Source: Phycisphaerales bacterium
GTDB taxonomy: Bacteria > Planctomycetota > Phycisphaerae > UBA1845
DNA length: 37,891 bases
Reading direction: 5' to 3'
Assembly: GCA_013140575.1 (NCBI GenBank)
Contig: JABFSN010000019.1
Location: 1-37,891, forward strand
The position numbers and the translations under genes were made by a program. How positions within the stretch are numbered: the first letter of the stretch is position 1; every line of letters starts with the position of its first letter. Below are positions 1-37,891 of the stretch, one piece after another. Under the pieces are notes generated by a model. The model made no database searches. It had not been told where the DNA came from and was given only the letters and a program-made list of their open reading frames with translations.

Positions 1-107
1 TCGTCGGTGCGGCGTTCGTCCGTGGGCGGAACGGGCGGGGGGACGGTTCCGTCGGGCGGTTGGGCCGACGCGGTGGTGGCGAGCGCCAGGGCGAAGACTC
101 GTGCCAC
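1..107 (-). CDS. Secreted protein, N-terminal fragment (cut by window edge)
   Basis: Reading leftward from a GTG at 107, the open frame runs off the window start without a stop. It encodes a short hydrophobic stretch (ARVFALALATTASA) ending in an Ala-x-Ala-type signal peptidase site. A Pro/Thr-rich low-complexity linker (QPPDGTVPPPVPPTDE) follows. That is the look of an exported protein, but no domain is visible in the 35 residues present. A GGAAG about 12 nt upstream could serve as ribosome binding site, and no ATG is available in this frame nearby. It lies downstream of the DUF4175-like gene on the same strand, with two hairpins in the 234 nt gap, so it may or may not share that transcript. 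The start is inferred and the function unknown. Confidence 0.5.
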   Translation of the reverse strand, partial: MARVFALALATTASAQPPDGTVPPPVPPTDERRTD

Positions 108-135
108 GCCGCGGAAGAATCTTCCGGCTGGGTGG

Positions 136-163
136 CACGGACAACGGTACCCCGTTGTCCGTG
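136..163. repeat. 12-bp-stem palindrome, GTGGCAYGG family
   Basis: A perfect 12 bp inverted repeat: CACGGACAACGG at 136-147 pairs with CCGTTGTCCGTG at 152-163 across a 4 nt loop. A GTGG lead-in precedes it at 132-135. There is no T-run on either side, so it does not look like a classical intrinsic terminator. It shares its outer bases with the elements at 212-239, 17509-17583 and 37387-37423. Confidence 0.85.
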
Positions 164-211
164 TGCCGCAGGCGGGAGTAGTGAAACCGGGCGGGTGCAG
201 GCGGCTGAAAA

Positions 212-239
212 CACGGGCAAGCGAGTACGCTTGCCCGTG
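212..239. repeat. 12-bp-stem palindrome, GTGGCAYGG family (second copy)
   Basis: Inverted repeat CACGGGCAAGCG (212-223) / CGCTTGCCCGTG (228-239) with a 4 nt loop, followed by CCACC. Stem and loop lengths equal those of the element at 136-163, but the stem bases differ by compensating changes. Structure rather than sequence therefore seems conserved. The rest of the 108-341 gap between the two genes holds nothing else I can recognise. Confidence 0.85.
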
Positions 240-341
240 CCACCCGGGAATCCGGGCGCGTCGGACCGCCAGGCGGCGTAACACGCAAGCGAGCTTTCTT
301 ACGATTCGTACGGTGCCACTATTTGGCATTGCGTTCACCGT

Positions 342-3300
342 TCAGCGTTCGGCGTTGGCCACGACCAGTTCGGTCAACGCGGTGATTTCTTCCTGACGCA
401 GGCCCAGCGATTCGACGGCGGCCAGTTGCTGTTCGGACGGCGTGCGATCGGCGGGGATGGCCGCGTGCGTTTCCACGGTTTCGGTCAGCAGGTCCTCCTG
501 CATCATGCGGATCATCAGCAGCTCGGCGGCGCCGGGGACGGGCGGGGCCGACCCGTCGGCGCTGTCCCCGCCGCCGCCGGACGATTCGGCGAATTCGTCG
601 GGCGGGGGCAGGTCGCGGGCGTCGCGCAGGGCGCGGAGGAGCTGGTCGATGCGGCGCAACACCTGCGCCTGCCCGCGGCCGAGATCGGCGTCGAGACGGC
701 GTGCGTCGAGCGCTTCGCGGGCGAGGTCCATGCCCTCAACGACCTGCTGCATGACGCGGCGATAGACCACGGTTTCCGCGAGACGCTGCTCGAGGCTCGC
801 GGATTCGGCGTGGATATCGGTCTGCGTGCGGGCGAGGCCGGCGGCCTGACGCGCGGCGGCGCGGTCGAGGCGGCCTTTTTCGTCGACCTGTCGAATCAAC
901 GCGGCGGTGTCGGTGTTCACCGATTGCTGGCCGTCGCGAATCTGCTCCAGCGCATTGCCGACCGCGGCGAGCATGCGCTGGGTGGCGGCTTGCGCGGCGT
1001 TGCGGGCTTGTTCCTCGAGAACGGCGACGGCGCGATTGAGTTGGTCGATGGCGGCCGCCTGCGACGGATCGGCGGCGGCGCCGTGACCGTCGAGCAACTG
1101 CCGCTCGCCGCGGTTCATGTCGGCGGCGGCGATGCGGACGAATTCGCCGGCGGCGGCGGTCTCCTCGTCGTCGAAAAGGTCACGGGCCAGTTGTTCGGCG
1201 TTCTGCCGCAGACGGGTCTGTTCGGCGGCGAGACCGGTCAGGACGTCGGCCGGGGCGGCGAGGTCGACGGCTTCGCGGACGGCGACGCGGAGGGCCGTCT
1301 GTTGGTCGCGCAACTCGGCGACGGCGCGCAAGGCGTCGCGGCTGCGCTTGGCCAGTTCCATCAATCGGCGGACGTCGCGTTCCTGGAGGCGGGCGAGCAT
1401 CTCCCGCAGCCCGCGTTGCGCCGCCTGTTGTTCGAGGCCCGCCCCGGCGAGACGGTTTTGATCGATGGCGTCGGCGGCCGCGTGCATGTGCTTGACCGTT
1501 TCCTCCGCGGCGGCGATTCCAATCAGGGTGGGTATTTGTTCGACGGCGTTGGGCGGATCGCGGCCGTCGGGCGAGGCCGATTCGACGCGGGCGGCGCCGG
1601 TTTCATCATGAACCAGCGATTGGATGCGTTCGAGAAGACCGTTCAGGTCGCCGGCGAGTTGATCCTGCATGCGGTGGGTCTGGCGGACGGCGGCGTGGTT
1701 GTCGGCGGACAATTCGTCGGCGCGTTGACCGAGCGTGCGTTCGGCGAGGCGGGCGGTCTGGTCGTGCAGTGCCTGTTGGCGGTCGAACAGGTCGCGGGTG
1801 CGGTTGACGACGGCCTGGAAATCGCCCCATTCGTCCAATTCCCGAATCACATCGCGGAGCGCGTCGGCCAACGCCTGTTGCCGATCGAGTGCGACGGCAA
1901 GGTCGATGGGCGGCGATGGCGCCGGGTCGGCGCCGTCGCCGCGGGCGTCGCCGAGGGCGGCGATCACCCCGGCCACACCGTCGCCGGCCGCGGCGACCAA
2001 GCGGTGTTCGTTCCGCCGGACGCGATCGACCGCGTCGGCGTCGTGGGCGTGATTCAGTTCCATGCGGGTTCGGACGCGTGCCAACTGATCGGCCGCGCCG
2101 GCGATGCGCCGGCCCACGTCCCCCTGATTGCGGGCCACGTTCCGAACATCGCCGGAAGCAGGCTGGGCATCGGCCGCTTGCCGTTCGATCACTCGCGTGG
2201 CGTCGATGACGGCGAGCTGATCGAGGCGGATGGCGCGAATGCGGCGTTGCAGAAGTTGCAACTCGTCGCGGATGTGGGTTTGAAAAGCTGACTCGGAAAC
2301 GACGTTAATCCGTAGCGGCGACGACGTTCCCACCTGACCGCGACCGGCGGCGGTCGCGAAATTGTCGACGGCCTCCACGTGCCCGGTGATGGTCGCGGGC
2401 GGGGTCAGTTGCAGATCGGCGATGGACCACAGGTGTTCGATGGTTGCGCCGACGCCTTGTTGCGAAACGGCCCAGCGGGCATCCGTCAGAAGCGACGATT
2501 CGATGAACCGCGGCGGATCGCCGGTCGAGGCGCGTAGTAGCACGTCGGCGACGCCGAAATCGTCGTCCACGCGAACGACCAGCGGCACCGATCCCCGCGG
2601 AGTCACCTCGACGAGCGCCGGCGGCTCCTGAACGACGACGGTCGGGGCGCGGTCGGGGCGGGCGATGATGGTGTAGGGTTCCTCGCCCAGGCTGGTCAGA
2701 CCGTCCCGATCGACCAATTGGGGTAGGATCGACGTCGAAACCTCCACGGCGACGTCGCCGGACAAGGCGCGACGACTGTCATCCGCCCAGCGCAGCGGAA
2801 TCCGCCGTCCGTCGTCGATTTCCAGCCACGCGTCGGGTTCACCGTCGGCGTCCGAACCGATGGGCTTGCTGACCTGCATGTCGATGGTTACCGCACTGCC
2901 GGCCACGACGGCCAGCGGACCGGCGAGCAGATCGCCGACGATGGGTTCGGCGTGCTCGGCGTAATCGGGTGGCGCCGCAGTGGCGATGGCCGACTCGATC
3001 GCAGGGCGGCGCACGACCTCGATTCGGCCGGGCGATTTCCGGGTGTTGTGATCACCGGCCTGGAACCAGAAATGCAAATCGGCGTTGACCGCGTCGACGG
3101 TGCAACGGAACTCGCCGTCGGCGTCGCGGTGCATGGCCAGCAGCGTTTTCCGCCGATCGGCGTCCACCAGATGGACGACGCCGCGGAGATCGGGTTCCAG
3201 ACCGCGGGTGACGCGCATGCGCAGGGTCGTCGAATCGCCGAGCGCGACGCGGACCCGGTTGGTGATGGGTTCGATTTGAACCCGGCGCGGCCAATCGGGC

Positions 3301-3851
3301 GCCTCGAACGGGCGTGCGTAACGGGTGACGCCGACGGCCATCCATTGCGGCGAACGAATGGTGACGGTCAGAAGGGCGACAACGCCGACGGTCAGGAGGG
3401 CGGCCTGGATCAACACCGGCCGCAGGGTCAGCGCGCTGCGGAGGTGCAGTTGGGCGAGGGCGGCGTTGGTGGAGGCGACGACTTCGGTGACCATCATGGG
3501 CGATGCGTGGACGGGTTTGGTCAGGAAGCTGACGGTGCTGGACAGCCGGTCGCCGAGCGCGGGGAACTGCCGTTCCAGTTTTCCGGCAACCTGGCCGAGG
3601 GTGAAACGCGTCTGCATCGGCCGTATGACCCAATGCAGGGTCGCGCCGCCGCAGCCGACGATGAACAGCGTGGACCCCAGCAAGCGCAGCAGCGACGGCA
3701 GTTCGAGCAGCCAGTCGAGCGTGACCACGGTCAGAAACGACAGGCAGCCGCCCGATAGGACGGACAGGACGCCGAACGCGATCAGGCGGCGGCGGATCGC
3801 CACCCGTAATTCGGCGAGTTTGCGCAGGACGTCGACGCTGGGAGCGTTCAT
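342..3851 (-). CDS. Large DUF4175-like membrane protein with long coiled-coil tail
   Basis: A protein of 1169 residues. Two hydrophobic segments lie near residues 23-75 and a third near 145-165. A probable extracytoplasmic beta-rich part (to about residue 500) follows. The remaining ~650 residues are rich in Ala, Gln, Arg, Asp and Glu and look like long helices or coiled coil. This layout fits the DUF4175-type proteins that close MoxR/Bat-like clusters in planctomycetes and alphaproteobacteria; the assignment rests on layout and context, not on a diagnostic motif. The ATG at 3851 is preferred over one 18 codons upstream because GAGG sits about 6 nt before it and it lies 16 nt after the stop of the preceding gene. 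It is last in the cluster. Its biochemical role is unknown; a structural envelope function is inference. Confidence 0.75.
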   Translation of the reverse strand: MNAPSVDVLRKLAELRVAIRRRLIAFGVLSVLSGGCLSFLTVVTLDWLLELPSLLRLLGSTLFIVGCGGATLHWVIRPMQTRFTLGQVAGKLERQFPALGDRLSSTVSFLTKPVHASPMMVTEVVASTNAALAQLHLRSALTLRPVLIQAALLTVGVVALLTVTIRSPQWMAVGVTRYARPFEAPDWPRRVQIEPITNRVRVALGDSTTLRMRVTRGLEPDLRGVVHLVDADRRKTLLAMHRDADGEFRCTVDAVNADLHFWFQAGDHNTRKSPGRIEVVRRPAIESAIATAAPPDYAEHAEPIVGDLLAGPLAVVAGSAVTIDMQVSKPIGSDADGEPDAWLEIDDGRRIPLRWADDSRRALSGDVAVEVSTSILPQLVDRDGLTSLGEEPYTIIARPDRAPTVVVQEPPALVEVTPRGSVPLVVRVDDDFGVADVLLRASTGDPPRFIESSLLTDARWAVSQQGVGATIEHLWSIADLQLTPPATITGHVEAVDNFATAAGRGQVGTSSPLRINVVSESAFQTHIRDELQLLQRRIRAIRLDQLAVIDATRVIERQAADAQPASGDVRNVARNQGDVGRRIAGAADQLARVRTRMELNHAHDADAVDRVRRNEHRLVAAAGDGVAGVIAALGDARGDGADPAPSPPIDLAVALDRQQALADALRDVIRELDEWGDFQAVVNRTRDLFDRQQALHDQTARLAERTLGQRADELSADNHAAVRQTHRMQDQLAGDLNGLLERIQSLVHDETGAARVESASPDGRDPPNAVEQIPTLIGIAAAEETVKHMHAAADAIDQNRLAGAGLEQQAAQRGLREMLARLQERDVRRLMELAKRSRDALRAVAELRDQQTALRVAVREAVDLAAPADVLTGLAAEQTRLRQNAEQLARDLFDDEETAAAGEFVRIAAADMNRGERQLLDGHGAAADPSQAAAIDQLNRAVAVLEEQARNAAQAATQRMLAAVGNALEQIRDGQQSVNTDTAALIRQVDEKGRLDRAAARQAAGLARTQTDIHAESASLEQRLAETVVYRRVMQQVVEGMDLAREALDARRLDADLGRGQAQVLRRIDQLLRALRDARDLPPPDEFAESSGGGGDSADGSAPPVPGAAELLMIRMMQEDLLTETVETHAAIPADRTPSEQQLAAVESLGLRQEEITALTELVVANAER

Positions 3852-3867
3852 GCAGACCTCGACGGCG

Positions 3868-6300
3868 TCACAACAGGCCGCGCGACTTGCGCAGCACCCA
3901 TTCACAACCGATCATAAGAATGAAAACGGTCAAAACCAAACGGGAGTCCCACAACGGTTCGACGAAATCGTCGGGAATCCGCCGGCTGCGGTCGAGAATG
4001 CCGCCGGTCACGTCGGCGATTTCGTCCAATTCCATGGTGCGACCGCCGGTTTCGGCGGCCAATCGCGCCAAACCGTCGTGATCGGCTTGCGTGCGGCGGC
4101 GTTCCAAATCCGCGTCGGACACGTAAACGACGGTCTTGATATCGCGACCGCCGGAACCGACCACGGATTCATCCGGGGTTAATGCGTAGGTTCCGGCGCG
4201 GCGGGGCGTGAAGCTGCCTTCAAACCGGGGAACGGACTCGCCGATGCGCGTCAGCGTGATCCGCTCGACGGGGCGGTCCGCGGCGTCGCGGATCACGATC
4301 GGCCACTCGTGCCCCGATAACGTGACCAACGCGGGGTCGCGTATTTCCGCAATCACCAGAACGGGCTCGCCGAACGCGTAGCGCTGACGGTCGGTCCGCA
4401 GCGTCACGCGGTCCGCTCCTTCAACCGCGGGCCGGGCGAGCGTGCGGCAGACGTGCAGCCAGAACGAATCGAACCACCATTCGCCGCCGCCGCGCCGCCA
4501 GCGCCAGGTTTCATCGACGGCACTGAAAAACACGCTGCCCGCGCCGTATCGTCCCAACACCATCACCGGCCACGCAGCTTCACCGGCGGCGGCGGTGGTC
4601 AGCTCGGCAAGGACGGTGGCGCCCGGTCTGGCGCCCAGCGTGCGCGCCACCCAATAAACGGCGGGCATCGCGTGGTTGGGCGGACCGTCCGGGATTCCGT
4701 TCGCGTCGGCGTCGGCGATGATGCCGTGAAACAGCCCGCCGGTCCTTCCGTCGGGGGTGATGTTCGGTTGCAGGGATTCATCGAGCGGCCGGTCGTAGCG
4801 GCCGAGGAAATCGGGATCGATGCGAACCGGAATCAGCTTTTCGAGCGGCGTGCCCCGAAACGCGATGGGCGCGTGCCGCGTTCCGGCGATCAGCCCGAAC
4901 CCGCCGCCCTGATGGGACACGAATTCCACGAGCAATTCCTGTTGACCGGGGCTTAACCAATCGCCGGTCGGGTCGACGTCGCCGAACAGCACGACGTCGT
5001 ATTCCGCAAGCTCGTCGGCCGTGGTGGGAAACCGGACGATGGGATCGGTGCCCTCGGGCGCGAAATCGCGGTCGGCGCTCAACAGGATGATGCTCGAGCG
5101 GATGGTCGGTTCGCGTAACAGGGTGTTCTTCAGGTAGCGGAATTCGAACCGCGGGTATCCGTCCACGTACAAAACACGGATGGGTTTATCGATGACCTGG
5201 ATCGCCGCTCCAAACGCATTGTCGGTCGTGTCGTGCTCGCCGTTCACCGGCTCGATCTCGACGCGCAGATCGACCGCGCCGGCCCGCGCGGCTTTCACGC
5301 GAACGGAGACCTCCATCTCGGCGGCGTCCGGATCCAAATCGACTTGCCGCTCGGCCCAGACGGCGCCGTCCGCGGTGTCCACGACGCGGAGCGCGGTCCG
5401 CTGATCGGCCTCCAGCCCGCTCGTGGTCACGCGGACACGCACGATGAAACTGTCCCGCAAGTGGACGCGGTCCTGAACCGCGTCCGGCTCGACGGCGACG
5501 TTTCGCGGCGGCACCGGCGAACCGATCAGCACCGGATAGATCGGCACCTGTTGGGCGCGGGCCAGACCGACGGCGTCGCCCATGCTTCCCGGCTCGGTGC
5601 AGCGACCGTCCGACGCGAGCACGACGGCGGCCGTGCGTTCGCCCCCGGTTTGTTTCAGAATGGACGCCAATGCGCTGTGCAGGTTGGTGGCCGCGTCGTC
5701 CGCGGACAGCCGTTCCAACAGTGACGTCACCTGTTCGCGATCGGCGGCGTCCGTGACGGACAGTTCCCGCCGCAGGTCTCGTCCAAACGTGTACAGTTCC
5801 AACTCGTTCCGCGACAGCATGGCGGCCAGCGGCGCGGCCCCGTCATGGCGCAGCGCCGCCGTCAGCAGCTCGAATCGCGAGCGGTCGGCCACGGCAACCG
5901 GGTTCAGGCCGGTGGCGGCGGCAATCCGCGCGGCGCGGGGGGGATCGTCGGCGTAATCGTCGCGCTCGGCCATGCTTCGCGACGTATCGACCAGCAGGAC
6001 GACGCGCGACGGTTCGATGCGCTCCCGTTGCAGCACCAGGACCGGCTGACAGATCATGACCGCGACCAGCAGCAGCAGGCCGATGCGGATGCCGGCCGGC
6101 AGCCAGCGTGACCGCGCCGATCCGTCTCCGCGATAGGCGATGACGACGATCACGGCCAGCAACGCGACCATCGGCGCCAGAAACCACACCGGCAACGGCA
6201 TTTGCCATTGCAACAGCAGCGGTGCGTCGCGCCCCAGCCGTATGTGGTCGAGGTCCAGCAACCATTCCACCAGCCGTTGGATGGACGGGGGGACATTCAT
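3868..6300 (-). CDS. VWA-domain membrane protein with glutamine amidotransferase-like domain
   Basis: A protein of 810 residues. Two hydrophobic segments occupy roughly residues 20-65. A von Willebrand factor A domain follows with the MIDAS signature DTSRS near residue 103. From about residue 370 (RVLYVDGYPRFEFRYLKN) to 600 lies an alpha/beta region like the class I glutamine amidotransferase-like fold found in such proteins; I see no nucleophile Cys elbow, so it is probably not an active amidotransferase. A C-terminal membrane segment ends the protein. The ATG at 6300 overlaps the stop of the upstream gene (TGATG), which indicates translational coupling and sets the start. It is the fourth gene of the Bat-like cluster. 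The MIDAS residues suggest metal-dependent protein binding outside the cytoplasmic membrane; the partner is unknown. Confidence 0.85.
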   Translation of the reverse strand: MNVPPSIQRLVEWLLDLDHIRLGRDAPLLLQWQMPLPVWFLAPMVALLAVIVVIAYRGDGSARSRWLPAGIRIGLLLLVAVMICQPVLVLQRERIEPSRVVLLVDTSRSMAERDDYADDPPRAARIAAATGLNPVAVADRSRFELLTAALRHDGAAPLAAMLSRNELELYTFGRDLRRELSVTDAADREQVTSLLERLSADDAATNLHSALASILKQTGGERTAAVVLASDGRCTEPGSMGDAVGLARAQQVPIYPVLIGSPVPPRNVAVEPDAVQDRVHLRDSFIVRVRVTTSGLEADQRTALRVVDTADGAVWAERQVDLDPDAAEMEVSVRVKAARAGAVDLRVEIEPVNGEHDTTDNAFGAAIQVIDKPIRVLYVDGYPRFEFRYLKNTLLREPTIRSSIILLSADRDFAPEGTDPIVRFPTTADELAEYDVVLFGDVDPTGDWLSPGQQELLVEFVSHQGGGFGLIAGTRHAPIAFRGTPLEKLIPVRIDPDFLGRYDRPLDESLQPNITPDGRTGGLFHGIIADADANGIPDGPPNHAMPAVYWVARTLGARPGATVLAELTTAAAGEAAWPVMVLGRYGAGSVFFSAVDETWRWRRGGGEWWFDSFWLHVCRTLARPAVEGADRVTLRTDRQRYAFGEPVLVIAEIRDPALVTLSGHEWPIVIRDAADRPVERITLTRIGESVPRFEGSFTPRRAGTYALTPDESVVGSGGRDIKTVVYVSDADLERRRTQADHDGLARLAAETGGRTMELDEIADVTGGILDRSRRIPDDFVEPLWDSRLVLTVFILMIGCEWVLRKSRGLL

Positions 6301-8528
6301 CAGCGGGACGCCCCCCACTTCGCGGCCAGCCACGATTCGGCCACCAGCAGTATCAACACCGCAAACAGCATGCGATCGCCCAGCTCGCTGGAACGGTGGC
6401 GCTGCAGAATGGTCTTCCGCAAATCGTCCGCGGATACGATGCTCGCGTCACACTCGAGCGCTTCGCGCAGCGCTTCAGCATTCACCGGGCGGGTATCGCT
6501 TTCCATCGGGTCAAGATTGACGGCGAAGGTGGTCTGTTGCGGTCCCAGCGTCAGCGTGTACACCCCAGCGTCCTCGGCCGGACCGAATTCGGCGGTGTAG
6601 ACGCCGTCGTTGACCAACACGCGAGCGTCATGTGCCCCCCGATCGGGCCCGGTGACGTGCGGCGCGAACGCCGACGCCGTCGCGGGAATCGGGTAACGGA
6701 CCTCGTCACCCACCTGACAGGTCCGCGACGCCCCGCGCCCGCGGGTTAGGTAGACGCACAGATTGACCATCAGCGAGACGTAATCGCCGCGCGCCGGCAG
6801 ATTGGTCCAACTCATGTCGGCCGAGGTGGTCATCACGGCCACCGAACCGCGCCCGTGCGTGGCCAGCACGAGGGCGGGCGAGCCGTCGGTGTAATGTAGC
6901 GGCACTTCCGCGCCCTCGCGCACGAGTTGCACGCGGTTGAATCGTTCGATGCGGGCTTGAAACAGGCTGCTGTCGGTCCTGCCGGTGAAATCGGCCAGCA
7001 CAGGGTGGGTGAACGCGTCGGCCGCAAATCCAATTGCGTCCGCGGCCGCCGGGGCGGACGATTCGCCGGTCCGACGTGCTTCACCAACCGTCTCGCCCCA
7101 GGCGCAGGGCAGCAGGCCCGCACCGTTTCGATACCCGCGTTCGTTGTCGTCCGCGGCGTTGACGCCGTCGCCCGCGAACACCAGCAGGCCTCCGCCGGCG
7201 GCGACGAAACCTTCCAATCGACTCCACAGTTCCGTTTCCAGCGACGGCACGCCACACAGCGCAACCACGGCGTAGTCGTCCAGCGGTTCCGCGGGCAATT
7301 CCCGGTGCGACAGTCGGCGCGGCGAAAACGTGCGGTGTTCGCCCCGGTCCGTGCCGGGCGACAGCGCGGCGGCCAGATAGCCGGCGCTGCCGTTCAGCGC
7401 GTCGGGCGCGGGATGGGCGTCGACCAGCAGGATCGGCACGGCGTCGTCGACGTCGATGGCCAGCAGACGCACGTTGTCGCGGGGGAATGCATCCACGGCG
7501 TCGGATACCACCGTCGCGGACACGGTATGCGGACCCGCTTGCGATACGATGACGTTGGCGCTCGCGGTGGTGGTGTCGCCCGGGGCGATCGGTTGAATGG
7601 CGACGCGGTGCACAATGCGATCGTCCAGCGACAGTCGTAACGTCGCGTCGCGGACGGTTTCGTTCCCGAAATTGGAAACGTCCGCCTCGAATCGAATCGG
7701 CAGTTCCGCGCCCGCCAGCGTCGATGTGGTTCGCAACCCGGTGACGGCAACGTTTGCTGCGTTGGGATGGCCCGGATCGACGATGACAACGGACGCGGTC
7801 TCCGCGATTTGGCACGCGGCCGACGCGGACCCCGCGGCGTCGCCCGATTGGCCGAGCCAGCCCGATGCCGGTTGATCGCCGATGACGTAGACGAATTGAC
7901 TGCCCGGCGGAAAATCCGCCCGTCCGCGCCGGACGATGTCCAGCGCCACGCCCAACCCCCCGGCGATGTCCGTCGCCTGCCAGGTCGGTGACAGGCGGGT
8001 TAATTGATCGCGCACCCCGCGCCGGTCGTAGGCCGGGTGATCGATCACCGCCGACGCCGGGGCGGCCAGGCTGACCATGCTGATTCCGTCGCCCGGCGGC
8101 GCCGCCGCGATCAATGACTCGCACAACTCGACCGCGCGGCCAAATCGGCTCGCGTCATTCGCCGCGGCGCCCGCCGCGCCCGGTTGACCATCGGCATCGA
8201 CGATCTGCATGGATGCCGAATTGTCGATCAACAAAACGTGGTGCGAACGCGACCTGCCCAGCGCCCCCAGCACGGCGGCCGGGAAAAACGGCCGCGCAAC
8301 GGCCAGGCCCAACCCGCTTATCACGGCGATGCGTGTCAACAACAGCAACCACTGTTCCAGTTGGATGCGGCGGGCGCTGCGGCGGTTGGCGGCAAACAGA
8401 AACCCCATCGCCGCCCACGGTTCGCGCCGGAACCGACTGCGGTGCAACAGATGAATCACCACCGGCAACAGCGCGCTGGCGACGGCGACGGCGGCGAACG
8501 CGGGATGTAAAAACGTGCTGGTGGGCAT
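6300..8528 (-). CDS. BatA-like aerotolerance-family membrane protein with VWA domain
   Basis: A protein of 742 residues. The N-terminus carries the BatA/aerotolerance N-terminal signature: a hydrophobic stretch (FLHPAFAAVAVASALLPVVI) followed by HLLHR and a basic region, then a second membrane helix near residues 58-80. A VWA domain follows with the MIDAS motif DNSAS near residue 99. A CARDB/Ig-like extracytoplasmic region and an alpha/beta region (LLVFAGDGVN) come next, and a C-terminal membrane helix ends the protein. The ATG at 8528 is chosen over one ten codons upstream because the family begins close to the hydrophobic stretch. It is third in the moxR-led cluster and overlaps the next gene. 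The family is linked to envelope stress in some bacteria; its role here is inferred. Confidence 0.85.
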   Translation of the reverse strand: MPTSTFLHPAFAAVAVASALLPVVIHLLHRSRFRREPWAAMGFLFAANRRSARRIQLEQWLLLLTRIAVISGLGLAVARPFFPAAVLGALGRSRSHHVLLIDNSASMQIVDADGQPGAAGAAANDASRFGRAVELCESLIAAAPPGDGISMVSLAAPASAVIDHPAYDRRGVRDQLTRLSPTWQATDIAGGLGVALDIVRRGRADFPPGSQFVYVIGDQPASGWLGQSGDAAGSASAACQIAETASVVIVDPGHPNAANVAVTGLRTTSTLAGAELPIRFEADVSNFGNETVRDATLRLSLDDRIVHRVAIQPIAPGDTTTASANVIVSQAGPHTVSATVVSDAVDAFPRDNVRLLAIDVDDAVPILLVDAHPAPDALNGSAGYLAAALSPGTDRGEHRTFSPRRLSHRELPAEPLDDYAVVALCGVPSLETELWSRLEGFVAAGGGLLVFAGDGVNAADDNERGYRNGAGLLPCAWGETVGEARRTGESSAPAAADAIGFAADAFTHPVLADFTGRTDSSLFQARIERFNRVQLVREGAEVPLHYTDGSPALVLATHGRGSVAVMTTSADMSWTNLPARGDYVSLMVNLCVYLTRGRGASRTCQVGDEVRYPIPATASAFAPHVTGPDRGAHDARVLVNDGVYTAEFGPAEDAGVYTLTLGPQQTTFAVNLDPMESDTRPVNAEALREALECDASIVSADDLRKTILQRHRSSELGDRMLFAVLILLVAESWLAAKWGASR

Positions 8529-8591
8529 GGTTGCCTTGCCGAGGTCCCTTATGACCACCGTCCATTATCATGGCGATGGCGCTCGGAATCA

Positions 8592-9578
8592 TCACCGTCC
8601 GCCCAGCACGCGCGACGATCGTTGCCGGAGGCGCGCGCTCCGCGTCACCAGATACGTGCTGATGGCCGCATCCAGCGGCGTGGACGTGTCGAACTGCGTC
8701 CATTCAATCTGCATGTCCCGGCAACCGCGGCGCAACGACTCGACGAATCGCGCCACCTCGGCCAGGTATTGCGAGCGCATGGCCTCCGGCTGGGTCAACA
8801 GGCGTCCGGTTGATTCCAGCCCCTCGAATCGGGTCGGTCCCTTGAACGGAAAATTCAGCTCGGCCGGATCCCACACGTTGAACACCACCGCCTCATGGCG
8901 TTGGTAGCGCAGGCGTTTCAGGCCCATCAATGTTTCCTCGACGTCGCCGAACAGGTCGCTGATCAGTATCAGCAGCGTCCGCCGGGGCAAGCGCTCGGCC
9001 AGATCGTCCAAAACCGGTCGGACGCCGGTCTTGCGCCCCGCGCCGTGGGCCGCCAGACCTTGGACGATGTGCCGCCAGTGGGCCGGATGATTCGACGGCC
9101 GGATGAAACGGGTGATGGTCTCATCAAACACCACCAGCCCCACGGCGTCGCGCTGGCGAAGCGCCAGGTACGCCACCGCGGCCGCCATGCTCGCGGCGTA
9201 CTGCCGTTTGGTCATGGCGACGTCGGCGGAGCGGTAGGTCATGGACTCGCTGTCGTCGACCAGAACCATGCAGTTCAGGTTGGTCTCCTGTTCGTAGCGC
9301 TTGATGTAGTACTTGTCGGTCCGCCCGTACACCTTCCAGTCGACGTGACGAATGTCGTCGCCCTGCGTGTACGCCCGATGATCGGCGAATTCGATGCTCA
9401 CTCCCGGGAACGGGCTGCGGTGCATGCCCGAAAAATATCCCTCGACGGCCAGACGGGCCCGCAATTCGAGCGACCCGATGCGCGCCAAAATCTTCGGGTC
9501 CAATAGACCGCGTTGCATGTGGCGCGATCCGGAGTGCGGTGCGGTCGGGGATGACGCGTCGGCTCTCGTTTGGGGCAT
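8592..9578 (-). CDS. DUF58 domain protein (VWA-like)
   Basis: A protein of 328 residues. It shows the DUF58 core: a region around HVDWKVYGRTDKYYIKRYEQE (residues 78-98 in part) followed directly by a VWA-like MVLVDDSESM with metal-site residues D108, S110 and S112. No membrane segment is seen, so this is the cytoplasmic or peripheral form. DUF58 proteins almost always follow a MoxR ATPase, and here the gene begins 30 nt after the moxR stop. A GGAAG lies about 12 nt before the ATG at 9578. An internal ATG at 9518 is possible because the first 20 residues are Ser/Pro-rich and not conserved. The protein is presumed to be a partner or substrate of the MoxR ATPase. Confidence 0.92.
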   Translation of the reverse strand: MPQTRADASSPTAPHSGSRHMQRGLLDPKILARIGSLELRARLAVEGYFSGMHRSPFPGVSIEFADHRAYTQGDDIRHVDWKVYGRTDKYYIKRYEQETNLNCMVLVDDSESMTYRSADVAMTKRQYAASMAAAVAYLALRQRDAVGLVVFDETITRFIRPSNHPAHWRHIVQGLAAHGAGRKTGVRPVLDDLAERLPRRTLLILISDLFGDVEETLMGLKRLRYQRHEAVVFNVWDPAELNFPFKGPTRFEGLESTGRLLTQPEAMRSQYLAEVARFVESLRRGCRDMQIEWTQFDTSTPLDAAISTYLVTRSARLRQRSSRVLGGR

Positions 9579-9607
9579 CGTCGTCAGGTCTTCCGGCGGA
9601 TCGCCTG

Positions 9608-10687
9608 CTACGAACTACCCGGTGCCGCGAACACGCGCCGGGCCAGCGAATCGTCGATCGTTTCGGACGCGTCGCGCGGCACGTGGTCCAACAACAGGCG
9701 CACCACCTGGTCGCTGGTCACGCCATCGGCCTCGGCGTTGAAACTGGTGATGATGCGGTGCCGCAGAACGGGCGGCGCCACCGCCCGAATATCGTCCGTC
9801 GACACGCAGTGGCGTCCGTGGATCAACGCCCGCGCCTTGCCCGCCAGCACCAATTGCTGCGACGCACGCGGTCCCGCTCCCCACGCCACGTAATCCTCGA
9901 CGAATTTCGGCGCGTCGCCCCGCCGTGGGCGGCTCGTCCGCGCCAACGCCATCGCGTAGCCGATCACATGATCGCTGCACGGCACGCGGCGGACCGTCTC
10001 CTGCATGGACAACAGCCCCTCGGCATCCATCACCCGGTCGATGACGGCCGCGGTCGATCCGGTGGTCAGCCGCACGATGTCCATCTCTTCCTGCGCGCTG
10101 GGATAGTCCACCAGAATCTTGAACATGAACCGGTCCAATTGGGCCTCGGGCAGCGGATACGTGCCCTCCTGCTCGATGGGGTTTTGGGTGGCCAACACGA
10201 AAAACGGCTCGGGCACGATCCGGGTGACGCCGCCCGCGCTGACCTGTCGTTCCTGCATCGCCTCCAGCAGCGCGGATTGGGTCTTGGGCGGCGTGCGGTT
10301 GATTTCGTCGGCCAGAATGACGTTCGCGAAAATCGGTCCCTCGACGAAGCGCATCGACTTCCCGCCCGAGCGCTTGTCCTCCTCGATCACTTCCGTCCCG
10401 GTGATGTCCGACGGCATCAGGTCGGGCGTGAACTGAATCCGCGAAAACGACAGGTCCATCGTCCGCGCCACCGTGCTGATCAGCAGCGTCTTGGCCAGAC
10501 CCGGCACGCCCTCCAGAATGCAATGCCCCCGCGATAACATGGCCACCAGCAATTCTTCCAGCACGCCACGTTGTCCGACGATGACCTTGCCCAGCTCGGC
10601 GCGAAGGCGGCCGTAGGATTCGACGAGGTGCCGCGCGGCCGCCACGTCGTCCGGTCGCGCCGGGGTGTCGCCCTTGGAATCCACCAT
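9608..10687 (-). CDS. MoxR-family AAA+ ATPase
   Basis: A protein of 359 residues with the MoxR AAA core. Walker A is GVPGLAKT (60-67), Walker B is VILADEINR (from 123), and sensor region LATQNPIEQEGTYPLPEAQLDRF carries the family signature. A C-terminal lid domain follows. MoxR ATPases act as chaperone-like machines on VWA-domain proteins, which fits the four downstream genes. A strong Shine-Dalgarno (GGGAGG at 10700-10695, 7 nt before ATG) marks the start and makes this the likely first gene of the cluster. A second reading frame over the same DNA is also open for 359 codons (9615-10694), but it has no family features and is a high-GC shadow. Confidence 0.96.
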   Translation of the reverse strand: MVDSKGDTPARPDDVAAARHLVESYGRLRAELGKVIVGQRGVLEELLVAMLSRGHCILEGVPGLAKTLLISTVARTMDLSFSRIQFTPDLMPSDITGTEVIEEDKRSGGKSMRFVEGPIFANVILADEINRTPPKTQSALLEAMQERQVSAGGVTRIVPEPFFVLATQNPIEQEGTYPLPEAQLDRFMFKILVDYPSAQEEMDIVRLTTGSTAAVIDRVMDAEGLLSMQETVRRVPCSDHVIGYAMALARTSRPRRGDAPKFVEDYVAWGAGPRASQQLVLAGKARALIHGRHCVSTDDIRAVAPPVLRHRIITSFNAEADGVTSDQVVRLLLDHVPRDASETIDDSLARRVFAAPGSS

Positions 10688-10775
10688 TCATCATCCTCCC
10701 GCGTCCAATTCCGCGTGGTAGTCGTCCCCGTGGCGCCGGCGCTCGTTGGGGCGATGTTTCGCTGCCGGGACCGCG

Positions 10776-11843
10776 TCAGTCGGCGCCATTAATCGCGTTG
10801 ATCAGAAACCGCAATCGTCCCAGGCTGCGCCGATCAAACCGGAACACCAGCCGCGCCAATTCCGCGTATTCGCCCTCCTCCTCGGGCAGCGCATGATCGA
10901 TCTGACGGATGCGATCCTCGCCCACAATATCCGGGAATTGGTCGTTGATCGCCTGCAGCGCCGCGTCCGAAATCCGTGATTTCATGCGGATGACGAACTG
11001 GTCCTGCACGTAGCGCGACGAATGATACCGCCGGTAGAAGCGCAGGATTTCATTCACGGCATCTTCCACGCGATCGGTCAGAAAAAACAACCCCATGTCC
11101 TGCGGGCTGATCATGCCGTTGGCGAGCAGCTCGGCCTTGACCCAGGTTCGCCAATGTTGCCAATACGTGCCGCCGGGCTCGTCGCACAGAACGATGGGCA
11201 CCGGTTCGCTTTTGCCGGTCTGAATCAGCGTCAGCGCCTCGAACCCCTCGTCCTGCGTTCCGTAGCCGCCGGGAAATAGGATGATGGCGTCGGCTTCCTT
11301 GACGAACAGGAGCTTGCGCGTGAAAAAATACTTGAAATTTACAAGCTTAGCGTCGCCGGCAATGATGTCGTTCGTCGTTTGTTCGAACGGCAGTGATATC
11401 GAAACGCCGAAACTGGCTTCGCGGGTGGCGCCGTCGTGTCCGGCGCGCATGATTCCGTCGCCCGCGCCGGTGATGATCATCCAGCCATGTTCGCGCATCA
11501 TGCAGCTGAACTTGACCGCCTGCTGATATTGCGGATGTCCGACCGGCGTTCGCGCCGAGCCGAAAATAGACACCTTCGGCACGCTTGCGAACGGGGCGAA
11601 CACCTTGAACGCGTAGCGTAGTTCTTTAAGGGCCCGGTTCAGGAGCTTCACGTCGCCCCGGTTGCAGCCGTCGGCCGCCAGCCGGGTGATGGTGACCATC
11701 ATCTCAGCCAGTTGATCCTGGCTGTCGCAGGGCGCAAATGCCCGCAGAAACTGGTCGATGGCGTCGGCGCGGGCCTTCGAACGTTCGGATCTGTTTCCGA
11801 ATGCAGGGTTGGTTTCGTCGTGTGAATCGTTGCGTCGGTTCAT
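10776..11843 (-). CDS. LOG-family protein (nucleotide 5'-monophosphate phosphoribohydrolase-like)
   Basis: A protein of 355 residues. A helical N-terminal part is followed by the Rossmann-like LOG domain: VSIFGSARTP, ITGAGDGIMRAGHDGA and the diagnostic PGGYGTQDE near residue 190. Family members hydrolyse the N-glycosidic bond of nucleoside 5'-monophosphates, activating cytokinins in plants or salvaging nucleotides in bacteria. Older annotations calling them lysine decarboxylases are wrong. It is longer than the ~190-residue minimal LOG proteins and closer in plan to the larger bacterial ones. The open frame extends upstream to 12152, but that extension runs through the palindromic repeats, so I start at the ATG at 11843. 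The Shine-Dalgarno is weak. Substrate cannot be told from sequence. Confidence 0.88.
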   Translation of the reverse strand: MNRRNDSHDETNPAFGNRSERSKARADAIDQFLRAFAPCDSQDQLAEMMVTITRLAADGCNRGDVKLLNRALKELRYAFKVFAPFASVPKVSIFGSARTPVGHPQYQQAVKFSCMMREHGWMIITGAGDGIMRAGHDGATREASFGVSISLPFEQTTNDIIAGDAKLVNFKYFFTRKLLFVKEADAIILFPGGYGTQDEGFEALTLIQTGKSEPVPIVLCDEPGGTYWQHWRTWVKAELLANGMISPQDMGLFFLTDRVEDAVNEILRFYRRYHSSRYVQDQFVIRMKSRISDAALQAINDQFPDIVGEDRIRQIDHALPEEEGEYAELARLVFRFDRRSLGRLRFLINAINGAD

Positions 11844-12008
11844 CAATGCGTTCCGCGGATCATTGTAGCTGCAACTTGGGCGGCGGACCATGCGGGTGAC
11901 CGGCGTCGCCTCCGCGGGGTGCGTGACACATGCGGCGGCGTCTTTCGGCCCCGGCCAAGAGCCGCGGGTCGGCGCACGGCGTGGGCAAGGTGAAAACGAC
12001 ATCGATCC

Positions 12009-12207
12009 GAAGCCCCGGCAGGGGCGTTCGTGGTCAGCCCACGGCGGAAGCCGTGGGAACCCGTAGAACAGCATCGACCCCAAGCCCCGGCAGGGGCGAT
12101 CGGGCCTAACCTCGGCCGCCCCTGCCGGGGCTTGAGACGGGAACGCGGTCATTCATTCCCACGGCTTCCGCCGTGGGCTAGTGACGGGCGCCCCTGCCGG
12201 GGCTAAT
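12009..12207. repeat. Composite palindrome: six hairpin modules in A-B-A / a-b-a order
   Basis: The 529 nt gap 11844-12372 is dominated by this array. Module A (GCCCCGGCAGGGGC) lies at 12012-12025 and 12084-12097, and in reverse complement at 12118-12131 and 12190-12203. Module B (CCCACGGCGGAAGCCGTGGG) lies at 12038-12057 and as its reverse complement at 12158-12177. Each module is itself palindromic, or nearly so. The left half (12009-12099) and right half (12117-12207) are inverted copies with matched module spacing, while the DNA between modules is not conserved. No gene or T-run is present. Nothing else recognisable occupies the gap. Confidence 0.9.
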
Positions 12208-12372
12208 GCGATCGTCGCCTAAAGTGTCATGGACCCCCTCCGCGTGATCCCCACGGCGAACGTCGACCGGTCTGGATCGGTCGAAACGGCCGATATCCCC
12301 ATCTGACGATCCGTTCGTCGGATATGATCCTGGAGATCGACGCGGCGCCGCACAGTCGGCAACGGGAGACGT

Positions 12373-13011
12373 ATGTTACTACCGGACGTTCAACCGAATC
12401 AGGGGACCCGACTCGAGGGGCGCACACCGCGGAGCCGGCGCACGTCGCGCATTCGAAGCGGTATCGGAATCGCGGTCTTGTTCGCTTGTTCCGTGGCCGC
12501 GGCCCAGCCGCGGGTCACGATTGTGGGCGGTGCCGACGCAACGGGACACTCCTTCGATTGGACGGTGGACCACGACCACTCGTCGCCGATGGTTTCGATT
12601 GAATTCCCGAATCATCGGGCGGACCTGTTTATCGCTCCGTTCGAATGGTCCGGAACCGCGAAGGACGTGGATGCGAATGGCCGCGACCGAGGTGTTTCCG
12701 TCGGGGAGGCGAACGGCGCAGGCGGCTGGATTTACCGGGGCACGCCGGCGCGGTTTCAGATGCGGATCAGCCCCTACGCGGGGCTGCTTGGGGTTCGGCC
12801 GGGACCGGGAGCGGTGCGGATTCGATTCGCCGACGGGCTTGAAATCGAGATTTCCGCGGAAGTGCCGGTGCGGGAATCGTGGCTGGCCCGTCAGACGCCG
12901 CTGGTAGGCGCGGTACTGGTGATCCTGATCGTCGTGATTCGCCGGGTCCGCGGGCGAAATCGTCGTTCGGCTGGCGGGGAGGTCGCGAAACAGGTAGAAA
13001 CCGCGAAATGA
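12373..13011 (+). CDS. Secreted, membrane-anchored protein of unknown function
   Basis: A protein of 212 residues that I do not recognise. A basic N-terminus leads to a hydrophobic segment (IGIAVLFACSVAAAQ, about residues 31-46) that looks like a signal peptide ending in Ala-x-Ala. A ~130-residue domain with alternating hydrophobic strands follows. A second hydrophobic helix near residues 177-192 (LVGAVLVILIVVI) is followed by Arg/Lys-rich residues, a typical stop-transfer signal. The predicted topology is one extracytoplasmic domain anchored at its C-terminus. GGGAG 6 nt before the ATG supports this start. The last codons overlap the start of the acetyltransferase gene (ATGA), so the two are translationally coupled. 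Confidence 0.75.
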   Translation: MLLPDVQPNQGTRLEGRTPRSRRTSRIRSGIGIAVLFACSVAAAQPRVTIVGGADATGHSFDWTVDHDHSSPMVSIEFPNHRADLFIAPFEWSGTAKDVDANGRDRGVSVGEANGAGGWIYRGTPARFQMRISPYAGLLGVRPGPGAVRIRFADGLEIEISAEVPVRESWLARQTPLVGAVLVILIVVIRRVRGRNRRSAGGEVAKQVETAK

Positions 13012-13499
13012 GCCGGAAATTCATGACCGATGGCGACCGTGCCGACGTGGCCAGGTTCATTGAGCGTCACTGGGGCAGCACGATGATCCTGTCGGGCGGG
13101 CAGGTGTACCATCCGCATTTGTTGGAAGGTCTGCTCGAACGCCGCGACGGTGAACTGGTTGCGTTGCTGACCTTCCGGACGGACGGCGACTCGATGGAAT
13201 TGCTGACGCTCAACAGCACGCTGGAAGGCAAGGGCATCGGCTCGTCGCTGATGTTGACGGTAATCGACGAGGGGCGCAAACGGGGAATTTCGCGCATCTG
13301 GCTTTCCACCACCAACGACAATCTGCGGGCCGTCGGATTCTATCAGCGGCTGGGGTTCCGCATCGTCGGTGTGCACATCGGCATGGTCGACGAGGCCCGC
13401 AGAATCAAACCGCAAATCCCCGAAATCGGCCGCGACGGCATCCCCATTCATGACGAACTGGTGTTGGAACTGCGCGTCCAACCGTACAGCGACGGATAG
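13008..13499 (+). CDS. GNAT-family N-acetyltransferase
   Basis: A protein of 163 residues with the GNAT fold. The acetyl-CoA pyrophosphate loop is LEGKGIGSSLM (R/Q-x-x-G-x-G/A type), followed by IWLSTTNDNLRAVGFYQRLGFRIVGVH, the usual strand 5 / helix 4 region. The acceptor could be a small molecule or a protein N-terminus and cannot be told from sequence. The ATG at 13008 overlaps the stop of the preceding membrane-anchored protein by four bases (ATGA). This argues against a longer frame starting at 12879. Coupling of an acetyltransferase to an exported protein is unusual, because the two products should sit on opposite sides of the membrane. Confidence 0.9.
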   Translation: MSRKFMTDGDRADVARFIERHWGSTMILSGGQVYHPHLLEGLLERRDGELVALLTFRTDGDSMELLTLNSTLEGKGIGSSLMLTVIDEGRKRGISRIWLSTTNDNLRAVGFYQRLGFRIVGVHIGMVDEARRIKPQIPEIGRDGIPIHDELVLELRVQPYSDG

Positions 13500-13538
13500 G
13501 ATCCCGCCGCCACGGCCCGTCGCCCGACACGCGCGTCC

Positions 13539-14438
13539 CTATTTCGCGTCCTCCGCTTTTTCAATCTCCAGGTATTTCGCGCGCTGTGCTTCGGTAAGAA
13601 GCTCCAACGCCCGGACACGGAAATCGTCTTCAACTTTCTTCATTCCCGCACGATCCATTTTCTGCGCGGCTTCGCGCAGCGCCGGGCTGACCTCACGGAG
13701 GATGGACTGCAGCTTGTCGTTCTGTTCATTGGTCGGTTCGATTTCGCGGAAGCGCACCAACACGATCGCCAGGCTCGCCGGTTTGATCCCGGACTGCCTG
13801 CGGAAGGGCTCCTGGAGCTTGTACATCAGAATCTGGAGTTTCTTCGTTCTCCCTTCGTCGTCCACCGCCGCGCGCACGTCCGATTCCAACAGCAACACCG
13901 GCTTGATCAGCGAGTCGTCCCGGCCGCGCAATTCCTGCATCCGCCCCATCAGGCTCCGGTAACGGTCGGCGTCGCCCGCCTGACGGGCGTCGTCCAGTTC
14001 CTTGCGCAGGGATTCGATTTCCGCCGCGTTGCTTTCACGCAACTGCCGCAGGTCGCTGACAATTTTCGTTAGCTTTTCGACGTGCCGGTCGAACACCTCG
14101 TTCAGCTTGGTGGTCTGCTCGGGCGTGGGTACCAGTTCGCGCTGAATCGCCTCCCGCAACTGGTTCACATAGTCCAGCCGCTGCTGCAGCGGATCAACCG
14201 CCGCCGGCGGGGCGCTCCCGTCCGTCGTTGCCGTAACCGTGGCCGCGGGCGCATCGGAAGCCGGCTTTTCCGCATCCGCGGGCTCCGGCAGTTTCTCCGG
14301 CGGTTTGCCGTCGTTCGCGGCCATGGAAATACACGGAAGCGACAAAGCGCCCACGGCAAATCCGATCAAACCCATCGTTACCCAATCCCGTACCCAACCG
14401 TAACTTCTCATCTGAACCGTCTCCGTGTACAAATCCAT
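13539..14438 (-). CDS. Secreted coiled-coil protein, Spy/LTxxQ-like
   Basis: A protein of 299 residues. A signal peptide (hydrophobic WVTMGLIGFAVGALSLPCIS, ending near AAND) is followed by a Pro/Ala/Thr-rich linker and then about 220 residues of charged helix. Two stretches recall the LTxxQ repeat of Spy/CpxP-type periplasmic chaperones: PTPEQTTKLNEVF in the middle and LLTEAQRAKYLEIE at the C-terminus. The resemblance is weak and the protein is longer than Spy. GGAGG 6 nt before the ATG at 14438 favours that start; an ATG at 14411 would give a tidier signal peptide. It converges on the GNAT gene with 39 nt between stops and no clear terminator. A periplasmic function is inferred from the signal only. 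Confidence 0.75.
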   Translation of the reverse strand: MDLYTETVQMRSYGWVRDWVTMGLIGFAVGALSLPCISMAANDGKPPEKLPEPADAEKPASDAPAATVTATTDGSAPPAAVDPLQQRLDYVNQLREAIQRELVPTPEQTTKLNEVFDRHVEKLTKIVSDLRQLRESNAAEIESLRKELDDARQAGDADRYRSLMGRMQELRGRDDSLIKPVLLLESDVRAAVDDEGRTKKLQILMYKLQEPFRRQSGIKPASLAIVLVRFREIEPTNEQNDKLQSILREVSPALREAAQKMDRAGMKKVEDDFRVRALELLTEAQRAKYLEIEKAEDAK

Positions 14439-14588
14439 TGCCGCCTCCATCGTGAATGGACGCGGAGTCAAGCGGGCGATTCTAACCGGAAGCGTACTTT
14501 CAACGCCAATTCCGACCCTTGGCGGCGGACCGCCTGATGGTCGCGGCGTTGGACCGTTGCGGCTAACTCCGACGATAACTACTTATCA

Positions 14589-16097
14589 ATGATGCACTTA
14601 CACGTCGTGGCGGCGTTTGCCCTGCTTCTCTGGTGGTCGCGCGAGCCGCCCTTCACCCCTTGGTTCAACGACTCCATGACCACCTGGCTGGTGGTCCTGA
14701 CCCTGCCGATCGCACTATGGACCTGCGGCCAGGCGTTCATTCGTCGCGCCCGTCGCGGTATTCGGACAGGCGCCCACGCGATCGATCGTCCCGTCGAATC
14801 GCTGCGCCGCCTGCCCGTCGTGCTCCGCACCCTCGCGCTGGCCGCCTTCGTGGCCGAACTCACCCTGACCCCTTGGGCGAACCTTATCGGAAAATCGCGG
14901 CTGGCGGCTGTTCCCGGATTGGTCGACCTGGTGGTGGTCGGCCCGTTTCTGGCCGCCGCCGTGGGCGTGATCCTGTGCCAGTACGACGTCGAACGCCTGG
15001 GGCGCGAAACCACCGCCGGATTCCTCGACCACGCGGTGCCGCATCCTGTCACCTGGTCGCGCAGCGCCTACCTCGGCTTTCATATTCGCCACCAACTGCT
15101 GTCCGTGGTCGTCCCCATGATGCTCATCCTCACCGCCCACGACCTTACCCGCCGGTTCGAACGCCGCATCGACCGCGCCCTGCCCATCCCCTGGGCGCCC
15201 GACATCCTCCTGGGAATCGCGGCGGCCGTCGTCTTCGTCATCGCCCCCTGGCTGCTCAAACACATCTGGACCACCCACCCCCTCCCACGCGGGCCGCTGC
15301 GCGACGACCTCGAACGCCTGTGCCGAACCATCGGCCTGAAATGCCGGGACATACTGGTCTGGCGAAGCAACGGCATGGTGGTCAACGCCGCGGTCATGGG
15401 CGTGGTGACGCCGGTTCGATATGTGGTCCTGACCGACGCGCTCCTCGATGCCATGGACCCCGATCAGACCCGGGCCGTCTTCGGCCACGAGGCCGGGCAC
15501 ATCGTGCATCGCCACATCCCCTATTTTCTCTTGTTTGCCGTCATCAGCATGTTGCTGGCATCGGGCGCGATGGAACTCCTTTTTCAATCGGCGTGGATGG
15601 CAGACGAGCCCGCCCGCGGCGAACGGCTGATCGTTCAGGCAGTCGGACTGATCACCATCGCCTTCGTTTGGGGCTTCGGATTCGGTTTCGTTTCGCGTCG
15701 GTTCGAACGCCAGGCCGACCTGTTTGGGGCGCGGTGCGTCTCCCCCGCCGATCCCGCGCTTTGCCGGCTGCCCTGCGGCGTCCACGCCGACCCACCGCCG
15801 CACGCGTCTTCCGATCTGCTATGCGCCACCGGCGCTGAAATCTTCGCCGGCGCGCTGCTGCGCGTGGCCCGGCTCAACGGAATCCCGGTGCACGAACACA
15901 GCTGGCGGCACGCTTCGATCGCCCGCCGCGTCGCCAATCTGCGCCGCCTGGCGGGCGACGCCAGCCAACTCCGCCGATTCGAACGCACCATCCGCGCGAT
16001 TAAAATCGTTCTGATCATCGGCTCCGTCGGCGGCTTGATCGTGTCCGCCTGGTACGTCGCGCCCTATGTCGTTGACGTCCTCCGCCGCCGCGGTTAA
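14589..16097 (+). CDS. M48-family membrane zinc metalloprotease
   Basis: A protein of 502 residues. About six hydrophobic segments surround the catalytic motif HEAGH (near residue 300, in FGHEAGHIVHRH). The third zinc ligand is probably the Glu of FERQAD near residue 373, matching the E-x-x-x-D pattern of M48 peptidases such as HtpX and Ste24. The N-terminal ~230 residues are a multi-spanning membrane region. A Cys/Pro-rich insert (residues ~380-415) just after the third ligand is atypical for HtpX. M48 membrane proteases degrade or process misfolded membrane proteins, facing the cytoplasm. No good Shine-Dalgarno precedes the tandem ATG-ATG start. It is divergent from the secreted coiled-coil protein, so promoters for both should lie in 14439-14588. 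Confidence 0.9.
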   Translation: MMHLHVVAAFALLLWWSREPPFTPWFNDSMTTWLVVLTLPIALWTCGQAFIRRARRGIRTGAHAIDRPVESLRRLPVVLRTLALAAFVAELTLTPWANLIGKSRLAAVPGLVDLVVVGPFLAAAVGVILCQYDVERLGRETTAGFLDHAVPHPVTWSRSAYLGFHIRHQLLSVVVPMMLILTAHDLTRRFERRIDRALPIPWAPDILLGIAAAVVFVIAPWLLKHIWTTHPLPRGPLRDDLERLCRTIGLKCRDILVWRSNGMVVNAAVMGVVTPVRYVVLTDALLDAMDPDQTRAVFGHEAGHIVHRHIPYFLLFAVISMLLASGAMELLFQSAWMADEPARGERLIVQAVGLITIAFVWGFGFGFVSRRFERQADLFGARCVSPADPALCRLPCGVHADPPPHASSDLLCATGAEIFAGALLRVARLNGIPVHEHSWRHASIARRVANLRRLAGDASQLRRFERTIRAIKIVLIIGSVGGLIVSAWYVAPYVVDVLRRRG

Positions 16098-16558
16098 CCC
16101 AGTGATCCGTCAATTCCGGCGGTCTCGAAGTGCCGCCGATACGCGTCGGGCGTGTACGTGTTTGGCGTCCCGCAGGGGCGCGGTGAATTTCGCCCGGCCC
16201 TTCGTACGTGTTTAGCGTGCGAAACGCGACATCAGAGCCGTGGGCGCAAGCCCACGGACGACGCCTTGGTGCGAAACCCGTCGCCGTTCCCTCACTGGGC
16301 TTGCGCCCGGTGCTCTGAATGGTGATGCCGTACGCTGGTCGTGTGTGGCGCTTTCGGGTGATGGGTGCACCGGTTGCCCGATGGGTCTGCCGCCCCTCCG
16401 GGGCTATTTCGCAGGCGTGACCGGTCCGGGGGCTAGCGCCCCCGGCTATTGACGGTCGCCCCTCCGGGGCTACCCGAAAACTCGACGGGCCGGGATTCGT
16501 TCACGAGGGACCGCGGGTCGGTTTCCCTATTCTCGCACGTAGACTACGGATCGCCGCC
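16098..16558. repeat. Intergenic palindrome cluster before folD
   Basis: No gene is seen in these 461 nt. They contain at least five palindromes: CCGTGGGCGCAAGCCCACGG (16238-16257), CACTGGGCTTGCGCCCGGTG (16293-16312), GCCCCTCCGGGGCT (16392-16405 and again 16458-16471) and CCGGGGGCTAGCGCCCCCGG (16426-16445). A short direct repeat, GTACGTGTTTRGCGT, occurs near 16157 and 16204. The elements resemble those at 12.0, 18.0 and 37.5 kb. The folD promoter presumably lies near 16500-16550, but no convincing -35/-10 pair was found. Confidence 0.8.
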
Positions 16559-17440
16559 ATGAGCGCCACCATCATCGACGGCCGGGCCATCGCCGCGACG
16601 CTCAAACAGCGCGCCGCCGACACCGTCCGGCAGATGCGCACGGACGGCCACGACGTCCGCCTCGACGCCATCATGGTTGGTGACCCGTCGGCCGGGGCCA
16701 TCTACGCCCGTTCCCAGCAAACCCGCTGCGAAGAAGTCGGCATCGCCTATCGGCTGCACAACCTGTCCGCCCACGGCACCGCGGCGGACATCATCGACTG
16801 CATTCGCTCGCTCAATGACGATCCCCGGGTCACCGGCATCGTCCTGAACCTGCCGCTGCCCGACGGCATCGACACCCCGGCCGTCCAATACCACATCGAT
16901 CCGTACAAGGACGTGGAAGGCGTCAACCCCGCCAACATCGGTCTGCTGTTTTATGACAATCCCATCATCGCCCCGTGCACGGCCGTCGCGGTGATGGAAA
17001 TCCTGCGGCGCATCGGTTGCGCGCCGCGGGGAATGGACGCCGTGGTCGTCGGGCAGGGCGCCATCGCCGGGCGACCCGTGTCCCTGTTCCTGCAACACCA
17101 GTTCGCGACGGTGACCGCCTGTCACAAGGAAACCCGCGACCTCGTCCGCCACACCCGCCAGGCCGATCTGCTGGTCGTCGCCGTCGGGCGTCCGCGGTTG
17201 ATAGGCCGCGAACACGTCAAACCCGGCGCCGTGGTCATCGATGTGGGCATCAACCGCGTGACCGACTCGTCGGGGAACGCCGCCATCGTGGGAGACGTGG
17301 CATTTGACGAGGTCGTCCCCGTCGCGTCGGCCATCACCCCCGTCCCCGGCGGCGTCGGACCGGTGACCGTGGCCGTGCTCCTGCACAGCGCCGCCGAAGC
17401 CGCCCGCAAACAACTCGGCCCCCGCCGAATCCCGAGCTGA
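16559..17440 (+). CDS. folD: FolD-like methylenetetrahydrofolate dehydrogenase, probably lacking cyclohydrolase
   Basis: A protein of 293 residues, full length for FolD, with the two-domain plan intact: YxxxxxxRCEEVG near 49-61, NLPLP at 97-101, KDVEGVNP at 117-124, a Rossmann loop GQGAIAGRP at 165-173, and TPVPGGVGPVT near the C-terminus. Normal FolD interconverts 5,10-methylene-, methenyl- and 10-formyl-tetrahydrofolate. Here the catalytic Lys of the YxxxK motif is Gln53, the Gln before LPL is Asn97, and the Asp of KDVDG is Glu120. The dinucleotide loop GRS, whose Arg contacts the NADP phosphate, is GQG. The residue roles come from my memory of the human enzyme. The inference is a dehydrogenase without cyclohydrolase activity, perhaps NAD-dependent. 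Confidence 0.9.
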   Translation: MSATIIDGRAIAATLKQRAADTVRQMRTDGHDVRLDAIMVGDPSAGAIYARSQQTRCEEVGIAYRLHNLSAHGTAADIIDCIRSLNDDPRVTGIVLNLPLPDGIDTPAVQYHIDPYKDVEGVNPANIGLLFYDNPIIAPCTAVAVMEILRRIGCAPRGMDAVVVGQGAIAGRPVSLFLQHQFATVTACHKETRDLVRHTRQADLLVVAVGRPRLIGREHVKPGAVVIDVGINRVTDSSGNAAIVGDVAFDEVVPVASAITPVPGGVGPVTVAVLLHSAAEAARKQLGPRRIPS

Positions 17441-17508
17441 CCCCCGAAAGCCGGCCCTTCCACGGCATTAGGCGCCGCGCGAAAACAACGTGAACAAACG
17501 AGGCCGGG

Positions 17509-17583
17509 GTGGCATGGCCAAGCCCTCGCGCCCGACGGGAGCCACACTCCCGCAAACGCTCCCGCGAGGGCTCGGCCGTGTGC
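17509..17583. repeat. Long imperfect hairpin, GTGGCAYGG family
   Basis: GTGGCATGGCCAAGCCCTCGCG at the left end pairs imperfectly with CGCGAGGGCTCGGCCGTGTGC at the right end (about 16 of 18 core positions) across a ~35 nt loop. It begins with the GTGGCATGG also seen at 37387 and with close variants at 132 and 211. It lies downstream of folD on the same strand, but has no T-run. Confidence 0.7.
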
Positions 17584-17645
17584 TGGTGCTGAACCGCGGG
17601 GATCGCCAAATTCGTTCACTCTATTTGCGCGGGCCCTTACTCAAT

Positions 17646-17683
17646 CTGGGCCACGTTGGGCGTGCTGGGCCACGTTGGGCGTG
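17646..17683. repeat. Perfect 19-bp tandem duplication
   Basis: The 19-mer CTGGGCCACGTTGGGCGTG occurs twice head to tail (17646-17664 and 17665-17683). It lies inside the 1019 nt gene-free stretch 17441-18459. Apart from this, the hairpin at 17509, a palindrome CGGGGGCTTGCGCCCCCG at 17986-18003 and a possible promoter at 18334, I see nothing there. Several open frames cross the stretch, but all have Arg/Pro/Ser-rich compositions typical of non-coding high-GC DNA. Confidence 0.9.
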
Positions 17684-18333
17684 GATGGCAGAACGGCGGT
17701 CATGCGCGGGTCCGATTCCGCGGCCGTGTGGTCGTAGCGGCCGCGTCGTCCTGGAATCGGTCATTGCCTCGCGCAGGACCGCCGCCTGGAGATGGGCCGT
17801 CCTGAATCGGCGGGCGTTCTTCCCCCGCCGTGCTGCGTTCCGGCGATGGTGTCAACGCACGGCACTTGACGCCGCCGGACCGCCACCGGCATTCGACCGC
17901 CCGCGCTGGGCGACCGACGAAAAACGACACGCGACCCAACGCGGCCGGGTCGTGTTTCGCACACCGTAAAAATCCCCGGTCCCGCCGGGGGCTTGCGCCC
18001 CCGACGGAATCCGAAGGATGGTTGGATCCTGAAGGATGCGTCCGTACTTCCGGCGTACGCCGTACCGAACGTCTCCCCAAATCTTTCTTGAATGGCCGGT
18101 CCTCATTTCGGAATCCGTCGGACAAACCCTCTCGAGTTCCACGACAGACGTTTCGAAACGGGCGGCGCTTTCGACTTTCCTCTCAATTGAGAGACCCGAA
18201 CTCCCACCGCAAGACGCCGCAATTCCCCGGACCACGCACTCGACGCCCACACCCTCGATCGCCCGCAACGCCACAATTTGGCACTCTCGCACGATTTCGC
18301 GAGGCTCCATGCCCGTCCCATAAGGCCTGCACT

Positions 18334-18362
18334 TTGTCATTGCGTCCGTTTGTCCGTATTCG
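18334..18362 (+). promoter_or_regulatory. Possible sigma70-type promoter for the ECF sigma gene
   Basis: TTGTCA (18334-18339), a 17 nt spacer, then TATTCG (18357-18362), about 98 nt before the GTG start of the ECF sigma gene. The -35 is good and the -10 only fair. No second, ECF-type autoregulated promoter is obvious. Confidence 0.35.
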
Positions 18363-18459
18363 TTGCGTCCCGGCCCGGCGATTACGTTCTTGAGTGCTTC
18401 ACGGGGAACCGCGATAATGCACCAGCGTTTCCGCCAACAATTCCCGCGGGGGCCGGTCC

Positions 18460-19029
18460 GTGACTTGCGCATTGCCCAACGATGTCACTCAATTGATGGA
18501 AGCGGCGCGCCGCGGAAGCCGCGACGCCGTCAATCAACTGCTGCCGCTGGTGTACGACGAACTCCGCGGGTTGGCCGACCGCTTTCGCGTTCTCGAGCGC
18601 GGCGACCACACGCTCCAGCCGACGGCGATCGTTCATGAAGTGTATTTGCGCCTTATCGGTCAGGAGTCCGTGGGCTGGCGTGATCGCAACCAATTTTTCG
18701 CGGTGGCCGCCAAGCTGATGCGCCGTATTCTAGTGGACCACGCACGAGCCCGGCGGGCGCTCAAGCGCGGCGGCACACAAGTTCGGACATCGTTGGACGA
18801 CGTCGTCGACCGCCTGGAAATGACCGCACCCGACCTGCCCGCGCTGGACGAGACGTTGAACCGTTTGGCCGCAATAGATGCCCGCAAGAGCCGGGTCGTC
18901 GAGCTGCGCTTCTTCGGGGGGCTCAGCGTCGCGGAAACGTCCGCCATTCTCAACGTGCCGCAACGGACCGTCGAACGCGACTGGACATTCGCCAAGGCTT
19001 GGCTGCGTGCCGAGCTGGGCCGTGACTGA
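18460..19029 (+). CDS. ECF-type RNA polymerase sigma factor (Sig70-X6 subfamily type)
   Basis: A protein of 189 residues. Region 2 covers about residues 10-85 (LLPLVYDELRGLADRF, QPTAIVHEVYLRLI, FFAVAAKLMRRILVDHARAR). Region 4 covers about 125-185, with the recognition helix in SVAETSAILNVPQRTVERDW followed by FAKAWLRAEL. The HEVYLRLI and RRILVDHAR wording is typical of the ECF subfamily abundant in planctomycetes and acidobacteria, which is often encoded beside Ser/Thr kinases, as here. It lacks an obvious anti-sigma neighbour. The GTG at 18460 is used because no ATG precedes region 2 and GCGGGGGCC lies just upstream. It should direct RNA polymerase to a small regulon; its targets are unknown. 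Confidence 0.93.
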   Translation: MTCALPNDVTQLMEAARRGSRDAVNQLLPLVYDELRGLADRFRVLERGDHTLQPTAIVHEVYLRLIGQESVGWRDRNQFFAVAAKLMRRILVDHARARRALKRGGTQVRTSLDDVVDRLEMTAPDLPALDETLNRLAAIDARKSRVVELRFFGGLSVAETSAILNVPQRTVERDWTFAKAWLRAELGRD

Positions 19030-19202
19030 CCGTCGGCCCGCGGCGCATCGTGATCGCAGATTCGTCGGGATTCGGACCCCTTTTCTTGCGGCACGCGCCT
19101 GCATTCGACGCGGTATACTGGAGAACGGGCCGCGAGATGCTTCGCGTCGCGGTTCTTTGGAGGGGCAACATCGGTCCCGGCCTGTGATTGACGGCTGCGG
19201 CG

Positions 19203-22028
19203 ATGGCCTTCGGTCGCCGTTCGACAAGTGTGTCTGAAATGATCGAGCGTCTCCCGGACAACGATCGAACGGATATCGACGATTCATCGTCGATCGGCCA
19301 CCTCTCCACCCGCGATCCCTATTGGGACTCCGTGGAAGACCTCTTTCATCGCACCATCGCCATGCCCCCGGCGGAACGCTCGTCTTTCCTGGCCGACGCG
19401 AGCGCGGCGGACGTCCAGATTCGCCGATGCGTCGACCGACTGGTGAATCACCATCCCTGCGACGGCGGGTTCATGGATCCACCCGACGGGCTGCTGGCGG
19501 GCGGCAACGGCGACGGTCCGCTGCCATCGGGCGGGCGCATCGGTTCCTTCACCTTGGTCCGGGTCATCGGCTCCGGCGGAAACGGCACGGTCTACGAGGC
19601 CGTTCAAGATCACCCGCAGCGCTCCGTCGCCCTGAAGGTGCTGCGTGTCGGGAGCACGTCGCCGCGGGCCATCAAGCGCTTCGAATTTGAATTGCAGGCG
19701 TTGGCCCGATTGCGTCACCCGGCCATCGCCAAGGTCTACCAGGCCGGCACGCATCGCGACGGCGCGGCCGGCGTTCCGTACTTTGCGATGGAGCACGTTC
19801 CCGACGCCCGCAATCTGATCCGCTACGCCGACGGTCAGATGCTCGACGTGCGCGACCGGTTGAAACTGTTCGTGGAGATCTGCGACGCCGTGCACCACGG
19901 GCACCAGCGGGGGATCATTCACCGCGATCTGAAGCCGGGGAATATCCTGGTGGACGCATCCGGCCAACCCAAGGTCATCGACTTCGGCATCGCCCGGGCC
20001 ATCGACTCCGACGCGGCGGCGGGCACGGTTCACACCGATGTCGGCCAGTTGATGGGTACGCTGCCCTACATGAGCCCCGAACAGTGTACGGCCGATCCCG
20101 ACGAGTTGGACATCCGCAGCGACATTTACACGCTCGGCGTGGTTCTGTACGAACTGCTTTCCGGTCGGCTGCCCTACGACGTGCGTCACAAACCGATCCC
20201 CGAATCCGTGCGTATCATCCAGAACGATCCTCCGGCGCGTCTTTCCATCCAGCGGGCCGACCTTGAAGGCGACATCGAGACGATCACGATCAAGGCCCTG
20301 CAAAAAGACCGCGACCGGCGATACAGTTCGGCCGCGGACCTGGCCGCCGACATCCGCCGGTTTTTGAACAATCAACCGATCGAGGCCCGCCCGCCCAGTT
20401 GGCCTTATCAACTGCGTTTGTTCGCGCGGCGCAATCGTCCGCTGGTGTTCGCGGGCAGCGCCGTGCTGGTGATGCTGATCACGTCGGTGATTCTGATTAC
20501 CAACTACGCGTTTCAAGCCACCTACGCAGCCCGCGGCGAGGCCGCCCAACGCGGCAAGGCCGAACGCATCGCGGCGTTTCTGCAGGACACGCTTGTAGCG
20601 GTGAACCCGCGCCGGGCGGGCGGCGACGCCAGCGTGTTGAAAATGTTGGAAGACGCGGTCCGCCGCGTCGAAACCGAATTGCACGATCAGCCGGAAATTG
20701 AAGCAGGCGTGCGGTTCGCCATCGGCAAGACCTACGCCAGCTTGTGGCGATGGAACGACGCCCAGCCGCACCTGTGGATCGCCCTGGAGCTCAACCGCCG
20801 CGTGCACGGCCTCGAACATCCCGACGTCGCCCGATGTCTGTCCGCGCTAACCGAGGTGCTGACGTATGCCCATTCGTGCACCGGGCTTGATATCGCCGAT
20901 CAATCGCTCCGGCTGCATCGCAAGTTGTACGGCGACGCCGATCCCCGGGTCACGGATTGCATCCGTGATTTGGGGAACGCCTACCTGGGGTGTTCGGTGC
21001 CGCCGCTTCCCGTCGCCGACGCGGAACGGTTGTTTCAGGAGGCTTCGGAACGCTACGACCGGCAGGGGGCGGGAAGTGCGCTGGGACGGGCGCGATGCCG
21101 GCACTTCGTGGCCGCCCTGCGCGAATACGAGAAGCGTTACGATGAGGCCGACGCCATTTTCAAGGAGGTGCTTCCCGCATACCGATCGGCCCTCGGCGAA
21201 GACCATCCCTACGTGGCCGAGTGCCTCGACAACTACGCCCGCGTGCTGCACACGATGGGGCGATACACCGAATCGGAACTGATGCTGGCGGACGCGATGC
21301 GCATGACCGGGGAACTGGTCGGCGGCGGCTGGACTCCGTTCAGTTACATGCGGCGGATGGCCATCCTGCAACACGCCAATCGTGATTATGCTACGGCGGA
21401 GGAGTCGTATGTGCGATCCGTGGTGCTGTATTGCCGGGCGATCACCGCGACGATGCCGGGCGCCGGCGAGGATTTCGAATCGTTCGCCAATCTGTTCGCC
21501 GCGCCGGGACCGGCGGAGCAGCTTCGCCCCCACTACAGCCAGGTGTTCCGCGCGTTGCGCCGGAAATTCGTCGAACTGGGCAACTCCCCGGAGACCGCGT
21601 CGTACATGACCAACGTAGCGGAATTGCTGCTGGACGCCGGGGCTCCCGAGATCGCCGAGCCCATGCTCCGCGACGCGATGACCATCGTCAGCGACGCGGT
21701 GCGCCGTACGGTCATTCAGCGGGATCACTGGCTCCGCGCCGACCTCCGCAGCGCCATCGGCGAGTGCATGGTCCGCCGCGGCATGCCCGAGCGCGGCGAG
21801 CGATTCCTGATCGAGGGAATGAACGGCGTGGAGCTGGGCTTGGGCAAGAACCACTGGCGATCTCGCGTCGCCCGCGAACGGGTCGTGCAGCTCTACGAAT
21901 CGTGGGGCAAGCCGGACCAAGCCCAGGCCTACCGTGTCGGGCAGGGGACGGATCTTGTTAACGTCCCCCCCACCGAACCCGATTCGATGCTGGAAACCTA
22001 CCGGCCGCAAATCGTCATCGCCGAATAA
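19203..22028 (+). CDS. Membrane Ser/Thr protein kinase with TPR-like extracytoplasmic domain
   Basis: A protein of about 941 residues. An ~110-residue N-terminal leader precedes a complete Hanks-type kinase domain (about 115-385): glycine loop GSGGNGTVYEA, VALKV lysine, HRDLKPGNI catalytic loop, DFGIA metal site, and MSPEQ in the activation segment. One transmembrane helix lies near residues 410-435 (LVFAGSAVLVMLITSVIL). The remaining ~500 residues are helical, with tetratricopeptide-like repeats (for example residues around RYTESELMLADAMRMTGEL). The catalytic set is intact, so activity is expected. Gene start is uncertain: ATG 19203 is used, TTG 19188 and ATG 19239 are alternatives, and none has a good Shine-Dalgarno at proper distance. 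It sits 173 nt after the ECF sigma gene; together they look like a sensor/output pair. Confidence 0.9.
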   Translation: MAFGRRSTSVSEMIERLPDNDRTDIDDSSSIGHLSTRDPYWDSVEDLFHRTIAMPPAERSSFLADASAADVQIRRCVDRLVNHHPCDGGFMDPPDGLLAGGNGDGPLPSGGRIGSFTLVRVIGSGGNGTVYEAVQDHPQRSVALKVLRVGSTSPRAIKRFEFELQALARLRHPAIAKVYQAGTHRDGAAGVPYFAMEHVPDARNLIRYADGQMLDVRDRLKLFVEICDAVHHGHQRGIIHRDLKPGNILVDASGQPKVIDFGIARAIDSDAAAGTVHTDVGQLMGTLPYMSPEQCTADPDELDIRSDIYTLGVVLYELLSGRLPYDVRHKPIPESVRIIQNDPPARLSIQRADLEGDIETITIKALQKDRDRRYSSAADLAADIRRFLNNQPIEARPPSWPYQLRLFARRNRPLVFAGSAVLVMLITSVILITNYAFQATYAARGEAAQRGKAERIAAFLQDTLVAVNPRRAGGDASVLKMLEDAVRRVETELHDQPEIEAGVRFAIGKTYASLWRWNDAQPHLWIALELNRRVHGLEHPDVARCLSALTEVLTYAHSCTGLDIADQSLRLHRKLYGDADPRVTDCIRDLGNAYLGCSVPPLPVADAERLFQEASERYDRQGAGSALGRARCRHFVAALREYEKRYDEADAIFKEVLPAYRSALGEDHPYVAECLDNYARVLHTMGRYTESELMLADAMRMTGELVGGGWTPFSYMRRMAILQHANRDYATAEESYVRSVVLYCRAITATMPGAGEDFESFANLFAAPGPAEQLRPHYSQVFRALRRKFVELGNSPETASYMTNVAELLLDAGAPEIAEPMLRDAMTIVSDAVRRTVIQRDHWLRADLRSAIGECMVRRGMPERGERFLIEGMNGVELGLGKNHWRSRVARERVVQLYESWGKPDQAQAYRVGQGTDLVNVPPTEPDSMLETYRPQIVIAE

Positions 22029-22103
22029 CCTGCTTGATCGGTGGGGACCGCCCGCCTAAGCTGGCGCGTCGGTTTCCGACCACACCAACAGGACAGGTGA
22101 CCC

Positions 22104-23627
22104 ATGCACGCGATTTTGTCGAAACTCGGTTTGGAGAAGGTCAATCCCGGCGGATTCGACGGTCAGTGGCTCGGGTCCGGTCCGTTGCTGGACAGCGTCA
22201 GTCCCATCGACGGCTCCGTAATCGCCTCCGTAAGGCAGATCACCCCCGACGAATACGACCGCATCGTCGATCGTGCTTATCAGGCGTTCGAATCCTGGCG
22301 GATCGTGCCCGCGCCGGTCCGCGGCGAGACCGTGCGTCGGCTGGGCAACGCCCTTCGCGAATTCAAGGAGCCGCTCGGCGATCTGGTGACCATCGAGACG
22401 GGCAAGATCCGGGCCGAGGGGCACGGCGAAGTCCAGGAAATGATCGACATCTGCGATTTCTCCGTCGGGCTGTCCCGCCAGCTTTACGGGCTGACCATGC
22501 AGTCCGAGCGGCCGCTGCACCGCATGTTCGAGCAATGGCACCCGCTGGGGGTGGCGGGCATTATCAGCGCGTTCAATTTCCCGGTCGCGGTCTGGAGCTG
22601 GAACGCGGCCATCGCGGCCGTCTGCGGCGACGCCAGTTTGTGGAAACCGTCGAGCAAGACGCCGTTGACGGCCGTCGCGTGCACGCGCATCGCCGAGCGC
22701 GTCTGCCGCGAGACGGGGGTGGACCCGGCCATTTTCAGTCTGGTGATTGGCGGCGGATCGACCATCGGCGAGAAGTTGATCGGCGATCACCGCGTGCCAT
22801 TAATTTCGGCCACCGGAAGCTGCCGCATGGGCCGGCGAATCGCCGAGGTGGTCGGCAAACGGCTCGGCCGCACCATTCTCGAGCTGGGCGGCAACAACGC
22901 CATCATCGTCACCGAGCATGCCGACCTGCCGCTGGCCGTTCGGGGGATCGTGTTCGGCGCGGTGGGCACCGCGGGTCAGCGCTGCACGTCCACGCGGCGG
23001 ATCATCGTTCACGAGTCCATCCGTGAGACGCTGATCGAGCACTTGATCGCGGCGTACAAGCAGGTGCCGATCGGCAATCCGCTGGACGAGAAGACGCTGA
23101 TGGGTCCGCTGATCGATACCGGAGCCGTCAAGGACATGTTCGCGGCCGTCAAACGAGTTAAGGAAGAGGGCGGCGAGATTCTGTACGGCGCTCAGAAACT
23201 CGACGGGCCGAAATACCCCGGCGGGTGCTACGTCACGCCGTGCATCGCGGCCGCGCGGAACGAATTCGCCATCGTGCAGGAAGAGACGTTCGCGCCGATT
23301 CTGTATATCATCGGTTACAAGTCGTTTGAAGACGCCGTCGCCGTGCACAACGGCGTGCCGCAGGGCTTGTCGAGCGCCATTTTCACGCGCGATCTTCGCG
23401 AGGCCGAGCGCTTTCTGTCGGTCGTCGGCTCGGACTGCGGCATCGCCAACGTAAACATCGGCACCAGCGGTGCGGAGATCGGTGGGGCGTTCGGCGGCGA
23501 AAAGGAAACCGGCGGCGGGCGGGAGTCCGGGTCGGATTCGTGGAAGGCGTACATGCGCCGGCAGACGAACACGATCAACTACTCGACCGAACTGCCGTTG
23601 GCGCAGGGGATTAAGTTCGGCGATTGA
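22104..23627 (+). CDS. ALDH7-family aldehyde dehydrogenase (alpha-aminoadipic semialdehyde dehydrogenase-like)
   Basis: A full-length 507-residue aldehyde dehydrogenase. The general-base Glu is E260 in LELGGNNA and the catalytic Cys is C294 in GTAGQRCTSTRR. The NAD-binding region is normal (FNFPVAVWSWN, SLWKPSSKTPL). The C-terminal signature [20 protein letters not shown] plus TINYS marks the ALDH7/antiquitin subfamily, which oxidises 2-aminoadipate 6-semialdehyde in lysine catabolism. Substrate is inferred from the subfamily only, and no other lysine-degradation gene is present here. Its last ~100 bp are repeated at 24258-24371, after the DUF4160/DUF2442 pair. The start ATG at 22104 follows a GGACAGGTGACCC context, a fair ribosome binding site. 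Confidence 0.93.
   Translation: MHAILSKLGLEKVNPGGFDGQWLGSGPLLDSVSPIDGSVIASVRQITPDEYDRIVDRAYQAFESWRIVPAPVRGETVRRLGNALREFKEPLGDLVTIETGKIRAEGHGEVQEMIDICDFSVGLSRQLYGLTMQSERPLHRMFEQWHPLGVAGIISAFNFPVAVWSWNAAIAAVCGDASLWKPSSKTPLTAVACTRIAERVCRETGVDPAIFSLVIGGGSTIGEKLIGDHRVPLISATGSCRMGRRIAEVVGKRLGRTILELGGNNAIIVTEHADLPLAVRGIVFGAVGTAGQRCTSTRRIIVHESIRETLIEHLIAAYKQVPIGNPLDEKTLMGPLIDTGAVKDMFAAVKRVKEEGGEILYGAQKLDGPKYPGGCYVTPCIAAARNEFAIVQEETFAPILYIIGYKSFEDAVAVHNGVPQGLSSAIFTRDLREAERFLSVVGSDCGIANVNIGTSGAEIGGAFGGEKETGGGRESGSDSWKAYMRRQTNTINYSTELPLAQGIKFGD
23532..23627 (+). repeat. Left copy of ALDH 3'-end direct repeat
   Basis: Aligned without gaps to 24276-24371 (offset exactly 744), this 96 nt segment matches at 82 positions (85%, counted by hand). 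A weaker match (15 of 21) extends upstream to 23511. It covers the last 31 codons and stop of the dehydrogenase gene. Several changes are synonymous (for example CGC/CGT, GCG/GCA), so both copies appear to have been under protein-level constraint for part of their history. Confidence 0.93.
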
Positions 23628-23644
23628 GTGACGGGAGTCCGCGG

Positions 23645-23905
23645 GTGCCTGAAATCTCGCGATTTTTTGGTATAATCGTTGCGATGTATCACGGCGACCA
23701 TAATCCGCCGCATTTTCATGTTCGCTACGGCTCCGAGAGGGCGCAGTTGGCGATCGACGACCTGCGAATACTCGCCGGGCACCTCAGTCCGCGCGTGCGC
23801 GGCCTCGTCGTGGAGTGGGCCAGCCGCCACCAGGATGCCCTGCGGCTCGACTGGGAGTTGGCGGTCACGCGACAGCCGCTCAAACCCATTGAGCCGCTGG
23901 AATAG
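23645..23905 (+). CDS. DUF4160 protein
   Basis: A protein of 86 residues matching the DUF4160 family. It opens with PEISRFFGIIVAMYHGDHNPPHFHVRYG, whose HNPPHFHV core is the family hallmark, and continues with a short C-terminal helical part. DUF4160 proteins are commonly encoded beside DUF2442 proteins, an arrangement usually predicted to be a toxin-antitoxin-like module. The mechanism is not established to my knowledge. The His-rich core could bind metal or nucleic acid (inference). The GTG at 23645 is chosen because GGGAG precedes it by about 8 nt and the family begins at PEIS. It starts 17 nt after the ALDH stop and 11 nt separate it from the DUF2442 gene, so the two are co-transcribed. 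Confidence 0.88.
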   Translation: MPEISRFFGIIVAMYHGDHNPPHFHVRYGSERAQLAIDDLRILAGHLSPRVRGLVVEWASRHQDALRLDWELAVTRQPLKPIEPLE

Positions 23906-23916
23906 GAGTCGTACCC

Positions 23917-24204
23917 ATGCCGGATGTCACGGGGGTTGAATGTCTGGAGAATCATCGCCTGGCGCTGACCTTTGAGGACGGGGCGCGACGCGAGCTCGAC
24001 GTTACGGAACTTGTGCCATTCGACGGCGTCTTCGCCCCGCTTCGGAACCAGGACTACTTCCGTTCCGTTCGCGTCAATTCCGACATCGGCACGATCGTCT
24101 GGCCCAACGGGGCGGATTTCTGTCCGGACGTGCTGTACGAGCGAAGCCGACCAATGGGTGCGGCGCACGCCCAGACGGCAGGAGGTGCAGCGGCACGACC
24201 GTAG
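23917..24204 (+). CDS. DUF2442 protein
   Basis: A protein of 95 residues. Residues 1-75 match the DUF2442 pattern: a beta-strand pair ([19 protein letters not shown]), then [36 protein letters not shown]. The final ~20 residues ([20 protein letters not shown]) are low-complexity and beyond the usual family end, perhaps read-through after loss of an older stop. It is the second gene of the DUF4160/DUF2442 pair; GGAG about 9 nt before the ATG supports the start. DUF2442 proteins are generally taken as the regulatory partner in such pairs. That is family-level expectation and nothing in the sequence proves it. Confidence 0.88.
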
Positions 24205-24257
24205 GTGGAAGGGTGTTCGCGGGACTACGATTCGCCCTGAATCGGGTCCCGCCTCGC

Positions 24258-24371
24258 GGCGGCCGCGCGGCCGGCTCGGATTCGTGGAAGGCGTACATGC
24301 GTCGGCAGACGAACCCGATGAACTACTCGACAGAGTTGCCGCTGGCACAGGGGATCCGATTCGGCGATTAG
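24258..24371 (+). pseudogene. Orphan C-terminal fragment of an ALDH7 gene (right copy of repeat)
   Basis: This segment is open in frame to a TAG at 24369 and encodes [20 protein letters not shown] followed by [17 protein letters not shown]. That is the C-terminus of the dehydrogenase ending at 23627, with a few substitutions. Upstream of about 24255 the similarity stops. There is no start codon context and no rest of the gene, so it is a fragment. It lies 53 nt after the DUF2442 stop. It may be the original gene end displaced by insertion of the DUF4160/DUF2442 unit, or the remnant of a second ALDH copy. The gap 24205-24423 contains nothing else. Confidence 0.85.
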
Positions 24372-24423
24372 GCCTGTCGCACGTGAAAGGGCGGCCATTT
24401 GAACGACATCGACCACCAACGGA

Positions 24424-25572
24424 TCAAATCAATCCGTAGAGCAAGTCGTTGACCGTTTTTTTAATTCCGCCGAGCGGACCCTCGTGAATTAGAGCACACT
24501 TTCGCCAGTCGGTCAGCTCGGCGTTCGAATGGTGCGCCCATCGGGAATCCTGCAAGTAGTGACCGGGGAATTCCACGCAGAATGGACCTGAATCTCCAGG
24601 AGTGGCAATTCCTTTGTGGCCCAAGTAACAAATGACATACGCATATTGTGCCTTGATGAGGTTCTTGTAGACAGGCCCAGCCGAATTGGGGCCGTTCCAG
24701 TCCAGCAGCGCGTCGTTCCACCACTGCATCGCTCGGTACAAGAGTGAGGCATGGGGTCCTTGCTCGACGGACAGCCCGAATTGTCGCCTCGCTTCGGCCG
24801 GATTCCCGACTGTCGCTTCTCGCGCACCCCACAGCGCATGGTGCGTCGATGCACAATAAGGTGACGGAGTCACTTCCTGTGCCTGTTTGATGTCCTGTAC
24901 ATCGTTCGAAACGTTGAAGCGGCGCCGATGGAACAGACTACGCAATTCGTCGTTGCGTAATACTTGGTGCCGAGTCGTGAAGTCTTGTGCGCGATCCAGT
25001 GCCGCCCGTGCCGCTTCCCGACCCTTACAAGCAAATGAGAAGCCAACGAGGTTGATTTGAAACCGCGCATTCTCGATGGAATGCGTATCTGGTGGAATGA
25101 AGCCAGCCATCGACGTAGGTCGTGCGATTCCGTTAATAACCGGCATCGCGTAGGCAAGGTGCCGCCAGTATTCCTCGTCATCGCCGACCTGCTTCGCGCG
25201 ACCAGCCAGAATCAAATCCAAGGGCGCGGCGAGTGCGTATGCACCATGATCCGTCGTGCGCTTCGCCGCGTCTTCGATTTGCGTTGGTGGCAATTTCAGG
25301 AGCTCGTCGATCCGCTGTTGCAGGCCACCTGCGTGCCTGTTAAGCTCGTAGTGACAATCGTTACATGCGGGGTGGGACCATCGATTCGAAAAGGAGAACT
25401 GGGGATATAGGGTCGAGCTGCGAAGCGACTCGTAGATCGGGTGATGCATTTGCCAGCTACGACTCCGGCCGCGACCTCGCCGAGGCGGCAGGGTTTCGAG
25501 GCATCCGCCGCAGAAAGGTCCCCAATAATCCGCGAGTGTCGATTTCGATGATTCTCGGTCGTTATTTGTCAT
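24424..25572 (-). CDS. HNH-like zinc-finger protein with long helical C-terminal domain
   Basis: A protein of 382 residues that I cannot assign to a named family. The N-terminal ~80 residues look like an HNH nuclease: CGGC (C21, C24), a paired His (H43, H44) followed by Pro, an Asn (N63), and CNDCH (C70, C73, H74). This gives four zinc Cys and the H-N-H catalytic positions. The remaining ~300 residues are helix-forming, with a possible TPR-like stretch (residues ~245-310). Base composition is visibly lower than the neighbours; for example 24601-24660 has 26 G/C in 60, against 38 in 60 for 22381-22440. It lies 60 nt downstream of the antitoxin-like gene on the same strand. DNA cleavage in a defence role is inference. 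Confidence 0.75.
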   Translation of the reverse strand: MTNNDRESSKSTLADYWGPFCGGCLETLPPRRGRGRSRSWQMHHPIYESLRSSTLYPQFSFSNRWSHPACNDCHYELNRHAGGLQQRIDELLKLPPTQIEDAAKRTTDHGAYALAAPLDLILAGRAKQVGDDEEYWRHLAYAMPVINGIARPTSMAGFIPPDTHSIENARFQINLVGFSFACKGREAARAALDRAQDFTTRHQVLRNDELRSLFHRRRFNVSNDVQDIKQAQEVTPSPYCASTHHALWGAREATVGNPAEARRQFGLSVEQGPHASLLYRAMQWWNDALLDWNGPNSAGPVYKNLIKAQYAYVICYLGHKGIATPGDSGPFCVEFPGHYLQDSRWAHHSNAELTDWRKCALIHEGPLGGIKKTVNDLLYGLI

Positions 25573-25632
25573 TGCATCATATCCGGCCGGGATGTCGGCG
25601 ATCTCAATCCTCAGGAAGCGAACCGCCCGATA

Positions 25633-25854
25633 TCAAACGTCCTCGATGTTCACCCCAAAACGCTCCGTCGGCATGGTCCGTCGGTCCAGCATCGCGCGGC
25701 GGTCGACGACCTTTTCGGGATGTTCGGCTTCGATGGCGCGGACGGCCTCAACGAGTCTGTCGAGATCGAGGTCCATTCGGGTGAAAAGGTCGCGGCGGCG
25801 TTGTCGAACCTCGTCAATGAGGAGATCGCAAGAACCTTGTTCGTGCTGGGACAT
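25633..25854 (-). CDS. Small antitoxin-like protein partnered with the PIN protein
   Basis: A protein of 73 residues. Residues 1-45 (HEQGSCDLLIDEVRQRRRDL, then DLDRLVEAVRAIEAEHPEKV) follow the short charged-helix plan of the small proteins encoded beside PIN-domain toxins. No DNA-binding fold is evident. The gene starts one base after the PIN stop (TGA-A-ATG), so the two are translated together in the order toxin, then antitoxin. The tail (residues 50-73) is poorly conserved in appearance. The call rests mainly on context; the sequence alone would not identify it. Confidence 0.65.
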   Translation of the reverse strand: MSQHEQGSCDLLIDEVRQRRRDLFTRMDLDLDRLVEAVRAIEAEHPEKVVDRRAMLDRRTMPTERFGVNIEDV

Positions 25855-25855
25855 T

Positions 25856-26332
25856 TCAGAAATCCTCCTTCCACAACATTTCCGGCGTAACGATCCGGGG
25901 CGTCAGCAGGCTCAATCGGCGGTTGATTACCGTAAGATGATCCAGCTTGTTGGGGTTTGCCAGGTGGCGGATGTTCCAGGTCAGCAAAAAATCCATCTCG
26001 TGTACGCAGGCGGCCGCGAGGTGCATCGCGTCGCCGCCGAGATCGGCCGGCACGACGCGTTCCCGAACGTAACGCCTCGCAACTGCGACCACCTCATCCG
26101 TGACGCTCAGCCGCGGCAAGTCTGCGATAAGCGACAACGCCTGCTGCTGTCCAGGCCATTGGCCTTCACGAAGCTCGGCAATGGTCGTGTCGGACGACCA
26201 CAGTTCGTACGCCGGGCGCTGCTGATCCCACCACTCGATCGTTGAATCCCGGCGGTGACGGCTGGCGGAATCGGTTCGGGGCGTCACGTACGCGCTGGGC
26301 ACGCTCGATTCGATGTATACGCTCGCCGCCAC
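25856..26332 (-). CDS. PIN-domain ribonuclease toxin, VapC-like
   Basis: A protein of 158 residues with the PIN plan. A first strand carries the acidic residue in VYIESSVPSAYVT (E8). E53 follows in DTTIAELREG. D101 occurs in GGDAMHLAAA, and D114 in EMDFLLTWNIRHLAN with the usual N120. PIN toxins cleave tRNA or rRNA using Mg2+ held by these acids. The frame is open upstream to a GTG at 26383, but the promoter at 26368-26340 would start transcription at about 26333. I therefore place the start at the GTG at 26332, implying a leaderless message. It diverges from carB with a 149 nt gap, and together with the antitoxin-like gene it forms a probable type II module. Confidence 0.82.
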   Translation of the reverse strand: MAASVYIESSVPSAYVTPRTDSASRHRRDSTIEWWDQQRPAYELWSSDTTIAELREGQWPGQQQALSLIADLPRLSVTDEVVAVARRYVRERVVPADLGGDAMHLAAACVHEMDFLLTWNIRHLANPNKLDHLTVINRRLSLLTPRIVTPEMLWKEDF

Positions 26333-26339
26333 AGTGTAT

Positions 26340-26368
26340 ATTCTACGCCCGGCCGTTCGAAGTGCCAA
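26340..26368 (-). promoter_or_regulatory. Sigma70-type promoter for the PIN/antitoxin operon
   Basis: On the minus strand, TTGGCA (26368-26363), a 17 nt spacer and TAGAAT (26345-26340). Transcription is expected to begin about 7 nt further, at ~26333, immediately before the GTG at 26332. An overlapping alternative -10 (TATACA) lies 3 nt downstream. This is the best-scoring promoter I found by eye in the window. Confidence 0.6.
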
Positions 26369-26481
26369 ACGTGACGGTTCCACCGCCCGGATCGACTGCG
26401 GCGGTTGGAGTACGGGGAATGGCGAAGTTCCTTGATCGGAAACGAACGCCAGGCATTTCGAGCTAACAGATTGCCCAAACC

Positions 26482-29400
26482 ATGCCCAAGCGAACGGACA
26501 TCCAGCGGATTTTGATCATCGGGTCGGGGCCGATCGTGATCGGTCAGGGGTGCGAGTTCGATTATTCGGGCACGCAGGCGTGCAAGGCCCTGCGCGAGGA
26601 GGGGTATTCGGTCGTTCTGCTGAATTCCAACCCGGCCACCATCATGACCGACCCGGAGATGGCCGACCGAACGTACATCGAGCCGATCACGCCGGAGTTT
26701 CTGGAGAAGGTGTTGGAGTGTGAGCGGCGAGCCGGGCGGCCGGTGGATGCGGTGTTGCCCACGCTGGGCGGTCAGACGGGATTGAACTGCGCGGTGGAGG
26801 CGGCCGACCGGGGGATCTTCGAGGCGTTCGGCGTGGAGTTGATCGGGGCATCGCGGGAGGTGATTCATCGCGCCGAGGATCGAACGGAGTTCAAGGAAAC
26901 CGTGCAGCGGATCGGATTGGACGTGGCGCGTTCCGTTGTGGCACACACGTGGGAACAGGCGCGGGAAGCGGTGGCGGAGATCGGGTTGCCGTGCGTGATC
27001 CGACCGGCGTACACGCTGGGCGGCGAGGGCGGCGGGTTGGCGACGACGGCCGCGGATTTTGAGCGGATCGCGCGGGGCGGGTTGGCGGCGTCGCGGGTCA
27101 GCGAAATCCTGATCGAGGAAAGCCTGGTCGGCTGGAAGGAGTTCGAGCTGGAGTTGATGCGCGACCGGGCGGACAACGTGGTCATCATCTGCTCGATCGA
27201 GAACGTGGACCCCATGGGCGTACACACCGGGGATTCGATCACCGTGGCCCCGGCCCAGACGCTGACGGACAGGGAATATCAGCAGATGCGCGACGCGGCG
27301 ATCGCGATCATTCGCGCAGTGGGCGTAGAGACGGGGGGCAGCAACATTCAGTTCGCAGTGTGTCCGCGGACGGGTCGACAGGTGGTGATCGAGATGAACC
27401 CGCGGGTGTCGCGGTCGTCGGCGCTGGCGTCGAAGGCGACCGGGTATCCGATTGCGAAAATCGCGGCCAAGCTGGCGGTGGGCTACACGCTGGACGAGAT
27501 ACCGAACGACATTACGCAGCAGACCCCGGCGAGTTTTGAGCCGACCATCGATTACGTGGTGGTCAAGATTCCGCGGTGGACGTTCGAGAAATTCCCGGAG
27601 GCGGACGAGACGCTGACCACGCACATGAAATCGGTGGGCGAGGGCATGGCCATCGGGCGGACGTTTAAGGAGGCGTTCCAGAAGGCGATCCGGTCAATGG
27701 AGATCAAGCGCTTCGGGTACGGGCTGGACGCGAACGACAAGTGGCTGGCGGCGCAATCGCAGTCGGCGAATGCGTCCGCGACCGTGGGCGCCGACGACGT
27801 GCCGCGCTTCGCCAGCACGGTCACCGAGGCGCCGCCGGACACGCGCGAGGAGCACGCGACGGATTGGCCGATCCCGGATGACCTGCTGCGCGACAAACTG
27901 ATTAACCCCTGTCAGGGCCGTCCCTATTACATTCGTTATGCGTTCAAAATGGGTTGGACGGTCGAGCAGGTAAATGAGTTGACGCGAATCGATCCGTGGT
28001 TTCTGGAAAACATGCGGGAACTTGTGGCGAGTGAAGAAGTCTTGATGTCCGGCGATGAATCGACCATTCCGAAGTTGAAGCGGCAGGGATTCAGCGACGT
28101 GCAGTTGACGGCCGCACGGAAGTTGAACGGGCGGGCGGGGACGGCCGTCGGCGTCGAGCCGGTCTACAAACTGGTGGACACCTGTGCGGCCGAGTTCGAG
28201 GCGCGGACGCCGTATTACTATTCGTCGCACGAGACGCCGGCGTTATTCGTCGACGGACGCGGGTCGGCACGGGTCTTGGATGATGAAATCCGGGTCAGTG
28301 ATCGGCGGAAAGTGGTCGTATTGGGCGGCGGACCGAATCGCATCGGGCAGGGGATTGAGTTCGACTATTGTTGCTGCCACGCGTCTTACGCGGCGCGGGC
28401 CGCCGGTTTTGAATCAGTAATGATTAACTCGAATCCCGAGACGGTCAGCACCGATTACGACACCAGCGACATGTTGTTTTTCGAGCCGCTAACGCACGAG
28501 GATGTGTTGGCCGTCTGCCGGCGGTTGAACGGCGGACCGTTTCCAAACGGTAAAGGCAGTGGCGAGTCGGGCGGCAGGGACCACTCGCGGAATCGTCTAT
28601 ACGGCGCGATCGTGCAGTTCGGCGGTCAGACGCCGTTGAATCTGGCGCAGGGATTGAAAGAAGCCGGCGTGCCGATTTTAGGCACGTCGCCGGAATCCAT
28701 TCATTTGGCCGAGGATCGGGAACAGTTCCAGCGGATTCTGCGCGAATTAAGTCTATTGCAGCCGGCCGCGGGCATCGCGTACAGCCTGAACGAGGCGCTC
28801 GCCGTGGCCGGTACGATTGGGTATCCGGTACTGGTTCGCCCGTCGTACGTTCTTGGCGGCCGGGCAATGCGGAAGTGCAATAACGACGTCGATTTGACGG
28901 CGTACATGAAACAGGCCGTTCTGGCGACGGACCGTGTCGGAAGCGCGCGCGATAATCCCGTCCTGATTGACAAGTTTCTGCTGGACGCGATCGAATTCGA
29001 CGTGGACGCGGTGGCCGATTTCGGCGGCGGCGGACCGCGGGACCATGGCATGTGCGCGATCTGCGGGGTCATGGAACATATTGAAGAGGCGGGCGTACAC
29101 AGCGGCGATTCGACCTGTGTATTGCCGCCGTTTTCCGTGGGGAATCTGGTAATCGAGGAATTGAAACGCTCGACGCGGCGCCTGGCGGAACGATTGGGCG
29201 TCTGCGGACTGATGAATGTGCAGTTCGCCGTGTTGAACCGGACCGTCTATGTGTTGGAAGTCAATCCGCGGGCGTCGCGCACCGTGCCCTTCGTGGCCAA
29301 GGCGACGGGAATTCCGTGGGCGCGGATCGCCACGCGAGTGATGCTGAACGAGCGGCTGGCCGACATTCTCGCCGAATACAACATTCGCGACGGCGACCGG

Positions 29401-30006
29401 CCGAACCACGTCGCGGTCAAGATGCCGGTCTTTCCGTTCGCGAAACTCGGTGGCGTGGACGTGATCCTGGGACCGGAAATGCGTAGCACCGGCGAGGTGA
29501 TGGGCATAGACGCGTCGTTCGGTCTGGCCTTTGCCAAGGCGGCCGTGGCCACCGGATTGACGTTACCGGTCTGCGGAAATGCGCTGGTCAGCGTCAATGA
29601 TCCGGACAAACCGCGAATGGTGCCCGTCGCCCGGGATCTGCACGAAATGGGGTTCCGTCTTTATTCAACAATCGGCACGCGGGACGCATTGGCCGAGGCG
29701 GGTATTCCGGCCACGCTGGTGTCCAAATCCAGCGGGTGCGACGCGCCGTACCTGGCCGATCTGATTCACGACGGAACGTTGCAGTTACTGATCAACACGC
29801 CCATTCATACCGGACGGGCGTCGGACGAGGGGCGATGGCGGGCGGCCGCGACTGTCAAACGCATCCCGTTGATCACCACGCTGGCGGGCGCGCGGGCGGC
29901 GATCGACGCCATCCGCGAGATGCGGGCCACATCCGTATCCGATCCGCTGGCGGCGCTGCATGTTCGAGCGCTGCAGGAATATCACGGGGCGACGCCCCAC
30001 CGGTAG
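26482..30006 (+). CDS. carB: Carbamoyl-phosphate synthase large subunit
   Basis: A protein of 1174 residues. Both synthetase halves are present: [20 protein letters not shown] from residue 14 and [20 protein letters not shown] from about 616. Each is followed by an ATP-grasp domain (for example [13 protein letters not shown] and [13 protein letters not shown]). A C-terminal MGS-like regulatory domain ([16 protein letters not shown] onward) ends the protein. It makes carbamoyl phosphate from bicarbonate, ammonia and two ATP for pyrimidines and arginine. It is about 100 residues longer than the E. coli enzyme. Visible extra segments are a polar linker at ~423-461 and a Gly/Ser/Asn-rich loop at ~684-704. 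The small subunit gene carA is not in the window. No Shine-Dalgarno is seen before the ATG at 26482. Confidence 0.97.
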
Positions 30007-30012
30007 GTGTGA

Positions 30013-30465
30013 TTACACGTTGTACGCCACCCCTGCGGCGGTTTGGGCCAGCGCGCTCAGGAAATCGCGAACAAACAGCATGGTCGTCGCACCGGTGACC
30101 ACGATGATGACCAGAATGCAGATATTCACATAGGTCATGCCGCGCAGCGGAAGGTCGGATTTCATGGTCGCAATGATGTGCGGCCGGGCCAGAATCAGCA
30201 TGGACACCAGCACGCCCGCGATGGTCGGCCATATCGTGATGGAGTGAATGAAACTGTAGATCCAGATGCCGCGGGACACGGGATCCGTGCGTTTGCCCGC
30301 GCCGCTCCAGATGAAATGCCCGCGCAGGAAATGATGCCCATTCTCAAATCCGCCATTGGGCGCGTCGCCGCCCAGATACCAATACGTCAATGTATAGACC
30401 ACGAAATTAGCCAGACCGAGCGCGATGACCCACAGCAGGATGCGATTGCGACTGTGGCGTTTCAC
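30013..30465 (-). CDS. Small three-helix membrane protein, unknown function
   Basis: A protein of 150 residues with three predicted membrane helices: ILLWVIALGLANFVVYTLTY, a second near WIYSFIHSITIWPTIAGVLV, and a third near YVNICILVIIVVTGATTMLF. The loops are short and carry no recognised motif. The GTG at 30465 is taken as start because GGGGGA lies about 7 nt upstream and it begins 16 nt after the thiG stop. The open frame upstream would overlap thiG by more than 100 nt. It is probably the last gene of the thiS-thiG transcript. A transport or membrane-assembly role cannot be inferred from sequence. It converges on carB with 6 nt between the stops. Confidence 0.75.
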   Translation of the reverse strand: MKRHSRNRILLWVIALGLANFVVYTLTYWYLGGDAPNGGFENGHHFLRGHFIWSGAGKRTDPVSRGIWIYSFIHSITIWPTIAGVLVSMLILARPHIIATMKSDLPLRGMTYVNICILVIIVVTGATTMLFVRDFLSALAQTAAGVAYNV

Positions 30466-30481
30466 AAAGCGTCCCCCGCAG

Positions 30482-31330
30482 TCAGACCGTACCAGCCGGC
30501 GGCGCGGTCGGCCCGATCGTGCCGTCCATCGGTGAAGAGGCGGACGCATAACGCTTCCGGGGTATACGGCCGGCCAGACAGGCCAGTCGCCCCGCCTGAA
30601 TGGCATGGTTCATGGCGGCAGCCATGGTTACAGGATCGCGCGCGCCGGCAATGCCGGTGTTCAATAACACGCCGTCGGCGCCGAGTTCCATCGCGATGGA
30701 AACGTCGGATGCCGTCCCCACGCCCGCGTCGACGATCACCGGATAGTCCGGGTCGCCGTCTTTCAGATATTCCAGACACAATAAAATATTGCCGGGATTC
30801 AGAATGCCCTGGCCGCTGCCGATGGGCGAGCCGGCAGGCATGACGCTGGTCGCGCCGACGTCTTTCAGCCGCTTCGCCAGAATGGGATCGTCATTGGTAT
30901 AGACCAATACCTGAAATCCCAGGTCGATCAGCTTCCCGGTCGCCGCCAATGTGCCGATCGGATCGGGCAATAGCGTCTTGCGATCGGCAAGTACTTCCAA
31001 CTTCACCCACTTCGCGCCCGCATTGCCGAGACCGTCGAGCAGCTCGCGGCCCAGCCGCGCCGAGCGCACGGCGTCGTCGGCATTGAAACAGCCGGCCGTG
31101 TTGGGCAGTACGGTGTACCGGTCCAGGTCCAGGTGATCCAGTATGTTCCCCGCACGCGGCCGACCGTCGGCCGACAGCACGTCACGCCGAACCGCCACCG
31201 TCACCACCTGGCACCCGGACGCATCCAGGCAGCGCGTCATGGTCTCGAAATCGGCGTGTTTGCCCGTTCCCACGAACAGCCGCGAGGTGAATTCGAACGA
31301 ACCGATTCGGTAGGTGTCGTGCCGCATCAT
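30482..31330 (-). CDS. thiG: Thiazole synthase
   Basis: A protein of 282 residues, a TIM-barrel ThiG. Landmarks are [15 protein letters not shown] at the start, [22 protein letters not shown], the Schiff-base region [22 protein letters not shown], and [29 protein letters not shown]. It condenses 1-deoxyxylulose 5-phosphate, dehydroglycine or glycine imine, and ThiS thiocarboxylate into the thiazole of thiamine. The start overlaps the thiS stop (GGATGATG), so the two are coupled. The last ~25 residues are a Ser/Pro-rich tail beyond the usual family end. The glycine-oxidising enzyme (ThiO or ThiH) and ThiF are not in the window. Confidence 0.96.
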
Positions 31331-31527
31331 CCGCCCCCCACAAACGTGACGATCTCGACGCGGTCGCCGTCGTGCAAAGCCGTCGCGTCGAACTGTTTGC
31401 GCGACAGCAGGTCGCGGTTGATCTCGACGGCCACGCGCACGGGCGCCAGTTCAAACCGGCGCAGGAGATCGCCGACGGTCGCTGCCTCGTCGACGACTTC
31501 GTCCCGTCCGTTGACCACAACCACCAT
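31327..31527 (-). CDS. thiS: Sulfur carrier protein ThiS
   Basis: A protein of 66 residues with the ubiquitin-like ThiS fold and the essential C-terminal glycines (VTFVGGG). Its C-terminal carboxylate is adenylated and converted to a thiocarboxylate that donates sulfur to ThiG. Typical core wording is present: [17 protein letters not shown], then [10 protein letters not shown], and [10 protein letters not shown]. It starts 2 nt after the stop of the preceding small membrane protein and overlaps thiG. An adenylating ThiF must be encoded elsewhere. Confidence 0.95.
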
Positions 31528-31529
31528 GA

Positions 31530-31871
31530 TTAATCACCCCCGGTGGAGATATTAATCGAGCCGGAAACCCCCGGCAAACCGCCCGGAATCTCCTCCGCAC
31601 CGATCACCAATACGTACACGATGGCGGCCCCGACCAGCGCCATCGCGATCGCCACCTTGCACTGCATGCGTTGGGCACGAACGCCCCGTCCCGCAACCAC
31701 GTCCTTGCGATACGACCACAGCACCATCCCGGCCAGACACATCGCCCCCGGCGCGCCCAACCACAACACCAGCCAGACCGACAGATCGGTGAACGCCGGC
31801 CGATGAACGGCCATCGCCACCGCCAGCACCAGCGACGCAAGGGCGATCCAAACGCTTAATAATGCGAGCAT
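31530..31871 (-). CDS. Small membrane protein upstream of thiS, unknown function
   Basis: A protein of 113 residues with three hydrophobic segments: LLSVWIALASLVLAVAMAV, LVLWLGAPGAMCLAGMVLW and VAIAMALVGAAIVYVLVIG. A short polar tail ends in GSINISTGGD. Basic residues between helices 2 and 3 (SYRKDVVAGRGVRAQR) should face the cytoplasm. No family is recognised. It is the first gene of the thiS-thiG run, separated from thiS by 2 nt, so co-transcription is near certain. No Shine-Dalgarno is seen; an A-rich tract lies directly before the ATG. Whether it is connected to thiamine is unknown. Confidence 0.75.
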   Translation of the reverse strand: MLALLSVWIALASLVLAVAMAVHRPAFTDLSVWLVLWLGAPGAMCLAGMVLWSYRKDVVAGRGVRAQRMQCKVAIAMALVGAAIVYVLVIGAEEIPGGLPGVSGSINISTGGD

Positions 31872-32298
31872 GTTTTTTTCGTAACTGTTCAGCCACTTGC
31901 GACGCCGCGGACCAGCAATCGCCGGGCCGACGCATTCGTAGGGCGGGTTTCACCCGCCGTCTTCATTCGTAGGGCGGGTTTCACCCGCCGTCGCTTCGCC
32001 CGTAGGGCGCACGATCGTAGCCAGGGACTTCAGTCCCTGGTAACCGCACCCCCTATTCTCTCTTCTACTTCTTCCTCGCCCGGAGGGCGAACGGCGGGAA
32101 AACCCGCCCTGCCATTTGGACATAACGAGCGTCTTGATTGTCGTGGCATTTCAATTGGCTGACCTGTTACTTTTTTTCGAAGGGTCGGTCGAACTCGGTG
32201 TCAACGCGTTCATCCGGCAACTACCGGCCACGGGCGCTTAACGACGGGTCAAACCACGCCCGCCTGCCGTTGTGACGCGACGCCCGTAACCGTCGAAT
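31872..32298. repeat. Intergenic repeat region with two perfect 28-bp direct repeats
   Basis: No gene is seen in these 427 nt. Two identical 28-mers (31934-31961 and 31965-31992), each holding the palindrome GGGCGGGTTTCACCCGCC, are separated by 3 nt. A partial third copy starts near 31994. A different hairpin, CAGGGACTTCAGTCCCTGG, lies at 32022-32040. An inverted relative of the first palindrome (GGCGGGAAAACCCGCC) lies near 32093-32108. The 32130-32298 part holds nothing I can recognise. Confidence 0.88.
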
Positions 32299-33177
32299 CT
32301 ACTTTTCAGACTCGATATGGCAGATGATCTTGTACAACAAACGGGCGGCCAGAAACTCGGTCACCACCTGTCCGGGCAGCGGCATCACCTCCACCACGTC
32401 GGCCGCGACGATGTTCCGCTCTGCCGCCACCAACCGCAGCAATCCGGTCACCTGATACCAATCCAGTCCCCCGGGCTCCGGCGTTCCCGTTCCGGGGGCG
32501 TAGGCCGGGTCGAACCCGTCGATGTCGATGGTCACGTAGACGTCGTCGCGAAGGCGATCGATGACCCCATCGACCCATTCGTCGGACGTGTGGCATTCGC
32601 GGGCGGTGACGATCTCGATTTTGTTCCGCTTCGCGAACCGCAGTTCGTCCCCGTCCACGGCGCGAATTCCGACGGGAACGACGTTGACGCCCATTTCCGT
32701 CACCCGGCGCATCACCGTCGCGTGCGAATACGCACTGCCCTCGCAGGTGTCGCGAAGATCGAGGTGGGCGTCGATCTGCAATACCGACAGACGCTTGTGG
32801 CGCGTCTTGACCGCCCGCACCAATCCACCGGTCACACTGTGATCGCCGCCCAGCCCCAGCAGGGTCTTTCCGTCGCGAACGATGCGGCGCGCGGCAAGGT
32901 ATATGGCGTCGTGCATCTCTTTCGGACCGGTGGCAACGCGAACCAGCGGGTCCAATGTGGCCACGCCGGCCTTGTAATAGCCGCGGAGCAGCTCTTCATC
33001 GAGCAATTCGACGTGGTGCGACGCGTCGATGATGGCGGCCGGCGCTCGCCGCGCGCCGGGGTTATAGCTGACGGCCGCGTCATACGGAATGGGCAGCACG
33101 ACGTAGCGCGCCGTCTTGTAGTTGCTGTAACGCGGCGGCAGCTCCAGAAAATTGTCATTGACGAATGAAGCGCTCAA
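32299..33177 (-). CDS. speB: Agmatinase-like ureohydrolase
   Basis: A protein of 292 residues of the arginase/agmatinase family. The dimanganese ligands are all present: H113 in GGDHS, D136/H138/D140 in DAHLD, and D218/D220 in TIDIDGFDP. The segment DLRDTCEGSAYSHATVMRR is of the agmatinase type rather than arginase. The family hydrolyses guanidino compounds to urea; the likely substrate is agmatine or aminopropylagmatine. It lies downstream of the arginine decarboxylase and DHS-like genes on the same strand, with a 96 nt repeat-bearing gap, so a shared polyamine pathway is likely. A TTG start at 33177 is used because no in-frame ATG precedes the conserved region. The gene symbol follows the family; the substrate is not proven. 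Confidence 0.9.
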   Translation of the reverse strand: MSASFVNDNFLELPPRYSNYKTARYVVLPIPYDAAVSYNPGARRAPAAIIDASHHVELLDEELLRGYYKAGVATLDPLVRVATGPKEMHDAIYLAARRIVRDGKTLLGLGGDHSVTGGLVRAVKTRHKRLSVLQIDAHLDLRDTCEGSAYSHATVMRRVTEMGVNVVPVGIRAVDGDELRFAKRNKIEIVTARECHTSDEWVDGVIDRLRDDVYVTIDIDGFDPAYAPGTGTPEPGGLDWYQVTGLLRLVAAERNIVAADVVEVMPLPGQVVTEFLAARLLYKIICHIESEK

Positions 33178-33205
33178 CGTTCAGCCCAATACGATTGTGC
33201 AGTCT

Positions 33206-33273
33206 GGTAGGACGGGTTTCACCCGCCGTTCGCCCGGACGATCCCGCACGCAAGCAGGCGGGTAAAACCCGCG
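33206..33273. repeat. Two palindromes between DHS-like and ureohydrolase genes
   Basis: GACGGGTTTCACCCGCCGTT (33211-33230) is a near copy of the palindrome in the 31934-31992 direct repeats. GCGGGTAAAACCCGC (33258-33272) is a related one ending just before the DHS-like stop codon. They could attenuate transcription between the two genes; no T-run is present. Confidence 0.75.
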
Positions 33274-34416
33274 TTACGAACTCTTCTTTTCGTAGATGCC
33301 GCGGTAGCATTTCTGGAATTCCTCGTTGTTTCGCGTGGCGTCGTGAAGCGCGTCGACGATCTCCGTCATGCGGGCCATCAGCCGCCGGACGGGACGCGGC
33401 TTATTTCGCACCAGCACATATTGGGCGATCAACGGCAACGTCAACGACGCACACGAATAGACGACCACGTTATTGACGTAGGCGTCTTTTAATTTGCCCC
33501 AGCTTCTCGCCTCGGCCGGCGTCGCGCCCGACAGACCGCCCCAGTGCGGCGAATCCGTGGTCAATTGCAGGAAATAGTCGTGTCCGCCCTTGGACGGATC
33601 GTTCAATATCTGGTGCAACGTCGGCTGCGTCTGCAAATAGAAATTCTTGGGTGACCCGCCGCCGATCTCCACCACGCCGTTTTTCTCGGCGTCGCGCACC
33701 AGCGCCGCGGTCTCGATTACGTCCAGCAAGGGGTTTAGCGGTAATGCCCGCTGAAACAGGTGCGGGACGATCAGATTCATGCCGATCGACGAATCGCCTG
33801 GCGACGACGTAAACACCGGAACATCGTTCCGGACCGCCGTCACCAGAAACGACTTGTCCGGACTCGGCGCCGTCTTCATCACCTCCCGACCCAGTGCCCG
33901 ATGCAGCGTCGCCGTCGAAAACGGTTCCGACGGATCAAATGCCCGTAACGCCTCCAGAATGACCTTGTCGGTGGCCATCAACGTCTTGTCATCGTGAATG
34001 AAGACGTCGTAGATGCGGGCCACGCCCTCCTCGGCCAATTCGTTGTCGTCCACCGCGAAATCGCCCTGCACCATCGGAAAATCATACGCCCGGTGCAGAT
34101 CGTGATAGATATTAGCCCCCGTGGATATGATGAAATCGACGAAACCGGCCTCGATCAACGCCGAAAACACCCCGCTCATTCCGATGGGCGTCATGGCCCC
34201 CGCGACGGTCATGCAAATCGTCGCCCCGTCGTCGATCATCCGGCTGAACAGTTTCGCCCCTTCCGCCAGCCGGCGGGCGTTGAACCCGCTGACCGCGTAG
34301 ACGTGGTCGATCAGGTCCGCTACCTGCTCGTTGCCGGCGAGCTTCAGCGGCTCGATGGTCCGGCCTGCCTGCCAGTCGCGCCCGGACGGACAGTTTTTCG
34401 ATCGGTGATGGGCCAT
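33274..34416 (-). CDS. Deoxyhypusine synthase-like aminobutyltransferase
   Basis: A protein of 380 residues of the deoxyhypusine synthase family. The NAD-binding wording STGANIYHDLHRAY (98-111), the FTSSPGDSSIG loop (202-211), and above all the lysine that forms the enzyme-imine intermediate (K308 in EARSWGKLKD) are conserved. The enzyme should therefore be catalytic. Classical DHS moves a 4-aminobutyl group from spermidine to eIF5A. Bacteria have no eIF5A, and related bacterial enzymes make homospermidine from putrescine or have unknown acceptors. Its neighbours, arginine decarboxylase upstream and a ureohydrolase downstream, place it in polyamine synthesis. The product (homospermidine, or an agmatine-derived group on some protein) cannot be decided from sequence. 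Confidence 0.9.
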   Translation of the reverse strand: MAHHRSKNCPSGRDWQAGRTIEPLKLAGNEQVADLIDHVYAVSGFNARRLAEGAKLFSRMIDDGATICMTVAGAMTPIGMSGVFSALIEAGFVDFIISTGANIYHDLHRAYDFPMVQGDFAVDDNELAEEGVARIYDVFIHDDKTLMATDKVILEALRAFDPSEPFSTATLHRALGREVMKTAPSPDKSFLVTAVRNDVPVFTSSPGDSSIGMNLIVPHLFQRALPLNPLLDVIETAALVRDAEKNGVVEIGGGSPKNFYLQTQPTLHQILNDPSKGGHDYFLQLTTDSPHWGGLSGATPAEARSWGKLKDAYVNNVVVYSCASLTLPLIAQYVLVRNKPRPVRRLMARMTEIVDALHDATRNNEEFQKCYRGIYEKKSS

Positions 34417-34533
34417 CCTATTTGTTCCGATGCGTCATCGGCTGAATCGTACGGCAGGAGCGACCGCGACTTGACGACCATCCACCCCGACGACGATCCC
34501 CTGTCATCGCCGGCGTCCACGATCCCGCGTGAT

Positions 34534-35088
34534 TCAACAACAGAAAACGGCCGCCGCCACGACCGTCGTCCACAGGCCGTTCTTGTCCCCCTCGGCCGTC
34601 TGAACCACCGCCCGCGTGTTCACGATCAAGCCCTTGGCCTTGTAGATTTCCCGACGCTCGTCGTACGCCGTGTTGGGGTCCAGCTCGATGCCGTGCGTCG
34701 TCGCCAGCATGGCCGCGGCCATGTCCTCGACCAGGTCGGAACATCTCTTGTGCGTCAGACCGAATCCGTGGTGCTCCGCCACGTAGCCGTAATTGCCCCG
34801 TTCCGCGGGGATGGCCAATCCGATCCCCGCACACGCCAGCCGATTGGGCTCGTCCGTTCTCGCTTCGGCGATCACGCAATGGGTGATGCCGCCTGCCGCC
34901 AGCTTCCGCAGTCCCGCGGACCGCGAAATCACCCGGCAATGCGGTGGATAGATGCTGCTGACCCGTACAAGGTTGAATTGCGCGACCCGCGCGTCTCGCA
35001 GCGCCTCCTCGAATGATTGCAGGCACAGCTTGTGCTTGCCGACACCCTTGGTGAAAAACATCTCCTTCGGCACAAGCTGATCTGCCAA
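34534..35088 (-). CDS. Pyruvoyl-dependent arginine decarboxylase
   Basis: A protein of 184 residues matching the archaeal-type PvlArgDC. The self-cleavage site is VSSIYPP (S44-S45), where the second Ser becomes the pyruvoyl cofactor after serinolysis. Family wording follows: HCVIAEARTDEPNRLACAGIGLAIP, YGYVAEHHGF, and the C-terminal TRAVVQTAEGDKNGLWTTVVAAAVF. It decarboxylates arginine to agmatine. The TTG at 35088 is used as start, with GGAGG about 9 nt upstream. The next gene on the strand is the DHS-like enzyme (117 nt gap), then the ureohydrolase. The 34417-34533 gap shows no feature. Confidence 0.94.
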   Translation of the reverse strand: MADQLVPKEMFFTKGVGKHKLCLQSFEEALRDARVAQFNLVRVSSIYPPHCRVISRSAGLRKLAAGGITHCVIAEARTDEPNRLACAGIGLAIPAERGNYGYVAEHHGFGLTHKRCSDLVEDMAAAMLATTHGIELDPNTAYDERREIYKAKGLIVNTRAVVQTAEGDKNGLWTTVVAAAVFCC

Positions 35089-35200
35089 TCCTCGACCTCC
35101 CTCTGAAAAACCTGGCGTGAACCCAATCCCACCGCGCCGCGCCGCGCCGGGCGGGATTATATCGCGTCAACTCCCCGCGGCAAGACGCCCCCGGGAAATT

Positions 35201-35812
35201 CTACGCCCGCTCGACCAGCCCGAGAATGGCCGGACGAATCCCCGCCGCCGCCCGTCCCCGATGGCTGATCGCGTTCTTGCGTTCCCGCGGCAGTTCCGCC
35301 AGCGTCGCTCCCATCGTCGGAACGAAAAAATGCGGATCGTACCCGAATCCGCGTTCGCCCCGCGCCTCGTCGACGATCACCCCTTCAATGCTCCCGTCCG
35401 ACGCGGCCAAAACCTCCCGACCCGCCGCCAGAACCATCGCGCAACGAAATCGCGCCGTCCGCCGTTCGCCCGAAACGCCCCGCAGCGCCGCGATCAACTT
35501 CGCGTTGTTGGATGCGTCGGTCGCATCCTCGCCCGCATAACGGGCCGACCGTACGCCCGGGGCGCCAGCCAACCCGTCAACTTCCAACCCGCTGTCGTCG
35601 GCCAGCGACCATTCCCCGGTCAACTCCGAATAATGAACCGCCTTGATGCGTGCGTTGCCTTCAAACGTATCCCCCGTCTCCTCGACCGCGGATACGTTCG
35701 GGTAGTCCGCCAACGACAACCAGTCAACCGCCACGTCCGCCAGCGCCGCCCGAATCTCCGCCAGCTTCCCCGCGTTACCCGTGGCGATGACGATCCGGCG
35801 GCGCTGTTTCAC
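35201..35812 (-). CDS. rdgB: XTP/dITP diphosphatase (Ham1 family)
   Basis: A protein of 203 residues of the RdgB/Ham1 family. Substrate-site motifs are TGNAGKLAEI, ETGDTFEGNARIKA, ADDSGLEVDGLAGAPGVRSARYAG, GFGYDPHF and the C-terminal SHRGRA. It hydrolyses non-canonical purine triphosphates (XTP, dITP) to the monophosphate, which keeps them out of DNA and RNA. The start is a GTG that overlaps the stop of the upstream lipoprotein gene by four bases (GTGA), indicating coupling. Close linkage to rph is common in bacteria. Confidence 0.96.
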   Translation of the reverse strand: MKQRRRIVIATGNAGKLAEIRAALADVAVDWLSLADYPNVSAVEETGDTFEGNARIKAVHYSELTGEWSLADDSGLEVDGLAGAPGVRSARYAGEDATDASNNAKLIAALRGVSGERRTARFRCAMVLAAGREVLAASDGSIEGVIVDEARGERGFGYDPHFFVPTMGATLAELPRERKNAISHRGRAAAGIRPAILGLVERA

Positions 35813-36618
35813 AGCCCACGGTCCGGCTTGGGAATGCGAACCAGCAACGACCGCACCACCGCCTGCTGACCGCCCACCTTCGGTTTCCAGATGGCCCCGT
35901 TGGTCACGTTGTAGGCGAAACTTTCCTTGCGCTGCAGCGCCCGAACCTCGTCGCTGTAGTCCACTGCGCCGCCGCGATCGATCACCGCCTCTGCGCCGAA
36001 CACGCCCACCGTCACCACGCTATTGGCCTCGCCGTGGTGGTAGAACGCCTCGTAATTCCGCTTGCGAAGCTCCATCACGTAGTCGACGGCCGCCTTCTTG
36101 TAGTCCGTCACCTCCGGCGTCGCGAAAAACGCCGCCACCTGCAATGAATACGTGCCGTTCGCAGTCTCGAGATTCCATTCCGGCTTGCCCGGGTCCGGCG
36201 TGGGCAGCGGAACCATGCGCGCGGCCAAAAACAACGGCCGGCCGCGCTCGTCGCCCAGGTCCTTGATCGCCCCAATATCCCGCTTCAAAACGTCGGGAAT
36301 TTCGCGCTCGCCGCGCAGCCGGTCGATGCGCCGGGCATAGTTTCCATAGTAGATGGTGGACGCGTCATTCGTATGTCGAACAAAAACGGCCTTCGCGTCG
36401 ATCCCCACCGTCCGACGCAACACGTCGGCTATCTGCTCGGCGTCATCGTGATTGGCCGACCCGGGAATCGCCAGGCACTCAATAGTCCACGGCTCCCCCC
36501 GCGCACCCAGCAAGCTCGGACCCGTTCCACCCGATCGCGGCTGGCATCCACAACAACAACACGTCGCCGCAACCACGCCCACGCAGGCGCCCAACCGTAT
36601 GCGTTTGCGTTTCCACAT
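35809..36618 (-). CDS. Lipoprotein of unknown function between rph and rdgB
   Basis: A protein of 269 residues. The basic N-terminus (MWKRKRIRLG) and short hydrophobic stretch lead to a Cys run, TCCCCGCQ. The best lipobox is CCGC with C25 as the lipidated residue, although any of C20-C23 could be misread as one. The mature part is mixed alpha/beta and has two halves with similar strand patterns (LAIPGSANHDDAEQIADVLR and LQVAAFFATPEVTDYKKAAV), perhaps two SPOR-like alpha/beta repeats. I do not recognise a family with certainty. It begins 4 nt after the rph stop and overlaps rdgB, so the three are one operon. An exported protein between two nucleotide enzymes is notable. Confidence 0.78.
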   Translation of the reverse strand: MWKRKRIRLGACVGVVAATCCCCGCQPRSGGTGPSLLGARGEPWTIECLAIPGSANHDDAEQIADVLRRTVGIDAKAVFVRHTNDASTIYYGNYARRIDRLRGEREIPDVLKRDIGAIKDLGDERGRPLFLAARMVPLPTPDPGKPEWNLETANGTYSLQVAAFFATPEVTDYKKAAVDYVMELRKRNYEAFYHHGEANSVVTVGVFGAEAVIDRGGAVDYSDEVRALQRKESFAYNVTNGAIWKPKVGGQQAVVRSLLVRIPKPDRGL

Positions 36619-36622
36619 GCCG

Positions 36623-37360
36623 TCAACCCCTGCGCCGTTGCCGCAACGCACGCTGCTGAACCTGCGTCAATTGCCCGATCCCCCGCAACGCCAGACGCAA
36701 CATCCGGTCCAATTCGCCACGCGAATACGTCCCCGACTCCGCCGTCCCCTGAACCTCCACCAGTCCCCCCGAACCGATCATGGCCACGTTCATGTCCACC
36801 GACGCCGTCGAATCCTCCGCATAATCCAGGTCCAGCAGCACCCGACCACCGACCATGCCCACGCTGACCGCCGCGATCGAATCGACGATCGGCGATCGCG
36901 TCACCCATTTCTCCCGCTGCGCCACGCGAACCGCGTCGCACAACGCCACGTACGCCCCGGTCACGCTCGCCGTCCGCGTGCCCCCGTCGGCCTGCAGCAC
37001 GTCGCAATCGATCTGTATTGTATTCTCGCCCAACAGTTTGAAATCCACCACCGACCGCATGCACCGGCCGATCAACCGCTGAATCTCCTGCGTGCGGCCG
37101 TCGATCCGCGTCCGCGATCGCGCCCTCCGCTCACGCGTGGCACCGGGCAACATGTCATACTCGGCCGTCACCCACCCGCTCCCCTTCCCTTTCTTCCATT
37201 CGGGCACCCCCACCTGCCACGACGCCGTGCACAACACGTGCGTGTCGCCGCATTGAATCAGCACCGACCCCGGCGCGGATTTCGTAAACCCGCGGATCAT
37301 CTCCACCGGGCGCAGCTCGTTTGCCTTTCGACCGTCTCGTCGCAATCCCGATTCACCCAC
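36623..37360 (-). CDS. rph: Ribonuclease PH
   Basis: A protein of about 245 residues matching RNase PH throughout: RRDGRKANELRPVEM at the start, GDTHVLCTASW, the phosphate-binding GGTRTASVTGAYVAL, and QGTAESGTYSRGELDRML. It removes nucleotides phosphorolytically from tRNA 3' ends. The family begins a few residues before RRDGRK, so the GTG at 37360 or the TTG at 37345 is the probable start; a longer open frame to 37513 runs through palindromic repeats and is not part of the gene. It heads the rph > lipoprotein > rdgB run. Confidence 0.93.
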   Translation of the reverse strand: MGESGLRRDGRKANELRPVEMIRGFTKSAPGSVLIQCGDTHVLCTASWQVGVPEWKKGKGSGWVTAEYDMLPGATRERRARSRTRIDGRTQEIQRLIGRCMRSVVDFKLLGENTIQIDCDVLQADGGTRTASVTGAYVALCDAVRVAQREKWVTRSPIVDSIAAVSVGMVGGRVLLDLDYAEDSTASVDMNVAMIGSGGLVEVQGTAESGTYSRGELDRMLRLALRGIGQLTQVQQRALRQRRRG

Positions 37361-37386
37361 TTTCCGCCATACCCGCGATCCATCGG

Positions 37387-37585
37387 GTGGCATGGCCCAC
37401 GCTTGCGTGGCCATGCCCGCACACCGCCGACGCTCCCCGTATCCGCACGTCCCCGCCCGCGGAGTCTCCCGTCTCCGGTCGCTCGTATCGCTTCGCTCTT
37501 CAGGAAGCCCCACTGGGGCGAAGGTCAGCAGCCGGGGGCGTCAGCCCCCGGATCCGTCACGCCCACCCCATAGCCCCGGAGGGGC
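37387..37585. repeat. Intergenic palindromes between tsaE and rph
   Basis: The 326 nt gap 37361-37686 has no gene. It holds GTGGCATGGCCCACG (37387-37401) pairing with the following CGTGGCCATGCCCGCAC across a CTTG-type loop; CCGGGGGCGTCAGCCCCCGG (37532-37551); and AGCCCCGGAGGGGC (37572-37585). The last is the reverse complement of the element at 16392-16405. The rph promoter is presumably here, but no clear -35/-10 pair was found. Confidence 0.85.
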
Positions 37586-37686
37586 GGCAGACGCCGGGTA
37601 TTCCGCATTCCGACCAACGGATCGCGTGAATCTCTCGCAACACGATGGACCGCCCGCACCGACTTTCCGCCGACCCCGCGCGCGTG

Positions 37687-37891
37687 TCAAGACGACCGGC
37701 TCAACGCCCCAATGACCGCCATCGGTCCGTCCCCGATTCCATGAATCTCAATCCGCCGCGTCGTCGCTCCGACATGATTCATTTCAACCGTCAGACGCTC
37801 CGTCGGCAGCCCGTCGGCCACCCGATCCGCCCACTCGATCAGCACCGCCCCGTCCGACGCCAGCATCTCCTCCACCCCCAACCCCTCGAAC
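37687..37891 (-). CDS. tsaE: tRNA threonylcarbamoyladenosine biosynthesis ATPase TsaE, C-terminal part
   Basis: The frame is open to the window edge and encodes about 67 residues beginning FEGLGVEEMLASDGAVLIEW. The glycine-containing loop, the LIEWADRV strand and the strand-rich tail (LTVEMNHVGATTRRIEIHG) are the C-terminal signature of TsaE (formerly YjeE). The ATP-binding P-loop part lies outside the window. TsaE drives the TsaBD complex that makes the t6A base of ANN-decoding tRNAs. The gene is upstream of rph on the same strand, with a 326 nt gap holding palindromes. Confidence 0.85.
   Translation of the reverse strand, partial: FEGLGVEEMLASDGAVLIEWADRVADGLPTERLTVEMNHVGATTRRIEIHGIGDGPMAVIGALSRSS

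Follow-up and report, generated by a model that had tools for sequence, protein, structure and literature searches.

A candidate homospermidine gene cluster headed by a pyruvoyl-dependent arginine decarboxylase in a Phycisphaerales genome

What might a deoxyhypusine-synthase (DHS) homologue produce when it is encoded between a pyruvoyl-dependent arginine decarboxylase (PvlArgDC) and an agmatinase-type ureohydrolase, in a bacterial genome that yields no match to eIF5A? We addressed this question for a gene trio in the window analysed here (37,891 nucleotides of contig JABFSN010000019.1), part of a draft genome of 5.05 Mb (completeness 96.5%); comparison of the DHS-like protein places its closest relatives in Planctomycetota, several of them labelled Phycisphaerae. 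Our reading, to which we assign a probability of about 0.68, is that the cluster converts arginine into sym-homospermidine with neither AdoMet nor PLP taking part (we infer from sequence comparison what the enzymes do, which of the last two steps comes first and what is finally made).

The gene trio and its genome

Read along the minus strand, the trio consists of the genes for PvlArgDC (34534-35088, 184 aa, TTG start), for the DHS homologue (33274-34416, 380 aa, SpeY or ‘homospermidine biosynthesis protein’ type) and for a SpeB-like ureohydrolase (32299-33177, 292 aa, TTG start), which are separated by spacers of 117 and 96 bases and preceded, on the same strand, by an XTP/dITP diphosphatase gene. 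The first-pass annotation had placed these three reading frames at 32299-35088 and had considered their catalytic residues intact; Pfam agrees with the placement, and the residues are confirmed by alignments (the sites of PvlArgDC and of the ureohydrolase being invariant in 15 operon members).

The first protein matches PF01862 (E 4.8e-54, 183 bits against a cut-off of 22.7) and TIGR00286 (113.5 bits, above the cut-off of 107), and its S44-S45 pair aligns with the processing serines of the M. jannaschii PvlArgDC (SS in 2qqd, SA in 1n2m). The Ser-Ser pair and the conserved Asn and Glu (S44, S45, N39 and E105) are the same in all 15 operon members, and we predict an arginine decarboxylase that is expected to process itself between S44 and S45. 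The ureohydrolase matches PF00491 (Arginase, E 2.3e-69) and the agmatinase model TIGR01230 (252 bits, above the cut-off of 174), and retains both metal-binding motifs, with the ligands H113, D136, H138, D140, D218 and D220 invariant across the same 15 members; it is thus a predicted agmatinase, whose presumed substrate is agmatine and not a longer guanidino-polyamine.

The remainder of the genome was surveyed by family profile searches of the 96.5% complete draft, on which all absences given here rest. These searches found no AdoMet decarboxylase (SpeD), no AAT-fold (PLP-dependent) arginine/ornithine decarboxylase, no agmatine deiminase and no eIF5A (PF01287); the sole alanine-racemase-fold decarboxylase is a diaminopimelate decarboxylase, and the sole PF01564 match, a 990-aa fused MFS/spermidine-synthase-like protein, falls far below the SpeE cut-off. 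The Sacchrp_dh family has two matches, one of which reads like a shikimate dehydrogenase (from its reading frame) while the second reaches 28 of the 800 bits asked for carboxynorspermidine synthase; a canonical homospermidine synthase, judged through this broader family, is therefore unlikely to be encoded. With no SpeD, none of these decarboxylases, no agmatine deiminase and no SpeE-grade match in the draft, the cluster is the only polyamine route detected. Of the AdoMet decarboxylase and spermidine synthase genes previously remarked to be lacking near the trio, the former was not found in the draft genome as a whole and the latter is represented there only by the fused protein; the assumption that the organism is devoid of eIF5A agrees with the draft as well.

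Some further features of these sequences are recorded here. The fused MFS/spermidine-synthase-like protein (locus L040, 451-3420, minus strand) bears a C-terminal TPR region, in a genome without AdoMet decarboxylase. The spacer between the DHS-homologue and ureohydrolase genes (33178-33273, minus strand) can fold into a strong hairpin with 16 consecutive pairs (-44 kcal/mol, z -3.1, with 0 of 200 shuffles equally stable), which is possibly a repeat element, an attenuator or another regulatory hairpin. A dispersed repeat, roughly 100 bases long, lies at 37489-37611 (plus strand) and 16385-16478 (minus strand) of the window, and 40 copies of it, mostly 75-87% identical, were scored in the genome (out of 119 candidates). 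Self-comparison of the window additionally revealed a long inverted repeat at 12011-12204 (75% identical over 198 bases) and a direct repeat pair at 23512-23625 and 24256-24369 (85% identical).

Family, tree position and pocket of the DHS homologue

The DHS homologue belongs to PF01916 (DS, E 1.6e-76), and its top NCBIfam model is NF001980, ‘homospermidine biosynthesis protein’ (407 bits, 43 below the curated cut-off of 450; next best model 247 bits); the relatives L018 and L031 surpass this cut-off with 519 and 521 bits. It scores under every deoxyhypusine synthase equivalog cut-off (247/434, 211/364, 200/304, 165/350 and 120/380 bits) and attains 165 of the 500 bits set for caldomycin synthase (CdmS, NF002699). 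Its AF2 model adopts the DHS fold (pLDDT 80.7, with lower values in the active-site loops), with DHS structures as all of its top PDB matches. K308, W306 and E302 correspond to human K329, W327 and E323 and are invariant across the clade; K308 is the expected imine lysine. Asp243, Asp316 and His288 of human DHS are absent. In the tree the protein falls within a large bacterial clade, which a branch with support of 99/96 divides from DHS and from the CdmS-type proteins, the latter constituting a separate, supported clade; haloarchaeal and human DHS lie elsewhere in the tree. A strict deoxyhypusine synthase was considered and ruled out, there being no eIF5A (no PF01287 match) in the genome.

Two candidate substrates were weighed, putrescine and agmatine. 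In Thermus thermophilus the DHS homologue CdmS couples two agmatines and the ureohydrolase SpeBap completes homospermidine (Kobayashi et al., PMC10981699), which is alike to the window in that a DHS homologue and a ureohydrolase would yield homospermidine starting from agmatine. Transferred to our cluster, such a route would have the DHS homologue join two agmatines into bis-guanidino-homospermidine (or agmatine and putrescine into aminobutylagmatine), after which the ureohydrolase would strip the guanidino ends to leave homospermidine; the order PvlArgDC, DHS homologue, ureohydrolase would suit it, and many DHS homologues adjoin SpeB. We compared the pocket positions in 135 homologous sequences (human numbering throughout; the CdmS-type set being defined by NCBIfam). 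CdmS-type proteins mostly have S106, S109, Q137, F243 and D292, whereas the window clade has A106, P109, H137, M243 (rarely L or I) and Q292, so that the signature at positions 109/137/243/292/316 reads S/Q/F/D/L in the former and P/H/M/Q/L in the window protein. The guanidinium-binding serine of the CdmS model (Ser67) is replaced by Pro77, and the Phe204-type position by Met. The acidic positions of the human enzyme that are altered in CdmS (to Phe204 and Leu286) are likewise hydrophobic in the window protein (M213 and L295), a resemblance that speaks for agmatine coupling. Set against it are the separate clade of the CdmS type (from which the window protein is also apart in model score) and the substitutions of the guanidinium serine and of Q137, F243 and D292.

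A further argument is furnished by homologues that adjoin agmatine deiminase (AguA; loci L108, L109, L116, L118 and L122), which have 42-43% identity to the window protein, share its P/H/M/Q/L signature and match its pocket except at position 110 and at the entrance positions 312-313 (D-T in these homologues versus H-W in the window protein, D-T also occurring in a SpeB-containing trio, L125). As the agmatine deiminase path leads to putrescine, this nearly identical pocket favours, if indirectly, putrescine over agmatine as the substrate, and makes the Thermus-like route unlikely for the window, if still worth keeping in mind. Support is not good for every branch that separates the window clade from the AguA clade, and among the compared homologues the pocket residues were not found to partition by partner gene (SpeB versus AguA). 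Asp243/Asp316 had been entertained as a marker of agmatine versus putrescine users and was dropped, given that S. solfataricus DHS lacks both; nor does Leu at 316 discriminate, being common to all bacterial forms compared and to S. solfataricus DHS. Somewhat more doubtful is a variant in which the DHS homologues of the window clade accept agmatine, by itself or together with putrescine, by means of a pocket unlike that of CdmS and the ureohydrolase acts on the coupled product; were it true, guanidino-homospermidine coupling would have more than one origin within the DHS family.

The DHS homologue thus probably makes homospermidine from putrescine. In the route that we propose, PvlArgDC would cleave itself at S44/S45 to generate its pyruvoyl group and decarboxylate arginine to agmatine, which the SpeB-like ureohydrolase would convert into putrescine and urea; the SpeY-like DHS homologue would then oxidise putrescine with bound NAD, carry the aminobutyl group as an imine on K308 and transfer it to a second putrescine, giving homospermidine.

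Recurrence of the trio in distant lineages

The first-pass annotation had called for a survey of how often the three genes co-occur. We collected 80 named relative loci with a DHS homologue, at least 11 of which hold the full trio (in one of them SpeB is cut by the contig end) and at least a further 5 of which have PvlArgDC beside DHS with no SpeB seen in the stretch examined; owing to contig ends, the trio counts are lower bounds. The 11 trio loci are spread over Planctomycetota, Patescibacteria (Portnoybacteria and Nealsonbacteria), Acidobacteriota and deltaproteobacteria, and Thermoplasmatota archaea figure in the group that has just PvlArgDC and DHS. In our sample of the phylum, the trio was present in two genomes (G228 and G001) and rearranged in two others (G284 and G130), while in Brocadiaceae (family f49, matched to Candidatus Brocadia pituitae) all three genes are present and mostly unlinked. 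Recurrence in several phyla indicates that the trio is not a product of chance. Moreover, the three proteins co-vary: their pairwise distances, compared over 15 trio loci, are correlated (0.55, 0.58 and 0.79; permutation p 0.0002 each). Mapping the trio label on the tree takes a minimum of two changes even if only the other labelled groups are set against it, which implies that the trio came together or was lost on more than one occasion. Co-occurrence is also seen at the level of genomes: among 294 of the phylum, PvlArgDC was found in 27 of the 40 with this DHS type versus 50 of the other 254, an odds ratio of 8.5 (p 3e-9, kinship ignored; 10 of 21 when counted by family).

This distribution bears on an alternative in which the pathway ends at putrescine (for which the first and third genes would suffice) and the DHS homologue lacks activity or degrades polyamines, for instance by cleaving imported spermidine; a DHS homologue has indeed been proposed as a spermidine-breakdown candidate in SAR11 (PMC8437039). 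We regard this as quite improbable in view of the catalytic residues that are invariant across the clade and of the retention of the DHS gene in the operon in distant lineages.

Relation to published polyamine systems

Clusters of SpeDA, SpeY and SpeB from several bacterial and archaeal phyla have been assigned to homospermidine (Li et al. 2023, PMC10407285). They resemble ours in that a pyruvoyl arginine decarboxylase is clustered with a DHS homologue and an agmatinase. They differ in the family of the decarboxylase: theirs is an altered form of AdoMet decarboxylase (SpeD), whereas that of the window is PvlArgDC (PF01862), a member of another family; the word PvlArgDC is absent from the main text of that article. 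In Anabaena, according to papers that cite Burnat et al. 2018, SpeA, SpeB and SpeY likewise turn arginine into homospermidine, again with a DHS homologue, with the difference that the arginine decarboxylase there is PLP-dependent (the likeness is one of pathway and not of compared SpeY sequences). Furthermore, sym-homospermidine is recorded in planctomycetes; Gimesia maris, which encodes SpeDA next to SpeY, has no other major polyamine. Taken together, the subfamily assignment (NF001980 as best model), the tree, the pocket residues, the absence of other routes in the draft genome and the published clusters of like composition (PMC10407285) support homospermidine, which was one of the two products first put forward for the trio; the other, an unknown aminobutylated or agmatine-derived compound, has lost ground, as CdmS lies in another clade with a different pocket and such a compound is not needed to account for the genes.

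The least probable explanation is derived from haloarchaea, where DHS and an essential agmatinase-like protein, within the same enzyme families (pyruvoyl arginine decarboxylase included), are proposed to serve IF5A modification (PMC5178350): by analogy with Haloferax, the DHS homologue would put an aminobutyl or guanidinobutyl group on a protein lysine and the ureohydrolase would act on the modified protein, against which stand the genome devoid of eIF5A, the operon devoid of any candidate substrate-protein gene, and a window protein that lies apart from haloarchaeal and human DHS, scores below all deoxyhypusine synthase cut-offs and lacks the human Asp243, Asp316 and His288. The haloarchaeal proposal raised in the first-pass annotation is real, and concerns a protein modification for which this genome offers no eIF5A.

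The trio had initially been treated as a surprise, yet its gene logic was already in print for the SpeDA/SpeY/SpeB clusters, and it is PvlArgDC as first enzyme that constitutes the variant. In open-licence full texts, the term pyruvoyl-dependent arginine decarboxylase together with homospermidine and agmatinase, or with deoxyhypusine synthase, was met only in reference lists (a description elsewhere is possible). We consequently regard the pathway as known in kind and its archaeal-type PvlArgDC as the unusual part, for which we found no description in the open-access literature. PvlArgDC would add a further non-homologous first enzyme (besides PLP-dependent arginine decarboxylase and SpeDA) feeding one downstream pair, in a compact and complete gene set from arginine to a triamine whose only organic cofactors, on the proposed route, would be NAD and protein-derived pyruvate, and which spans several bacterial phyla including the small-genome Patescibacteria. 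With this trio it could also be tested cleanly whether homospermidine synthases of the DHS family act on putrescine or on agmatine.

Three additional loci concern the CdmS type itself. Plasmid genes annotated as ‘deoxyhypusine synthase’ in Trichormus variabilis (L142, 3977-5017) and Sphingomonas parapaucimobilis (L143, 3911-4957) score 592 and 564 bits for caldomycin synthase, above the cut-off of 500, and agmatine coupling may accordingly be wider than Thermus; the plasmid copies, once intended to supply a cyanobacterial SpeY for comparison, were set aside on turning out to be CdmS-type. Lastly, in a genome of the same class as the window (L048, contig C19 of G278), a CdmS-type gene stands beside homologues of SpeD and SpeB, which makes a SpeDA-CdmS-SpeB cluster possible.
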